Part shown: piece by piece, positions 1-64,000 of the stretch | Layout: the number at the start of each line of letters is the position of its first letter | How positions within the stretch are numbered: the first letter of the stretch is position 1 | DNA from: Caldithrix abyssi DSM 13497 | GTDB taxonomy: Bacteria; Calditrichota; Calditrichia; Calditrichales; Calditrichaceae | DNA length: 64,000 bases | Reading direction: 5' to 3' | NCBI RefSeq assembly: GCF_001886815.1 | Contig: NZ_CP018099.1 | Location: 4,648,501 to 4,712,500 of the forward strand | The notes under the pieces: model-generated | What the model was told of the DNA's origin: nothing | Database searches by the model: none | The model's input: the letters and a program-made list of their open reading frames with translations, nothing else | Translations under genes and position numbers: made by a program

Positions 1-11
1 ATCAGAGAAAC

Positions 12-50
12 GCACAAAAAAGAAAATAAAAGGCGGGGGTAACCCCCGCC
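12..50 (-). terminator. Rho-independent terminator of htpG
   Basis: A GC-rich inverted repeat (GGCGGGG at 32-38 with CCCCGCC at 44-50) lies 6 bases past the htpG stop. Read on the minus strand it is followed by a T-rich tract (complement of the A-rich stretch 12-31). This is the classical intrinsic terminator layout. Confidence 0.85.
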
Positions 51-56
51 TTAAGT

Positions 57-1970
57 TTATTGTTGATTTTTGTTTTTTGGATGCCACTCGCTGCTTTTGG
101 TCAATATGTTTTCCATTCGGCGCACCAGCTTGTGCGGGTCATTCAAATAGCCTTCCATCAGCAGCGCGGCTTCAAACAATTGTTCGGTGGCTTCGTCGAT
201 AAACGGATCTTTGGGATCGTTCTTGTAAATGTGTAGCAAATTGCGAATTAATTTATGATCTTTGTTGACTTCAAAGATCTTTTTAGGAATGCTGGTGTCT
301 TTATTGATGATTTGCATGATCTTTTGCATCTGAGAGGTTACCTGACCGTCCGGATTGACCAGGCAGGAGGGGCTGTCTTTCAGGCGTTTGGATTCGCGCA
401 CTTCGGTGACACGGTCGCCCAGGATATCGCGCATTTTGTCCAGCAGTTTTTGAAAGACTTTTTCTTCGCCTTTGCTCAGCTCTTCCACTGGTTCTTCGTC
501 TTTAATTACGTCTTCAAATTTTTCCAGTTTAGCCAGGTCGGCGTGTTCGACGGCCACAAAGGTGTAGTCGTTTTTGTACTTATTCAGTCCGGTAATGACA
601 AACTCATCCACCGGATCGTACATGTAAAGCACCTCGATGCCCTTGCGTTTAAATATTTCCAGATGCGGATCCGTTTCCAGGGCCTCGCGGCTGGCGCCGG
701 TGATGTAGTAAATTTCTTTTTGACCTTCTTTGGCGCGTGAAACATATTCGGCAAACGATGTCAGTTCGCCTTCTTTTTCCAGCGCCGACGAGTCAAAACG
801 CAGGAGTTCGGCAAATTTTTCCTGATTGCTGTAGTCCTGATATCCCAGTTTAAAGATTTTGCCGTGTTCATTCCAGAAGGTCTTGTACTTTTCCGGTTCG
901 TTTTTGGCCATTTTTTCCAGATGGGAAAGGATCTGTTTGACCAGCACCTGTTTGATTTTCAACACCACGCGATTTTCCTGCAGAGTTTCGCGCGAGATGT
1001 TTAAAGGAATGTCCGGCGAATCCACCATGCCTTTCACAAAGCCCAGGTATTCGGGGATGATGTCGGAGAATTTGTGCTGGATCAAAACGCCGCGTACGTA
1101 CAGGTCGAGCCCGATGTCTTCTTTAGTCAGTCCGAAAACATTGTAATTTTTTTGCGGGATGAACATGATGCTGTAAAACTGAACGGGCGCGTCCACCGCC
1201 ACATGAATGGTTTCCAGCGGCGGCTCCGGATCGTAAGTCAAAAATTTGTAGAATTCTTCGTACTGTTCTTTTTTGATGCTCGACTTCGGTTCGCGCCAGA
1301 TGGCCCGGATGGTGTTGACCTTTTCGCCGTTTACTTTAATATCGAAATTGATGAAGTTGGAATGCTTTTTAATGATCTCTTTAACGCGCCAGTCTTCGGC
1401 AAATTCTTTGGCGTCTTCTTTTAAATAGACGGTAATGGCGGTGCCGCGTTTGGGCGTCTCTTCCAATTCCATCACTTTAAAACTGCCCTTTCCTTCGGAT
1501 ATCCATTTAACAGCCGGTTCGTCTTTCAAGTACGATTTGCTGACAATTTCCACACGCTCGGCCACCATAAATACGGAGTAAAATCCCACGCCAAACTTAC
1601 CGATGATGTTGGCCATCTCCTGCGGTTTGGCTTCTTTTGACAGACGTTCGAGAAAATCAGCCGTACCCGATTTGGCAATGGTTCCAATATTTTTAACGAT
1701 TTCGTCGCGCGTCATGCCAATGCCGGTGTCGCTGATTTTCAGCCATTTTTTGTCTTTATCCAGTTCGATGTTGATCTCCAGCGGCAGATCTTTGTCCGCC
1801 ACTTCGCTGCCGCGCGTAAGCTCAAAGCGCACCTTGTCCAGGGCGTCAGAAGCGTTTGAAATTAGCTCGCGCAAAAAGATTTCACGGTTGGTGTAGAGAG
1901 AGTGTACCAGAATATCCAAAAGCTGATTGACTTCTGCCTTGAATTTGTACGTTTTTGCCTGATCTGCCAT
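57..1970 (-). CDS. htpG: Molecular chaperone HtpG (Hsp90 family)
   Basis: A 637-residue cytosolic ATP-dependent chaperone of the Hsp90 family, full length for bacterial HtpG. The N-terminal GHKL ATPase domain is clear: the conserved E/N/D segment around E35, N39 and D42, DTGIGM at 81-86, and the glycine-rich lid motif GKFGVGFYS at 124-132. The middle and C-terminal dimerisation domains follow without a break. The ATG start has a strong AAGGAG ribosome site 7 bases upstream. It looks monocistronic: a terminator follows directly, and a 360-base repeat-bearing gap separates it from the Nudix gene upstream. I see no obvious heat-shock operator in front of it. Confidence 0.97.
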   Translation of the reverse strand: MADQAKTYKFKAEVNQLLDILVHSLYTNREIFLRELISNASDALDKVRFELTRGSEVADKDLPLEINIELDKDKKWLKISDTGIGMTRDEIVKNIGTIAKSGTADFLERLSKEAKPQEMANIIGKFGVGFYSVFMVAERVEIVSKSYLKDEPAVKWISEGKGSFKVMELEETPKRGTAITVYLKEDAKEFAEDWRVKEIIKKHSNFINFDIKVNGEKVNTIRAIWREPKSSIKKEQYEEFYKFLTYDPEPPLETIHVAVDAPVQFYSIMFIPQKNYNVFGLTKEDIGLDLYVRGVLIQHKFSDIIPEYLGFVKGMVDSPDIPLNISRETLQENRVVLKIKQVLVKQILSHLEKMAKNEPEKYKTFWNEHGKIFKLGYQDYSNQEKFAELLRFDSSALEKEGELTSFAEYVSRAKEGQKEIYYITGASREALETDPHLEIFKRKGIEVLYMYDPVDEFVITGLNKYKNDYTFVAVEHADLAKLEKFEDVIKDEEPVEELSKGEEKVFQKLLDKMRDILGDRVTEVRESKRLKDSPSCLVNPDGQVTSQMQKIMQIINKDTSIPKKIFEVNKDHKLIRNLLHIYKNDPKDPFIDEATEQLFEAALLMEGYLNDPHKLVRRMENILTKSSEWHPKNKNQQ

Positions 1971-2147
1971 CTTCGTCTCCTTAATATAATTTTAGTTCCG
2001 CTTAACCATAAATGAATAATATTTATCGCTTTAGTTTTGATGCAGATAAGAATTTAGAGTTACAGGGTCAAAAATTCAAACTTCTTTTATAGATATTGTG
2101 ATTTAACGGTTCAAAATATTTATTGTAAAAGAGATTTACGCGTTAGC

Positions 2148-2256
2148 GGAGCGCTCTGACAGAGCGCTCCGTTTGCGCAGTGGAGGTAATGGCCCGGGGC
2201 AACGCCCCGGGCCTAACATTCCCACGACAGGACAGAGCGCTCTGACAGAGCGCTCC
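2148..2256. repeat. Cluster of three intergenic palindromes
   Basis: Two near-identical copies of a 23-bp palindrome (2148-2170 and 2234-2256; arms GAGCGCTCTG and CAGAGCGCTC around one central A) flank a perfect 10-bp stem with a 3-base loop at 2191-2213 (arms GGCCCGGGGC and GCCCCGGGCC). The cluster fills the htpG-Nudix gap. It has no T-tract, so it is a REP-like intergenic repeat rather than a plain terminator. The rest of 1971-2330 shows no gene I can support. Confidence 0.8.
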
Positions 2257-2330
2257 ATTCGCCGTTTGCCCCAAAACGCTCCCCAAAAACTCTCGCAGGC
2301 TAAACTCCCTGACCTTTCGAAGAAAACTTT

Positions 2331-2996
2331 CTAAACGGATTTTTTTACACCTGGCCCGTTTTCGGCGGCGCAGCACCGGTTTCGATCCAGGCCAAACACA
2401 ATGCTAAAAAAATTGCTCAACAAAAAGCCGGTCACACCCCAGATAACTTCATTCTGATAATGATAGTAATGCAAAAGCCAGTTAACCCCATCCTTGCTTA
2501 CAATTTTTGTTTCAAAGTTTTTTTCATCCAGCAAATGTAAAAGCGGCGCCTCGATTAGATAATCGATCTCACTTTCGCTGATTTTGAAATTGTACGGATA
2601 TGGAATAACGCCAACAAAAGGGGTAACCAGATAGTACGTATTGGTTAAAAAGCGATCGGTCTGGCCCAGTACTTGAACATCTTTGGGCTTTACACCGATT
2701 TCCTCTTCAGTTTCGCGCAAGGCGGTTTGCAACAGGTCGGCGTCTTCGTCGTCTTTGCGCCCTCCGGGCAGTGAAATTTGATTTTTGTGATGTTCCACTT
2801 TGTCCGTGCGTCTGGTAAATAGCAAATAGGGCTCACGGTCTTTAAAGAACAGGGGAAACAAAACCGCGGCCGGAACGCCTGCCACATCCTTGCGAAAAAG
2901 AAAATCCCGTGTTTGATGGTCGGCTAATTTTTGTTTGATGTGCGAAATGAGGCGCTGCGAATCAGAACAAATTTCGATGATCTTTTTTTTCGTCAT
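2331..2996 (-). CDS. Nudix hydrolase, CoA pyrophosphatase type
   Basis: A 221-residue Nudix phosphohydrolase. The Nudix box runs from about G78 to V102 and includes the metal-binding RETEEE helix (R94, E95, E98, E99). Before it stands a segment of the form LLFTRR...SLPGG, and the GG-x-x-DD spacing is that of the CoA-diphosphatase (NudL/CoAse) branch, which splits coenzyme A or acyl-CoA into phosphopantetheine and 3',5'-ADP. The last ~15 residues run into repeat-like sequence and may be a drifted tail. It starts 9 bases after the NtrC-type regulator stop, so the two are probably co-transcribed. The branch assignment is from motif spacing; the exact substrate is inferred. Confidence 0.85.
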   Translation of the reverse strand: MTKKKIIEICSDSQRLISHIKQKLADHQTRDFLFRKDVAGVPAAVLFPLFFKDREPYLLFTRRTDKVEHHKNQISLPGGRKDDEDADLLQTALRETEEEIGVKPKDVQVLGQTDRFLTNTYYLVTPFVGVIPYPYNFKISESEIDYLIEAPLLHLLDEKNFETKIVSKDGVNWLLHYYHYQNEVIWGVTGFLLSNFFSIVFGLDRNRCCAAENGPGVKKSV

Positions 2997-3005
2997 GCAA
3001 ACTCG

Positions 3006-4367
3006 TTAATTGGATTGATACTCTTCTTCTTTGATGTTGTAGTCGTCAATTTTATTGTAAAGCGATTTACGGCTAATACCTAACAGTTCGGCCGCTTTCA
3101 ATTTGTTGCCGCCCACCATCTTTAACGTTTTAACAATGGACAAACGTTCAATGTCTGGCAACGACATACCAGCGCGCAAACGGATCTCTTCGGGGCCTGG
3201 ATTGAGCACAAACGGCGGCAAATCTTTTAATTCGATGCGATTCCTGGCCTGAATCATGGCGTTTAGCACCACGTTGCGCAGCTCGCGCACATTGCCCGGC
3301 CAGGCGTAATTTTGCAAGATGTTCAGCGCCTCTTCGCTGATCCCTTCGATTTGCATGTCGTACTTGGCGTTAAACTGCCGGATAAAAAACTCTACCAGCA
3401 GGGGCACGTCCGAAACGCGTTGGTGCAGAGGCGGAAGATCAATACGGTAAACATTGAGTCGGTAGTACAAATCTTCTCTAAAACGCCCCTGCTCAATCAG
3501 TTCTTTTAATTCGGTATTGGTGGCGGCTACAATGCGCACATCGATTTCAATGGAACGCGAACTGCCCACGCGCTCAATCTGCTGCGCTTCCAGCACGCGC
3601 AACAGGGCGATTTGCGTGGCCTCGTCCATGGTGCTGATTTCATCCAGAAACAACGTGCCGCCATGCGCTTCTTCGAATTTTCCCTTGCGCGCTTCGCTGG
3701 CGCCGGTAAAGGCGCCTTTCTCGTGGCCGAACAATTCGGAAATGATCAAATCTCTGGGGATAGCGCCGGTGTTTACGGCTACAAAGGGGCCGTTCCTTCG
3801 ATCGGAGGCCTGGTGAATGGCGCGCGCCACCAGCTCTTTGCCGGTGCCGCTTTCCCCGTAAATGAGCACGGGAACATCAATATTGGCAATTTTTCGAATC
3901 TGTTGCGCCACCTGTTTGATGGGCCGCGATTGCCCCACGATCTCGCCAAAATGCATGGGAATGGTTTCTCGTTCCGGCTGTTTCCAGCCCTGGGCTTGTA
4001 CCGCACGCCGCACCACTTCTTTCAATTTTACCGGATCTATCGGCTTGGGCATGTAATCGAACGCGCCCAGACGCAAAGCCTCTACCGCATGTTCAATAGA
4101 TCCATATCCGGTAACCATGATCACTTTAAGCATGGGATCATAATCGTTAATGATTTTTAAAAGCTCCATGCCGTCGATTTTTTGCATTTTGTAATCCGTA
4201 ATAATCAGATCATAAGCATTCGATCGGATTAATACCATGGCGCTCTCTGCGCTGTCTGCCTGATCAACCAGATAGTCTTCGTCTTCCAGCAAAAGCGCCA
4301 TGCCCTCGCGGTGGGCTTCGTCGTCATCTATGACCAGTAATCGGGGTTTTAAGTTCTTGCTTTTCAT
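3006..4367 (-). CDS. NtrC-family sigma54-dependent response regulator
   Basis: A three-domain transcription activator of about 453 residues. The receiver domain has the acidic pocket DDD at 14-16, phospho-acceptor D58 and K108. The AAA+ domain has Walker A GESGTGKE at 171-178 and the sigma54-contacting GAFTGA loop at 218-223. A Fis-type helix-turn-helix lies near 415-448. I prefer the ATG at 4367, with GGAAGAG just upstream, over an in-frame TTG at 4376. No histidine kinase is adjacent, so it is an orphan regulator here; the Nudix gene follows 9 bases on. Target genes cannot be read from the sequence. Confidence 0.93.
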   Translation of the reverse strand: MKSKNLKPRLLVIDDDEAHREGMALLLEDEDYLVDQADSAESAMVLIRSNAYDLIITDYKMQKIDGMELLKIINDYDPMLKVIMVTGYGSIEHAVEALRLGAFDYMPKPIDPVKLKEVVRRAVQAQGWKQPERETIPMHFGEIVGQSRPIKQVAQQIRKIANIDVPVLIYGESGTGKELVARAIHQASDRRNGPFVAVNTGAIPRDLIISELFGHEKGAFTGASEARKGKFEEAHGGTLFLDEISTMDEATQIALLRVLEAQQIERVGSSRSIEIDVRIVAATNTELKELIEQGRFREDLYYRLNVYRIDLPPLHQRVSDVPLLVEFFIRQFNAKYDMQIEGISEEALNILQNYAWPGNVRELRNVVLNAMIQARNRIELKDLPPFVLNPGPEEIRLRAGMSLPDIERLSIVKTLKMVGGNKLKAAELLGISRKSLYNKIDDYNIKEEEYQSN

Positions 4368-4515
4368 CTCTTCCAACAGGTTAAAATAAAGTTCTTCCGC
4401 ACAATGGCGTTACAGCCTTTCGCTACCCTTTTTGCCCCCTTCCCGGGGATTCATCTGTTTTTCAGCGTCACCGATTGTAACGTTCGCCGGAACGGTTAAA
4501 ACTTCAATAGTTGTT

Positions 4516-5184
4516 TTATTTTTTTCGCTTAATCACATAGTTGTGTACCTGAATGGTCTTGCCATCCTGCACTACCGGAATAATCGTAAAGTCGTAAAAA
4601 AAACCAAAATCCATTAGCATTTTGAAGAATTTCCTGGCAATGGCGCGATTGGGTTCGGCGATGATTACGCGTCCATCGCCCGCCAAAAAATTCTTAAACA
4701 GTAAAATCAACGGCCGGAAAAAGCGTTCTTCGTACAACACATCCGAGGCCACAATGCAATCGTAAAGCCCGTTTAACTGCGGATTGCGCCAGTCCAGCAA
4801 TTGCACCTCTGGCCGTTCAAAGCCGTTCAGCAAAAAATTTTCTGCCGTTACTTGCAGGGCCTCTGTTTCATAGTCGGTTAACAACAGCGTCTGAGGTTCC
4901 AGAGATTGGATGACCAGCGACGTTAATCCCAGGCCGACACCCAGTTCCAGCACACGCTTATTTTTGATTAGAGCCGGATTGCGCATTAAAAAACGGCTCA
5001 ATCCGATGGCAGAAGGCCACAATTCGGCCCAGTAGGGCAAACGTTCGTCTTCGGCAAAAAGTTCATCGCTGATTTGATCAACCAGCGCATCCAGATTCTT
5101 TACCTTTTTTAAACGAAATATTCTTTCGCCAAATTGAATATTTTTTACAAGATAATCCATTTTTAACGCATCTTTTTCGCTCAT
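4516..5184 (-). CDS. Class I SAM-dependent methyltransferase, protein-lysine type (Methyltransf_16-like)
   Basis: About 222 residues. A segment LPYWAELWPSA at 49-59 followed by motif I (VLELGVGLGL, ~78-87) is characteristic of the small protein-methyltransferase group that includes ETF-beta lysine methyltransferase (METTL20-like) and relatives. A downstream acidic TDYE (~103-106) fits the SAM-ribose contact. The ATG at 5184 is preferred; a GTG at 5193 is also possible. It sits 63 bases after copA in the same direction. No ETF gene is nearby to support the substrate, so the target stays open. Confidence 0.75.
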   Translation of the reverse strand: MSEKDALKMDYLVKNIQFGERIFRLKKVKNLDALVDQISDELFAEDERLPYWAELWPSAIGLSRFLMRNPALIKNKRVLELGVGLGLTSLVIQSLEPQTLLLTDYETEALQVTAENFLLNGFERPEVQLLDWRNPQLNGLYDCIVASDVLYEERFFRPLILLFKNFLAGDGRVIIAEPNRAIARKFFKMLMDFGFFYDFTIIPVVQDGKTIQVHNYVIKRKK

Positions 5185-5247
5185 AGTAAACACGGTTTTT
5201 TAATTACAAGCTGGTAAATGGCCTGCTTTAGTAAGTTGCTGCGTGAA

Positions 5248-7704
5248 TTATTCGTCTAATTTAACGCGTTTGAGCCGCAGGCTATTGCTGACAACCGATA
5301 CCGAACTAAAGGCCATGGCCAGAGCCGCCGCCGCGGGATGAAAGGTGATGCCGACCGTCAGCTGCAGCAAACCGGCCGCCGCCGGAATCATCATCACATT
5401 GTAACCAAAAGCCCAGAAAAAGTTTTGCTTCATGATTTTTAACGTTATTTTCGACAGCTGATGCGCTTTTTTTAGGTTGAGTAAATTTTGCCCCATCAGC
5501 ACCACATCGGCGGCATCCATGGCCACATCCGTTCCGTGGCCCATGGCAATGCCCACATCGGCCTGAGTCAGGGCAATGGCGTCGTTAATGCCGTCGCCAA
5601 CCATTCCGATTTTGTGGCCCCTGACCTGGTACTCTTTTATCAATTTTGCTTTTCTGGTGGGACTCACTTCGGCATGCACCAGTTGAATGCCCGCTTTTTC
5701 GGCGATCTTTTGCGTGGTCTTTTGATTGTCGCCGCTCACCACGGCCGGCTCTATTTGTTCTCTTTTAAAATAGTCAACTACTTGCGCGCTATTTTGCTTT
5801 AATTGATCGGCAACGGCAATGCCCCCCATCACTTTCTCGTTCACCGCCACAAAAACGGGCGTCAAAGCTTCCTCGCTCAGCCGGCTAAAAGCTTCTCTTG
5901 CCGACTCCGGAACTTCTACCGCTTCTCTTTCCATCAAACGCAGGCTACCCACTAAAACCTTCTGTCCTTCCATTTCGCCCTGGACGCCCAGCCCCTGCCG
6001 TGTTCTTACTTTTTTTACCGGCGGCCATTTTAAATTTTTTTCGGATGCTTTGCGTACAATCGCCTGTCCAATGGGATGGTTGGCCTGCTCTTCCAGAGCC
6101 GCGGCAAAACGCAGCAACGTTTCTTCGTCTGAATTAAATGCGATTATTTTTTGGACGGTCATCTGACCGCTGGTAAGGGTTCCGGTCTTGTCAAAAAACA
6201 GATAGTTGATCTTAACCAGATTCTGGATGATGTCGGCGTTCTTAATCAAAATGCCTTCCTGCGCTCCGCGACCGGTGGCCACCATGATGGCCGTGGGCGT
6301 GGCCAGTCCCAGTGCGCAGGGGCAGGCTACCACCACCACAGCTATGAAATACAGCATGGATTGTACCAGACCTGCGCCGCTCAACATCCACAAAATAAAT
6401 ATCAGCGCGGCAGCCATCAAAACCAGGGGCACAAAAACCGCAGCCACGCGATCCGCAAGTTTCTGGATTTGTGGCTTGCTGCCCTGTGCTTCTTTTATCA
6501 GTTGTAAAATCTGCCCTAAAACCGTTTCCTCTCCGGTCTTAAGCACCTGAATTTTAACCGGATGTTCCAGATTAATGGTGCCGCCAATCACCAGATCGCC
6601 GCGCTTCTTATTCACCGGCAGGCTTTCTCCGGTAAGCATCGACTCGTTAATGGTCGCCCGATCCTCGAGCAGAACGCCGTCTGCCGGAATACTGCCGCCC
6701 GTTTTTACCAGACACACATCGCCTTTTTTAATTTGTTCGGCGGAAACCTCTTCCCACCGTCCGTCTTTTTGCACAAAGGCCGTCCGCGGTTTAAGCTCCA
6801 TCAAACTTTTTAATGCGCTGGTGGTTTGCGTTTTTGCCCTGCCTTCCAGATAACGGCCAAACAGGATAAACGAGGTAATCATGGCCGCCGTGTCAAAATA
6901 GATGTGATATCCGTCTAACTGGCGACCCGCCAGCGAGGGAAGAAAGGTAACCACCGTGCTGTAAAGGTAGGCCATACCGGCGCCAATGGCCACCAGCGAA
7001 TTCATGTCCGCTGTTTTGGCTTTAAGGGCTTTTAAAAATCCCGTAAAAAACTGACGGCCGGAGTAGAACAACACCACCGAGGTCAGAACAAAGGCTACAT
7101 ATAAACGCACCTGAAGCGGAACGGATTGAACAAAGGGAAAGAGCATGGGCATGGTCAGCACAAAAACCAGCGCAGAAAGCGCAGCGCCCAGAATGACTTT
7201 CAATTTTAATTTTTTCAGATAGAGAACTTTATCGCCGAGGGCCATTTCATCAACTGTGCGGGAACCGCTCTTTAAATCCACTGCAAAGCCAAAGGCCTTT
7301 AATCTGCGGGCAACCTCTTCCAGATCGAGCATACCCGGAACATATTCCAGCAGCCCGGCCTCTTCCACGGTATTGACATTAAAATTGACCACGCCCAGCA
7401 GGGGACGGATCGCCTCCTCCACCTTTAAGGCCATGGCCGTGTCCTGCAGTCCAGCAAGCGGAATGGTGATTTTTGCTCTTTTAACATCATAACCGGATTT
7501 TTGTACATATTCCAGGATTTCCTGCGTGTTAACCTGATCTGAATCGAGCCCTAACGCCGCCTGCTCGGCCGCCAGGTTTACATTTACCGTGGCCACATGC
7601 GGCGCCTGGCGTAAGCCTTTTTCAACGCGCGTCACACAGGCCGCACAGGTCATGCCCTCTATGGGCACAAAAGTGTAAAACTTTGCTTTATTTTCTTTTT
7701 CCAT
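5248..7704 (-). CDS. copA: Copper-translocating P1B-type ATPase
   Basis: An 818-residue inner-membrane metal pump. The N-terminal heavy-metal domain has GMTCAAC (C20, C23). A second HMA-like domain follows whose CxxC is gone (GLQDTA in its place). The core has the TGES actuator loop near 357, the CPC metal-binding motif in the membrane near 461, the phosphorylation motif DKTGT near 502, the HP motif in NHPIGQA, and GDGIND near 701. C-terminal membrane helices carry the MxxS motif typical of Cu(I) pumps. These features specify Cu(I)/Ag(I) export. It lies 15 bases after lpxB on the same strand. No copper regulator or chaperone is adjacent. Confidence 0.95.
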   Translation of the reverse strand: MEKENKAKFYTFVPIEGMTCAACVTRVEKGLRQAPHVATVNVNLAAEQAALGLDSDQVNTQEILEYVQKSGYDVKRAKITIPLAGLQDTAMALKVEEAIRPLLGVVNFNVNTVEEAGLLEYVPGMLDLEEVARRLKAFGFAVDLKSGSRTVDEMALGDKVLYLKKLKLKVILGAALSALVFVLTMPMLFPFVQSVPLQVRLYVAFVLTSVVLFYSGRQFFTGFLKALKAKTADMNSLVAIGAGMAYLYSTVVTFLPSLAGRQLDGYHIYFDTAAMITSFILFGRYLEGRAKTQTTSALKSLMELKPRTAFVQKDGRWEEVSAEQIKKGDVCLVKTGGSIPADGVLLEDRATINESMLTGESLPVNKKRGDLVIGGTINLEHPVKIQVLKTGEETVLGQILQLIKEAQGSKPQIQKLADRVAAVFVPLVLMAAALIFILWMLSGAGLVQSMLYFIAVVVVACPCALGLATPTAIMVATGRGAQEGILIKNADIIQNLVKINYLFFDKTGTLTSGQMTVQKIIAFNSDEETLLRFAAALEEQANHPIGQAIVRKASEKNLKWPPVKKVRTRQGLGVQGEMEGQKVLVGSLRLMEREAVEVPESAREAFSRLSEEALTPVFVAVNEKVMGGIAVADQLKQNSAQVVDYFKREQIEPAVVSGDNQKTTQKIAEKAGIQLVHAEVSPTRKAKLIKEYQVRGHKIGMVGDGINDAIALTQADVGIAMGHGTDVAMDAADVVLMGQNLLNLKKAHQLSKITLKIMKQNFFWAFGYNVMMIPAAAGLLQLTVGITFHPAAAALAMAFSSVSVVSNSLRLKRVKLDE

Positions 7705-7719
7705 TTTTCTCTCTAAACT

Positions 7720-8853
7720 TCAGTTTAAATCCCCGCTCAAAAAACGATGCACGTGCTCCGCCGCCCTTAGCGACGCGCCCGGTCGGCCCAACTTTTGCCT
7801 GACGATCAACATTCGTTTACGCAATTGTTCGTTTACCTGGGGATTGAGCACTTTAAACATCAGGTCGGCCGCCTTTTGCGGGGTAAATTCATGTTGAATC
7901 AATTCCGGGGCGATCTCTTCTTGCGCCACAATATTGGCCAGGCCGATGTGCGAAACTTTTATTAACAGGCGTCCCAACCAGTAGGTCAGAGCGTTAACGT
8001 GGTACACAATGACCATGGGCACGGCATAATAGGCGGTTTCCAGAGTGGCCGTTCCCGAGGCTACCAGCGCCGCATCCAGTTCTGGCAGTAAATGCTGCAT
8101 GGGTTTTTCAACGAGTTCAAAATGTCCGTCCGTCGCCTGCAAAAATTGTCGGTAATAATCCTCGTGCAAGTGGGGCACTCTGGCAATCACAACTTTCTCA
8201 ACCGCCCCTTTTTCAATCAGTATGCCGGCCGATTTTACCATGCGCGGCAGAAGGGATTTGATTTCGTTTTGCCGGCTGCCGGGCAGCAAGCCGATGACGG
8301 CCTTTCCTGGCTTTACCTTTTTAAATTCTTCAGGCAGAAATTGATGATGCCGGTCAACCAGCGGATGGCCGACGTATTGCGCTTTTATTCCGTGTTGTTC
8401 GTAAAATTCTTTTTCAAAAGGAAACAATACCAGCATTAAATCCACGCACTGTTTGATGGTTTTTACTCTTCCTCTGCCCCAGGCCCAAAGCTGGGGACTG
8501 ATGTAGTAAATCACCGGAATGTTCATTTTTTTCAGGGCTTTGGCAAGACGAAGATTAAAGCCCGGATAGTCGATTAAGATGGCCGCATCGGGTTTGTCTT
8601 TTTGCGCTCTGTTTTTAATGGCCTTCATGACCTGACGAATAAAAGGTAAATGTTTGAGCACTTCGCCCACCCCTAAAAAAGACATCTGCCTTACATGGTA
8701 AAGCAAGGTCATGCCCTGCTTTTGCAATTCATCGCCGCCAATGCCCCACACTTCAAGTTGGGGTTGAAGGGTTTTAAGCGCTTCTAATAGATGCGCGCCA
8801 TGGTGATCGGCTGAAACTTCTCCTGCAATTAAAAGAATATTTTTTTTTGTCAT
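7720..8853 (-). CDS. lpxB: Lipid-A-disaccharide synthase
   Basis: A 377-residue GT19 glycosyltransferase that joins UDP-diacylglucosamine and lipid X to make the lipid A disaccharide at the inner membrane. The N-terminus (IAGEVSADHHGAHLLEAL) is the family signature, followed by WGIGGDELQ and the C-terminal GSRQNEI and SGTATLETA motifs of the nucleotide-sugar site. Length matches LpxB. Its presence shows an LPS outer membrane. No other lpx genes are in the window; it heads the minus-strand run into copA. Confidence 0.95.
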   Translation of the reverse strand: MTKKNILLIAGEVSADHHGAHLLEALKTLQPQLEVWGIGGDELQKQGMTLLYHVRQMSFLGVGEVLKHLPFIRQVMKAIKNRAQKDKPDAAILIDYPGFNLRLAKALKKMNIPVIYYISPQLWAWGRGRVKTIKQCVDLMLVLFPFEKEFYEQHGIKAQYVGHPLVDRHHQFLPEEFKKVKPGKAVIGLLPGSRQNEIKSLLPRMVKSAGILIEKGAVEKVVIARVPHLHEDYYRQFLQATDGHFELVEKPMQHLLPELDAALVASGTATLETAYYAVPMVIVYHVNALTYWLGRLLIKVSHIGLANIVAQEEIAPELIQHEFTPQKAADLMFKVLNPQVNEQLRKRMLIVRQKLGRPGASLRAAEHVHRFLSGDLN

Positions 8854-9213
8854 CTCCGCTTCCGTTTAATTAAAACTAAAGGATAAACATAGAAAATTAG
8901 CGCTTTAAAATCAATTTAGAGGCCGGTTAAGGAGAAGGGGGGAAGAGCCTGGGAAACCGTTTCAACGATTTTACGCCCCCCAGGATGGAATGCAATTCGA
9001 CCGCCATTCCGGAAACACGCCCTTAACCATCCCATCTCCCTGCAAACCGTGCACTACCTGTTGCTTACTGTTTACTGTGTACTGCCTACTGTGTACTGTG
9101 TACTGTGTACAACCGATTCCCTTTCAAAAAAAATCCTGCATTCTATCACAATTTTTTGCAAATTATCTCATAAAATTTTTCTCTTTCACAAAATTTAACA
9201 GGGAGCTTCTCTG
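8854..9213. other. Divergent intergenic region, lpxB / tolC-like
   Basis: A 360-base gap between genes pointing away from each other, so it should hold promoters for both. Apart from a heptamer tandem repeat at 9066-9110 and AT-rich sequence at 9121-9200 in front of the + gene, I see no recognisable gene or operator. Confidence 0.5.
9066..9110. repeat. Heptanucleotide tandem repeat (TACTGTG)
   Basis: About 6.4 copies of a 7-base unit, TACTGTG with variants TACTGTT and TACTGCC, in perfect 7-base phase. A two-unit relative occurs at about 24689-24704. Copy number could vary by slippage. Confidence 0.9.
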
Positions 9214-10725
9214 ATGAAAGCCATCTCCATAGTCATTGTTTTGGCGGTCTTTATGTTAAATCATAATCTGTCAGGAAGAAACATCCATGTTCTTACTCTG
9301 GAAAAAAGCCAGCAATTAGCCCGCCAGAACAGCTTTAAAATGCGCAGTCTGCTCGAGGATTTTAAAATCGCCCGCTATGAATTGCGGGCAGCTCGCAACC
9401 GTTTTAAAACCCAGGTTAATTTAAAGTTTGATCTGCCTGATTACAGCGAAACCATCAGCAGCCTTCAGGACAGCGCCGGCCTGCATTATTTCCCGCTCAA
9501 ACAGGCGCGCTACAACGCTTATTTGCAAATTGAACAGCCCTTGCCAACCGATGGCTTTTTTTATCTCTCTTCCGGAATTTACCACGTACAGGATTACTTC
9601 TTGCAAGAACAATCATTCCGCCTCAACACGCGGCTGGGATTCGAACAACCCATAGAATCATTTTATGCCTACAATCGCATTAAGTCGTCGTTAAAGATGG
9701 CCGAATTAAACTATCGGCTTTCCGAAAAACGACTTCTTCGCGCTCAACTGGATCTGGAGTACGAAGTCGCCAGCGCCTTTTACAGCCTGTACTCTGCCCT
9801 GGAGCGTAAAAACATCGCCTTGCAGACTTTACGCCAACAACGCGACGCCTATCAGCTCGCGTTGAACAAATTCAAAGCCGGCGTTATTGCCGAGGTAGAG
9901 GCGCTGCAAATGGAAGTCGATCTGGGAGAAGCGCAAAACAACTTTGACCTTTCCCTGGTAGAGGTGCAGCAAAAGGCAGATGCTTTTAAACAATTGTTGA
10001 ATATCGATCTGCAAGATTCTGTCATTCTTAATACCGACTTGACTTACCCCATTGTAAAAATCGATCTGCAAAAAGCGCTGGAATTTGGTTTTAAAAATCG
10101 GCTGGAAATCCAGGAAAGAAAAATCGCCATTGAGCAGCAAAAACTAACCCTAAAACGCATTGACGCTGAAAATCAAATCCAGGGTAAAATTTCCGCTTAC
10201 TACGATTTTATCGGCGTCCGGCAGGAACCTCGTTATTATGCTTTAAACACAACCTTTCAAAATGCCTGGGAAGAATTAAAGAAGCGCCCCGGAAATCGCG
10301 GCATTGCCTTTTCCATCACCATACCTTTGTGGGACTGGCACGTTAACAAAAATCAAACGCTTGCCCAGAAAGCCCGCTTACATCAACAACAAATGGCCTT
10401 AAAAGACCTTGAAATCACCATCAAACGCGATATCCGCAACACGGTGATGGAACTGGAAAGCAGTCTCAAGCGTCTGCAATTGCTAGAAAAAAACGTGGCC
10501 GTCGCCGAAAAAAGTTTCGCAATCAGTAAAAATCGTTTTGCCAACGGCGATATCAACAGTCAGGCTCTGGCGCTGGATCGCAACCGGCTCAGTCAGGCTT
10601 ACAACTCCCGCTTAAACGCGCTGATCAATTACAAACTTTTACTGGCTGATGTTAAACGCAAAACCTTTTATGATTTCGTCAATGATCATCCCGTAAGCCT
10701 GGACGACTACTTGCAGCAGGAGTGA
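9214..10725 (+). CDS. TolC-like outer-membrane efflux protein
   Basis: A 503-residue OEP-family protein with an N-terminal signal peptide (hydrophobic stretch about residues 3-18) and long amphipathic coiled-coil regions rich in Ala, Gln, Leu and Lys, as in the periplasmic barrel of TolC. Two repeated halves are visible, each ending in a helix that resembles the family's xxxRLxLLxxEL-type segment. AGGGAG lies upstream of the ATG. It converges on the RND operon from the other strand and is the natural outer-membrane partner of those pumps, although the genes are not co-transcribed. Confidence 0.88.
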   Translation: MKAISIVIVLAVFMLNHNLSGRNIHVLTLEKSQQLARQNSFKMRSLLEDFKIARYELRAARNRFKTQVNLKFDLPDYSETISSLQDSAGLHYFPLKQARYNAYLQIEQPLPTDGFFYLSSGIYHVQDYFLQEQSFRLNTRLGFEQPIESFYAYNRIKSSLKMAELNYRLSEKRLLRAQLDLEYEVASAFYSLYSALERKNIALQTLRQQRDAYQLALNKFKAGVIAEVEALQMEVDLGEAQNNFDLSLVEVQQKADAFKQLLNIDLQDSVILNTDLTYPIVKIDLQKALEFGFKNRLEIQERKIAIEQQKLTLKRIDAENQIQGKISAYYDFIGVRQEPRYYALNTTFQNAWEELKKRPGNRGIAFSITIPLWDWHVNKNQTLAQKARLHQQQMALKDLEITIKRDIRNTVMELESSLKRLQLLEKNVAVAEKSFAISKNRFANGDINSQALALDRNRLSQAYNSRLNALINYKLLLADVKRKTFYDFVNDHPVSLDDYLQQE

Positions 10726-11061
10726 AAATAAGCTTTGATTTGATTCACAGCCGCAACCATAATCAACCGCAACGCGCGCAGAATAATTTTCTCGTAGATT
10801 ACGTTAATCATCGCAGAAAAAGATTGCTGCGCGCCAAAGCGAAATTTTTCAGGAAAATCGTTCGGTCCTTCTGTTTTACCTCGCCACGTTTTGGGAAGAT
10901 TTCTCCTCGCCCGTGGGACGGGCTCGTCGAAATGACTGGGGAGAGGCCGTGGGACGGGCTCGTCGAAATGACTGGGGAGACTACCTTTTGCCATCCCGTG
11001 GAGCGCCTACCACTTTATCTTTTCAAGAATCCCGCCCGGAGGGATAATCTTTAATTTACAA
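10726..11061. other. Convergent intergenic region with direct repeat
   Basis: This 336-base gap lies between convergent genes. A 34-base unit occurs twice with period 36 (10911-10944 and 10947-10980); its start can fold (GCCCGT-GGG-ACGGGC at 10909-10923). Near 11028-11044 a short ATCCC/GGGAT hairpin sits close to the end of the RND operon and may help end its transcript. I see no gene. Confidence 0.6.
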
Positions 11062-14000
11062 TCAACTTCCTTCTTCCACTGCTTTTACCTTTGCTCCGCT
11101 TTTCAAAATGCCCAGCGAAAGCTGTTTGAAATAATTGCGCAAATCGTCAAACACGGTATAGGCCCAGGGTACGGCAATCAGCGAGACCAGCGTAGAAAAA
11201 ATCAATCCCCCGATAATCGTTCGGCCCATTGGTGCATAAGGAATCCCGATCATCTTGGTGTTGCCAACCGCCATGGGTATCAGGCCGCCAATCGTCGTAA
11301 AAGCCGTCATTAGAATAGGGCGGAAGCGGTTTCGACCGCCTTCAATCAAGGCCGTCAGACGATCTTTGCCCTGCTTACGCAAACGATTGACCAGATCAAC
11401 CAGCACAATGGCGTTGTTGACCACAATTCCAATCAAAATAATAAAACCAATCTGACTCATCATATCCTGGGGCGTATCGGTCAAATACAAAATCCAGAAA
11501 GCGCCCACAAACGAAAAGGGAATTGACACAATTACCGATAGAGGGAGAACAAAGGATTCAAACAAAATGCCCATCAGCAAAAAGACAAAGGTGATAGAAA
11601 GAATGATTGCAAACATCATATTCTGATTGCTTTCGGTCAGCCTGAAAAAGCGTTTGCCTTTAGACCAGGAATAACCGTAAGGCATTTTAAAGCCAGACAT
11701 AACCTGGTCAATTTTAGCGTAAACAGCGGCAATGTCCTTTGAAGTGGTATTCGCTTTGACGCTCAAATAGGTCTTCCCGTTTTCGCGATGGATTTCGCCA
11801 AAGCCTTTGGTCACTTCCAGCTTTGCTAAGACGGCCAGCGGTATCTCTCGCCCGTTAGCCGAAAAGAAGGTAATGTTCTTTAACTGCTCAAAATTTTCAC
11901 GGTCTTCCTCGCGCAACTGCAAAAGCATGGCCACTTCTTTTTCATCCGTCTGGAATTTAGGCAGCTGGATGCCGCGTAAAGCGTACATGATGGTGCCGGT
12001 AATAACGCGCGGACTAATGCCGTACTTGCGCGCCTGTTCGCGGTTAATGATAATGTGCACTTCGTTCTGGCCTTTTTCCTGATCGGTTTCCACGCTGATG
12101 ATTTCGGGAATGGCGCTGATGCGTCGCTCCACTTCTTTTGCCAGTTGCGCCAGCTTGCGCGTATCGTCGCCGTAAAGACTTACCGTAACCGAAGCCGCTT
12201 CATCTCCGCCTTCCTGCCGCCAGGAAGTGCGATACTTTACGCCGGCAAACTGAGGCAGTCGTTTTTTTACATCCGCTACCACCTCGTCGCGACTCATTCG
12301 ATTACCGTCATTCCCTGCAAACATACTTAATAACGACCTGAAAATTACTTCGTACCACTCTTCATTTTCTTCCGGCACCAGAAAGACATGGATGCGTCCG
12401 AAATTCTGACGATAGCGAACATCGATCGTACGCACTTTATAAACCTCGGCTTTGGCGCGAATCGTATCTTCCACCGCCTTAATCACACGTTCGGCATCTT
12501 CCAGCGTGTAATTATCTGGCATATCAACCATAAGCCGAAAGTCATTAATATTGCCCTCCATGTTGTCTGTTTGTCCCACATGAGATGCAGCAAAGGTCAT
12601 GGAATAAAGAATGGCCATTAAAATCAAAAACGATTCGATGCGATGCGTGAGCACCCAGCGCAACGTCGACTGATAGTATCCATTTAAACGGCCGATTATC
12701 GGCGGTTCGCTAACCTGGCGCCGACTGACAATTCGGCTGGCGGCCAGCGGGATAAATACCAGCGCCACAAACAAAGAAGCCAGCAGCGAAAAAATAACCG
12801 GCAGACCAATGCGCAGCATATAAAAACGGAAGCCAACATCATCGTTCATCAATATTAAAGGCAAAAACACGACTACGGTCGTTAGCGTAGCCATGGTAAC
12901 GGCTAAAGACACCTCGCTGGCGCCCTTTGCTGCCGCCGCTTTCATATCCAGGCCCTGCTCTTTTTTGTGATAAATATTTTCCAGCACCACAATGGAATTA
13001 TCCACCACCATTCCAATGGAAATCATCAATCCCATCATGGTGATCAGGTTCATAGACCAGCCGATAAAATAGATGATGGTTAAGCTGATGAGTATGGAAA
13101 GCGGAATGGCCACAATAACAATCATGGTCATGCGAAAGCGGCGCAGGAAAAAATAGAGCACCAGAAAAGCAAAAAAGCCGCCCCATATCCCGGCTTTTTG
13201 CAAATTATTAACCGATTCTTCAATGAAATGCCCCTGGTTAAACAAAACCTCCATTTTAAAACCGGTTAAGCGCGTATCGTTCAGCAGTTCATTTAGCCGC
13301 CCTTCGATTTGCCGACACAGTTTTACCGTATTGGCCATGGCTTCCTTGTAAATACCCACCTGGATGGCAGCCTGACCATCGATGCGCTGAATCCACTGCC
13401 GCTCCGGAACATCGTAAATCACATCGGCCACATCTTTTAAAAAGATATTCGTGCCTTTAATGGGGATGTTTCTAATATCATCCAGGCTGCGAAACTTACC
13501 GATGGTGCGCACATAAATCTTTTGCCCGCCGGTACGAATGTACCCGGAAGACATGGAAAAATTGTCCTGCCGCAGAGATTCGATCACATTGTAAAGATTG
13601 ATTTTGTAACTTTTGATGGCATCCTGGTTAATGTAAATCAGAATCGATTTTTGTTCTGCGCCCCATATTTCCACACTGGCCACGCCGTCAATCCGTTCCA
13701 GCGGTTTTTTGATGATCTGTTCGGTAAAATAGTAAGGATCGTCCAGCGGCTTTTCCGGAATTAACGCCACCCACATGATGGGCTCATCGTCGTTGCTCCA
13801 CTTGCGAATAAAAATGCGCTCCACATCCTCCGGCAGATCGGCCTTGGCCCGATCCAGACGATCGCGCAGCTGCGAGTAAGCCAGATCCATATCCGTGCCC
13901 TGAACAAAGCGCACAAAGGCCCAGCAGCCGTTGGTAAAGCTGTTGGTCTCCACGCTTTTTACGCCCTTTAAAGTGCGCACATGTTCTTCAATAGGTCGGG

Positions 14001-14217
14001 CGATAAACTGCTCAACCTCTTCCGGGTTGGCATTGGGATAAGGAATCCACACGCCCAGAAAAGGCGGCGAAAACCCGGCAGGCATCAATTCTACCGGTAT
14101 CTGTTTGTAAGCGATAAAGCCCACAACCATCAGGGCCAACAGGGTCATTACAACCGTTACCGGCCTAAAAAGAGCCAGCCGGGGCAGCAGCCCTATTTTA
14201 TCTTTTTTCTCATGCAT
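11062..14217 (-). CDS. RND efflux pump, inner-membrane subunit (AcrB/HAE1 type)
   Basis: A 1051-residue RND transporter, normal length for the family. It has the first membrane helix near 15-35, large periplasmic loops after helices 1 and 7, and the proton-relay helix with GMVVDNSIVVLENI. The second half repeats the pattern (IGIVVNNAIVLVDLVN). It pumps small molecules out of the periplasm or membrane using the proton gradient. Its ATG overlaps the stop of the upstream RND gene by one base (TAATG at 14215-14219), showing translational coupling. Two unlike RND subunits in one operon recall heteromeric MdtBC, which suggests that they may assemble together; this is inference. Confidence 0.93.
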   Translation of the reverse strand: MHEKKDKIGLLPRLALFRPVTVVMTLLALMVVGFIAYKQIPVELMPAGFSPPFLGVWIPYPNANPEEVEQFIARPIEEHVRTLKGVKSVETNSFTNGCWAFVRFVQGTDMDLAYSQLRDRLDRAKADLPEDVERIFIRKWSNDDEPIMWVALIPEKPLDDPYYFTEQIIKKPLERIDGVASVEIWGAEQKSILIYINQDAIKSYKINLYNVIESLRQDNFSMSSGYIRTGGQKIYVRTIGKFRSLDDIRNIPIKGTNIFLKDVADVIYDVPERQWIQRIDGQAAIQVGIYKEAMANTVKLCRQIEGRLNELLNDTRLTGFKMEVLFNQGHFIEESVNNLQKAGIWGGFFAFLVLYFFLRRFRMTMIVIVAIPLSILISLTIIYFIGWSMNLITMMGLMISIGMVVDNSIVVLENIYHKKEQGLDMKAAAAKGASEVSLAVTMATLTTVVVFLPLILMNDDVGFRFYMLRIGLPVIFSLLASLFVALVFIPLAASRIVSRRQVSEPPIIGRLNGYYQSTLRWVLTHRIESFLILMAILYSMTFAASHVGQTDNMEGNINDFRLMVDMPDNYTLEDAERVIKAVEDTIRAKAEVYKVRTIDVRYRQNFGRIHVFLVPEENEEWYEVIFRSLLSMFAGNDGNRMSRDEVVADVKKRLPQFAGVKYRTSWRQEGGDEAASVTVSLYGDDTRKLAQLAKEVERRISAIPEIISVETDQEKGQNEVHIIINREQARKYGISPRVITGTIMYALRGIQLPKFQTDEKEVAMLLQLREEDRENFEQLKNITFFSANGREIPLAVLAKLEVTKGFGEIHRENGKTYLSVKANTTSKDIAAVYAKIDQVMSGFKMPYGYSWSKGKRFFRLTESNQNMMFAIILSITFVFLLMGILFESFVLPLSVIVSIPFSFVGAFWILYLTDTPQDMMSQIGFIILIGIVVNNAIVLVDLVNRLRKQGKDRLTALIEGGRNRFRPILMTAFTTIGGLIPMAVGNTKMIGIPYAPMGRTIIGGLIFSTLVSLIAVPWAYTVFDDLRNYFKQLSLGILKSGAKVKAVEEGS

Positions 14218-17200
14218 TACGATTCACTCCCTGCTTCCAGCGCCGGTTCACTAACCGGAAATTTTTCACGGCTTACCAGATCATAAAAGGTTGGAATGAC
14301 CACCAGCGTTAACAACGTGGAAGTGATCAATCCAACGATAACCGTAATGGCCATCGGCGTGCGTATTTCTGCGCCGTCTCCCAGCCCCAACGCCATGGGC
14401 AATAATCCCAGCACCGTTGTAGATGTCGTCATCAAAATCGGCCGCAACCGCACCTTGCCGGCCGTCATTACCGCTTCTACCTTGGGCATACCCTGACGAC
14501 GCAGGTGGTTAATGTAATCCACCAGCACAATCGCGTTGTTCACCACAATACCGGCTAACATGATCATCCCCAGAAAAACCACAATGCTTAAAGGAATGCC
14601 TGTTAAATACAGATACCAGACCACGCCGATAATAGCCAATGGAATGGTAAAAATAATGATAAATGGATGAAGCAGCGATTCAAACTGCGACGCCATGACA
14701 ATGTAAACCAGAAAAACAGCCAGAGCCAGGGCCATCATTAAACTGTTTAAAGAGGTTTCCATCTCTTTGTTTTGACCGGCCAGCTCGTAGCTGAAATCCA
14801 GCGGAATATCCATCTTCTGAATCTCATCGAAAATTTGTTGATTCAATTCATTGAGTTTGTAGCCGGGTAAAATGTTGGCCGTGATGACCGCCGAGCGCTG
14901 CTGATCGATGCGTCGGATCTCCGAAGGGCCCTCTTTGATACGCAGGGTTGCAACCGATTCCAGCGGCACCGGTCTCATTCCGGCAGGATTCACGATTAAG
15001 CGGCGCAAATCGTAAATGCTCTCGCGATCGGCCTCGCGCAAACGCACCAGCACTTCAATGCGGCGATCTTCTTCTTTGAACTTGGTGCTCACATCGCCCT
15101 GAATCTTATTGCGTAGGATGGAAGCCACCGTACGCACATTTAATCCGTAGCGCGCCAGTTTTCGTCGGTCAAAAAAGATTTGTATCTCCGGATTGCCCCG
15201 CTGAATATTGGCGCGCACATCGACCAGCCCTGGAATTCTGGAAAGCCGATCTTCCAGCTCATGGCTTAATTGTTGTAACTTGACCAGATTATATCCCTTT
15301 AAATGAACTTCAACCGGCGTTTTAAAAGAAAAAAGCACCGGCCGGGCAATGTCCATTTCGATGCCGGGATAATCCTGAAAAATTCGCCGTACCTCACGAA
15401 TCACGCGCTCTTCAAGCGGCGCAATATGGCCCATGGGTTTTAAGGTAACCGTTATTCTTCCGGTGTTTTCGCCCTCGTCGGTCTTGGTAGAAGCGCTTTT
15501 GTCCGCGCCGCTGATCGACGAAACCATCTGTACGCCCGGAATTTGTGCAATGCGCTGCTGAATGGCTTCCATTCGCTGGTCGGTCTCTTCCACGGGCGTG
15601 CCGACCGGCAAACGAATTTCAACAAAGAATTCGCCCTGATGCACCTGCGGAATCAGCTCGCTGCCCAGCCGCGGCGCCACAAACAAAATGGTGATCAAAA
15701 ACAGCGCAAAAACACCGCCAATCACCTCATAACGCCTTTTTAACGCCTTTTGCAGAAGCAGCGGATAACCGTTTTCTATCCTCGAATAGACGGCGTTAAA
15801 ACCGGCAATCAGCGCCGCCATGATCGGCGCAAAAATTAGTTTCAGCAGCTGCGCCAGTAAAAAGCCGAAAATGGTGAACTCCAGCAGCAAGCTGTGGAAA
15901 AAGCGAAAAGCCATTTCCATCAGTAAAAAGGAAAAGAATTTTACAGAAAAGAACAGCGCTTTAAAGGGCGCCGCAATCAGCTTTAGAATTTTTTTAACCA
16001 CGGAGGCCTGTGCGAATTCCGCAAAAATTTTAGCGAAATCGGCATACAGAGTGGGAACGGCGTTATAGGCGAAATACCCATCCCAGATGCGGTTGACAAA
16101 GCGGAAAAACGGCGCTTCTTTTTTAGCGGAAAAACTCTGCAGCCATTGGCCGTAGTGAAAATCTTTTTTGACAAAACCCAAAATCCAGCCCACTGGTTGC
16201 AGAAACGCGAGAATAAAGAGCAAAAAGCCCTTGCCTACCGTAACCAGCAAACCGACAAAAATCTGGGCCATCCGTCCAATGGCCATAAAAAAAGCCCGCA
16301 CATTATTCCCGATCGAAATCAATGCGCCTTTGAGTCCGTTGCCCTTAACCGCCGGTTGTTGCTTTTTTCTAAAATCAAGAATAAAGTTTTCAGGAAGTTT
16401 ACCGGCCTGGATATTCTGCACAAAACTGCCGATCTGGCGGGAAGAAAGCATGGGAATTAAAAACAAAGCCACCAGCAGCGAGGCCAGTAGCGAAAAAACA
16501 ACAGTCAAAGCCAGATCGCCAAACACCTGTCCGGCCACGCCCTGTACAAAAACAATGGGGAAAAATACGGCGATGGTCGTCAAAGTCGATGCGGTTACCG
16601 CGCCGCCCACTTCTTTTACGCCGCGAATGGTGGCCGCAATTAATCCGTCGCCCTCTTCTCGACAGCGGGCAATACTCTCCAGCACCACAATCGAGTTGTC
16701 CACCAGCATGCCAATGCCCAGCGCCAGACCGCCGAGCGACATGATATTCAGCGACACATTAAAAATCTTCATCGGGGCAAAGGTGGCCACAATCGAAAGC
16801 GGAATGGAAATGCCGATGATCACCGTGGGGCCCAGCCGTCGCAGAAAAATAAACAGAATCAAAATGGCCAGCAATCCGCCCTGGATGGCGGTTTTCTTTA
16901 CTTCGTTAATCGAATTTTCAATAAAAATCGACTGATCAGAAAGGGTTTTGATGGAAACGCCCTCGGGAAGTCCGTAGGTAATAAAATTGGTCATTTGCTT
17001 GGCCAGCAAATTCATCCTTTGTGGATCGATTTTTCGGGAGCCTAACTTTTCCTTTTTCAAACGCTCCACAAAAGCGCGCTGAGCCGGAGTGCCGTAAAGC
17101 CTGTCTTTTACGCGCCGCGCAACCGCTACGATATTGGCATCGGCCTCTTTGTAAATTTCGATTTCAACGCTCTCCTTGCCTCCGATGCGCGTGATAATCT

Positions 17201-18023
17201 GGCGCTCTTTGCTGGTGCGCGTTACGGTTCCCACATCCTTGATTTTTAAATCGACGCCATTCCAGCGGCCAATCACAATATTCTCAATCTCTTTGACCGA
17301 CCGAAATTCGTTGAGCGTGCGCACCAGATATTCGGTTTCGCCTTCTTTCAATTTTCCGCCGGCCATGTTAATGTTTTCCTCGGCCAGACGCTCGCGCACC
17401 GTTTGAATATCCATCCCAATCAAGGTCAGTTTCTGTTCGTCCAGCTCCACGCGAATTTCTTCTTCCAGGCCGCCCTTAACTTTAACGGCAGCCACGCCGT
17501 CAATCGTTTCCAGCGCACGCTTGATCTCTTCTTCGGCCAGGTAGCGCAGAAAGGTCAAACTGACGTCGCCATACAACCCGATGCGCATGATGGGATCCAG
17601 CGAAGGATCGTAGCGTAAAATAATCGGTCGTTTTACTTCCAGCGGCAGCATAACCTGATCCAGCTTTTCACGCACGTCGGCCGTCGCTTTGTTCATGTCT
17701 GTATCCCAGGTGAACTCTAAAATCACATCGGATTGTTCGGCTTTGGAAACGGAGCTAATGGTCACCAGATTATCCACCACGCCCAGGGCCTGTTCAATAG
17801 GTCGCGAAATGGCGTTTTCCACCTCTTCCGGCGCGGTTCCCGGATATTCCGTCCGTACCGTTAACGAAGGATAGGTCATTTCCGGCATCAAGTTGAGCGG
17901 CAGCTGCTGGTACGAAATCATGCCAAAAACGAAGATGCCAATAACCACCATCAAAATGGCCACGGGACGTTCTGTGGTAATGCGAAAAATCGTATTTCTA
18001 AAAGAATCCTGTGTGTTTTTCAT
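14217..18023 (-). CDS. RND efflux pump, enlarged (1268 residues)
   Basis: An RND-family proton-driven exporter with all usual parts (helix 1 near 20-40, GMLVDNSIVVLESI in helix 4, IVVNNAIVLVDYIN in the second half), but about 200 residues longer than normal. The extra sequence lies between the sixth helix (ends near 524) and the helix that opens the second half (near 763). It contains several long hydrophobic stretches (roughly 592-635 and 690-745) separated by basic/aromatic linkers, so it may add membrane or amphipathic helices on the cytosolic side. The ORF is uninterrupted and in frame. It sits 33 bases after the adaptor gene and overlaps the next RND gene by one base. Confidence 0.92.
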   Translation of the reverse strand: MKNTQDSFRNTIFRITTERPVAILMVVIGIFVFGMISYQQLPLNLMPEMTYPSLTVRTEYPGTAPEEVENAISRPIEQALGVVDNLVTISSVSKAEQSDVILEFTWDTDMNKATADVREKLDQVMLPLEVKRPIILRYDPSLDPIMRIGLYGDVSLTFLRYLAEEEIKRALETIDGVAAVKVKGGLEEEIRVELDEQKLTLIGMDIQTVRERLAEENINMAGGKLKEGETEYLVRTLNEFRSVKEIENIVIGRWNGVDLKIKDVGTVTRTSKERQIITRIGGKESVEIEIYKEADANIVAVARRVKDRLYGTPAQRAFVERLKKEKLGSRKIDPQRMNLLAKQMTNFITYGLPEGVSIKTLSDQSIFIENSINEVKKTAIQGGLLAILILFIFLRRLGPTVIIGISIPLSIVATFAPMKIFNVSLNIMSLGGLALGIGMLVDNSIVVLESIARCREEGDGLIAATIRGVKEVGGAVTASTLTTIAVFFPIVFVQGVAGQVFGDLALTVVFSLLASLLVALFLIPMLSSRQIGSFVQNIQAGKLPENFILDFRKKQQPAVKGNGLKGALISIGNNVRAFFMAIGRMAQIFVGLLVTVGKGFLLFILAFLQPVGWILGFVKKDFHYGQWLQSFSAKKEAPFFRFVNRIWDGYFAYNAVPTLYADFAKIFAEFAQASVVKKILKLIAAPFKALFFSVKFFSFLLMEMAFRFFHSLLLEFTIFGFLLAQLLKLIFAPIMAALIAGFNAVYSRIENGYPLLLQKALKRRYEVIGGVFALFLITILFVAPRLGSELIPQVHQGEFFVEIRLPVGTPVEETDQRMEAIQQRIAQIPGVQMVSSISGADKSASTKTDEGENTGRITVTLKPMGHIAPLEERVIREVRRIFQDYPGIEMDIARPVLFSFKTPVEVHLKGYNLVKLQQLSHELEDRLSRIPGLVDVRANIQRGNPEIQIFFDRRKLARYGLNVRTVASILRNKIQGDVSTKFKEEDRRIEVLVRLREADRESIYDLRRLIVNPAGMRPVPLESVATLRIKEGPSEIRRIDQQRSAVITANILPGYKLNELNQQIFDEIQKMDIPLDFSYELAGQNKEMETSLNSLMMALALAVFLVYIVMASQFESLLHPFIIIFTIPLAIIGVVWYLYLTGIPLSIVVFLGMIMLAGIVVNNAIVLVDYINHLRRQGMPKVEAVMTAGKVRLRPILMTTSTTVLGLLPMALGLGDGAEIRTPMAITVIVGLITSTLLTLVVIPTFYDLVSREKFPVSEPALEAGSES

Positions 18024-18056
18024 ATTGTTTTTCCTGATTCAATTTGCGCTCAGAGA

Positions 18057-19187
18057 TCAATGTTTGCTGACAAGAACATTTTCACGAACATTGACGATGC
18101 GAACTGGAGTTTGGTCTTTCATGCCTGCCTGCCCGACCACAATGATCATCTCGCCTTCTTCAATGTCTTTTAAAACTTCTACCTTTTCATTATCCTCATA
18201 ACCAGGTTGAATTTTTACGCGGTGAGCAATGGAATCGCGCACTACATAGGCGTACATATTTTCATTCTCGTAAACGATGGCCGTTTTGGGCACCAGCACC
18301 ACGTCTTTGTGCGTATCCAGAATAATGTGCACGTTGACAAACATTCCGGGACGCAAAATAGACGAACGATTGCGTACGCCAACCGTCACCTTAAATGTTC
18401 CGCTGGAAGGATCCACCACCGGACTCAGGCGCTTTACCCACCCTTCGAACCTTTGTCCGGCAAAATGATCGGAAGTAATATAAGCTCTTTGCCCGATCTT
18501 CACCTCACGCATGTTTTTTTCGGGCACGTAAACCACCGCAATAACCTGCGAATTATCGACCACGGAAAATAATTTATCGGTGGGCTGGATTCTTTCGCCG
18601 ATCTTGGTAAGACGCTGACCAACCCGCCCGGTAATCGGAGAACGCACTTTGGTGAAATCCAGTTGAAGCTTGGCCTGCTTCCAGGCGATCTCGGTAGCTT
18701 CCAGAGCGTAACGCGCTTTTTCAAACTCTTCCTGACTCAAAAGATTTTTTTCGAACATGGCCTTTAAACGGTCAAAATTGCGTTTTTGCTGTTCATATTC
18801 CACACGCGCTTTTTGTTCAGATAGTTCATATTCGCGCGCTTCCAGCTCCAGCATCACCTCGCCTTTTTCCACATATTGGCCTTCTTCTTTGTAGATTTTT
18901 TCTACGATGCCCTGAATCCGGCTGTAAACGTCGGCCATCACTTCGGTTTCCAGGTTGGAGCTGATGAGCAGGTACTTGGCAATATCGCCGCGCAAAACGG
19001 GCATAACTTCCACCGGCACGCGCTCCACATTTTTTGCAGGGTCGTTCATGTTCACACCGGCTCTGGCGCTGGAATCATTACGCTGATTTTGAGCATTTAT
19101 CCGGTCTTTATTGCCCTGTCTCCCGCAAGCCGCCAGTATCAACAGACTTAAGCCCAATAACAGAATCAAAGTAATAGAGCGTTTCAT
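18057..19187 (-). CDS. RND periplasmic adaptor lipoprotein (membrane fusion protein)
   Basis: A 376-residue HlyD/AcrA-family adaptor. A lipoprotein signal ends at LAAC with lipidated C21. The order is biotinyl-lipoyl-like half, alpha-helical hairpin (~110-165, charged coiled coil), second lipoyl half, then beta-barrel and membrane-proximal domains. It is the first gene of the minus-strand operon with the two RND pumps and should bridge them to an outer-membrane TolC channel, plausibly the one encoded at 9214-10725. Confidence 0.93.
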   Translation of the reverse strand: MKRSITLILLLGLSLLILAACGRQGNKDRINAQNQRNDSSARAGVNMNDPAKNVERVPVEVMPVLRGDIAKYLLISSNLETEVMADVYSRIQGIVEKIYKEEGQYVEKGEVMLELEAREYELSEQKARVEYEQQKRNFDRLKAMFEKNLLSQEEFEKARYALEATEIAWKQAKLQLDFTKVRSPITGRVGQRLTKIGERIQPTDKLFSVVDNSQVIAVVYVPEKNMREVKIGQRAYITSDHFAGQRFEGWVKRLSPVVDPSSGTFKVTVGVRNRSSILRPGMFVNVHIILDTHKDVVLVPKTAIVYENENMYAYVVRDSIAHRVKIQPGYEDNEKVEVLKDIEEGEMIIVVGQAGMKDQTPVRIVNVRENVLVSKH

Positions 19188-19522
19188 ATTTTCCCCTGTG
19201 TTTTAATTTCAGATAGCGTTTATTTGATTTAAAATTTTATTTTCCATACGATAAAATCCTGGCCCATGTTTCAATTTTAAAAAAATAATCAAGAATTACA
19301 ATTAAAAAGTGAAATAGCTAACAGAAACGCACCTAATTTAATAAACACGGGTATTTAAGAAGGCGCTGCCTGTTTTGGAAACAATGTACGCGTTTAACGA
19401 AAAGTGTCAAAACAAAGTTGGATAATTGAAGACAAAACGGCTGGAGGAAAATCCTTTATTAGAAAGATTGGAAAATTTTTGCTAAATTGCTTAAAATCGA
19501 TACTCAATTAAACTTAAAAGTT
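19188..19522. other. Divergent promoter region, adaptor / pgsA
   Basis: AT-rich gap between divergently oriented operons. It must hold both promoters, but I cannot point to a convincing -35/-10 pair or operator. Confidence 0.4.
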
Positions 19523-20155
19523 ATGGAAATGCGACATTCAATTCCTAATCAACTGACAATATTCCGGATTCTACTGACGCCCGTTTTTGTTTTCTTTTTT
19601 CTCAAAGGCGGGACTTCCAATATTCGCATTGCCAGCATTATTTATTTGATAGCCTCCATAACCGATTGGTACGACGGTTACATTGCCCGTCGATTACATA
19701 TGATCACGCGGCTCGGCCAGTTTATGGATCCGCTGGCCGATAAAATTCTGGTCTCTGCCGCGCTGGCCGTTTTCGCCCACGAAAACTATCTGGAATGGTG
19801 GGCAGTGATTTTGATCATAACCCGCGATTTTTTAATCACTGGCCTGCGCCTTTTTGCCCTTTACATCGGTAAGCCGATTATCACCTCCGTTATTGCCAAG
19901 TGGAAAACCTTTTTGCAAATGTTTTTTATCTTTGCTCTGTTGATTTACCTGAATATTCCCGGCGTACCGGAAATCCGGCTGGACAGGGTGTCCAACCCCT
20001 ATTTGATCTGGACGACGCTCAGCATGTACCTGATTGTCGTTCTTACCATTGTTAGCGGCGTGCACTATTTGATCGTCAATCGTTCACACGCTATGGAGCT
20101 CTTTAAACGAACGTTTTATTTGTTGACTAAACCGTTCCAAAGCAAGGGAGATTAA
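19523..20155 (+). CDS. pgsA: CDP-diacylglycerol--glycerol-3-phosphate 3-phosphatidyltransferase
   Basis: An integral-membrane enzyme of about 210 residues that makes phosphatidylglycerol phosphate. The CDP-alcohol phosphotransferase signature is complete: DG-x2-AR-x8-G-x3-D-x3-D, reading DGYIARR then G-QFMD-PLAD. The start IPNQLTIFRILLTP is typical of PgsA. The frame is open from 19487, but ATG at 19523 (or 19529) puts the N-terminus where the family expects it; neither start has a good ribosome site. It is followed without a gap by pgpA, the next step of the pathway. Confidence 0.92.
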   Translation: MEMRHSIPNQLTIFRILLTPVFVFFFLKGGTSNIRIASIIYLIASITDWYDGYIARRLHMITRLGQFMDPLADKILVSAALAVFAHENYLEWWAVILIITRDFLITGLRLFALYIGKPIITSVIAKWKTFLQMFFIFALLIYLNIPGVPEIRLDRVSNPYLIWTTLSMYLIVVLTIVSGVHYLIVNRSHAMELFKRTFYLLTKPFQSKGD

Positions 20156-20611
20156 GTGAAAAAGGGATTGATCTACGTGATAGGCGCCGGCCTGGGAACC
20201 GGTTATGCGCCGGTCGCCCCCGGTACTGCAGGCAGCCTTTTAGCCGTTCTTTTGTTTTTCCTCTGGCCTCAGGCTTCGTTCTTCTGGTTAATGATGGCCA
20301 TCGTCTTCTTTTTGATTGGCGTGCCGGTATCAACGGCTATCGAAAAAGAACACGGACAGGACCCTTCGCTGGTGGTGATAGACGAAGTAGTGGGCCAATG
20401 GCTGGCTTTAATCTTTTTGCCGATTTTTAACTGGAAAATTGCCCTGGCCGCCTTTTTACTCTTTCGTCTGTTCGATATCTGGAAGCCCTTTCCCATCAAC
20501 CGTTCGCAATCATTAAAAGCCGGCTGGGGCATCATGGTCGATGATGTTTTAGCCGGTATTTACGCCAACATCGTTTTGCAAATTGTTTTACGGAGCGGAT
20601 TGCTGCGATGA
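20156..20611 (+). CDS. pgpA: Phosphatidylglycerophosphatase A
   Basis: A 151-residue membrane phosphatase that removes the terminal phosphate from phosphatidylglycerol phosphate. The N-terminus GLGTGYAPVAPGTAGSL and the VIDEVVGQW motif are diagnostic. The start is GTG, immediately after the pgsA TAA, with GGAG 5 bases upstream. Its stop overlaps the cinA ATG (ATGA at 20608-20611). It forms a two-gene phosphatidylglycerol module with pgsA. Confidence 0.95.
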   Translation: MKKGLIYVIGAGLGTGYAPVAPGTAGSLLAVLLFFLWPQASFFWLMMAIVFFLIGVPVSTAIEKEHGQDPSLVVIDEVVGQWLALIFLPIFNWKIALAAFLLFRLFDIWKPFPINRSQSLKAGWGIMVDDVLAGIYANIVLQIVLRSGLLR

Positions 20612-21855
20612 AAGCCATTAAAGCCGAAATTCTTTCCATCGGAAACGAGCTTTTAGCGGGCATTACCATTAATACCAACGCTGCTTACATCGCAAAACAG
20701 TTGCATTCCATCGGCATTGAAGTGCAGCGGATTACCGTAATTCCCGACCAGACAGAAGAAATTTTACAGGCCTTAGCAGGCGCTCAACAACGCGCACAGG
20801 TGGTTATTTGCACCGGCGGTCTGGGCCCCACGCCGGATGACATCACCAAACAGGCTTTGTGTCGTTTTTTTGACGTACCGCTGGAATTTGAGCCCACCGT
20901 TTTCGAAGACGTTCAACGTTTTCTCAATCACCGACGCATCTCTTTAAATCAGGCAAACCGCGAGCAGGCTGTCATTCCTAAATGCGACCTTGTTTTGCAC
21001 AACCATCGCGGAACGGCGCCTGGCCTGTACTTCAAACGCCATAATACGCACTTTTTCTTTTTGCCCGGCGTACCCGGCGAGGTGCGCCATCTGATGCAAA
21101 AAGACGTGCTGGCCCTGCTGGCCGAGTTTTACCGCCTTAAACCCATTACCACACGCCTTTTAAGGACCACCGGCATTCCGGAATCGCGATTGATTGACAA
21201 AATCGGCGATCTGCTGGAGCAATACCGCCAATTCCGGCTGGCCTTTCTGCCCCGTTTTCGCGGGGTTGATTTGCGCTTTACCCTGCCGCAGGACGCTGAA
21301 CAGGAACGCAAAACTTTCGAAGAGTTTGTGGCCAGCGTTAAAAACCGCCTGCAAAAATACATCTTTACGGAAGAGGAAAAAGAACTGGAAGAAGCGCTGG
21401 GCGAAATTTTAAAAGGAAAAGGCCTCACACTTTCCGTAGCAGAGAGTTTTACCGGCGGCCTGCTCGGCGATTTAATCACCAACGTTCCTGGCAGCTCCGC
21501 CTACTTTCTGGGCGGCGCCGTCACTTACAGCAACGCCAGCAAAATGCAGTTACTGGGCGTTAAACAACAAACCCTTCAAACCTTTGGGGCGGTCAGCCAG
21601 GAAACCGTTTTAGAAATGGCGCGCGGCGTACAGAATCTTTTTAAAAGCGACTGCGCCATCGCCACAACCGGCATTGCCGGCCCCGGCGGCGCAACCGCCC
21701 AAAAACCGGTCGGTTTATGCTACATTGCCGCTCGTTTTAAAGATAAAGAACGCGTCAAAAAATTTCAGTTTGGCGCCGATCGCATCATGAACAAACAACG
21801 GGGCGCCATCGCCGGACTGGAGCTGCTACGCCGTTTGATTTTGAACATTGAATGA
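20608..21855 (+). CDS. cinA: CinA-family protein (NMN deamidase / ADP-ribose pyrophosphatase)
   Basis: A 415-residue two-domain protein. The N-terminal MoCF-like (COG1058) half begins AEILSIGNELLAG and contains TGGLGPTPDD. The C-terminal PncC-type half begins near residue 272 with SVAESFTGGLLGD and includes GIAGPGGA. Known family members recycle pyridine nucleotides (nicotinamide mononucleotide deamidase; ADP-ribose hydrolysis). It is translationally coupled on both sides (ATGA with pgpA; ATGA with the following frame). Its place just before recA is widely conserved in bacteria. Confidence 0.95.
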   Translation: MKAIKAEILSIGNELLAGITINTNAAYIAKQLHSIGIEVQRITVIPDQTEEILQALAGAQQRAQVVICTGGLGPTPDDITKQALCRFFDVPLEFEPTVFEDVQRFLNHRRISLNQANREQAVIPKCDLVLHNHRGTAPGLYFKRHNTHFFFLPGVPGEVRHLMQKDVLALLAEFYRLKPITTRLLRTTGIPESRLIDKIGDLLEQYRQFRLAFLPRFRGVDLRFTLPQDAEQERKTFEEFVASVKNRLQKYIFTEEEKELEEALGEILKGKGLTLSVAESFTGGLLGDLITNVPGSSAYFLGGAVTYSNASKMQLLGVKQQTLQTFGAVSQETVLEMARGVQNLFKSDCAIATTGIAGPGGATAQKPVGLCYIAARFKDKERVKKFQFGADRIMNKQRGAIAGLELLRRLILNIE

Positions 21856-21917
21856 GCGTTGGCGCTGAAAGCCTTAAAAAAAGAAACTATAAAACCGATA
21901 AACAACAGGGCAAAATC

Positions 21918-22484
21918 ATGGAAACCATTCGCAGTTTTGTGGCCATCGAATTACCAGCGGATTTAAAAAAACAAATCGATCAATATCAACGGCAATTAAA
22001 ACCGCTGTGTCGGCACACGCGCTGGGTAAACAGCAAAGGGCTGCATATTACGCTCAAGTTTTTAGGCGAACAGGAGCCGGACTTGATTGACCGCGTACAG
22101 CAGAATCTGTTTCATGTGCAGGGCGCGGTAAAGCCCTTTCGGCTCACCGTTAAAAATTTCGGCGCCTTTCCGGGCAAACGCAGCCCGCGCGTCCTGTGGC
22201 TGGGCGTTGTCAGCCAGCCGCTCGAAGCGGTTCACGATTTGTTTCAATTCATCGAAGAGAATTTACACGGCCTGGGTTTTGTTAAAGAAAAAAGACGTTT
22301 TTCGCCTCACCTGACACTGGCGCGCGTTAAACAGCCCGGGCGTTTTGATCCCCTGTGGGAATACGTACAAAAACACCCCTTTGAACCTTACACTTTTGAA
22401 GTAAACAAAATCGTTTTAATGCGCAGCATCTTAAAACCGCAGGGCGCCGAATACCGTCCCATTGCCACGTATTCTCTGCGCTAA
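21918..22484 (+). CDS. thpR: RNA 2',3'-cyclic phosphodiesterase (2H family)
   Basis: About 188 residues with the two H-x-T-x catalytic motifs of the 2H phosphoesterase fold (HITL in the first half, HLTL in the second). It opens with ETIRSFVAIELP, the usual start of ThpR/LigT. The frame is open from an upstream ATG at 21852 that overlaps the cinA stop (ATGA); that start would add 22 polar residues. Family length favours 21918, while coupling favours 21852. The protein hydrolyses 2',3'-cyclic phosphate RNA ends in the cytosol. Confidence 0.88.
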   Translation: METIRSFVAIELPADLKKQIDQYQRQLKPLCRHTRWVNSKGLHITLKFLGEQEPDLIDRVQQNLFHVQGAVKPFRLTVKNFGAFPGKRSPRVLWLGVVSQPLEAVHDLFQFIEENLHGLGFVKEKRRFSPHLTLARVKQPGRFDPLWEYVQKHPFEPYTFEVNKIVLMRSILKPQGAEYRPIATYSLR

Positions 22485-22920
22485 GACGGCATTTGGTAAA
22501 TGCGTAACGCGTGACGGGTAAAGGGTAAGAGTTTAGCAGTTTAGCGGTTTAGGCGTTTTTGTAGGGGCGAAGCCGTCGGCGTCGGCGTCATTTCGAGCAT
22601 CCCTCCCCTGCAGAAGACGAAAAATCTTTTTCCTCCTTCACCGCTCCCTGAGCGCATTCGAATGGAGCGGAGCCGATGAAAGTTCCTTCACAATCAACGG
22701 TTGCTTCGACTACGCTCAGCAACCGTATTCCCGCTCCCTGAGCGTAGTCGAAGGGAGCGGTTTGTCCCCCGGTGACGGAGTAGTCCCGCCTCTGTTAAAA
22801 GGCCCAATCAAGATTGTAAAAAAATGAATTCTCTTTTTTAAAACCCTTTTTATTTTGCCTTTCTGTGGCTATATTTAGGGGTGTCATTAAACTACATTTT
22901 TTGAGGAGATAGAACCGTTT
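22485..22920. other. recA upstream region with repeat hairpins
   Basis: This 436-base gap contains three related stem-loops (listed separately) and, near recA, AT-rich sequence and GAGGAG at 22903-22908. That ribosome site is 12 bases from the ATG, rather far. No recognisable LexA box is visible, so SOS control cannot be claimed. Confidence 0.6.
22641..22760. repeat. Three related stem-loops with a shared loop core
   Basis: Hairpin 1: CCGCTCC 22641-22647 with GGAGCGG 22664-22670. Hairpin 2: GGTTGCT 22699-22705 with AGCAACC 22718-22724. Hairpin 3: CCGCTCCCT 22731-22739 with AGGGAGCGG 22752-22760. Hairpins 2 and 3 carry the same 14-base core in opposite orientation (TTCGACTACGCTCA at 22705-22718 and its exact reverse complement at 22739-22752), so their loops are complementary. 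Hairpin 1 has a 12/14 variant of the core. Confidence 0.88.
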
Positions 22921-23967
22921 ATGGACAATAATCAGGAAAAGGCAAAAGCCATAGAAATTGCCGTTTCGCAAATTGAGCGCAATTTCGGTAAGGGCGCCAT
23001 CATGCGCCTGGGTGACCGCGTAAAAATTGATGTGGACGTTATCCCCACCGGTTCGGTTTCGCTGGACGCCGCCCTGGGCATTGGCGGGGTGCCGCGGGGA
23101 CGCATCACCGAAATTTACGGGCCGGAATCTTCCGGAAAAACCACCCTGGCGCTGCACATCATTGCCGAGGCGCAAAAACGCGGCGGACTGGCCGCCTTTG
23201 TGGACGCCGAACATGCGCTCGATCCCGGCTATGCCAAAAAATTGGGCGTGGACACCATCAACCTGCTGGTCAGCCAGCCCGATAATGGCGAACAGGCGCT
23301 GGAAATCGTGGAAACTCTGGTACGCTCAGGCGCGCTGGATGTGATCGTCATCGATTCGGTGGCCGCCCTGGTACCCAAGGCCGAAATTGAAGGCGAGATG
23401 GGCGATTCGCACATGGGCTTGCAGGCGCGATTGATGTCTCAGGCATTACGCAAACTAACCGGAACGGTCAGCAAATCTAACACCTGCGTTATTTTCATCA
23501 ACCAGATTCGCGAAAAATTAGGCGTGATGTTTGGCAATCCCGAAACCACCACCGGCGGCCGTGCGCTGAAGTTTTACACATCCATCCGCCTGGACATCCG
23601 CCGCATTGCAACCATTAAGGTGGGCAATGAAATGGTAGGCAACCGGACGCGCGTTAAAGTGGTCAAAAACAAGATGGCCCCGCCCTTCCGCGAAGCCGAG
23701 TTCGACATCATGTACGATCAGGGTATCTCTAAAGAAGGCGATGTGCTGGACAAAGCGGTGGAATTCCGCATCGTGCAAAAATCGGGCACCTGGTTCTCTT
23801 ACAACGACCTGCGCCTTGGGCAGGGCAGGGAAAATGTAAAGGCCTTTTTGAAAGAAAACCCCGAAGTCTTTCAGGAAATTGAAAAACAGGTGCGCATGAA
23901 AGTCGGCCTGGAAAAAGACGAAGCCGAAGCAGACGCCCAGGGAAAAAACGTTAAACAGGAAAAATAA
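22921..23967 (+). CDS. recA: Recombinase RecA
   Basis: A 348-residue DNA strand-exchange ATPase. Walker [10 protein letters not shown] is near 66-74. [22 protein letters not shown] covers Walker B and loop L1. [27 protein letters not shown] is the most diagnostic segment (loop L2 region). A short acidic/basic C-terminal tail follows. Length is normal and there is no intein. A strong intrinsic terminator follows, yet recX begins only about 60 bases downstream. Confidence 0.98.
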
Positions 23968-23980
23968 GACACATATTTAG

Positions 23981-24016
23981 CTCCCCGCTAAGCCTGTTTT
24001 GCGGGGAGTTGTTTTT
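23981..24016 (+). terminator. Intrinsic terminator between recA and recX
   Basis: CTCCCCGC (23981-23988) pairs perfectly with GCGGGGAG (24001-24008) around a 12-base loop, followed by TTGTTTTTT. Leaky read-through would give low RecX relative to RecA, a known theme in recA-recX operons; that role is inferred. Confidence 0.9.
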
Positions 24017-24023
24017 TACAGCT

Positions 24024-24650
24024 ATGCAAATAACCAGAATCGAACGCGCTTCAAAAAGCAAACCGCACTACCATCTTTACGCAGACGATGCGCTCCTGAT
24101 GACCGTTACCGAAGAGACGCTTTTACACTTCCGCATTCATAAAGGTCTTACGCTCAGCGACGCCCTGCAAGAAGAGATCTTTGCCCATGACCAGTTGCAG
24201 CGTTGCCTTGAGCAGGCTTATCGCTACTTGAGCCGCCGCAGTCATTTTCGCAAGGAGCTGGCGCGCAAATTGACCACCAAAGGCTACCCGCCGCACGTCA
24301 TCGAACAGGCGCTCGATTATCTTGACCAGAAAGGTTATTTGAATGATCACGACCTGATGTTCCAGTTTATTCACGACGCCATCCGTCTGAAACAATACGG
24401 CCCGCACCTGATCAAACGCAAATTATTTGAGCGCGGTCTTGACAGCGAGGAAATCGACGCGGCGTTGGAGTCGGCCTACCCTCCGGAATTGCAGGCCGCT
24501 ACCTGCCAGCGGCTGGCTATTAAAAAATGGAAGTCGCTGCAAGGTCTGGAACCTTCCAGAGGGCGGCAAAAACTATTCGCCTTTTTACAGCAACGCGGCT
24601 TTAACAGTGAAAACATTCAACCAGTGATTGAAAATCTGTTTGAAGATTAA
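24024..24650 (+). CDS. recX: Regulatory protein RecX
   Basis: About 208 residues of a three-helix-repeat protein that binds RecA filaments and limits their activity. The family segments YLSRRSHFRKELARKL and VIEQALDYLDQKGYLND are clear, and the C-terminal repeat is present. The frame extends upstream to a TTG inside the recA terminator T-tract; the ATG at 24024 is the sensible start. There is no clear ribosome site, consistent with low expression after the terminator. Confidence 0.9.
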   Translation: MQITRIERASKSKPHYHLYADDALLMTVTEETLLHFRIHKGLTLSDALQEEIFAHDQLQRCLEQAYRYLSRRSHFRKELARKLTTKGYPPHVIEQALDYLDQKGYLNDHDLMFQFIHDAIRLKQYGPHLIKRKLFERGLDSEEIDAALESAYPPELQAATCQRLAIKKWKSLQGLEPSRGRQKLFAFLQQRGFNSENIQPVIENLFED

Positions 24651-24733
24651 GCATACGCAGCACGCGTCTTCCCCTTCCTGCTTCCTGCCTACTGTTTACT
24701 GTGTCAAGTCCATCCATCAAACGGCGTTGCATT

Positions 24734-24943
24734 TTATTTTCTGAAAAGCCATAAAATAAAAGAAACGATCACGCTTAAAAGCAGCATGGTAGTAATGGGA
24801 AAGTAAAGCTTAAAATTGGGCTTATCGATGTAAATATCGCCGGGCAGGCGGCCGATGGGCAGTTTGCTCAGGTACGGCCAGACAAAGCTAAGGATAATCA
24901 GCAGCACGCCCAGGTACAGCAGAATTTTTTGCCAGGCGCTCAT
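24734..24943 (-). CDS. Small membrane protein, DUF2905 family
   Basis: A 69-residue protein with two membrane helices (about 6-24 and 47-66) and the family-specific middle LPIGRLPGDIYI...NFKLYFPIT. Function is unknown. The ATG is preceded by AGGAGG. It lies 9 bases after the response-regulator gene on the same strand and converges with recX. Confidence 0.88.
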   Translation of the reverse strand: MSAWQKILLYLGVLLIILSFVWPYLSKLPIGRLPGDIYIDKPNFKLYFPITTMLLLSVIVSFILWLFRK

Positions 24944-24952
24944 TCCTGCCTC

Positions 24953-25312
24953 CTACAAATTCAATTCTTTTTTCAACCGTGAAATCAAATCCGGAAAAAA
25001 GAGCGGTTTGGCAATAAACCGATCGCGATGTTTTGTTAAATGCTCGTCAAAGCCCACGGCATGGGCCGAAACAAACAGTACAGGAATGTTTTTGTAAGCT
25101 TCTTGCGTTTGCAGCCAGTCGTAAAATTGCAAACCGTTTTCGCCGGGCAGCCCCACGTCGGTGATGATTAAATCGATCTTATTTTTTTCCAGCACCTTCC
25201 TCGCTTTTTGCGTATCGCCACAGCCGTGCACAATAAAGCCCTCTTTTTCCATGAATAATTTAGCCAGGATCAACGTTTGTGTATCATCATCTACAAATAA
25301 AATGGATGCCAC
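24953..25312 (-). CDS. Single-domain response regulator (CheY-like receiver)
   Basis: A 119-residue stand-alone receiver domain. The acidic pocket is DDD at 8-10, the phospho-acceptor is the Asp in IITDVGLPG, and the conserved Ser and Lys (VSAH, KPLFF) follow. There is no output domain, so it must act by protein contact. The start is GTG with AAGGA upstream. It is probably co-transcribed with the DUF2905 gene; no kinase is adjacent. Confidence 0.88.
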   Translation of the reverse strand: MASILFVDDDTQTLILAKLFMEKEGFIVHGCGDTQKARKVLEKNKIDLIITDVGLPGENGLQFYDWLQTQEAYKNIPVLFVSAHAVGFDEHLTKHRDRFIAKPLFFPDLISRLKKELNL

Positions 25313-25474
25313 GATCTTTCCTTATTTAAGTTACAATGTTCTGTTTTAAAAATGCTGACCGCTTGAAATTTTAATATAGTCACTTTTTAGCATATATTTC
25401 AATCAAATTTTATTGGTAATAAACGTAAAAAGCTTATATATTTGGCAACTGATAAAAAAACGTGGAGAAAAGCG

Positions 25475-28087
25475 ATGACAGCCAATGAAATACGACAACA
25501 GTTTATTGATTTTTTTATTTCCAAAGGACATACATTTGTGCCCAGCGCACCGGTTATTCCGCAGGACGACCCCACCCTGCTGTTCACCAATGCCGGCATG
25601 AATCAGTTTAAAGATATCTTTCTGGGTAAAGGAAAACGCGAGTACACGCGCGCCGTCAATTCGCAAAAGTGCATCCGCGTCAGCGGCAAACACAACGACC
25701 TGGAAGAAGTGGGACGCGATACCTACCACCACACCTTTTTCGAAATGCTGGGCAACTGGTCATTTGGAGATTACTACAAAAAAGAAGCCATCCAATGGGC
25801 CTGGGAACTGTTAACCGAAGTCTGGAAGCTACCCAAAGAAAAATTGTTCGCCACCGTGCACCACACCGACGACGAAGCGGCTGAGTTGTGGAAAAGCGTA
25901 ACAGATATCGCGCCGCAGCGCATTCTGAAGTTTGGCGATAAAGACAATTTCTGGGAAATGGGCCCCGTTGGTCCCTGCGGCCCCTGTTCGGAAATTCATA
26001 TCGATCTGGGAGAAGAATTTTGTGATTTAAAGGGCCAGGAGCACACCTGCGGAGTAAACGGCGACTGCGGCCGGTACATCGAATTGTGGAATCTGGTCTT
26101 TATTCAATTTAATCGCGACGAAAACGGTACGCTGCATCCTCTGCCGGCCAGGCACGTGGACACGGGCGCCGGGTTTGAAAGACTGGTCGCCGTTTTGCAG
26201 GGCAAAACCTCCAATTACGATACCGATGTGTTTATGCCCATTTTAGAGGCCATTGGCAAGATGGTCGGCCAGGATTACCGCCAGTCTGATGAACAAATGG
26301 CCTTCCGCGTCATTGCCGACCATATTCGCATGCTGACCTTCTCCATCGCCGATGGCGGCATGCCTTCCAATGAGGGACGCGGGTACGTCATGCGGCGCAT
26401 TTTGCGTCGCGCCGCGCGATACGGCCGCAACCTGAATATGCGCGAGCCCTTTATGTACAAACTGGTGCCCACCGTGGTGCAAATGATGGGCGACGTTTAC
26501 CCCGAAATCCGTGAACGACAGGAACACATCATGGCCGTCATCCGGGCCGAAGAAGAACGCTTTAACCTGACGCTTGACCGCGGCCTGGAAATTTTTGAAA
26601 AAATCAAAGAAGACCTTAAAAGCCGGGGCGAAGCGGTCATTCCCGGCTACGAAGTCTTTCGCCTTTACGACACCTTTGGATTTCCCGTGGACTTAACGCG
26701 CATTCTGGCCGAGGAAAACGGTTTGACGCTGGATATGGCCGGCTTTGAAGAACACATGGAAGCCCAGCGCAAACTGGCGCGCGAATCTTCCAAATTTGTA
26801 ATGACCGAAGGCGAACAACAATGGATCGTTTTAAATGAAGGCGCCGATTCGCGCTTTGTGGGATACGACGAACTGGCCATTGAAACGCACATCATGCGCT
26901 ACCGATTAAGCGAAAAACATCTTCAGGTCATCTTAAAAGAGACGCCCTTTTACGCCGAATCCGGCGGACAGGTGGGCGACAAAGGTACCATCAAAGGCGA
27001 AAATTTCACTCTTAAAGTGCTGGACACCAAAAAAGAGGGCGATCACATCGTTCATTTTTGTGAACCCGTCACAGATTTTAAACCGGCATCGGACAAAGTG
27101 CTGGCCGAGGTCACCTCTTCTGAACGACGGAGTACGCAAAAGAATCATACGGCCACCCATTTGCTGCACGCAGCCTTACGTAAGGTGCTCGGCGCGCACG
27201 TTACGCAGGCCGGTTCCCTGGTTGAGCCCAACCGCCTGCGCTTTGACTTTAACCACTACGATCGCCTGAGCGAAGAACAGATCCGCGAGATCGAACGAAT
27301 CGTCAACCGCAAAATTCAGCAGAACATTCCTTTGCAAATTGCTTACGAAAAGTTCAGCGAAGCCAAAAAGAAAGGCGCCATGGCCCTTTTTGGCGAAAAA
27401 TACGGCGATCTTGTTCGCACCATTAAAATCGACGATTTTAGCTTTGAATTGTGCGGCGGCACGCACGTAAAAGCCACTGGCGAAATCGGCGTGTTCATCA
27501 TACTTTACGAAGCGGGCATCGCCGCCGGCATTCGACGCATTGAAGCGCTTACCGGCGAAAAAGCGGTAGAATACATCCAGCAGAAAAAACAGATTTTGCA
27601 TCAGCTGAACGAACTGCTTAACGCCACCGACGAAGAGCTGACGCCCAAAGTGGAACAATTGCTCAATGAAAAACGCCATCTGGAAAAAGAGTTGCAAAAG
27701 GCGCGGACGGCCAATCTTCAGGCCGGTGTGGAAGATCTTTTGGCAAAGGCCCAAAAGGTTAACGACATCAATTTATTGGTTCATGAATTCACCGATACAG
27801 AAATGGATGCTTTAAAATCGCTGGGCGACAAACTGCGCGAAAAATCAAAAAATCTGGTGGCCCTGCTTCTCACCGAAAAGGATCAAAAGCTGAATATGGT
27901 TTGCGTGGTGAGCGACGATCTGATCCAGAGCAAAAAATTACACGCCGGAAATCTGGTGCGTGAGGTGGCCAAACAGGTAGGTGGCGGCGGCGGCGGACGC
28001 CCGCATCTGGCAACGGCCGGCGGAAAGCAGATAGAAAACAAACAAAAAGCCATCGAACTTCTGAAAAAACGATTGGCTGAACTGTAA
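25475..28087 (+). CDS. alaS: Alanyl-tRNA synthetase
   Basis: About 870 residues, full length. The class II catalytic core opens with MTANEIRQQFIDFFISKGH and includes FTNAGMNQFKDIFLG. The editing domain has the zinc/catalytic pair NHTATHLLHAALR and CGGTHVKATGEIG. The C-terminal DHHA1 region contains the glycine-rich stretch ending GGGRPHLATAGG. The frame is open from a TTG at 25442, but the ATG at 25475 with GGAG upstream is the family start. It lies divergent from the response regulator. The recA-recX-alaS order is common in bacteria. Confidence 0.97.
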   Translation: MTANEIRQQFIDFFISKGHTFVPSAPVIPQDDPTLLFTNAGMNQFKDIFLGKGKREYTRAVNSQKCIRVSGKHNDLEEVGRDTYHHTFFEMLGNWSFGDYYKKEAIQWAWELLTEVWKLPKEKLFATVHHTDDEAAELWKSVTDIAPQRILKFGDKDNFWEMGPVGPCGPCSEIHIDLGEEFCDLKGQEHTCGVNGDCGRYIELWNLVFIQFNRDENGTLHPLPARHVDTGAGFERLVAVLQGKTSNYDTDVFMPILEAIGKMVGQDYRQSDEQMAFRVIADHIRMLTFSIADGGMPSNEGRGYVMRRILRRAARYGRNLNMREPFMYKLVPTVVQMMGDVYPEIRERQEHIMAVIRAEEERFNLTLDRGLEIFEKIKEDLKSRGEAVIPGYEVFRLYDTFGFPVDLTRILAEENGLTLDMAGFEEHMEAQRKLARESSKFVMTEGEQQWIVLNEGADSRFVGYDELAIETHIMRYRLSEKHLQVILKETPFYAESGGQVGDKGTIKGENFTLKVLDTKKEGDHIVHFCEPVTDFKPASDKVLAEVTSSERRSTQKNHTATHLLHAALRKVLGAHVTQAGSLVEPNRLRFDFNHYDRLSEEQIREIERIVNRKIQQNIPLQIAYEKFSEAKKKGAMALFGEKYGDLVRTIKIDDFSFELCGGTHVKATGEIGVFIILYEAGIAAGIRRIEALTGEKAVEYIQQKKQILHQLNELLNATDEELTPKVEQLLNEKRHLEKELQKARTANLQAGVEDLLAKAQKVNDINLLVHEFTDTEMDALKSLGDKLREKSKNLVALLLTEKDQKLNMVCVVSDDLIQSKKLHAGNLVREVAKQVGGGGGGRPHLATAGGKQIENKQKAIELLKKRLAEL

Positions 28088-28408
28088 ACGCCATTGCCGG
28101 ACATTTTTACGATAAAATTTCAGCAACCTATTCGGGGCTATGGGCTATTTCTGTCAACGTATTACGTTGAACCTGTGCGCCTATCTGGCGTTGAATTTTA
28201 ATGCATCTCAAAAAGCTCCGGTTGCGCTAAAACGCGAAAAAGGGACACCCGATGGGCAACGTTGCTCAACGCAAAGAGTTTGCGGATCAGGGCATCCGTA
28301 AACTCTTTTTTAATATTCCGGCGATCTTTTAAAGATCAGCCCTGGTTCGGACGATTAGTGTAACAATTTATGAACGCAAAACCATTTAAACGGAACAGGG
28401 GAATTTCT
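28088..28408 (+). promoter_or_regulatory. Structured leader or small RNA between alaS and galE
   Basis: This stretch holds nested pairing: a 7-bp hairpin (TCAACGT 28154-28160 with ACGTTGA 28164-28170), a longer-range GCGTTGA/TCAACGC pair (about 28188 and 28265), a GCAACGTTGC palindrome near 28257, and then a strong terminator hairpin. The terminator loop CAGGGC is complementary to GCCCTG near 28341. This could be an attenuated galE leader, a small RNA, or just the alaS 3' end. It matches no riboswitch class I know. Confidence 0.4.
28273..28315 (+). terminator. Intrinsic terminator upstream of galE
   Basis: A 15-bp stem with one G-U wobble (28273-28287 with 28294-28308), a 6-base loop CAGGGC, and a T-run. 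It ends either the alaS transcript about 190 bases after the stop or a separate RNA. Confidence 0.85.
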
Positions 28409-29389
28409 ATGACCAAAAGCAGACGCATACTTGTAACCGGAGGCGCCGGCTACATCGGTAGCCACCTGGTGCACGACCTGATTGAAGCCGGCCACCAGGT
28501 CGTTGTACTGGACAACCTGTCGCTGGGCCGCAAAGAAAACCTGCCGCCGCAGGCGCAATTAATCGTTGGCGACATTCACAACGAAAGCGATCTGGAGCGG
28601 GCCTTTTCGCAGCCGGTGGAAGTCGTTTTTCATTTTGCCGCCTGGAAGGCAGCCGGCGAATCGATGACCAACCCTACTAAATATGCGCAAAATAATATCT
28701 GCGGCTCTCTCCAACTAATTGACGCCTGCGTTAAGCACCAGGTGCGTTATTTTGTCTTCTCCTCTTCTGCCGCCGTGTACGGTGATCCGCAATATCTGCC
28801 GGTCGATGAAAAACATCCCACACAACCGGTTAATTACTACGGCTACACCAAATTAGCCATCGAAGAAAATTTGCGCTGGTACAGTCAGCTAAAAGGATTG
28901 TACTACGCGGCGCTGCGTTATTTTAATGCCACCGGCTACGACATTAAAGGCCGCGTAAAAGGCAGAGAAAAAAATCCGGCCAATCTCTCCCCGGTGGTCA
29001 TGGAAACACTGGCCGGCGAACGCCCCATCATGCAGGTCTTTGGCAACGATTACCCCACGCCGGACGGCACCGGCGTCCGCGACTACATTCATGTCAACGA
29101 TCTGGCGTCGGCGCACATTCTGGCCATGGAATACCTGCTGCAAAACAACAAAAATCTGACGGTCAATCTGGGTACCGGCAGAGGACACAGCGTGCTGGAG
29201 GTCATCCGCGCCGCTGAAGAAGTGACAGGTAAAAAGGTAAACTATCAAATCGTTGACCGCCGCCCGGGCGATCCGCCGGAGTTAGTGGCCAGTTGCGACC
29301 TGGCCTATGAATTGCTGGGCTGGAAGGCTCAATATTCGGATTTAAAAACCATCTTTAAATCGATGATGCCGGTTTATTTAGTTGAATAG
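28409..29389 (+). CDS. galE: UDP-glucose 4-epimerase
   Basis: About 326 residues of an extended short-chain dehydrogenase. The NAD-binding GGAGYIGS is at the N-terminus, the catalytic YxxxK is in YYGYTKLAIEE, and GTGVRDYIHVNDLA is the GalE-specific segment. It interconverts UDP-glucose and UDP-galactose in the cytosol for surface polysaccharide. The frame is open from ATG 28370, but ATG 28409 has AGGGGAA at good distance and fits the family start. Confidence 0.93.
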   Translation: MTKSRRILVTGGAGYIGSHLVHDLIEAGHQVVVLDNLSLGRKENLPPQAQLIVGDIHNESDLERAFSQPVEVVFHFAAWKAAGESMTNPTKYAQNNICGSLQLIDACVKHQVRYFVFSSSAAVYGDPQYLPVDEKHPTQPVNYYGYTKLAIEENLRWYSQLKGLYYAALRYFNATGYDIKGRVKGREKNPANLSPVVMETLAGERPIMQVFGNDYPTPDGTGVRDYIHVNDLASAHILAMEYLLQNNKNLTVNLGTGRGHSVLEVIRAAEEVTGKKVNYQIVDRRPGDPPELVASCDLAYELLGWKAQYSDLKTIFKSMMPVYLVE

Positions 29390-29660
29390 TTGAATGGTTG
29401 AATGGCCACCGGCCTGTCATTCTGAACGGAGCGTAAGCGGAGAGAAGAATCCACACCGTTCGACGGACATTTCTATTCCAGCTACTGGCCAGGGGTTAAG
29501 AGTGTAAAATTTAAATGGTTCAATGAAAGCTTTAATGCTTTTCATCGTAAGATAAAAACGCCTGACGAGCCTACGACTTTCTGTTTCCTTCTCCCTGACT
29601 TTTATTCTGGGAGAAGGGGCGCAAGAGGTGAGGGCTATTGCGGAAAATTACTATCAAAAT
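29390..29660. other. Intergenic repeat-bearing region
   Basis: It begins with tandem TTGAATAGTTGAATGG-type sequence, also found near 44778 and 59836. It ends with a 9-bp hairpin (CCTTCTCCC 29587-29595 with GGGAGAAGG 29609-29617). I see no gene. Confidence 0.55.
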
Positions 29661-30242
29661 TTAGAACAGCGCATCTTTTAAAATTTTTTTCAACATCTCC
29701 CGGGCGCGGAAAATACGCGCCTTTACCGTGCCCAGAGGCAGGTTAAGGATTTCGGCGATTTCTTCGTAACTTTTTTCTTCATGATGGCGCAAAATGATGG
29801 CCATGCGGTATTTATCGGGCAGTTGTTCAATGGCCTGTTTGATGATGTTCGACTTTTCCCCGTCCACCATTTTTTTATCCACGGTAGGATCGCTATCGGC
29901 ATATTCATGGGCAATTTCATCGTCTTTGTATTTGATGGGCTCGTCCATGGAGTAAGTAACCAGTTTTCGTTTGCGAAAAAAATCGATGCAATGATTGGTT
30001 GCAATTTTAAAAAGCCATGTGGAAAAGGCGTATTCTTCATTAAAAGAATTAATCGAATTATAGGCCTTGATAAACGTTTCCTGAGTTAAGTCTTCGGCTT
30101 CCTGTCGATTGTGCACCATGCGCAAAATGATATTGAATACGGCGTCGTGGTACATTTCCATCAATTGATCATAGGCCCTACCGTCGCCTGCTTTGGCCTT
30201 TTTTACCAGTTCGTAATCCGCGCGTTTTTTCTTTTGTACCAT
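29661..30242 (-). CDS. ECF-type RNA polymerase sigma factor
   Basis: A 193-residue sigma-70 family factor with regions 2 and 4 only. Region 2 holds DLTQETFIKAYNSI and FSTWLFKIATNHCIDFFRKRK. Region 4 holds the helix-turn-helix KSYEEIAEILNLPLGTVKARIFRAREML. This is the RpoE/SigW-like layout. No anti-sigma gene is adjacent on either side, which is unusual for classical ECF pairs. A partner elsewhere or transcriptional control is possible. Confidence 0.93.
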   Translation of the reverse strand: MVQKKKRADYELVKKAKAGDGRAYDQLMEMYHDAVFNIILRMVHNRQEAEDLTQETFIKAYNSINSFNEEYAFSTWLFKIATNHCIDFFRKRKLVTYSMDEPIKYKDDEIAHEYADSDPTVDKKMVDGEKSNIIKQAIEQLPDKYRMAIILRHHEEKSYEEIAEILNLPLGTVKARIFRAREMLKKILKDALF

Positions 30243-30916
30243 TTGTATTAACCAATCATTCCCGGCTTAAAATCACACTGCCAATTAAAATACAATTTTT
30301 TTGCAAAGAAAACCAATCAAAAGAAAGACAACTTGCGAAAAATAATTTTAGTTCGAATCCAGGGCAGCGCAACCGCAACTAAAAACGAACCACCAAGAGC
30401 GCAAAGATTTTTTTTCGCAAACCCTCCTGTCCAGCGTCAGCTGAAAAGGGAACGCCAGGATCGAAAAGAAGAAATAGAACGGTATCTCAACATGTAAGAC
30501 GAAAACTAAGCAAACCGGCACAATTTACGGGAGTGTCTCAAAAGCGAAATTAAATGTATATTTATTTAAATTCATGGTAAATCTTACATTAGCCCTCACC
30601 CCCTGTCCCCCTCTCCCGAAAATCGGGAGAGGGGGAATTAAAGGGGGTGAGGGAAAGAAGAAAGTTATAAAAATACATTATCTTTGACTTTTGGGACAGC
30701 CCCCGGGGGATGAGTTTTTAAACCAGCCACGAAAAATTTTCAAATCCCGCCATGCCAGGACAGATCCTTCAAAGAAAGTTTTCTAATTCCAGCTCAAAAT
30801 TAAGGAGCAAGAGCCTTTAAAAAACACTTTACAGATAAATGTTAATTCATTAAGTTAACCAGCTAATACTCGTAATTAAAAATGGTTGGATTTAAAATTA
30901 GTAAAGGATCGGGTTT
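30243..30916. other. Large intergenic region before the lysine genes
   Basis: This 674-base region contains a MITE-like element (30529-30704), a nested palindrome, and an inverted copy (30706-30751) of a repeat also present at about 50662-50706. The remainder is AT-rich. A GTTCGAATCC at 30351 resembles a tRNA T-loop, but no cloverleaf fits. I see no gene. Confidence 0.55.
30529..30704. mobile_element. MITE-like element with imperfect terminal inverted repeats
   Basis: The left end (GGGAGTGTCTCAAAAG from 30529) and the right end, read on the other strand (GGGGCTGTCCCAAAAG), align over about 37 bases with roughly three quarters identity. There is no coding sequence inside. The core holds a two-tier palindrome: a 12-bp outer stem (30593-30604 with 30642-30653) and a perfect 13-bp inner stem with a 3-base loop (30607-30619 with 30623-30635). 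The ends look like those of DDE insertion sequences, so it may be mobilised in trans. Confidence 0.6.
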
Positions 30917-32239
30917 ATGAACAACGTTTTACTCCTTGGCGCCGGCATGGTATCTCGCCCTTTAGTTCGTTACCTGCTTGAAAAAACAAATGTTAATTTA
31001 AAAGTAGCTTCTCTTGAATTTGGCAATGTGCGGCAGTTGATAGAAAGTCATCCGCGCGCCTCTTTGCAAAAACTGGATGTGAACGATCGGCAGGCCTTGC
31101 GTCAGGTTATTTCCGAAGCGGATGTGGTTATCAGCCTTTTGCCATGGATTCACCACATGAAGGTTGCCAATCTCTGCCTGGAACTCAATAAGCATCTGGT
31201 TACCAGTTCCTATGTTAAACCGGAAATGCGGGCGCTGGATGCCGAAGTCAAAAAACGCGGTTTGATTTTTTTGAACGAGATGGGCGTCGATCCGGGCATC
31301 GATCACATGGCCGCCATGAAAGTCATCAACAATGTTAAAAATCGGGGCGGAAAGATCATCAGTTTTTACTCCTATTGTGGCGGATTGCCTGCTCCGCAAA
31401 ACAACAACAACCCGCTGGGCTACAAATTTTCCTGGAGTCCGGTTGGCGTGATGCTGGCCGCCTTAAGCTATGGTCAATATCTAAAAGACGGCAAAGTGGT
31501 TAAAGTGGCCAGCGAACAATTGTTTGAGCACTACTGGTTTTTAGATGTGCCGGGCGCAGGCACCTTTGAAGCCTACGTCAATCGAGACGCTTTGCCATAC
31601 ATGGAACTTTACGGCATTCAAGAAGCTCAATCCATGTTCCGGGGGACGCTGCGCAACGTTGGACACTGCGAAACGTGGAATTACTTCAAAAAATTGGGGC
31701 TGTTCAATCAGGAATTTAAAGTAGATTTTGCTAAAACAAGCGTCAAACAAGCCATCGCCAGATTGATTAACAGCGACGGTAAAAATCTGACAAAAGATAT
31801 CGCGAATTTCTTAAACATCCCCGAATATTCCGTAACCCTCAAAAAACTGGAATGGCTGGGCCTTTTATCCGACGAAAAACTGCCCCTTGGAGAAGCGTCC
31901 ATCTTTGACATGTTTGCCCATATTTTACAGCATAAACTGGTTTACGAAGAGGGCGAAGTGGATCTGCTTATCCAGCACCACGAATTTATCGCCGAATATC
32001 CTGACGGCAAACGAGAAAAATTAACATCAACATTGGTCGATACCGGCATCCCGCACGGCGATACCTCCATGGCGCGCACGGTTGGATTACCGGCGGCCAT
32101 TGCCACACGCCTCATCGTGGAAGGTAAAATCAATCTAAAAGGCGTGCACATTCCCGTACTGCCCGACATTTACGAACCGATTCTGGCCGAACTGGAAGCG
32201 ATGAACATTAAACTGGTTGAAAGATCAACCTGGTTATAA
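30917..32239 (+). CDS. Saccharopine dehydrogenase (glutamate-forming type)
   Basis: A 440-residue NAD(P)-dependent oxidoreductase resembling the SDH half of eukaryotic AASS and fungal Lys9. The Rossmann motif is at the N-terminus (LLGAGMVSRPLVRYL). The segments EMGVDPGIDHMAAM, SYCGGLPAP and YKFSWSPVGV are family hallmarks. It converts saccharopine to glutamate and aminoadipate semialdehyde, or runs in reverse in lysine synthesis. AAAGGA precedes the ATG. Lysine-ketoglutarate reductase follows 124 bases on, so the pathway pair is complete, but an intrinsic terminator lies between the genes. Confidence 0.88.
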   Translation: MNNVLLLGAGMVSRPLVRYLLEKTNVNLKVASLEFGNVRQLIESHPRASLQKLDVNDRQALRQVISEADVVISLLPWIHHMKVANLCLELNKHLVTSSYVKPEMRALDAEVKKRGLIFLNEMGVDPGIDHMAAMKVINNVKNRGGKIISFYSYCGGLPAPQNNNNPLGYKFSWSPVGVMLAALSYGQYLKDGKVVKVASEQLFEHYWFLDVPGAGTFEAYVNRDALPYMELYGIQEAQSMFRGTLRNVGHCETWNYFKKLGLFNQEFKVDFAKTSVKQAIARLINSDGKNLTKDIANFLNIPEYSVTLKKLEWLGLLSDEKLPLGEASIFDMFAHILQHKLVYEEGEVDLLIQHHEFIAEYPDGKREKLTSTLVDTGIPHGDTSMARTVGLPAAIATRLIVEGKINLKGVHIPVLPDIYEPILAELEAMNIKLVERSTWL

Positions 32240-32259
32240 ATTGTGCAGCCGGCCGATGG

Positions 32260-32289
32260 TTGCATTTTGATTGATAAACTTCGTATATT
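32260..32289 (+). promoter_or_regulatory. Possible promoter of the reductase gene
   Basis: TTGCAT (32260-32265) and TATATT (32284-32289) are separated by 18 bases. A start near 32296 would put the following hairpin in the leader. The match is weak and based on sigma70-like consensus only. Confidence 0.25.
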
Positions 32290-32290
32290 C

Positions 32291-32320
32291 AATTCCCGCA
32301 TTATGCGGGAATTTTTCGTT
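32291..32320 (+). terminator. Intrinsic terminator/attenuator between the two lysine-pathway genes
   Basis: A perfect 10-bp stem (AATTCCCGCA 32291-32300 with TGCGGGAATT 32304-32313), a 3-base loop, then TTTCGTTT. It separates the dehydrogenase and reductase transcription units, or acts as an attenuator. Confidence 0.85.
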
Positions 32321-32363
32321 TGAAATGAATTACAGTCGAGCTTACTTAACACGGAGAATCAAG

Positions 32364-33682
32364 ATGAAAAGCATTCTTATCCGGGCGGAGGACAAAAACA
32401 TCTATGAACGCAGAACGCCCATCGTGCCGCAAGACCTGGCGAAAATCTTAAAAAAACCCCCACCGATGCTTTCGTTGAAAAATCGGACAAACGTTTTTTT
32501 AAAGAACAGGAATATGAAGCTGTCGGCGCCAAAATTTGTCAGGGCATGGAGCCCGGAGACATTATTCTGGGCGTCAAGGAAATTCCCGTCAACAAATTAC
32601 TGTCGGACAAAGTCTATCTCTTTTTCTCCCACACCATTAAGGGCCAGAAAGACAACATGCCCATGTTGCAAAAGATCATCGACAGCAAATCAACATTAAT
32701 CGACTACGAAAGAATAACCGATGCGCAAGGGCGTCGCCTGGTCTTTTTTGGACGATTTGCCGGCGATGCGGGCGCCATCAATATTCTATGGCTCATGGGG
32801 CAAAACTGGCAGGCGCGCGAGCTACATACCCCGTTTGCCGAATGTAAACAGGCTTTGCATTATCACTCCGTTAAAGAAGCGCATGAACATGTTAAACAAA
32901 TCGGCGAAAAAATTAAACAGCAGGGGCTGCCTCAGGAAATAAATCCGCTGATTATTGGCGTGCTTGGCTACGGCAATGTTTCAAAGGGGGCGCAGTACAT
33001 CTTTGACGCTTTGCCCGTAGAACGCATCAACCCGGAACAACTAACCGAGTTTTTTAAAAAAGGAAACTTTGATGCGCACAAGGTCTATCTGACGATTTTT
33101 AAGGAAGAACACCTCGTGGAGCATAAACAGGGCAAAAGGTTTGAATTGCAAGATTACTATCAGAATCCGGGAAATTATCGCCCGGTTTTTGACCGGTATC
33201 TGCCCTACCTTTCCATCCTGGTTAACGCCATTTACTGGGAACCGCGTTATCCGCGCTTTGTGACCTGGGAATCCCTGGCGGCCTTAAAAAGCGCCGGAAA
33301 ACTCCGCCTGCAGGGCATTGCCGACATCACCTGCGATGTTAACGGTTCCATCGAATGCAATGTAAAGGCCACCGATTCCGGCAGTCCGGCGTACCTGGTT
33401 CATCCCGAAACCCGAACGGTAACGGACGGGCATATCGGCGACGGCATTGTTCTACTGGCGGTCGATAATCTGCCTGCGGAATTGCCAAACGATTCTTCAC
33501 GGTTTTTCAGCGAACAACTGTGGCCCTTTATTCCCGGAATCGTTACCGCCGATTTTGATCAGCCATTAGAAAAAAGCGGCCTGCCAGACGAAATTAAACG
33601 GGCGGTTATTGTTTACAAAGGAGAATTAACCGAAGCGTACCGCTACCTAATAGAACCCCTTGCCAGAGCGATGGGCGTCTAA
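32364..33682 (+). pseudogene. Lysine-ketoglutarate reductase, split by -1 frameshift
   Basis: This encodes the LKR (saccharopine-forming) enzyme, about 439 residues if read through. The first 31 codons (ATG at 32364 with CGGAG upstream; product begins MKSILIRAEDKNIYERRTP) are in one frame. Everything after the A7C5 run at 32450-32461 is intact in the -1 frame up to 33682, including EKSDKRFF, FFSHTIKGQKDNMP and LIDYERITD. Without a shift, translation stops at 32699 after 111 residues. The A7 run is in the right phase for A-AAA-AAA slippage, and a hairpin (32463-32486) follows 6 bases on. So this could be a sequencing error, a fresh mutation or programmed recoding. No other lesion is visible. 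Confidence 0.85.
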
Positions 33683-33938
33683 AATCTTTCTGCTTGTTTG
33701 TCAATGAAAAGAAGGCGGCGATCGCCGGCCAGGCTCCTTATCTTGCAAAAAAGGCGAAAAGATTTTAAAAATCGGTTTTAAAAAAGAAAAAGTTATGGCG
33801 TGTAACAAGTTAAGTTGAATCTTATCCAATAATTATTTAAACTTTTAGGATTTTATTGAATTAAAATAAGTTTGCGGATTATCCAGTCCGCCATTATTTT
33901 GCAAAAAACCATCGACGATGGTTGGTTTTCGTTGAGAA

Positions 33939-34778
33939 ATGAGTGAAACAATGGATACGGAACTTTTAAAAATAAACACCGGGGTGGTTAGCGATATTTT
34001 GATTCGCTTTTTGTCAGAAGAGATCAAAAAAATCGGTGTTAAGCGGGGCATACTGGGGCTTTCCGGCGGGGTGGACTCTTCGGTTGTGGCCTGTTTGCTG
34101 GCTCGCGCTCTGGGGCCCGAGAATGTGTACGCGCTGATTATGCCCTACCGCCTTAGCAATCCGGAAAGTCGGGCGCACGCCGAAATGCTGGCCCGGCAGC
34201 TAAAAATTAACTACTTTGTACGCGACATTTCGCCCATGGTTGATGCTTTTTTTGCCGAAGAAAGCGAAGCGGATCAGGTGCGGCGCGGCAACAAAATGGC
34301 CCGCGAACGCATGTGCCTTTTGTACGACTATTCCGCCAAATACCAGGCGCTGGTAATCGGCACCAGCAATAAAACCGAATTACTCTTAGGGTACGGCACC
34401 ATTCATGGCGACCTGGCCAGCGCCATCAATCCCATTGGCGATCTTTACAAAACACACATCTGGCAACTGGCGGAGTATCTGGGCGTACCTCGCGAAATTA
34501 TCGACAAACCGCCTTCTGCGGATTTGTGGGTGGGTCAGACCGATGAACAGGAACTGGGGTATACTTACCAGGAAATCGATCGTTTGCTGTATTACATGGT
34601 TGATTTGCGCTACTCCAATGAAATGCTGTTAGAATTAGGCTACACGCCTCAAACCATTAACGATATCTACCGACGCATGCAAAAAAGCCAGTTTAAACGC
34701 CGACCGCCGGTTATCGCTAAAGTTTCTTACCGCACCATTAATCAGGATTACCGCTATTCGAGAGATTGGGGCTTTTAA
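33939..34778 (+). CDS. nadE: NH3-dependent NAD(+) synthetase
   Basis: A 279-residue N-type ATP pyrophosphatase that amidates deamido-NAD. The PP-loop GLSGGVDSS is near 40-48, and [18 protein letters not shown] is diagnostic. No glutaminase domain is present, so it uses free ammonia. Start ATG 33939 or 33951; neither has a strong ribosome site. Its end overlaps or abuts the rsmI start region. It begins a four-gene + strand run. Confidence 0.94.
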
Positions 34779-34780
34779 AA

Positions 34781-35491
34781 GTGGAACTCATTGAAAAGGG
34801 CGTTTTGTACATGGTTTCGACTCCCATTGGCAACCTGGCCGATATTACCTATCGCGCCGTTCATATTCTTAAAAATGTAGATTTGATTGCCGCCGAAGAT
34901 ACGCGTACTTCTTCGGTATTGTTAAAGCACTATCAGATAACCACGCCCATGCGCAGCTACCACAGCTACAATCTGAAAAGAGAAACGCCCCGCTTAATCG
35001 CCTTGCTTCAAGAAGGGCAATCTGTTGCTCTGATTTCCGACGCAGGGACGCCTGGCATTTCCGATCCCGGTTTTCACCTGGCGCGCGCCTGCATCGATGC
35101 CGGCATTCGCATCGTGCCCATACCCGGCCCTTCTGCTTTTGTGACGGCTTTGGTTGCCTCGGGCCTGCCCAGCCACCGCTTTGTTTTTGAAGGATTTTTA
35201 CCGCAAAAAAAGGGAAGAAAAACGCGGATTGAACAATTAGGCCAGGAAGAGCGTACGATTGTACTTTACGAATCTCCGCATCGCGTGCAAAAAACCGTCG
35301 CGCAGCTTCTAAAAGCGCTGGGCGATAGGCAGGTAGTCATGGCACGCGAATTAACAAAAAAATTTGAAGATTTCTTTCGCGGCACACTAAGCGAATTGGC
35401 AGCCCATCTGCAAACCAAAGCCGTTAAAGGAGAAATCGTTTTAATTGTTGAAGGACTTAGTAAAAGGAAAAAGAAAGATGAAGTCAAATAG
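34781..35491 (+). CDS. rsmI: 16S rRNA (cytidine-1402-2'-O)-methyltransferase
   Basis: About 237 residues of a SAM-dependent tetrapyrrole-methylase-fold enzyme that methylates the ribose of C1402 in the decoding centre. Family motifs are present: VSTPIGNLADITYRAV, AAEDTRTSSVLLKHY, SDAGTPGISDPG and IPGPSAFVTALVASGLP. The GTG at 34781, just after the nadE stop with GGGG upstream, is the likely start; the frame is also open from TTG 34766. Its 3' end overlaps the next gene by 14 bases. Confidence 0.93.
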   Translation: MELIEKGVLYMVSTPIGNLADITYRAVHILKNVDLIAAEDTRTSSVLLKHYQITTPMRSYHSYNLKRETPRLIALLQEGQSVALISDAGTPGISDPGFHLARACIDAGIRIVPIPGPSAFVTALVASGLPSHRFVFEGFLPQKKGRKTRIEQLGQEERTIVLYESPHRVQKTVAQLLKALGDRQVVMARELTKKFEDFFRGTLSELAAHLQTKAVKGEIVLIVEGLSKRKKKDEVK

Positions 35492-36140
35492 GGGACTGAT
35501 ACCTGTCTGGCTGGAGAACGGGTTCAGGGCATTACTCGACCCGATGATTAATGTTTTTGTGCGCATGAACATTAATCCCAACTTTTTTACCATCCTGGGC
35601 TTGATAATCACCAGTTTGGGCACGGTGGTTTTATTCATTAATCCCTTGTGGATTCACTGGACCGGTTTGCTGATTTTGCTGGGCGGTATGTGCGACATGA
35701 TCGACGGCAAGCTGGCGCGCACCTCGGGGAAAAGCACAAAGTTCGGCGCTTTATTCGATTCTTCGTTAGATCGCTATTCAGAGGTCATCATGTTTTTCGG
35801 CATTGCCGCTTACTACGTCCGTCACGATTCTTACCTGCTTTCCGTAATGACTTTTGCGGCGCTTGGCGGTTCGACCATGGTGAGCTATGTGCGTGCGCGC
35901 GCCGAAAGCCTTGGCTTTGAGGCCAAAGTAGGCTGGATGCAACGCGCCGAACGCGTTCTGCTTATCGGGGCGGCGGCTTTATTCAACACCAGCCTGTTTC
36001 AGATTCCTTCATTAACCCGACAAATCCATGCCGTAACCTTATTGGATGTGGCCATCTGGATTGTGGCCATCTTCGCCAATATCACAGCCATTCAACGGCT
36101 TTATTTTGTTTACAAATTAGATAAATCGAATACACGATAG
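35478..36140 (+). CDS. CDP-alcohol phosphotransferase, probable phosphatidylinositol-phosphate synthase
   Basis: About 220 residues with several membrane helices and the full CDP-alcohol phosphotransferase signature (DGKLAR...G-ALFD-SSLD). The ATG at 35478 has AAGGAAAAAG upstream; it overlaps rsmI by 14 bases. The next gene, starting 11 bases after its stop, is inositol-3-phosphate synthase, so the natural acceptor is inositol phosphate, giving phosphatidylinositol phosphate. The acceptor is inferred from context only; phosphatidylglycerol phosphate or another alcohol remains possible. Confidence 0.85.
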   Translation: MKSNRGLIPVWLENGFRALLDPMINVFVRMNINPNFFTILGLIITSLGTVVLFINPLWIHWTGLLILLGGMCDMIDGKLARTSGKSTKFGALFDSSLDRYSEVIMFFGIAAYYVRHDSYLLSVMTFAALGGSTMVSYVRARAESLGFEAKVGWMQRAERVLLIGAAALFNTSLFQIPSLTRQIHAVTLLDVAIWIVAIFANITAIQRLYFVYKLDKSNTR

Positions 36141-36151
36141 GAGGTTCTACA

Positions 36152-37477
36152 ATGATTGAACAGATGAAGAATATTAAAATAAGCGATGTCAAAGGAAAAG
36201 TCGGCGTATTACTGCCAGGCATGGGCGCCGTTGCCACGACGTTTATTGCAGGAATTATCGCCATTCGTAAAAATCTGGCCAAACCTTTTGGTTCTCTTAC
36301 TCAGATGCAGCACATTCGGCTGGGGCGCAGAGACGAACACCGCAATCCCTTAATTAAAGATCTGATTCCTCTGACCGAGCTAAACGATCTCTATTTTGGC
36401 GGCTGGGATCTTTTTGAAGACGATGCATACCAGGCAGCCATGAAAGCCGGCGTGCTGGAAAAAGAACTTCTGAATCAGATTAAAGACGAACTGCAGGCCA
36501 TCAAACCGATGAAAGCCGTGTTTGATAAAAAATACGTTAAAAAACTGGACGGCACCTACGTAAAAAAAGCCAATAACTGGTACGAATATTATGAAATGGT
36601 GCGCGAAGATATCCGCAACTTTAAAAAACAACACAACCTCGATCGCCTGGTAATGATCTGGACCGGCAGCACCGAAATTTATATGAAGCTCAGCGAGGTT
36701 CATCAATCCAAAGCCGCCTTCGAAAAAGCAATGAAAGAAAATCATCCCGATATCGCTCCCAGCATGATTTACGCCTGGGCAGCCATCGCCGAAGGCGTTC
36801 CGTACGCCAATGGCGCGCCAAACCTGACGGCCGACATTCCGGCCATGTACGAATTTGCCGAAGAGATGCAGGTGCCGCTGGCAGGCAAGGATTTTAAAAC
36901 CGGCCAGACGCTGATGAAAACCATTTTAGCCCCCGGACTCAAAGCGCGTATGCTGGGCGTGGAGGGCTGGTTTTCTACCAATATTTTAGGCAACCGCGAC
37001 GGCGAAGTGCTGGACGATCCGGAATCTTTCAAAACCAAAGAAGAAAGCAAACTCTCCGTACTGGACCAGATCTTTCAACCTGAATTGTATCCTGATCTTT
37101 ACAAAGACCTGTACCACAAAGTGCGTATCAACTACTATCCTCCGCGCAAGGACAACAAAGAAGGCTGGGACAACATCGACATCTACGGATGGCTTGGCTA
37201 TCCCATGCAAATTAAAATTGACTTTTTGTGTCGGGACAGCATTCTGGCCGCGCCCATTGTGCTTGATCTGGTTCTCTTTCTGGATCTGGCAAAACGCGCC
37301 AATTTTCACGGCATTCAGGAGTGGCTCTCTTTTTATTTTAAAAGTCCCATTCACGCGCCCAATCTTTATCCGGAACACGACCTTTTTATTCAATTAATGA
37401 AGCTGAAAAACACCCTGCGCGTAATGGCCGGCGAAAAGGAGATCACGCATCTCGGCCTGGAATATTACATGAAATAA
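36152..37477 (+). CDS. Inositol-3-phosphate synthase (myo-inositol-1-phosphate synthase)
   Basis: A 441-residue NAD-dependent isomerase that turns glucose 6-phosphate into inositol 3-phosphate. The N-terminal Rossmann glycine motif is LLPGMGAVATT, and the signature AGKDFKTGQTLMKT near 246-259 is followed by LGVEGWFSTNILGNRDG. A perfect AGGAGG overlaps the stop of the upstream gene. It is followed by a strong terminator that closes the operon. With the upstream CDP-alcohol transferase it forms an inositol-lipid module. Confidence 0.94.
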   Translation: MIEQMKNIKISDVKGKVGVLLPGMGAVATTFIAGIIAIRKNLAKPFGSLTQMQHIRLGRRDEHRNPLIKDLIPLTELNDLYFGGWDLFEDDAYQAAMKAGVLEKELLNQIKDELQAIKPMKAVFDKKYVKKLDGTYVKKANNWYEYYEMVREDIRNFKKQHNLDRLVMIWTGSTEIYMKLSEVHQSKAAFEKAMKENHPDIAPSMIYAWAAIAEGVPYANGAPNLTADIPAMYEFAEEMQVPLAGKDFKTGQTLMKTILAPGLKARMLGVEGWFSTNILGNRDGEVLDDPESFKTKEESKLSVLDQIFQPELYPDLYKDLYHKVRINYYPPRKDNKEGWDNIDIYGWLGYPMQIKIDFLCRDSILAAPIVLDLVLFLDLAKRANFHGIQEWLSFYFKSPIHAPNLYPEHDLFIQLMKLKNTLRVMAGEKEITHLGLEYYMK

Positions 37478-37496
37478 ACATAAACCGATAAAAACC

Positions 37497-37538
37497 ATCC
37501 CTCCGGAAATAACATGCCCGGAGGGATTTCTCTTTTTT
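37497..37538 (+). terminator. Intrinsic terminator of the inositol operon
   Basis: ATCCCTCCGG (37497-37506) pairs with CCGGAGGGAT (37518-37527), then a T-rich tail of TTCTCTTTTTT. It lies about 20 bases after the synthase stop. Confidence 0.92.
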
Positions 37539-37661
37539 AAAAAATTTGGTTTGCTCGTGCCCATGCCGTTTTCAGGTAATAGATGAACACGCGGCAACAC
37601 TTTAATAAATTCTAAAGAGGCGCAACCGGAGTTGCGCGTAAAATAAATTTAATCGGTGGTT

Positions 37662-39011
37662 ATGGAAACGATGCCTGAAAAAAAACAAACCGGAACGATG
37701 ACGCAAGTTGTTAAGCAGTCCTTCCCGGCTGTGATTGATCTGTCTTCGCAGACCATCACCTGGCTGATTGAAGCTATTTTTCTGGGACAACTTTCGTCGC
37801 TGGCTCTGGCAGGCGTGGGCATTGCACAGCAGTTTATCATACTCACTTTTAGCGTTCTTTTAACTTTTGTAGTGGGAAGCTCCATCATCATCGTGCGGCA
37901 CCTGGGTGCAGGCGACAAATGGAGCGCCAATCATGTGCTGGGGCAGGCCTTTTTAATCGGCTTTTTACTTTCCATCTTAATCGGCCTTTTCTGGTACTTT
38001 ATTGTACCCTTGTTGATGACGTTAATTAAGGAAGAAGGCAACCAGGCCAGGCAATACGCGGTTACCTACATTCGGACGGTAGCCCTGTTTGCCCCGATCA
38101 TCATCACCAACTTTATTTGCATGGGCATTTTAAGGGGCGTGGGCGACACCCTTTTAACCATGACCATTAATTTGACGGTTAATATCTTAAATCTGGTTCT
38201 GGATGTCTTTTTGATTTTCGGTTTGTGGATCTTCCCCAGGCTGGAAACCTTCGGCGCCGGGCTGGCCGTGGGCATAGCTCAAACGGTGGGTTTGATTATT
38301 ACCATCACCTTTTTACGAAATCATAAATCAAGCCTCTTTCTGGCCATGATGGAAATTACCCAGCCGCGTATGGCGACCTTTAAAAAGCTGTTTAAGCTGG
38401 GAATTCCCACCACCATCGAGCAGCTGGTCTGGTCCATGGGCCAGATTATTCTGAGCTTTTTTGCCGCTCAGATCAACGTAACCGCTCTGGCAGCGCATCA
38501 AGTGTTGGTGCGCATTCAATCGGTTCTTTCCATGATCAATTGGGGCTTTTCCATTACCGGCATGACTCTGGTCGGCAAGAGCATTGGCGCTAAAAATTAC
38601 AAAGAGGCCCTGAAAAGCGGACACATGGTGGGCAGAGTTTCCTGGATTAATGCCCTGGTGATTGGCACTTTACTCTTCATCTTTTCTAAACACGTGATGT
38701 CCATTTTCACCGGTGATGTGGAGGTTATCCAGATGGGTGAAGACATCATGCTGCTGTTTGTTATCTTGCAGATTCCCAAAGCCATCAACACGGCTTATTC
38801 CGGTAATTTGCGCGGCTGCGCCGACCTGAACTGGCTTATGTGGCTGGCTATTGGCGCCGTAATTATTAATGAAGTCATTGGCGGCTTTCTGTTGACCTTT
38901 ACCTTTTCAATGGGCCTGGGCGGGCTGTGGCTCATCCAGATTCTTGACGAAAGCGAACGACTTGGATTAAATATCTGGCGCTTTAACAAAGGAGATTGGA
39001 AAAAAGTTTGA
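37662..39011 (+). CDS. MATE-family multidrug/cation efflux transporter
   Basis: About 449 residues with twelve predicted membrane helices in two homologous halves. The first half carries the family pattern around ALAGVGIAQQ and GSSIIIVRHLGAGD. The frame is open from GTG 37656; ATG 37662 or 37671 are likely starts, without a strong ribosome site. Its TGA overlaps the tmk ATG (TGATG at 39009-39013). Substrate is not predictable. Confidence 0.92.
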   Translation: METMPEKKQTGTMTQVVKQSFPAVIDLSSQTITWLIEAIFLGQLSSLALAGVGIAQQFIILTFSVLLTFVVGSSIIIVRHLGAGDKWSANHVLGQAFLIGFLLSILIGLFWYFIVPLLMTLIKEEGNQARQYAVTYIRTVALFAPIIITNFICMGILRGVGDTLLTMTINLTVNILNLVLDVFLIFGLWIFPRLETFGAGLAVGIAQTVGLIITITFLRNHKSSLFLAMMEITQPRMATFKKLFKLGIPTTIEQLVWSMGQIILSFFAAQINVTALAAHQVLVRIQSVLSMINWGFSITGMTLVGKSIGAKNYKEALKSGHMVGRVSWINALVIGTLLFIFSKHVMSIFTGDVEVIQMGEDIMLLFVILQIPKAINTAYSGNLRGCADLNWLMWLAIGAVIINEVIGGFLLTFTFSMGLGGLWLIQILDESERLGLNIWRFNKGDWKKV

Positions 39012-39646
39012 TGAACACGCAACGCTTTATTTCGTTCGAAGGACTCGATTACTCCGGTAAATCCACCCAGATTCGGCTTCTGGAAAAATATTTAACCGAT
39101 CGCGGATACCAGGTGTTCACCATACGGGAACCCGGCGGCACGACCATTTCGGAAAAAATACGGGATATATTGCTGGACAAAACTCATATCAACATGACCG
39201 ACCGTTGTGAATTATTTTTGTACAGCGCGGCGCGCGTGCAGCTGGTTAAAGAAAAAATAATCCCTCTCTTACAAAAAGATTATTTTATTCTGGCCGATCG
39301 CTACGTGGATTCGACCACCGCTTACCAGGGATTTGGGCGCGGTCTGGATCTAAACATGGTGGAACAAATCAATCAGGCCGCCACGTTTGGAATTTTGCCG
39401 GGCACCACGTTCTATTTACGGTTTGCGCCGGAGCAGATTGCCCGACGCATGCAGAAAAGCGGCAGAGAGTCAGACCGGCTGGAGAGCGCCGGAAATGCCT
39501 TTTACCGCAAAGTATTTCAAGGATATGAAATTTTAGCCGAAAAAAATAAAGACCGGTTTTGTGTGATCGATGCCAATTTGAGCATCGAACAAATTCATCA
39601 TATTGTAGTTAAAAATTTGATTCAACGAACCACGGGAAAACCATGA
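39011..39646 (+). CDS. tmk: Thymidylate kinase
   Basis: About 211 residues of a cytosolic P-loop kinase making dTDP from dTMP. FISFEGLDYSGKSTQ is the P-loop region, REPGGTTISEKIRD the dTMP-binding DR(E)PG motif, and DRYVDSTTAYQG the DRY motif. It begins inside the MATE stop and its TGA overlaps the protease ATG (ATGA at 39643-39646), so the three genes are translationally coupled. Confidence 0.95.
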   Translation: MNTQRFISFEGLDYSGKSTQIRLLEKYLTDRGYQVFTIREPGGTTISEKIRDILLDKTHINMTDRCELFLYSAARVQLVKEKIIPLLQKDYFILADRYVDSTTAYQGFGRGLDLNMVEQINQAATFGILPGTTFYLRFAPEQIARRMQKSGRESDRLESAGNAFYRKVFQGYEILAEKNKDRFCVIDANLSIEQIHHIVVKNLIQRTTGKP

Positions 39647-41310
39647 AAAAGTTTCGTATCCATATTTGGGCGCTCTTTCTTTTAATACTGAGCGCTCCGT
39701 TTATACAGGCTCAAAGCCAAGCGAAAAGCGATGATTACTACCTGGAATTAAAAAAGGGCTGGGATCATCTGCAAAGAGTCTTTGAACTGATCAATCGTCA
39801 TTACGTCGATGAAATCCGGCCTTATCCCCTTCTTAAAAGCGGCATTGAGGGCATGCTCGACAAGCTGGATCCTTACACCGTTTTTATTGAAAGTAACGGC
39901 GAAGATCGTTTGCGTATGATTACCACCGGCCGCTACGGCGGGGTGGGTATGGAAATAGGACTGCGCAATAAAAACGTTACCGTTATTGCGCCCATCGAAA
40001 ATTCTCCAGCCGCTAAGAGCGGCATTCAGGCCGGAGACATCATCGAAAAAATTGACGGACAGGACATCTCCGGCTGGCCGTTAGATAAAGTCAGCTCCAA
40101 ACTCAGGGGCAAGGTGGGCACCAAAGTTCGGCTATTAATTAAACGGCCTTGCATTGGACACCGCTTTGAGGTAGAACTGACGCGAGCCGAAATTGTGCTG
40201 GAAGATGTGGGCTATACCGGCTTTGTCGCGCCAGGCGTCGGTTACGTCAGTTTAAAAGGTTTTACCGAAAAAGCGCCGCATGAATTGCAGCAGGCCATCT
40301 TATCTCTCAAACAAAGCGGCCAGTTGAATGGTTTGATTCTTGATTTACGCGGCAATCCCGGCGGATTGCTGGAATCGGCCGTTAAAGTGGTGAATCTTTT
40401 TGTGCCTAAAAATACGCTGGTGGTTTATACCAAAGGCGCACGGGAAAAAGAATACCGTTTTTACACCCAGGGCGATCCGATTTTACCGGAAACGCCGCTG
40501 GTTGTGCTGGTTAACGGCGGCAGCGCCAGCGCTTCTGAAATTGTAGCCGGCGCCCTGCAAGACCTGGATCGCGCCGTTATTGTCGGCTTGCCAACTTTCG
40601 GCAAAGGGCTGGTGCAAAAGGTATTTAACATCGACAAATCACAGGACGTCAAACTGAAAATTACGACCGCCAAATATTACATCCCCAGCGGTCGCTGCAT
40701 TCAAAAAAAAGACTACGGCAAAGATGGCGTAATCGTGCTTGATTCCGTTTCTTCTGATCCCAACGACCATACATTTTTTACCTTAAACAAGCGTAAAGTG
40801 CACGACAGAGGCGGCATCGAACCGGATGTGGAAGTGCGTAACGATTCTCTGGCCACAGTGGCCATTGATCTGATCCGCAAAAATATGTTGTTCGATTTTG
40901 CGGTGCAGTTTCACCAAAAACATCCCCAATGGGCTGATTCTTCGTTTACCATTACGCCAGAAATCTTTAACGCCTTTCAAAATTTTCTCAAAGAAAAAGA
41001 TTTTCACTTTACGCTGGAAGGCGAGCGAGAAATAAAAAAGATCAAAAAGCTGGTCGAAAAACGCGGTTATGATTCTGGCATTATTGATTTGATCGACCAG
41101 TTGCAGAAAAAATTGCAAGCCAATAAACAAATCGAATTTGAGCGCCATCAGGATCAAATTAAAGAGCTTTTGCGTCTGGAATTGGCCGAAAAATACTATG
41201 GCAATAAATGGCGCCATAAACTGGCCCTGGAAAAGGATAAACAGGTTAAAAAGGCCAGCGAAATTCTGATCGATCAAAAAAATTACCGCCAGATTTTAGC
41301 CAGTCAATAA
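39643..41310 (+). CDS. S41-family C-terminal processing peptidase
   Basis: A 555-residue periplasmic serine protease (CtpA/Prc type). A signal peptide (hydrophobic about 6-22, cleavage after AQA/QAQS) is followed by an N-terminal helical region, a PDZ domain (~100-185, containing AAKSGIQAGDII), and the S41 core with the nucleophile Ser in GGSASASEI and the general-base Lys in TFGKGLVQ. A ~180-residue charged helical C-terminal extension follows. It clips C-termini of exported proteins. Overlap with tmk shows coupling. Confidence 0.93.
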   Translation: MKKFRIHIWALFLLILSAPFIQAQSQAKSDDYYLELKKGWDHLQRVFELINRHYVDEIRPYPLLKSGIEGMLDKLDPYTVFIESNGEDRLRMITTGRYGGVGMEIGLRNKNVTVIAPIENSPAAKSGIQAGDIIEKIDGQDISGWPLDKVSSKLRGKVGTKVRLLIKRPCIGHRFEVELTRAEIVLEDVGYTGFVAPGVGYVSLKGFTEKAPHELQQAILSLKQSGQLNGLILDLRGNPGGLLESAVKVVNLFVPKNTLVVYTKGAREKEYRFYTQGDPILPETPLVVLVNGGSASASEIVAGALQDLDRAVIVGLPTFGKGLVQKVFNIDKSQDVKLKITTAKYYIPSGRCIQKKDYGKDGVIVLDSVSSDPNDHTFFTLNKRKVHDRGGIEPDVEVRNDSLATVAIDLIRKNMLFDFAVQFHQKHPQWADSSFTITPEIFNAFQNFLKEKDFHFTLEGEREIKKIKKLVEKRGYDSGIIDLIDQLQKKLQANKQIEFERHQDQIKELLRLELAEKYYGNKWRHKLALEKDKQVKKASEILIDQKNYRQILASQ

Positions 41311-41430
41311 TATTCTGTCAACTTCCGGTTGATTGTTTTACTATTTTTATTTAATTACCTGTCCACAGGGAGAAATAAATTCTCTCGGTGGATGGTTATT
41401 ATTCTTTGCAGAATTAAACTGGATATTTGC

Positions 41431-42816
41431 ATGACGCACGAAGAGTTATTTAAAAAGATTTATGAAAGCGCCCGCAAATGCAACTACAAAATTTACGTGG
41501 TTGGCGGTTATGTGCGCGATTTGCTGCTGGGTAAAAAAGTAAAAGACATCGACTTTGTGGTGGTCGGCGACGCCATGAAGTTTGCCCAACAATTAAAAAA
41601 AGATTTACATCTGCGAACCCTTGTTCAATATCCGCGCTTTGGCACGTTTATGACTCGCTACTACGGCTACCAGCTCGAATTTGTCAACGCCCGCGAAGAA
41701 TCGTACAGCCAGGATTCGCGTAAGCCCGTTACCAAACAGGCCGATTTGCACTCCGATTTAAGCCGGCGAGACTTTACGATTAACACTCTGGCCATGGATA
41801 TTTCGCCGGAAAACTTTGGCAAAATTATCGATGTTTACAACGGCCAGCAGGATTTGAAAGCGGGCATCATCCGCACGCCGCTTGAGCCCGCCAAAACGTT
41901 TTCCGACGATCCGCTGCGCATGCTGCGCGCCATTCGCTTTGCCGCCCGTCTGGACTTTACCATTGAAGAGAACACCTTTAAAGCCATTCAGGCCAATGCA
42001 AAGCGTCTGGAAATAATCTCGCAGGAACGCATTACAGACGAATTTAATAAGATATTAATGGCCGAAAAGCCTTCCAGAGGCATGCGTTTACTGGACGCCA
42101 GCGGTTTGCTGCAAGTCTTTTTTCCGGAGTTTATGGCGCTTAAAGGCGTGGAACAACGTAAAGGGTTCCACCACAAGGACGTTTTTTACCATACCCTGCA
42201 GGTGTTGGACAACGTGGCCGCCAAAAGCAAAAATCTTAACTTACGCCTGGCGGCATTATTCCATGATATTGGCAAACCGCCCACCAAACGTTTTGACGAA
42301 AAAAACGGCTGGACCTTTCACGGGCACGAAGTGGTTGGCGAACGCATGGCCCGACGGATTTTGCGCCGCTTTAAGTATCCCACCGAAACCATTCAATACG
42401 TTTGTAAGCTGGTGCGCCTGCATTTGCGGCCCATGTCCCTGGTTAGCGAAGAAGTAACCGATTCTGCCATTCGTCGCCTGATCTTTTTGGCGGGCGACGA
42501 ACTGGATGATTTGATGATCTTATGTCGCGCGGACATCACTTCAAAAATTGAACAAAAAGTCAAACGCTATTTACAAAATTACGAACTCGTTTTGAAGCGG
42601 ATTGCCGAAGTGGAAGAACGCGACCGAATCCGCAATTTCCAGCCGCCAATTGACGGCAATGAAATCATGCAGCTCTTCAATTTGCAGCCCGGTCCAAAAA
42701 TTGGCAAAATCAAAAAATTCATTTTAGAGGCCATTCTCAACGGAGAAGTTCCTAACGATCACGACGCCTGCCTGAAATTAATTCTGGAGCACAAGGATGA
42801 ACTACTTAAAGATTAG
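41431..42816 (+). CDS. CCA tRNA nucleotidyltransferase / poly(A) polymerase family with HD domain
   Basis: About 461 residues. The class II nucleotidyltransferase head has VVGGYVRDLLLG and the metal-binding DIDFVV. The RNA-binding helical middle has DDPLRMLRAIRFAARL. A C-terminal HD phosphohydrolase domain follows (HHKDVFYHTLQV, LFHDIGKPPT). The ATG at 41431 is preferred because the 34 residues before it are hydrophobic and unlike the family. It adds or repairs tRNA 3' CCA ends; specificity for CC, A or poly(A) cannot be settled from sequence. Confidence 0.9.
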   Translation: MTHEELFKKIYESARKCNYKIYVVGGYVRDLLLGKKVKDIDFVVVGDAMKFAQQLKKDLHLRTLVQYPRFGTFMTRYYGYQLEFVNAREESYSQDSRKPVTKQADLHSDLSRRDFTINTLAMDISPENFGKIIDVYNGQQDLKAGIIRTPLEPAKTFSDDPLRMLRAIRFAARLDFTIEENTFKAIQANAKRLEIISQERITDEFNKILMAEKPSRGMRLLDASGLLQVFFPEFMALKGVEQRKGFHHKDVFYHTLQVLDNVAAKSKNLNLRLAALFHDIGKPPTKRFDEKNGWTFHGHEVVGERMARRILRRFKYPTETIQYVCKLVRLHLRPMSLVSEEVTDSAIRRLIFLAGDELDDLMILCRADITSKIEQKVKRYLQNYELVLKRIAEVEERDRIRNFQPPIDGNEIMQLFNLQPGPKIGKIKKFILEAILNGEVPNDHDACLKLILEHKDELLKD

Positions 42817-42822
42817 GAGCTC

Positions 42823-42936
42823 ATGTTGTCCGGTCTGGTAAAGATCACGATATTTTTTGATTTGGCCATCATTCTTTTTGCCAATCAAATGAGAGACCGG
42901 TTACTGAAAGCGCCGGATGATTTTAAATATAGGTAA
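42823..42936 (+). CDS. Candidate small protein (37 residues)
   Basis: A short ATG frame begins 7 bases after the nucleotidyltransferase stop, with AGGAG overlapping that stop at ideal distance. The product has a hydrophobic middle (~8-20) and a basic tail. It could be a real translationally coupled small membrane peptide or chance. I recognise no family. Confidence 0.3.
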   Translation: MLSGLVKITIFFDLAIILFANQMRDRLLKAPDDFKYR

Positions 42937-42968
42937 AATGATTTTGCTTTAAATTAATAAATCGTTGA

Positions 42969-43060
42969 CTCCGGGTAGATCGGCACACACCGGAGGCGGA
43001 CAACTTTGCCGGCTCTTTCATAATTTTCGAAAATTAAGAGCTGCTTTCCCAAATAATGAG
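42969..43060 (+). promoter_or_regulatory. Structured 5' leader of mscS
   Basis: Stem 1: CTCCGG 42969-42974 with CCGGAG 42990-42995. Stem 2: a long hairpin with GCTCTT (~43012-43017) pairing AAGAGC (~43036-43041), plus an inner AATTTT/AAAATT pair, separated by a small bulge. It ends about 12 bases before GAGGAGG. The layout suggests a regulated leader, for example a riboswitch or ribosome-access control. I do not see the hallmark sequences of the c-di-AMP class often found before such channels. Confidence 0.4.
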
Positions 43061-43071
43061 GAGGAACTTAC

Positions 43072-43905
43072 ATGGAAAATGTTCAATTTTACACACAGCA
43101 ACTGACCGATCTGGCGTTTAAACTAATCCCGCAACTGTTGCTGGCCATCGTGGTACTGATTCTTGGTTTATGGGCGATTAAATTCCTGGGGCGTGGGATT
43201 AACCGCGCCCTGGAAAAATCGAAAGTCGATGTTAGTTTACAAAAATTTTTGGTGAGCCTGATTTCCATCGGATTTAAAATTCTGTTATTAATCAGCATTG
43301 CTTCCATGCTGGGCATTGCCACCACGTCTTTTGTGACCATCATTGGCGCCATGGGCCTGGCTGTTGGCCTGGCTCTGCAGGGCAGTTTGGCCAACTTTGC
43401 CGGCGGCGTTTTGATTTTATTGCTTAAACCATTTAAAGTGGGCGATGTTATTGACGCGCAGGGCTTTATCGGCAAGGTGGATCAAATTCAAATCTTTAAC
43501 ACCATATTAAAGACCTTTGATAACAAGACCATTTTCATTCCCAATGCCGCCCTTTCCAACGGTAACATCACCAACTACTCCATCGAGCCCACGCGTCGTG
43601 TGGATATGACTTTTGGCATCGGCTACAACGACGATCTGAAAAAAGCCAAACAGATTTTAACGGAAATGGTAGAAAAGGACGAGCGCATTTTAAAAGAACC
43701 GGCGCCAACCGTGGCTCTGGCCGAGTTAGGCGACAGCTCCGTTAACTTTGCCGTGCGCGTGTGGGTAAAGCAAGAAGACTTCTGGAACGTGTACTACGAT
43801 TTTCAGGAAAACGTTAAATTGACCTTTGACGCGCAGGGTATTTCCATTCCCTACCCGCAGCACGATGTGCATTTGTATCAGGTAGATGGAGGAGGGACAA
43901 AATGA
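43072..43905 (+). CDS. mscS: Small-conductance mechanosensitive channel (MscS family)
   Basis: A 277-residue inner-membrane tension-gated channel. Three membrane helices span about 10-30, 50-75 and 80-110. The third carries the pore-lining Gly/Ala pattern (GAMGLAVGLALQGSLANFAGG), followed by the cytoplasmic beta domain start LLLKPFKVGDVI. The ribosome site GAGGAGG is excellent. It releases solutes on osmotic downshock. Its TGA overlaps the LEA-type lipoprotein ATG (ATGA at 43902). Confidence 0.95.
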   Translation: MENVQFYTQQLTDLAFKLIPQLLLAIVVLILGLWAIKFLGRGINRALEKSKVDVSLQKFLVSLISIGFKILLLISIASMLGIATTSFVTIIGAMGLAVGLALQGSLANFAGGVLILLLKPFKVGDVIDAQGFIGKVDQIQIFNTILKTFDNKTIFIPNAALSNGNITNYSIEPTRRVDMTFGIGYNDDLKKAKQILTEMVEKDERILKEPAPTVALAELGDSSVNFAVRVWVKQEDFWNVYYDFQENVKLTFDAQGISIPYPQHDVHLYQVDGGGTK

Positions 43906-44765
43906 AAAAGATCGTTCTCGGAGTTTTATTACTGGGCCTTTTTATGTTGAACGGTTGTCAGCAACTATGGCCCCTGCTGCAACAGATGAACATACAAAAA
44001 CCCGTAGTTAAGCTAAAAACGGTTCAATTGCGCGGGTTAAGCTTAAAAGGCATCGATCTGGAAGCTAAATTGAGCATTAAAAATCCAAATTCAGTGGGCA
44101 TCAACCTGGCTGGTTATGATTACGAACTACTTATTGAAAAGCATTCTTTCCTGAAAGGCAGGCAGGAGCAAACGCTTAAAATCGCCGGCCATGGCCAATC
44201 GGAGATCAGCATCCCGCTTTCTTTTTCATTTCAGCAGTTGTACAAAAGTTTTCAAACGCTAAAAACGGCAGACAGCATCAACTACACACTGCGTTCCGGT
44301 TTGACGTTTGATGTGCCGGTTCTTGGAAAAATTCGCTTACCGGTGCAAACCACGCAACGGCTGCCCAACGTTAAAATGCCTTCTTTTAAAGTGGCAGCCT
44401 TAAAACTAACGCACTTAGGCTTTAACGGCGCTGATTTGAGTCTTTCTCTGGAGGTAGATAATCCCAACGCCTGGTCGTTGGATTTACAAAACTTAAACTA
44501 TCAGTTTGTGGTGAATGGACAAAAATGGATAGAGGGAATTCTACAACAAAAATTGCAAATCGGCCAAAAGCAAAAACAACGTATCGAGATACCGGTGCAT
44601 CTCAATTTTCTGGAAATGGGGCGCAGCCTGTACCAGTTGCTTAAGAATCCCGCTCCGCTTGAATACCAGCTAACCGGACGCGCCCGGCTAAACAGCTCTA
44701 TTAAACTGTTGGGAAGTTTTGAGCTACCGTTGGATCAGAGAGGTCGCATTAAGTTATTGAAGTAA
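43902..44765 (+). CDS. LEA14/WHy-domain lipoprotein, two-repeat
   Basis: A 287-residue lipoprotein: the signal ends LFMLNGC (lipidated Cys near 19). Two copies of the LEA type 2 (water stress and hypersensitive response) beta-sandwich follow, at about 40-150 and 165-285, each with the N-P-N type turn (IKNPNSVGINLAGYDY and VDNPNAWSLDLQNLNY). Proteins of this family are linked to desiccation and osmotic stress, which fits coupling to mscS. The biochemical role is unknown. Confidence 0.85.
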   Translation: MKKIVLGVLLLGLFMLNGCQQLWPLLQQMNIQKPVVKLKTVQLRGLSLKGIDLEAKLSIKNPNSVGINLAGYDYELLIEKHSFLKGRQEQTLKIAGHGQSEISIPLSFSFQQLYKSFQTLKTADSINYTLRSGLTFDVPVLGKIRLPVQTTQRLPNVKMPSFKVAALKLTHLGFNGADLSLSLEVDNPNAWSLDLQNLNYQFVVNGQKWIEGILQQKLQIGQKQKQRIEIPVHLNFLEMGRSLYQLLKNPAPLEYQLTGRARLNSSIKLLGSFELPLDQRGRIKLLK

Positions 44766-44774
44766 AGAGCGCGG

Positions 44775-45081
44775 CTGGATTGGTTGAATAGTTGATTAGT
44801 TGAATGGTTGAATAGTCGCTTGCCTGTCATTACAAATTCGTTTCTGCAATGTGGAGAATTCCTGCCACCGTTTATGTAGGGGCGAAGGATTTCCAGGAAC
44901 AATTCAACTCTGGTAAGCATTAACTTTAGTCATATCAAAAAAGTGCTCTGGATAAAGTAGGGTTGGAAATCCTTCGCCCTTACAAGTACGTTCATTCCTG
45001 ATCTTTTGTCTGGGAGTGAAGATCGAGCGAGCAAGGGTAATTTAATTTAAAATATTCATTGCGCCCTTTGTGACTTCTCTG
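44775..45081. repeat. 306-bp dispersed intergenic repeat, copy 1
   Basis: This stretch is about 90% identical to 59833-60138, in the same orientation, 15 kb away. It opens with TTGAATAG/TTGAATGG tandem units, contains a MITE-like unit (44875-44984), and ends GTGACTTCTCTG. No ORF is conserved between copies. Confidence 0.9.
44875..44984. mobile_element. 110-bp MITE-like unit, copy 1
   Basis: Terminal inverted repeats of 21 bases (44875-44895 and 44964-44984) differ at a single position. The unit contains no gene. The same unit lies at 59931-60041, embedded in the larger repeat. Confidence 0.75.
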
Positions 45082-45198
45082 AGCTCTATGTGGTTGCATA
45101 AATCCCTGCAAAAATATTTTGGTTGCGGCTATGCTGTACTTGAATTAAAAATTATCACGCGGAGCGGGAGGCTGTGCCCGAATTACGAATAGTAGAGT

Positions 45199-45317
45199 GC
45201 CGATTTGCTTGGCTTTCCTCTCAAAATAATTTGTTTAATCATTTTCTGCGATGATTGGCGCAATCTGCCAGAAAATTACTTTGCGCGCGTTGCGGTTGAT
45301 TTTGCTTGCGGCTGTGC
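45199..45317. repeat. 119-bp intergenic repeat, copy A
   Basis: This sequence matches 50721-50839 at 116 of 119 positions, same orientation. A more diverged relative lies at about 60146-60240. No coding potential is apparent. Further pieces of repeat (45531-45561) follow. Confidence 0.9.
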
Positions 45318-45757
45318 TGCCTTGGAAGTTTGAAGGTTGTTTTTGAACCTTGATTAAAAGGATTACAGGATCGCCTTGATTTTATGCACTCGATGCGACT
45401 TTATTCTCCAAATTTAATGAAAAAGTTAAAAAGGCAAATCTTGGTAATCCAAAAATCAAGCAAATCCTGGTTCAAAAATTAAATTGTTCATCGGCCGCTC
45501 ATTTCGAATCCCCATCTGGCTGGATACAAAAATTTTTGTGCTGTTTTAAAAACTCATCCCCCAGCACCTTTTCTTTAAAAAAGAGAAGGGGCGTCAATCT
45601 TGCCGGCATGATGAGTTTTTTACTTACATGTTGAATAATTGGTTTCATTTTTTCTTTACGTACTTTGTGACTTCTTTGTGCTCTTTGCGGTTAGTTTTGG
45701 TTGCGGCCTCGCTGCCTTGGAAATTTAGGTTATAATAGAACGCTATAAAATTTATCC
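45318..45757. other. Non-coding repeat-rich stretch
   Basis: It contains a short repeat shared with 50672-50702 (CTGTTTTAAAAACTCATCCC at 45541-45560) and a loose inverted pair around it (45547-45558 with 45610-45622). There are several phrases such as GTGACTTC-TTGTGCTC that recur nearby. I see no gene. Confidence 0.5.
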
Positions 45758-45940
45758 TTATTTATAAAGCTTTATATCTTCTATAAATAAAAAGTCTTTT
45801 GTATTATAAGTCCATAAAATAATATCATGATAAAGTGCCGTAGAGGCTATTAAAGCATCTGGTATTTTTAATCCATGACTTTTTGAATATTTTTCAATTA
45901 AATTTATTGCTGTTTCCGTAATTTCTTCATTTAAACTTAA
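45758..45940 (-). pseudogene. VapC toxin, C-terminal fragment (interrupted)
   Basis: Read on the minus strand this encodes the second half of a PIN-domain RNase toxin: SLNEEITETAIN, then KSHGLKIPDALIASTAL and YNTKDFLFIEDIKLYK, with the third and fourth acidic residues of the active site (Asp in IPDAL and in TKDF). It joins in frame to the N-terminal half at 47833-48034 across the IS element. It also carries its own +1 frameshift (one extra base at the A4 run 45900-45903), so removing the IS alone would not restore the toxin. Confidence 0.88.
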
Positions 45941-45946
45941 TATATC
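45941..45946. repeat. Target-site duplication (left), ATATAT
   Basis: ATATAT directly before the IS left end. The same hexamer follows the right end at 47833-47838. Deleting the IS plus one copy rebuilds the continuous vapC reading across the junction (G-F-N-I-L-S-L-N). Confidence 0.88.
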
Positions 45947-47832
45947 CCCAGTTTGACAGTTAACGCCAAATTTTTCAAAGCCAAATCAAAAAAAACATAT
46001 AATTAAGTTTCTCTGTTTCAATTTCTTTGTAGTCTATGCAGGCGTGCTTTTTTTATTTGCTATCAAATCGTTTTATTATTATATTCATTCTATGTTTGTT
46101 AAGGTAAGTCGATCCAAAAGAAATAACAAAGTCCATGAGACTTTACAAATCGCTGAGTCCTACAGAGACTCAAATGGAAAAGTACGCCATCGAATCTTGC
46201 TGCATTTAGGCCCTACCGACAAATTCATCAAAAAAGACGTAGACACGCTTATCAACGGACTTTTAAGGGCTAAGGGGTTAACTTTACAGGACTTAGATAG
46301 CAATATTGATAATGTCAAGGCCTTCGGTCAAATCTGGGCGCTTGTCCATTTATGGAAAGAGCTTAAAATGAGCCAGATTATTGCCAGGCAAAAGGAAAAA
46401 AGCGGAATAAAGTTTGATCTTGAAGCTCATTTAAAAAGTCTGATATTTAACCGCCTGGATGATCCTTCTTCCAAACTAAAACTACTCACCTGGTTAGAAA
46501 CCGTTTATATTCCGGGTATCAACAAAGACGACATTCGTTATGAGTATCTTTTAAGAGCGATGGATTTTCTAATAGCTCATAAGGAAAAGATTGAAACCCA
46601 ACTTGCTAATCGTTTACTAGATCTGTTTAATCAGGATCTAAAGGTTTGTTTTTATGATTTAACATCAAGCTACTTTGAAGCCGAAAACTCATTGGTAGAA
46701 GGCGATATTCGTCAGTTTGGTTATAGTCGTGACCACCGCGGAGATAGAGAACAGATCGTAATTGGCGTGGTGATGACCGGAGATGGTATTCCTATAGCCC
46801 ATTACGTCTTCCCTGGCAATAAGGCTGATCGCTCTACCTTGCAAGAGATGCTCAATGATATTCGCAGGCGATTTAAGGTAAAAGATATCCAGCTGGTGGC
46901 AGACAAAGGTTTATTAAGCAATGACAATCTCTGGCATTTAATCCAACAAGGTTATGAGTTTATTCTTGGAGAGAGTGTTCGTCAGAGCAAGGATGTCAAA
47001 TCGGTTATAAAAGAAGCCAATGCGCATAAAGAGGCGACTGGTGAGACGATCTATGAGCGCCTAACGGAGCGTGAAATCAAGTCAAAAGATGGTAAAAAGG
47101 AAAAGATAAAACTTCGTTATGTGGCCAGTTACAATGCCGCCACGGCATTAAAGCGCTATAAAAATCGCATCAATCGTATTAATGAATTTTTAGAGCTGTC
47201 AGAAGAGATTAAGAAAAAGGAAATAAACACAGAAGATAAATATCATCAAATAAAGAGTGTATTATCAAGAAAACGTTTAAGTCGTTTCTTTAATGTTGAA
47301 TTAACAGAAGATACGATAGAGATTCATAAGCAAGATGAGGTATTATCAGAAGAAGAAAAGAGCGACGGTTGGTTTATAGTGATAAGCAATGCTCATGACC
47401 TGAGTAAATCAGAACTCATAGCGCGCTATAAAGATTTAAAATATGTGGAGCATGGTTTTTACGAATTAAAGCATAGTTTGAATTTACGTCCCAATTTTCA
47501 TTGGACAGAGAAGCGTATCAGGGCTCATGTGATGGTGTGTTTTCTTGCATTCCAGATGGCGGTATTGTTTGAGAAGCGTTTGAGTGGCATAAAATTAAGT
47601 TGGCAGCGTGCTATGGAGAGCCTGCGTCGAGTCGTGGTTGTAGAATGGGAAAATGAAGGGAGACGTCGTAAAGGATTATCCAGAGTGCATGGCGAACAAT
47701 TGGAAATATTTCAGGAGATAGGCAGCAGCAAGCCAACGCTTTTATCTTTGTAGTGACAACTTAACGAAAATGAAATTAAACTAACTTAATAATAATAAAG
47801 GAATTATGTTCCATACAACTGTCAAACTCAAG
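45947..47832 (+). mobile_element. IS1634-type insertion sequence (1886 bp)
   Basis: The boundaries are set by the ATATAT duplication and by terminal inverted repeats: AGTTTGACAGTT at 45951-45962 and its exact complement at 47817-47828; the outermost C/G also pairs, but the three bases between do not. It contains one transposase gene. It is inserted in vapC, in opposite orientation to that gene. Confidence 0.88.
46092..47753 (+). CDS. IS1634-family transposase (DDE)
   Basis: About 553 residues. The start MFVKVSRSKRNNKVHETLQIAESY is typical of the IS1634 branch of IS4-like elements. DDE catalytic residues can be placed in FYDLTSSYFE, VADKGLL and the C-terminal helix YVEHGFYELKHSL, followed by RIRAHVMVCFLAFQM. 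The ORF is intact. The frame is open from 46044, but ATG 46092 matches the family start. It is more AT-rich than the surrounding housekeeping genes, in line with recent arrival. Confidence 0.92.
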   Translation: MFVKVSRSKRNNKVHETLQIAESYRDSNGKVRHRILLHLGPTDKFIKKDVDTLINGLLRAKGLTLQDLDSNIDNVKAFGQIWALVHLWKELKMSQIIARQKEKSGIKFDLEAHLKSLIFNRLDDPSSKLKLLTWLETVYIPGINKDDIRYEYLLRAMDFLIAHKEKIETQLANRLLDLFNQDLKVCFYDLTSSYFEAENSLVEGDIRQFGYSRDHRGDREQIVIGVVMTGDGIPIAHYVFPGNKADRSTLQEMLNDIRRRFKVKDIQLVADKGLLSNDNLWHLIQQGYEFILGESVRQSKDVKSVIKEANAHKEATGETIYERLTEREIKSKDGKKEKIKLRYVASYNAATALKRYKNRINRINEFLELSEEIKKKEINTEDKYHQIKSVLSRKRLSRFFNVELTEDTIEIHKQDEVLSEEEKSDGWFIVISNAHDLSKSELIARYKDLKYVEHGFYELKHSLNLRPNFHWTEKRIRAHVMVCFLAFQMAVLFEKRLSGIKLSWQRAMESLRRVVVVEWENEGRRRKGLSRVHGEQLEIFQEIGSSKPTLLSL

Positions 47833-48034
47833 ATATATTAAATCCACTTAATGCTCTTTTGATTTTATTTAGCTCTCTCTTGTTAAGTGCACCATATAAT
47901 AATTCCATTAAAGTAATCGCGCTTATTACAATATTTTCACTCTGGAAGTTCTCGAAAACTTTCCTGGTATTTTCATTACCTTTTAAGTATTCTATTATTA
48001 CATCGGTGTCGCATAAAATGATTACATTCTCCAT
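47833..48034 (-). pseudogene. VapC toxin, N-terminal fragment (interrupted)
   Basis: It encodes the first ~67 residues of a PIN-domain RNase, with the first two acidic residues of the active site: Asp in LCDTDVIIEYL and Glu in ITLMELLYGAL. Reading then runs into the IS end and stops at once (TGA at 47828-47830). Its ATG overlaps the antitoxin end by 13 bases (the frames share ATGGAGAATGTAA), the usual VapBC arrangement. Confidence 0.88.
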
Positions 48035-48216
48035 GCCTTATCTCTTAACTTTTCTTTAGTAATATCTCTATTTTTCCAGATTCCAAAAATTTCTTCAAAA
48101 TTCTGGGCTCTTTTTGATTTCTGAGCTTCCCTTATTTTTACAAAAGGCAAGTGTTTTAAAAAGCTTAATAAGGCTCTTCCTTCCTTATTATTCTCTATTT
48201 CTATGATGATTTGCAT
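48022..48216 (-). CDS. VapB-type antitoxin
   Basis: A 64-residue small protein upstream of and overlapping the toxin gene. Its C-terminal EEIFGIWKNRDITKEKLRDKAW resembles the toxin-wrapping tail of many VapB proteins. The N-terminal half (IIIEIENNKEGRALLSFLKHL) is not an obvious AbrB or RHH fold. AGGAG precedes the ATG at good distance. The antitoxin is intact while its toxin is broken, so it is now an orphan. Confidence 0.8.
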   Translation of the reverse strand: MQIIIEIENNKEGRALLSFLKHLPFVKIREAQKSKRAQNFEEIFGIWKNRDITKEKLRDKAWRM

Positions 48217-48460
48217 AATATACTCCTAATTAAAAACTTCATTTCTACTATTATACTTTTTTCTATTTTTTTTATTAAATCGTAAAAATTTCTTGAAATA
48301 ATTTCAAATTCCTCATCTCATTTTTTTTTAATATAATTTTTCTCCTATTAAAAACCAAGTCTTTCCGTGCAGGGCGTAATCGCACCAATCCTTGATATTT
48401 TATAATATGGTAAAGGGAGACTCGTTCCCCCCTTAACCCTTTTACTCTTAACTTTATCGC

Positions 48461-48559
48461 TTATGATGTGGCGCCAGCCTGGGCTTCTAATTCGGTTTTA
48501 CCTGTCGTTTTTCTCAGAACAATTTTCGGGAAAAGCGGCACTACATCTTTTAAAGCCAT
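48461..48559 (-). CDS. Candidate small protein or gene remnant (32 residues)
   Basis: A minus-strand ATG frame with AAGGA 6 bases or so upstream, starting MALKDVVPLFPKIVLR and ending TAA at 48461. I recognise no family. It may be a remnant of a gene lost when the flanking elements inserted, or a true small ORF. Confidence 0.25.
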   Translation of the reverse strand: MALKDVVPLFPKIVLRKTTGKTELEAQAGATS

Positions 48560-48590
48560 GCCTTATCCTTCTTAATAGTTAGTTAAACCT

Positions 48591-48732
48591 AGAGTTCTGC
48601 AAAATGTAAATTTTAGTGTCATTTCGAGGAGCGGAGCGACGAGAAATCTTTTGTTTTTGTTGAAGTTAGAAGATTTCTCATCCCGATAAATCGGGATTCG
48701 AAATGACATGTATGTGCATTTTGCAGAACTCT
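48591..48732. mobile_element. 142-bp MITE-like element with 16-bp inverted ends
   Basis: Perfect terminal repeats AGAGTTCTGCAAAATG (48591-48606) and its complement (48717-48732). The 10-base sequence TAGTTAAACC flanks it on both sides (48580-48589 and 48735-48744), which looks like a target duplication. Inside, nested inverted segments (GTCATTTCGA / TCGAAATGAC; GAGAAATCTT / AGATTTCTC) make a long cruciform-capable core. Confidence 0.75.
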
Positions 48733-48942
48733 ATTAGTTAAACCATTTTTATAGTAAGGAAGATAAATTTTTCCGGCAGTGAAATTGCCTACCTTACAGT
48801 TTAATGCTAATGTTTTATGCACAAAAACCTCAAAATATGTAAATTTTCTTAATAAGGATGGATTAAACAAAAACTCAATACATTAGAAATACAATTTTGT
48901 TCAAAAAAAATTAAATTTAGGATACTTCCTCTGGAAGATCTA

Positions 48943-50669
48943 TCCCGCCCGGGAGGCTGTTGCATGGGGGGGAGGAATTAATGCTTATATTCTCCGATAT
49001 TGATAATTTTTTCTCATTCTTAAGCGTTGGGCAAAATATAGAATTAAAAACGCCAAAATATTCTTTGAAAATAAAATTAATAGATCATCTTTTTCTTGTG
49101 ATGCTGTTATAAACGCTGCTAAACGTTTCCCTAACATATTTTTAAATAGAACATTAATATTATGCCCAATACACATTAACGTAAATTCACTACGAACATT
49201 ATTAAGACCAGATAAGGAAAATCCACGATAGCCTAAATTATGCTTCAAGTTACCAAAAACAGGTTCAACTGTCACCGAACGCTTTTTTAGTCGTTCCTGC
49301 GCCGCTGAAGTTTGTAACTTTTTCGCCATACGTTCGCAATAACTCTCATTAACTGAACGATGGATTTGCTTAACTTTCTTTTTACTGGAAATACATAAAT
49401 TAATTAAGGGACAGTCCTGACAATCATTGGAACGATATACGATCCGTTCGCTATTTCTCTCAACTGGAAAAAGCTTCTTACCCGTCGGACATTCATAGTA
49501 ATCTCCCTGTTCATGATACACAAAATCACTTCGTTTTAGTTTTCTTTCTTCTTTTTGCAATTCTTCCTTGGAGGTTGGTGTCTCCTTTATCGAACGATTG
49601 GATAACTGGGGATCGGCTATTACGGCATCAATCTGCTTTTCTTCCAATTCTTTTAGGTCTGTGCTATTGTGATAACCGGAATCGGCCGTGTAAGATCGCT
49701 TATCATCTGAACCAAGATTCTTCTCTACTTGTTCTTGAATCGGTATGAATTGACCCTGGTCGTTGGGCTGGCTTACGACTTCATGAGCTACTATTAAATG
49801 ACTGGACATATCTACGCCTAATTGTGCGTTATAGCCCGGTCCATCCACCGAAGGCATCATGCGGGCATCCGGCTCTTTTACATTTATTTGATGTCTTGAA
49901 CGGTGTTCTGATTTGAGCTGTTTCTTACGCTCTTTCAATTGGGCTTTACGTTCTAATATCTCTTTCTCTAAGCGCTCAAGCCGTTCTTTCTCCGCTCGAA
50001 GAGTTTCTAAATCTAATTCATCCGTGGCCCCCTGTTCTACAAAATTACAGCGCTGCATGTATTGCTTGATCTCTGCTCTTAACTTCTCTATACGTTTGTC
50101 TAATTGATCCTCAGTGTAGCCATGACGCTTACTGCTGTGCGCTTTGATTTTCGTGCCATCTATGGCTATCTGGTTGAAACTACTTATGCCTTCGGCCTGG
50201 GCAATTAAAAGTATCTCTACAAAATATTGGTCTAATAAATCCAAATGTGCCTTGCGAAAACGACTTAATGTACTATGATCCGGATGCTGATTCCCAGTGA
50301 TATAAATGTAGCGCGTATCATATTTACACAATTCCTCCAGCTTACGGGTGCTGGTAATGCCGTTACTATAAGCATAAAACCATAAGGCAAGCATCATGTC
50401 TGGGGCATAAGAATCACCGCCTTGTGAACTATAACGGGAATAAAGTGCACTTAAATCAAGGCGCGAAACCAACTCCACTACAAATCGACTCTTTGGATCG
50501 TCTCTGGCAAAATCTTCCACACTATAGCCAAAGAGATTCATTTGTGAGCGATTATAAGTAATAAAACTCATGGAATTCCTTTGTTATTACTTGTTTTATC
50601 TGTCGCCCAGAATTTACAAATTTTTTGAATTTTACTCAAACTGAATTTGCAACAGCCTCCCGGGCGGGA
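48943..50669 (-). mobile_element. IS1182-type insertion sequence in a palindrome
   Basis: Perfect 22-bp inverted sequences bound the element (48943-48964 and 50648-50669). The inner part (AGGCTGTTGCA) is likely the IS end. The outer CCCGGG present at both junctions could be a duplicated 6-bp target; the rebuilt pre-insertion site would then be an 18-bp perfect palindrome of the form ATCCCG-CCCGGG-CGGGAT. Flanking sequence belongs to a repeat found elsewhere in the window. Confidence 0.8.
48985..50571 (-). CDS. IS1182-family transposase (DDE)
   Basis: A 528-residue transposase. The N-terminal DUF772-like part covers ~45-120 (DMMLALWFYAYSNGITSTRKLEE, HSTLSRFRKAHL). The DDE core has Asp in IAIDGTKIKAHSSK, Asp in YTADSGYHN and Glu in VEPVFGNLKHNLGYRGF. 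A cysteine-bearing insert (CQDCPLINLC) is usual in the family. A charged coiled coil lies near 180-225. The ORF is intact; AAAGGA precedes the ATG. Confidence 0.93.
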   Translation of the reverse strand: MSFITYNRSQMNLFGYSVEDFARDDPKSRFVVELVSRLDLSALYSRYSSQGGDSYAPDMMLALWFYAYSNGITSTRKLEELCKYDTRYIYITGNQHPDHSTLSRFRKAHLDLLDQYFVEILLIAQAEGISSFNQIAIDGTKIKAHSSKRHGYTEDQLDKRIEKLRAEIKQYMQRCNFVEQGATDELDLETLRAEKERLERLEKEILERKAQLKERKKQLKSEHRSRHQINVKEPDARMMPSVDGPGYNAQLGVDMSSHLIVAHEVVSQPNDQGQFIPIQEQVEKNLGSDDKRSYTADSGYHNSTDLKELEEKQIDAVIADPQLSNRSIKETPTSKEELQKEERKLKRSDFVYHEQGDYYECPTGKKLFPVERNSERIVYRSNDCQDCPLINLCISSKKKVKQIHRSVNESYCERMAKKLQTSAAQERLKKRSVTVEPVFGNLKHNLGYRGFSLSGLNNVRSEFTLMCIGHNINVLFKNMLGKRLAAFITASQEKDDLLILFSKNILAFLILYFAQRLRMRKNYQYRRI

Positions 50670-50839
50670 TTTGAAAATTTTGTGCTGTTTTAAAAACTCA
50701 TCCCCCAGCCCGTAAATAGCGCCGATTTGCTTAGCTTTCCTCTCAAAATAATTTGTTTAATCATTTCCTGCGATGATTGGCGCAATCTGCGAGAAAATTA
50801 CTTTGCGCGCGTTGCGGTTGATTTTGCTTGCGGCTGTGC
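50662..50839. repeat. Composite repeat at the IS1182 right flank
   Basis: First, 50662-50706 is an inverted match of 30706-30751 (shared GGCGGGATTTGAAAATTTT and TTTAAAAACTCATCCCC). Then 50721-50839 is copy B of the 119-bp repeat (116/119 with 45199-45317). No coding potential. Confidence 0.85.
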
Positions 50840-50845
50840 GGTCTT

Positions 50846-50897
50846 AGCTGTTTTTTAAAACGATCTTCGCCCTTTTGCTATGGGAAAAAGGGCGAAG
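50846..50897 (-). terminator. Intrinsic terminator of the nitronate monooxygenase gene
   Basis: A 12-bp stem (CTTCGCCCTTTT 50865-50876 with AAAAGGGCGAAG 50886-50897). On the minus strand it is followed by ATCGTTTT and more A/T. It lies about 30 bases past the gene stop. Confidence 0.7.
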
Positions 50898-50928
50898 AAA
50901 ATTTGCCCACGCGAGCACCCGTGTTTCT

Positions 50929-52056
50929 TTAATACACGGCCTGGGGCTGTCGTGCTTTAACGGCTTGCAGATATTCTTTTTCCAGTGTCAAAAACAACTC
51001 ATTAACGGAAACGATTTTATCTACTTTGTAGGCATTGGAGCCGGCAAAGGTAAATCCCTTTTCCAGCATCCCTCGCTGCGCATTGGCCAATGCATCGGCA
51101 ATACAGTAAGGCGTGGTCCGAAAATCACACGTTTTTAAACACTTCCACGAACATTTAAAGGGTTTTTTCTGTCCTTCTTTGACTTCCTGCAAAAAGCTGT
51201 TTTTAATAGCCCGCCCCGGCAGGCCAACGGGACTGTCAATAATAACGATATCTTCTTTTTTACTCTGCACATAAGCATTTTTAAAGTCCTCGGAAGCGTC
51301 GCATTCGTGCGTGGCCACAAATCGCGTGGCCATTTGCACGCCGCTGGCGCCCAGCTCCAGAAATTTCAGAATATCCGCCCCGCTGAAAATGCCGCCGGCT
51401 GCAATAACAGGAATTTCTCGCTCAAAGCGCTCCTCGAACACCTTAACCGTGTCAACCACTTCCGGGATCAGCTTTTCCAGCTGAAATTGCGGATCGTCTA
51501 TTTGTTCGCGTTTAAATCCCAGATGCCCCCCCGCTTTAGGTCCTTCCACCACCACGGCTTCCGGAATTCGGCCAAAGGTTTTTCCCCAGTATTGAAAAAT
51601 CAACTGGGCGGCTCTGGCCGAAGAAACGATGGGCACAAAATAGGTTTTAAAATTTCGTATCATTTCCGGAGTGTAATTTTTAGGAAAGCGTAGCGGCAGG
51701 CCGGCGCCCATGAACACGACATCCACCTCTTCTTCGATGGCGATTTGCAGCATATTATCGAAATCTGACAGGGCAACCATAATATTCAAGCCGATAACGC
51801 CATTGGTCATCTGGCGCGCCTTACGTATTTCATGCCGCAAAAAATGCATGTTGGCTTTGCGGTAGTTCAATTGTTCTTCAGAAAACAACAATCCCAATCC
51901 AACGGATGAGATAACGCCCACACCGCCTTCGTTGGCCACCGCGGAAGCCAGACCAGATAAAGAGATGCCCACACCCATTCCTCCCTGAATAATGGGCGTC
52001 GGTAAATTAAAACGTCCGATTTTTAATCCTGGTAACTTTTTTGCCTGCATGTGCAT
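50929..52056 (-). CDS. Nitronate monooxygenase family flavoprotein
   Basis: A 375-residue FMN-dependent TIM-barrel enzyme of the NMO / 2-nitropropane dioxygenase family, also related to FabK enoyl-ACP reductase. Visible are PIIQGGMGVGISLSGLASAVANEGG at the N-terminus, VEGPKAGGHLGF near 168-179, and AAGGIFSGADILKFLELGASGVQMATRF for phosphate binding. A Cys-rich C-terminal part (CSWKCLKTCDFRTTPYC) is seen in one NMO subgroup. AGGAAAGG precedes the ATG. The physiological substrate is uncertain. Confidence 0.88.
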   Translation of the reverse strand: MHMQAKKLPGLKIGRFNLPTPIIQGGMGVGISLSGLASAVANEGGVGVISSVGLGLLFSEEQLNYRKANMHFLRHEIRKARQMTNGVIGLNIMVALSDFDNMLQIAIEEEVDVVFMGAGLPLRFPKNYTPEMIRNFKTYFVPIVSSARAAQLIFQYWGKTFGRIPEAVVVEGPKAGGHLGFKREQIDDPQFQLEKLIPEVVDTVKVFEERFEREIPVIAAGGIFSGADILKFLELGASGVQMATRFVATHECDASEDFKNAYVQSKKEDIVIIDSPVGLPGRAIKNSFLQEVKEGQKKPFKCSWKCLKTCDFRTTPYCIADALANAQRGMLEKGFTFAGSNAYKVDKIVSVNELFLTLEKEYLQAVKARQPQAVY

Positions 52057-52080
52057 GCCCTTTCCTGTGAGTAAATTTTG

Positions 52081-52100
52081 AAAGGGGGCGAACCCCCTTT
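52081..52100. terminator. Possible terminator hairpin between regulator and NMO genes
   Basis: AAAGGGGG (52081-52088) and CCCCCTTT (52093-52100) with tetraloop CGAA. It lacks a convincing T-run on the minus strand, so termination is weakly supported; it may also lie in the NMO leader. Confidence 0.4.
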
Positions 52101-52199
52101 CATAGTCTCTGCAATTAGTTTACAACCAAAAAAGGAAAGGTTTTGTAAAAATAATGTAAATGATTGCAAAAGAGATGACTTTTAGAGCAGGCGTGGTCA

Positions 52200-53561
52200 T
52201 TAGCTTTGTTCGTCTGCCATGGACAGATTGTAGCGTTTTAATTTGCGCCAGAGCGTTGCCCGATCGACTCCCAGACGTTGAGCCATTTGTTGCTTGTTGC
52301 CATTGCACAAAATCAACATCTGACGCAAGAACTGTCGTTCCTGGAATTCGAGAAACTCAGCCAGCGTCATAGTATTTTGCGTAAACAGCGGTTGATAACG
52401 GTCCATATCCAGAGCCAGCGAAACTTCTCCCTCGGAAATAATATTGCCCTGTGCAAACATGACGGCCCTGCTTACGACATTGCGCAGCATCCTTACATTA
52501 CCGGGCCAGTCATACTGCACCAGAATATTCATTCCGGCAGGAGAAATACCGACGATCTTTTTATTAAGTTCATTGGCGTAGTGCTTAATGTAGTGTTCCA
52601 CCAGCGGGGGAACGTCATCTATGCGTTCGCGCAAAGGGGGGACGTGGATATGAAACACATTGAGCCGATGGAAAAGATCTTCCCTGAATTTTTTTTCTTT
52701 TATCATGGTCATGAGGTCTTTATTCGTGGCGGCAATGATACGTACATCCACCTTTTGTGTTTTCGGTGCGCCAATTTTTTCGATTTCGCCATCCTGCAGA
52801 ACGTTTAATAGTTTGGCCTGGGCATAAAGCGGCAGTTCCCCGATTTCATCCAGGAAAAGCGTACCCCCATCTGCCAGTTCAAATTTTCCTGGCTGATCTT
52901 TGATGGCTCCGGTAAAGCTGCCCTTTTTGTGCCCGAAGAAGACGCTTTCGATCAAAGTTTCCGGAATGGCTGCGCAATTGATTCGAACAAATGGCCTGGT
53001 CGATCGGTTGCTTTTTAACTGAATGGCCCGGGCGATGAGTTCCTTGCCCGTGCCGGTTTCTCCGGTAATCAGAACTTTGCTATCTGTAGGCGCCACAAAA
53101 TCAATTTGATTGAATATTTGCTGCATGGCCTTACTCTGACCGATCATCTGGTAATTTTCGAGCAATTCATTAATCAATAAACGGCGTTCTTTTAGCCAGT
53201 TATAATGAGCAATGGCGTTTTTTAAGGTGATCAACAAACGGTCTAAATCCGCGCCCTTTTCTAAAAAGTCGAACGCGCCCTGCTTAATGGCTTTTACGGC
53301 GATAGCCAGCGTACTTTGCCCGGAAATCATAATCACCGGAATGGTGGGATGTTTTTCTTTAATTTGTTCCAGCAAAGAGATGCCATCCATGCCGGGCATT
53401 TGCACATCCAGCAGAACACAGTGAAATTTGTCTTTGTTCAACAGACTCAGTGCTTTATGCGGATTATTGATTCCTCTGGTCACATAGTTGTGAAACTTGA
53501 GCAACGAAGAGAGATCATCCAAAAAATTAAGGTCGTCATCAATGGCCAGAATGTGATACAT
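52200..53561 (-). CDS. NtrC-family sigma54-dependent response regulator, partner of the upstream kinase
   Basis: About 453 residues. The receiver starts [10 protein letters not shown], with phospho-acceptor Asp in VLLDVQMPG. The AAA+ domain has Walker A GETGTGKE and a sigma54 loop reading GSFTGA rather than GAFTGA. A Fis-type helix-turn-helix (QMAQRLGVDRATLWRKLKRY) is near the end. ATG 53561 with GGAGAAAACCC upstream is preferred over TTG 53585. It overlaps the kinase gene by 23 bases, so the two make a cotranslated two-component pair. Confidence 0.93.
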   Translation of the reverse strand: MYHILAIDDDLNFLDDLSSLLKFHNYVTRGINNPHKALSLLNKDKFHCVLLDVQMPGMDGISLLEQIKEKHPTIPVIMISGQSTLAIAVKAIKQGAFDFLEKGADLDRLLITLKNAIAHYNWLKERRLLINELLENYQMIGQSKAMQQIFNQIDFVAPTDSKVLITGETGTGKELIARAIQLKSNRSTRPFVRINCAAIPETLIESVFFGHKKGSFTGAIKDQPGKFELADGGTLFLDEIGELPLYAQAKLLNVLQDGEIEKIGAPKTQKVDVRIIAATNKDLMTMIKEKKFREDLFHRLNVFHIHVPPLRERIDDVPPLVEHYIKHYANELNKKIVGISPAGMNILVQYDWPGNVRMLRNVVSRAVMFAQGNIISEGEVSLALDMDRYQPLFTQNTMTLAEFLEFQERQFLRQMLILCNGNKQQMAQRLGVDRATLWRKLKRYNLSMADEQS

Positions 53562-56043
53562 GGGTTTTCTCCAGAGATCTTTCAACTTTAGATGGTAAAT
53601 CTACTACAAAAACCGTACCATTCTCAACATGAGAATAAAAATCGATTTGCCCTCCATGTTGTTGCACAATTTGTTTGGCAAAAGCCAGGCCAAGGCCCGT
53701 ACCTTCTTTTTTGGTGCTGAAATGGGGTTCAAAAATTTTCTGTTGTATCTCGGGCGGGATCCCCCGGCCATTATCCTCGACTCGTATTTGAATGCCGGGC
53801 TCTTTTACGTTTTTTATTTTATCTGAGATGCGCAACCGAACAAAAATCTTCCCCTTTTCCTGAATGGCATCGATGGCATTTTCCACCAGAATGTGAATCA
53901 AAATTTCCATCTGCCGTTCATCCCAGCGCACGATCTCCGGCACACCGTCTTCAATATCGGTGATAATATCTACAGCGCTATTGGTACTATAAACCTGGAA
54001 AGGCTTTAAGGCACGCTCCAGGAAGGGCTTTAATGGAATATCTACGCTGGATATTTGTTCCAGGTCGCTAAACTTCAAAAAGCTTTTGGTAATGGCGCTG
54101 ATGCGTTTTAGTTCGTTGTGCGCCGTTTCCAGTTCTCGAGAAAGACCAGACAGCTGGGGCGCCTGTTCCTGAATTTGAATGTACAACATTTGCAATTTTA
54201 ATTGTACTCCGGCCAGCGGCGTTTTAATATCATGCACCATCTTCCTTACATTGCGCTGCCAGTTTTGTTGACGCTCGAGCAATACCTGACGTGTACTGTC
54301 TTTAATCTCCACCAGAAAAGCGTAGATATAGCCCAAAAATCCGATAAACGGGGTAACGCTTATCTCACCGATAAAATTCATGGAAGGTTTTTCAAAGGAA
54401 ATGGATTCTGTAACTTTGGTTTGCTGCTGTTTACACTTTTGAATGACTTTAATAACCGCATGATGCGCGCCCACCCCCTGTTCAATAAACACCCCTTCTT
54501 TTAATGGATTTTTTAAATCAAAAAATTGATTTATCCTTTTGTTAACGCTAAGAATACGCCCCTTAAAATCAATCAAAATGATGGCGTTTTCTGAGCCTTT
54601 TAAAAAATATAAAAAAGAAAGGATATAGCGATTTATTTTGACGAAAATTAAAAATCCTGATAGCAATATCATAAAACTAAGAAGAAACGACAGACTAAAC
54701 ACGAAAGGTATTTTACCGGCCCAACGATTGGTTTGAACTTGCAGTGAAATATGTCCTTCAGAGGTGGTAAATTTAAGCACTGGATAGGAATTTATAGGTT
54801 CACGGTAAAACGTCAGATCGCTTATCCCCTGTATCCGTTTAAAGTTATACCTGGCGAGCAATTGCCAATCCTGACTAAAAAGATACAGCCCTTTTGAATT
54901 ATTACAAATGATCTCAGGCTTGGTGTCGCCTAATATGTTTTCTATTTTATGAATCACTAAAGCCTTATGATCAGCCGACAGTTCTTTTTCTGTTAATAAT
55001 TTTAAAGAGTCGTTAAAAATCTGAACTTTAGGTACGTAATGCGTAAGATAAATCAGGGGACGTTTTCCATACGTGTTTATCCCATAATTAAAGGCCGTTT
55101 TTGAAAGAGGTTTTTTCTTGATTTGAAATGAAGAATCAATGGTGAATAAGGTCGGTAGATCTTTACTATTACTTAACAAAAGATAGATACGGTTTGGGCC
55201 AGGCATTTCCAGATATTCCATTTCTACATTGCAAAACTTATCGCCAATTTTTTTGGGAGGCTCTAATAGATTAAGTTGTTCGTCTAATATTAATAGCCAG
55301 GAAAAGGCGTCTGACAAAAAAACCGTTGTCGGAAAATTATTCGTTGCCGCGCTGGTTAAAATAATTTCTTTATGTCCGTCTTGATTTAAATCGGTAACCT
55401 TAAAAGATACCGGCCCCATGTGGTGTTCAAAGCGCCGAACGATTTTTTTATTTTGAAGATCATATAAGCACAAACAGCGTGGTAATTTAGAGTAGCCGCT
55501 ATTCAAGGAAAACAAAAGCTGGGCGCCCCGGCCATTAAAATTTACCACCCGGGCTGTAATTAACTGGATGTCCCAGTTTTCGCGACTTCGTTGGGGTGAA
55601 GAGGGGAGAATTGGTTGTTCAAACAGCAGATATTCCACATTAAAAACATCGATGATTGTTAAGTAAAGCGCCTTATTATCGTTAGAAAAAATAAATAAAT
55701 CGTCGAAGCCATCCTGGTTATAGTCATAAAACACCGGTTTACTCAGGACAATGCGATGATTAAAGTTAAATTGGTCGATCAATCCGCGCTGATAATCCTG
55801 GTAAAATTTAAGGTAATAAAAACCCTGCAGAGGGTCATTGACCATAACAAGGCGTTCTTTAAAACCGTCACGATCAAAGTCATGATAAAAAATGCGTGTT
55901 ATCGTTCTGTCAAAGGGATTGTAGCGAAACTCTTTTAAGCTATATGGTAATATATACCTGCTGGCAAGAAAAGAGGTAATGATGGCGACGCTTAAAGACG
56001 CAAAGCCAAATATTAATAGAATTTTATGTAGGGGTTTTTGCAT
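53539..56043 (-). CDS. Sensor histidine kinase with FG-GAP/EF-hand-like periplasmic sensor region
   Basis: About 834 residues. A membrane helix lies at 8-28. A large periplasmic region of ~400 residues has repeats of form D-x-D/N-x-D-G ([10 protein letters not shown] at 54-63, [10 protein letters not shown] at 106-115, [10 protein letters not shown] near 225) within beta-rich FG-GAP/VCBS-like units. A second helix lies near 455-480, then a PAS-like domain, HisKA with His near 603 ([10 protein letters not shown]), and HATPase ([20 protein letters not shown] near 783). ATG 56043 is preferred; the frame reaches TTG 56124. The repeats suggest calcium binding or ligand display; the signal is unknown. 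Confidence 0.88.
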
Positions 56044-56617
56044 TTTAAAAAGTCCATTGAATCGATACGAAACTAAGATAATAAAGCAATCGCTCAAATT
56101 CAAGGAGATGTTGCAGGCCTGCAACCGGGCAGACTCAAAACTTGTTTTGCCTTAACATGCTGAAATTAAAAGACGTTACTGGTTGAAATAAATTCGCATT
56201 TAAGCCAGAGATCTCGCTGTAAAAAAGGGTTATTGCAGCCTGGCAACATCTTTTTACCCTATAAGTTGCAAATGTGAAACATCAACCGCAGAGAAAGCAA
56301 CATTCAGATGGCTGCTGAGAGCACGATCAAAGCCTTTTGCAGCTTTTTCAGCCAGGACATCCAGACAAAGAAATTTCATAAGCTGCTTGTTTTTTGGGAG
56401 GCGTGCTGTGAAGCATCTTACAGGAAGATCATCTCAAATCGAGATAAGCAGGCGAAGCTCCGTAGGAATGAAAGTTGAGGATAATAGCCTTGAAAAAATG
56501 ACATAAAAGTATATCAGTTTACTCTAATCAGTTGCTCAAAAAATATTTTCATTTTTCTTTTTTCGATTATAACTTACGCGACTAAATAAAAACAAGTTAA
56601 CTCAGGGTTTAATTTCA
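56044..56617. other. Divergent region between kinase and helicase genes
   Basis: This 574-base gap must hold promoters in both directions. It contains two TTGC-N6-GCAA palindromes (56111-56124 and 56234-56247) and AT-rich sequence before the helicase. A GG-N10-GC pair, the sigma54 spacing, occurs on the minus strand within the first palindrome. I see no gene. Confidence 0.5.
56110..56125. promoter_or_regulatory. 16-bp perfect palindrome, possible operator
   Basis: GTTGCAGGCCTGCAAC is fully self-complementary and lies ~70 bases upstream of the kinase ATG. A second, looser site with the same TTGC-N6-GCAA frame lies at 56234-56247. The pair may bind the Fis-type domain of the adjacent regulator; this is inference. 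Confidence 0.45.
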
Positions 56618-59600
56618 ATGAAATTCGATTTAGATCTTCTACAGAGAGAAACCGGAATAACCGTTTTTAACAAAGGCAAAAACTATTTCAAAACGAAAAG
56701 AGTAAAGATTATTCAAGCGACCAGTGACAGAGTGGAAAGCTTTGTCTATGGTATGCACGAATATAAAGTTATAATCCAACAAAAAGATAGCGCTTTTTAT
56801 GTGGAATGTAATTGTCCCTATTTTGTAACCAGCGACCGCATTTGCAAACATATTGTCGCCACTATTTTTGAATATGAACAACTGCGAGAAGAGAAAATCA
56901 ATGTTGTTGCCGAAGCCGCCAGCTGGCAAGCCCTTATTCCCCCTGAAGAGTCGAACATTAAAAAAAAATCTCGCAATCGTGTAGCTTTTGTCCTCAGTTT
57001 TTTCCCAACTTCATGGCAAATAAAACCGGTTCTACGCTACATTAAAAAAGATGGAAGTCTGGGCCGCGAAGTTAACTTTAGTTTGCAATATTTCAGTGCG
57101 TACGATTTCGAAACCAATCCTGATGAATTAATGGCTTTAGGATTTTTAAGCGGCCTAACCCGCATATCGAATTCTATTGGTTTTATGTACGGCAGCGAAT
57201 ACGGTCAAATTTTACATTACTTGAGAGATTCCCTCCTCTTGTACAATTTTAACAGCTGGGAAAACATACCCATTTCATTTTTAAAAGAACCTTTCGATCT
57301 CCACTTTACTATCGAAAAAGAAGAAGATCAATATGTATTTAAACTTTTTCTAAAAACGGCCAATGGCGATCAAAAAATTATGGTGAATGATCAGTTTTTA
57401 TTGCTTTCTTCAGAACGGATTTATTTTTTCTATGACATGAAAATCTGGCCGGTCAAGCAAAAGATTTCCGCCAACCTTCTTTTACCTTTTTGTAATGCGG
57501 AAAATGGGCTTATCATCCCAGAAAAAGAGATGCCCCAATTTTTAAAGGACGTGTATCCTCAATTTCTGGAAGCCAAAGCAGAAACCGAACTTCCCGATTC
57601 CGTTCAATTAACGGTGATGGACAGTCTGGTAAAAAAAGCGCTGTATTTGTCTGAGGTAGAAGGAAATTTACACATTTCCGTTTCCTTTTTTTACGGCGGA
57701 CAACAAGAAGACATTCAACCCATCAAAGTCGATGCCCTGCCTTTTAAAAAGCACACAATGCTGCTTCAAAAAAAACAATATATTCTAATCGCTCGCCAGG
57801 AAGAAGTGGAAAATTTTTATTTGAACATTCTTACCGAGCATCAGCTGGTCAGGCAGGAGAACGAATTTGTCCTGGCCAAAAAGGTAGATGCATTAGATTG
57901 GTTATTTGATACGATACCGGAGCTGGCCAAAAAAGGATTTGAAATTTACGGCGAGGAAAAGCTGGACAAGCTTAAGGTGCGTCGCGCTGCTGCCCGCCTT
58001 ATCACCCAGGTGTCTTCCGAAACGGATTGGTTTGATCTTAACGTGGAAATCGATTTTGACGGACTGCGCATGTCGTATCAGGAAGTGGTGAAAGCCCTGC
58101 GCAAAAACAAAAATTTTATTCGCTTAAGCGACGGTTCTGCGGCAAAGATCGGTCAGGATACACTTAACAAGATAGCTCTGATCAAAACCTTTGGTAGTCG
58201 GTCAAAACGGGATGGTACGGTACGCCTCTCTAAAACCCAGGCTTTATTAATCGATGAAATCCTTAACGATTCCGCACAGGCTGAAGCCGATCAGGCCTTC
58301 AGAGACCATCTAAAAAAATTGAAAAGCTTTAAGGCCATTCGTCCTGTGGAACTACCTAAAAACTTTCGAGGGGAATTAAGGCCTTACCAGAAGGCCGGAC
58401 TTGATTGGCTAGTGTTTTTAAATGAATATGGTCTGGGCGGCTGCCTGGCCGACGACATGGGCCTTGGCAAAACCATTCAGGCCCTGGCGCTTTTGCAGCT
58501 GCAAAAAGAAAAATTGAAAAAGAATCTTGTGTCGTTAATCGTGGCGCCCACTTCGGTACTTACAAACTGGCAAAACGAAGCCGCAAGGTTTACGCCCGAC
58601 TTAAAGGTTTACCTGCATGCCGGGCTGGAAAGGGAAAAAAATGTGCGTCATTTTGAGCAATTCGATCTGATTATTACTTCTTACGCTTTGCTCTGGCGCG
58701 ATTTCGATCTATTAAAAGAGATCTCTTTCCATTACGTCATTCTGGATGAATCGCAAAAAATAAAAAACCCCCTGTCCGTTACGGCTCGCGCGGCCTATCG
58801 TTTGCGTGCCAGCCATCGTCTGGTGATGACCGGCACGCCCATTGAAAACAACCTTGCAGAGTTGTGGTCGCAGTTCCAGTTTATTAATCCGGGTATGCTG
58901 GGTGCCTTAAAAGCGTTTACCACGCACTTTGGCAAGGCCATCGAAAAGCAGGGCGATCAGGAAAAAGCCGAACAACTGCGCCGCCTCATCTACCCCTTTA
59001 TTTTGAGAAGGACCAAAGACATGGTAGCTAAAGAACTGCCGCCCAAAGTGGAAAACATCCTGTTTTGCGATATGAGCGACCAACAACAAAAGGCTTACGA
59101 AAAATGGCGCGACTACTACCGGGCGCTGATCTTAAAAACCATTAATGAAAAGGGGCTCAATCGCTCTAAAATGAAAGTATTGGAAGGGCTAACCCGCTTG
59201 CGTCAGCTGGCCATTCATCCGGCCATGGTAGAGAATAACCACAAATCCGATTCCGGAAAATTTTATGCCCTGCACGACATCCTGGAAGAAGTGATTAAAG
59301 AAAATCATAAAGTACTGCTCTTTTCGCAGTTTGTCAAAGCGCTTACCCTGGTGCGTCAGGGCCTGGATCAACGCTCCATTCCCTATCTCTATCTGGATGG
59401 GAGCACCAAAAACCGCCAGAAGTTAGTAGATAAGTTTCAGAACAATTCAAAGATCAAAATATTTTTAATCTCCCTTAAGGCCGGCGGGCTGGGCTTAAAT
59501 CTTACGGCCGCCGATTATGTAATTCACCTTGATCCCTGGTGGAATCCGGCCGTTGAAGCGCAGGCCATGGATCGAGCGCACCGCATCGGACAGAGTAAAA

Positions 59601-59758
59601 AGGTGTTTGTTTACAAAATGATTACCAGAGGCTCCGTGGAAGAAAAGATTCTGGCCCTGCAGCAAAGAAAGAAAAATCTGGCCGAACAATTGATCACCAC
59701 CGACGCAGCGTTCTTTAAAAACCTCGAAAAAGATGATATTGTGCAGTTGTTTTCTTGA
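56618..59758 (+). CDS. SNF2-family helicase with N-terminal SWIM zinc finger
   Basis: A 1046-residue superfamily 2 ATPase. The SWIM zinc motif is near 64-78 (C64, C66, C76, H78 in CNCPYFV...ICKH). A long middle domain is followed by the SNF2 core: Walker A DDMGLGKT near 611, DESQ (for DEAQ/DEAH) near 710, TGTPIENNLAELWSQ, and the C-terminal helicase part with LISLKAGGLGLNLTAADYVI and RAHRIGQ. Relatives translocate on DNA and remodel bound proteins such as RNA polymerase. The ATG lacks a strong ribosome site. It stands alone with no methylase or nuclease neighbour, so a defence role is not supported. Confidence 0.92.
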   Translation: MKFDLDLLQRETGITVFNKGKNYFKTKRVKIIQATSDRVESFVYGMHEYKVIIQQKDSAFYVECNCPYFVTSDRICKHIVATIFEYEQLREEKINVVAEAASWQALIPPEESNIKKKSRNRVAFVLSFFPTSWQIKPVLRYIKKDGSLGREVNFSLQYFSAYDFETNPDELMALGFLSGLTRISNSIGFMYGSEYGQILHYLRDSLLLYNFNSWENIPISFLKEPFDLHFTIEKEEDQYVFKLFLKTANGDQKIMVNDQFLLLSSERIYFFYDMKIWPVKQKISANLLLPFCNAENGLIIPEKEMPQFLKDVYPQFLEAKAETELPDSVQLTVMDSLVKKALYLSEVEGNLHISVSFFYGGQQEDIQPIKVDALPFKKHTMLLQKKQYILIARQEEVENFYLNILTEHQLVRQENEFVLAKKVDALDWLFDTIPELAKKGFEIYGEEKLDKLKVRRAAARLITQVSSETDWFDLNVEIDFDGLRMSYQEVVKALRKNKNFIRLSDGSAAKIGQDTLNKIALIKTFGSRSKRDGTVRLSKTQALLIDEILNDSAQAEADQAFRDHLKKLKSFKAIRPVELPKNFRGELRPYQKAGLDWLVFLNEYGLGGCLADDMGLGKTIQALALLQLQKEKLKKNLVSLIVAPTSVLTNWQNEAARFTPDLKVYLHAGLEREKNVRHFEQFDLIITSYALLWRDFDLLKEISFHYVILDESQKIKNPLSVTARAAYRLRASHRLVMTGTPIENNLAELWSQFQFINPGMLGALKAFTTHFGKAIEKQGDQEKAEQLRRLIYPFILRRTKDMVAKELPPKVENILFCDMSDQQQKAYEKWRDYYRALILKTINEKGLNRSKMKVLEGLTRLRQLAIHPAMVENNHKSDSGKFYALHDILEEVIKENHKVLLFSQFVKALTLVRQGLDQRSIPYLYLDGSTKNRQKLVDKFQNNSKIKIFLISLKAGGLGLNLTAADYVIHLDPWWNPAVEAQAMDRAHRIGQSKKVFVYKMITRGSVEEKILALQQRKKNLAEQLITTDAAFFKNLEKDDIVQLFS

Positions 59759-59832
59759 CACTATTTTTGACCATAATCAGGATATTTCCTTCAAAAAATG
59801 TAATTCCTTAGCGTGCGAAAATTTTTGTGCTG

Positions 59833-60138
59833 CTGGATTGGTTGAATGGTTAATTAGTTTAATGGTTGAATAGTTAGCCTGTCATTTCAAACCTGTTTCT
59901 GCAAGTGTGGTGAATTCCTGCCACCGTTTATGTAGGGGCGAAGGATTTCCAAGAACAATTCAGCGATGGTAAGCATTAATCTTTAGTCATATCAAAAAAG
60001 CGCTCTGGATAAAGTAGGGTTGGAAATCCTTCGCCCTTTCAAGTACGTTCATTCCTGATCTTTTGTCTGGGAGTGAGGATCGAGCGAGCAAGGGTAATTT
60101 AATTTAAAATATTCATTGGGCCCATTGTGACTTCTCTG
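59833..60138. repeat. 306-bp dispersed intergenic repeat, copy 2
   Basis: About 90% identical to 44775-45081. After the shared end GTGACTTCTCTG the copies part; copy 1 has ~120 extra bases before its 119-bp unit, while copy 2 goes almost directly into the related sequence. Confidence 0.9.
59931..60041. mobile_element. MITE-like unit, copy 2
   Basis: Inverted ends at 59931-59951 and 60021-60041, as in copy 1 at 44875-44984, with one to two mismatches. Length 111 bp, non-coding. Confidence 0.7.
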
Positions 60139-60481
60139 GTTGCTTGAAATAATTTATTTAACCTTTCCTACGATGATTGGCGTAATCTGCGAGAAAATTA
60201 CTTTACGCGCATTGCGCTTGATTTTGGTTATGCCTTTGCTGTCTTAGAAAGATTGATGGATTATGCTGATTTTCGGCGCATACGAGAGGTTACTCTCCTT
60301 TCAAAGGAAACTTTTAAAGTAGAAAAATACTATCACGCTAATCCCCAAATCAAAAAAATCACAGTTCAGAAATTTGCACTCCGACACATTTATTTGAATT
60401 TTTTTATTTCACCCTTGTATTAATAGCAACTTTTGTTAAAATTACTCGTTAATATCAATCAAAATGAAAGGGTAGATAAAA

Positions 60482-61240
60482 ATGGATGAATCTTTAAACA
60501 ATCAAAATAATCAGCAAGAACCCATGCCGGCTTCTGAAGTCGAACCTGCTGCTCCTAAACTCTCTTTGTGGCAGCAGCTGGTTAAAGTCTTTTCCGATCC
60601 GGTGAACTTTTTTAATCATCTGCGCAGCAACCCTACCTGGTTATTCCCTTTTCTTTTGATTGTTCTGATGAGCATCGTGTTTACCGCGGCCACCAAAGAC
60701 CAGATGCTGGAATATCGCAAACAGCTCATCCTCGATTCGGACAAGATGACCGAAGAGATGAAAGACATGGCCCTTGAGCAACTTGAAAACATGACGCCGA
60801 CCGCGTACTATATTCAATCCGTTGTGGGCAGCGTCATCGGAAGCGCCATTGTTTTTGCCATTGCCGCGGGACTCTTTCTTTTGACCGGCAACTTCTTTTT
60901 AGGAGGAAAGGCAACCTTTAAACAAATGTTTGCCCTATACGTTTGGGGCAACATCGTCAGTCTGGTGGAGATGCCGGTTAAAATGATTTTAATCCTTCAA
61001 AAAAATTCAGCGGAAGTTTACACCAGCCTCGCTTTGCTTATGGACCCGCAACAAAGCGATACGGTTCTTTTTAAACTTTTAAATGCCGTCGATATTTTTA
61101 CCATCTGGAAGATCATTTTATGGTCCATTGGTTTCGGTATTATTTATCGTTTTAGCGCAAAAAAATCTTACCTAACGGTTATTTCCCTGTACGTTATTTA
61201 TGTGTTAATTAGCGTAGGGCTTGGCCGTTTGTTTGTTTAA
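60482..61240 (+). CDS. Yip1-family integral membrane protein
   Basis: A 252-residue protein. A polar ~40-residue N-terminus is followed by a conserved FSDPVNFFNHLRSNPTWLFPFLL start and about five membrane helices (near 55-75, 118-140, 155-175, 205-225, 232-250). It fits the bacterial Yip1 family; function is unknown, though such genes often sit with efflux genes. It lies 15 bases before the TolC-like gene and likely heads the export operon. Confidence 0.82.
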   Translation: MDESLNNQNNQQEPMPASEVEPAAPKLSLWQQLVKVFSDPVNFFNHLRSNPTWLFPFLLIVLMSIVFTAATKDQMLEYRKQLILDSDKMTEEMKDMALEQLENMTPTAYYIQSVVGSVIGSAIVFAIAAGLFLLTGNFFLGGKATFKQMFALYVWGNIVSLVEMPVKMILILQKNSAEVYTSLALLMDPQQSDTVLFKLLNAVDIFTIWKIILWSIGFGIIYRFSAKKSYLTVISLYVIYVLISVGLGRLFV

Positions 61241-61255
61241 ACAAAGGAGTTTATA

Positions 61256-62659
61256 ATGAGGCACGGAATTCGTGGCGTTACTACCTTAATCGTACTTATT
61301 CTTTTTGTAAGCCTGCCTGAGTTTAGCCGCGCTCAGGAAACCAAAACAGTTATGACGCTGGAAGAATGTATTCAACTGGCATTGCAAAGCAACTTCAATC
61401 TGCGCAATTCGTTTTACATGAAAAAAGCAGCCGATTTTGACGTGTTAAAAAGTTACCGCGGCATTTTGCCTCAGGTCAGCGTTTCTGTAGGCAGAGGCGA
61501 AATCGAAACCGGGCCTTCAGAATACCTGAGCAACGAGCCGGTAGGCATCGACCCTGAAACAGGCAACGTTATTTACGAACAACGCACGCGTAAAATAGAA
61601 AAGCAAACGCGTTCCTCCAGCTCGGCCGGCTTAACCGTTTCGCAAACCGTTTTCGATGGCGGCATCTGGTGGAATCAGATTCGTAAGGCCAAGACCGATC
61701 GTGAAGCCAGCGAATACCAGTACGAAAACGATCGCAACCAGGTCATCTTTCAGGTGCAACAGGCCTATTTCGACCTAATCAAACAAAAAAAGCTTCTCGA
61801 CGTGTACGAAGTAGCCATCGAACGCAGCCGGGCGCAACTGGAACGCTCCCAGAAGATGTACGAGCTGGGCGCCACGGCGCAGGTGGACGTGTACCGGGCT
61901 AAGGTAAACCTGGGCAACGATCGCATTAATTATCTCAATCAAAAGAATATTTTCGAAGAAGCGAAAAAGAAACTCAATCTTTTGATGGGACGCGATCCCT
62001 TAACGCCCATCGACGTGCAACCAGAGTTCCGCATTCCGGGCGAGCTTCCCGAACTGGAAGAGCTCTTTAAAACGGCCTGGCAACACCATCCCCTGCTAAA
62101 AAAGGACTTGCTCAGTTTGCAGTCCAGCGCCCTGTCTGTTAAAATGGCCAAAGGGCTGAACTTCCCGCGCATTTCCATCTATTTAAACTATGATCGTTTT
62201 CATGAATCGGCCATTAAGGTCTTTTCCGACTATGACCAGAACTATCAGATTCGCTATGGAATTAATCTTTCGCTCAATCTGTTCAACGGTTTTTCCGATT
62301 ACGCCGATATTCAAAAAGCCGAGTTAAATCGCAAGATGGTGCGCGAACAAATCGAAGAATACAAGCGCAGCCTGAAATCAGAAATCCACAAAACCTACCA
62401 GAACTACCTATCTACACTGGAAATGATTAAAATTAACGAAGAAAATTTACAGGCCGCTAAAGAGGAATATCGCCTGGCGCAGGAACGATACAACATCGGC
62501 GCCGGCACGCAGCTGGAGGTGCGCGAGGCTCAGGTCAATTTAACGCGCGCCGAAGAGACCCTGGTCTCCACCGAATACAATGCCCAGCTTTTACTGGCTC
62601 AGTTAGACAATCAACTGGGACTCAGCTTCACCAAGGTAAAAGAAAAACTACAAAAATAG
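61256..62659 (+). CDS. TolC-like outer-membrane efflux protein
   Basis: A 467-residue OEP-family channel. Signal peptide with hydrophobic core about 9-22, cleaved near SRA-QE. It starts with the family motif MTLEECIQLALQSNFNL, then helical coiled coils, with the second repeat ending in YNIGAGTQLEVREAQVNLTRAEETL. AAGGAG precedes the ATG. It is the first of three export genes; with the adaptor and ABC ATPase it forms a MacAB-TolC-like complex across both membranes. Confidence 0.92.
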   Translation: MRHGIRGVTTLIVLILFVSLPEFSRAQETKTVMTLEECIQLALQSNFNLRNSFYMKKAADFDVLKSYRGILPQVSVSVGRGEIETGPSEYLSNEPVGIDPETGNVIYEQRTRKIEKQTRSSSSAGLTVSQTVFDGGIWWNQIRKAKTDREASEYQYENDRNQVIFQVQQAYFDLIKQKKLLDVYEVAIERSRAQLERSQKMYELGATAQVDVYRAKVNLGNDRINYLNQKNIFEEAKKKLNLLMGRDPLTPIDVQPEFRIPGELPELEELFKTAWQHHPLLKKDLLSLQSSALSVKMAKGLNFPRISIYLNYDRFHESAIKVFSDYDQNYQIRYGINLSLNLFNGFSDYADIQKAELNRKMVREQIEEYKRSLKSEIHKTYQNYLSTLEMIKINEENLQAAKEEYRLAQERYNIGAGTQLEVREAQVNLTRAEETLVSTEYNAQLLLAQLDNQLGLSFTKVKEKLQK

Positions 62660-62740
62660 GATGAATATGGCGGGCAATGAATGCTCGTTTTTACAAACGA
62701 TTACATCAAATCGTATTTGAGGTAAGACAGGAAGTAAAAA

Positions 62741-63940
62741 ATGAATACCAAAAAAATTTTGATCATAGTCGGCGTTGTGTTGTTAATCGCCCTGATCATT
62801 GTGGGCAACCTGCTTAAAAAAGATCGCGGCATCGAAGTGCTCAGCGAAAAGGTGACGCGCGGCACGGTTCAGCAAAAGGTCACCGGCTCGGGTCAAATCC
62901 GACCGGCTACCGAAGTTAAGGTCAGCGCGCAGGTGGCCGGTAAAATCATCCGCCTGCACGTAAAAGAAGGCGATCATGTAAAAAAAGGCCAGTTGCTGGT
63001 CGAACTGGATGAGGAAAAGTATCGGGCCAATGTAGAACGCGCCGAATCGCAACTGCTGGCGGCCAAAGCCAATGAAAAAAAAGCGCACAGCGAATTGCAG
63101 CGCACCAGGCAACTGTTTAAGCGTAAACTGGTTTCCACAGCCGATCTGGAAGCGGCCGAAGCAAATTTTGAGGCGGCCATGAGCAACCGTTTGCAAGCCG
63201 AAGCGTCCTTAAAAGAAGCGCAGGACGCGCTGGACAAGACAAAGCTTTACGCCACCATCGAGGGCGTGGTCACGCGCGTCAATAAAGAAGAAGGCGAAAT
63301 GGCCCTGGGCGCTCAGTTTCAGGAAGACGTTATTCTGGTCGTTTCCGATCTTTCTGTGATGGAAGCCGTTGTGGAAATAGACGAAAACGACGTGGTAAAT
63401 GTGGAGCTGGGCGATTCTGCCATTGTAGAGGTAGATGCCTTTCCGGACACAACTTTTAAGGGAATGGTTACGGAAATCGCGCACTCCGCCATCACCAAAG
63501 GAATGGGCACCACCGAACAGGTTACCAACTTTGAAGTAACCGTTACCATCGACCGGCCGGATCCCCGTTTTCGTCCCGGAATGAGCACCACGGTCGATAT
63601 TTTAACCAAACGGCTGGACAATGTTTTAAAAGTGCCCATTCAGGCGGTTACGGTGCGTTCCAAAGACGAAATCGAAGGGAAAAATAAAAAGAAATCGTCC
63701 AGAGCGGACGAATCCCCCAAAATCAAAGATGAAGACTTACGCGAAGTTGTTTTTGTGATTAAAGAGGGCAAAGCCGTTATTAAGCCGGTAAAACTGGGAA
63801 TCAGCGACGACACGCACTACGCGGTGCTTTCCGGCTTACAAGAAGGCGACGAAGTGATCACCGGACCGTTCCGCGTGTTAACCAAAACCCTGAAAAACGG
63901 ACAGGCGGTGCGAGTAAAAAAAGAGGTTGAAAAAGACTGA
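62741..63940 (+). CDS. Periplasmic adaptor of an ABC exporter (MacA/HlyD type)
   Basis: A 399-residue membrane fusion protein with one N-terminal membrane anchor (about 5-24) rather than a lipobox. Lipoyl half 1 (VSAQVAGKIIRLHVKEGDHVKKGQLLVELD), alpha hairpin (~95-165) and lipoyl half 2 are followed by the beta barrel and a lysine-rich insert (~312-330). It links the TolC-like channel to the ABC permease. Its TGA overlaps the next ATG (TGATG at 63938-63942). The 81 bases before it lack an obvious own promoter. Confidence 0.92.
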   Translation: MNTKKILIIVGVVLLIALIIVGNLLKKDRGIEVLSEKVTRGTVQQKVTGSGQIRPATEVKVSAQVAGKIIRLHVKEGDHVKKGQLLVELDEEKYRANVERAESQLLAAKANEKKAHSELQRTRQLFKRKLVSTADLEAAEANFEAAMSNRLQAEASLKEAQDALDKTKLYATIEGVVTRVNKEEGEMALGAQFQEDVILVVSDLSVMEAVVEIDENDVVNVELGDSAIVEVDAFPDTTFKGMVTEIAHSAITKGMGTTEQVTNFEVTVTIDRPDPRFRPGMSTTVDILTKRLDNVLKVPIQAVTVRSKDEIEGKNKKKSSRADESPKIKDEDLREVVFVIKEGKAVIKPVKLGISDDTHYAVLSGLQEGDEVITGPFRVLTKTLKNGQAVRVKKEVEKD

Positions 63941-64000
63941 TGTTAATTCTCATCGAAAATTTAACAAAGATTTACGAGCTGGGAAAAGTAAAGGTTCGGG
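63940..64000 (+). CDS. ABC transporter ATP-binding protein, start only (MacB/LolD type)
   Basis: The first 20 codons before the window ends. The product begins MLILIENLTKIYELGKVKV, the typical opening of a MacB/LolD-type ATPase (a β-strand, then the Tyr that stacks on ATP adenine). Overlap with the adaptor stop shows coupling. The P-loop lies beyond the window, so the call rests on this start and on context. Confidence 0.75.
   Translation, partial: MLILIENLTKIYELGKVKVR

Follow-up and report, generated by a model that had tools for sequence, protein, structure and literature searches.

The gene identified here as the lysine-ketoglutarate reductase (LKR) gene of Caldithrix abyssi very probably lacks one base in a double run of seven A and five C residues (A7C5), in an otherwise intact single reading frame. 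The lack is best explained as an incidental change in run length and not as a programmed signal. The window, that is, the whole stretch of 64,000 nucleotides that was analyzed, corresponds to positions 4648501-4712500 of a genome that forms one contig of 4,978,541 bp, with a G+C content of 45.3% in the 1.66 Mb sampled. The published genome of this species is 4.98 Mb with 45.1% G+C (PMC5317091). The broken gene spans positions 32364-33682 of the window, and the features of the locus are as follows.

30917..32239, + strand: intact saccharopine dehydrogenase (SDH) gene, the LKR partner, adjoining the LKR gene on its upstream side (Pfam PF16653 Sacchrp_dh_C, E 1.4e-81; PF03435, E 8.5e-20)
32364..32456, + strand: 5′ piece of LKR, comprising 31 codons and closing with the last base of the A run, reading MKSILIRAEDKNIYERRTPIVPQDLAKILKK and aligning to relatives without gaps
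32450..32461, + strand: A7C5 double run, the site of the frame change, one base short compared with same-genus relatives
32456..33682, + strand: 3′ piece of LKR, running in the -1 frame for 408 codons with no interruption before its stop codon (AlaDh_PNT_N, E 5.4e-13; AlaDh_PNT_C, E 2.5e-05)
32463..32486, + strand: weak hairpin CCGAT..ATCGG, -5.4 kcal/mol alone, judged incidental
32546..32548, + strand: first ATG of the downstream frame, from the list of open reading frames

The ATG codon at 32364 is preceded by a GGAG motif, and the codons read from it run into ATC TTA AAA AAA CCC. The A7 part occupies 32450-32456 and the C5 part 32457-32461. A sequence-only reading of the window had placed a change to the -1 frame at this double run, with a slippery heptamer in phase in the upstream frame. 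Both are real in the assembly, the heptamer being A_AAA_AAA at 32450-32456. The same reading had described the two halves of the gene as conserved up to the join and free of any further lesion, and I found the same: relatives align without gaps to the joined halves, and the -1 frame stays open from 32456 to the stop codon ending at 33682. The truncated product of 111 residues that it had predicted from the upstream frame was also recovered, ending at 32699. Translation starting at the ATG at 32546 would cost LKR its first 60 or so residues. As judged from its sequence, the broken gene is an LKR gene, since it encodes both the N-terminal and the C-terminal AlaDh/PNT domains and adjoins the gene of its SDH partner in an order that is kept in relatives (L002 and L003). 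A second LKR copy able to replace the broken one was not found among the AlaDh/PNT-N genes of the genome. The two other genes of this kind were rejected as substitutes; they have full-length frames and, from domain score and open-frame length, are probably alanine dehydrogenases.

Is the frame break shared by relatives? A collection of genome contigs and a set of 60 related genomes were each scanned once, and together they yielded 65 homologous loci, a few loci being counted in both sets. By tblastn, more than 60 of the loci covering the junction align to the joined LKR halves in one frame across it, and none of the relatives covering the junction has a frame break there. Among the loci with an unbroken frame are those of three same-genus genomes (L039, L040, and L041). 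In these three, the distance from the TTA codon to the GCT codon is 18 nucleotides (six codons), leading from a conserved Leu to Ala-Phe-(Val/Ile)-Glu or an equivalent Ala-Tyr, while the distance in the window is 17 nucleotides; the gapless alignment needs 18. No A or C run exists at the junction in the three genomes. A locus of the same family (L049) reads ATA AAA AAA ACA at the homologous place, that is, an A8 run encoding Ile-Lys-Lys-Thr in an unbroken frame, and the window would give the same Lys-Lys-Thr if one base were added. The comparison with relatives that the sequence-only reading had proposed as a check thus came out on the side of a simple loss: the one-base difference is private to one genome and is accompanied by no other decay. 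The 3′ piece is 76% identical to its nearest relative. Its gene product shows no faster evolution than those of the same-genus genes, the identity to the L042 sequence being 64.6% for this genome versus 61.4% for L039 and 63.5% for L040. An old pseudogene under relaxed selection was therefore rejected, and a lesion that is genuine must have arisen very recently, or the gene must still be partly expressed.

The geometry at the junction had been taken as a possible sign of programmed -1 ribosomal frameshifting, in which slippage at A_AAA_AAA, stimulated by the hairpin, would set the ratio of full-length LKR. The geometry is indeed permissive. The heptamer follows the X_XXY_YYZ pattern in the upstream frame, the spacer is 6 nucleotides, both halves of the gene are intact and not relaxed, and 10% frameshifting has been measured in a reporter for seven As in this arrangement (PMC3711429). 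However, the run and the hairpin are ordinary for this genome. The hairpin, with its CCGAT/ATCGG and TTTC/GAAA stems, does fold in isolation as had been claimed, but its stability does not stand out from chance in context: z is -0.99 in a 40-nucleotide context and -0.05 in a 64-nucleotide context, where a different fold wins. Of random coding windows, 42% fold at least as stably as the LKR site. Intact genes of the same genome contain 221 runs of seven or more As in 392 kb, 90 of which are phase-correct for A_AAA_AAA. Among the 82 testable phase-correct runs, 25 are followed by a 40-nucleotide fold at least as stable as that of LKR, so that dozens of intact genes share the LKR geometry. The three same-genus genomes lack both the outer stem of the hairpin and the run, and neither a break nor a slippery site in a broken frame is conserved among the relatives. 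I know of no use for the 111-residue product. Programmed frameshifting is thus highly improbable, and the claim that recoding and error or mutation are equally possible holds for its second half only; an error or a fresh mutation is supported, while programmed recoding is not.

The phase of the heptamer is not independent evidence, because, where an in-frame Lys-Lys pair follows a codon whose last base is A, losing one A leaves a run that is phase-correct by construction. A reversible on/off switch of lysine degradation through changes in run length is the least credible of the explanations considered. A double homopolymer can change its length and the LKR gene is otherwise intact, but A7C5 is short for a contingency tract, A runs of seven or more are as frequent in ordinary genes as counted above, and no relative keeps the run at this site in a manner supporting selection for switching.

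It was also considered whether RNA polymerase slips on A7C5 and gives some of the transcripts an extra base, which would restore the frame. Slippage is known to occur at long A runs and at combined runs (PMC3711429, PMC5009743). On the other hand, the known strong sites consist of at least eight or nine identical bases, and a T5C5 run needs a special context to slip and gives deletions, not insertions (PMC5009743). A programmed site would be a conserved run of at least 8-9 identical bases or a conserved double run in a stimulatory context, whereas A7C5 is not conserved, and this explanation is as improbable as ribosomal frameshifting. What lends it some plausibility in this organism is the dnaX gene. 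Recoding of dnaX into tau and gamma products occurs at A-rich runs, namely, A_AAA_AAG in E. coli and A9 in Thermus. The dnaX gene of this genome (L111, G000:C1:3893440-3894504 and downstream) has, past its conserved N-terminal part, an A10 run that is in phase, and in the -1 frame a stop codon follows within two codons. An in-phase A10 run (A9 in L206) was found in nearly all other Calditrichota dnaX genes reaching this region (L196-L212), and it looks like a phylum-wide tau/gamma slippage site, to judge from these sequences. In the L199 and L206 dnaX genes, the zero frame stops directly after the run and reading goes on in the -1 frame, so the arrangement seems to be reversed there. The LKR and dnaX genes are alike in having an in-phase A run inside a coding gene. 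Unlike the dnaX run, which is conserved between genera (A10 in most of the Calditrichota genomes examined), the LKR run is not conserved.

The LKR heptamer is of the same type as the A-rich heptamers used for -1 frameshifting by insertion sequences, although LKR is not a mobile element, and the look-alike insertion-sequence copy in this genome is itself a case of A8-to-A7 loss. When 464 kb were scanned for frame switches, an insertion-sequence transposase was flagged, with its break at GAA AAA AAG. This insertion sequence has 14 full-length or nearly full-length copies in the chromosome. The flagged copy (L119, G000:C1:4473200-4475000) has A7, whereas in the other 13 copies (L120-L132) the run is A8 and the frame stays open for at least 584 codons. 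L119 is otherwise identical to three of the A8 copies over 1801 bases. The loss of an A breaks its transposase at an apparent A_AAA_AAG, and the transposase at 4474.6 kb was rejected as a genuine programmed frameshift on the evidence of its 13 sister copies. The same kind of loss has thus happened, or was introduced, twice in this chromosome. A further copy of the insertion sequence, at G000:C1:4870480-4872145 (L133 and L134), gave two separate matches, to query 667-1801 and to query 1-531, so that about 135 internal bases are missing or changed.

No other clear internal frame break was found in a host gene in the 1.66 Mb scanned, at a sensitivity of about 50% (the scan picked up 71 of 142 simulated deletions). 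Inspection covered the seven listed switches that raised most suspicion, and these resemble ordinary ends or overlaps of genes; the others on the list lie near the stop codon of the upstream frame. The scan is blind to the LKR break because the 5′ piece is only 93 nucleotides long. Such losses are thus rare in the assembly, a handful per genome.

Was the base lost in the assembly or in the cell? A residual homopolymer error of the 454 type, present in the assembly only, has a somewhat better than even chance of being the cause. That slippage very recently produced a genuine mutation in the culture that was sequenced is a serious possibility of smaller weight, and some form of recoding or switching at LKR is, all forms taken together, unlikely. 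The weak point of 454 sequencing is homopolymer length. The published Caldithrix abyssi genome combines 454 data at 30.6x with Illumina data at 81.5x (PMC5317091), and in a survey of 1106 prokaryote genomes, unclustered frame breaks with BLASTp confirmation were expected to be sequencing errors and not genuine indels (PMC3711429). The LKR break resembles such singleton breaks, being a one-base run loss in a single genome with conserved sequence on both flanks. Within the insertion sequence, short-read polishing is ambiguous, I infer. Against an error at LKR stands the uniqueness of its sequence, for at such places polishing with Illumina reads should remove most 454 errors; a fresh mutation therefore keeps real weight. 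The lack of other clear host-gene breaks likewise shows that errors of this kind do not abound in the assembly. On balance, a residual error is somewhat more likely at LKR than a recent indel. Given a genuine loss, translation would mostly stop at 111 residues, and unprogrammed slippage on A7 would probably still yield some full-length enzyme; the 10% frameshifting on seven As in the reporter makes some leak plausible without any program.

As a methodological lesson, phase alone is no evidence of programmed frameshifting, since a one-A loss in a Lys-Lys run often yields a slippery heptamer, and the insertion-sequence copies provide a clean example of a phase-correct heptamer arising in this way. 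For C. abyssi, the meaning depends on the origin of the loss. If it is an error, the LKR gene should not carry a pseudogene annotation. If it is real, lysine breakdown through the saccharopine route would be impaired in the strain that was sequenced. It is very unlikely that the lesion is both real and fixed in the species, with slippage on A7C5 giving enough full-length LKR to maintain selection on the gene; were this true, a free-living thermophile would be using recoding to correct a metabolic gene.
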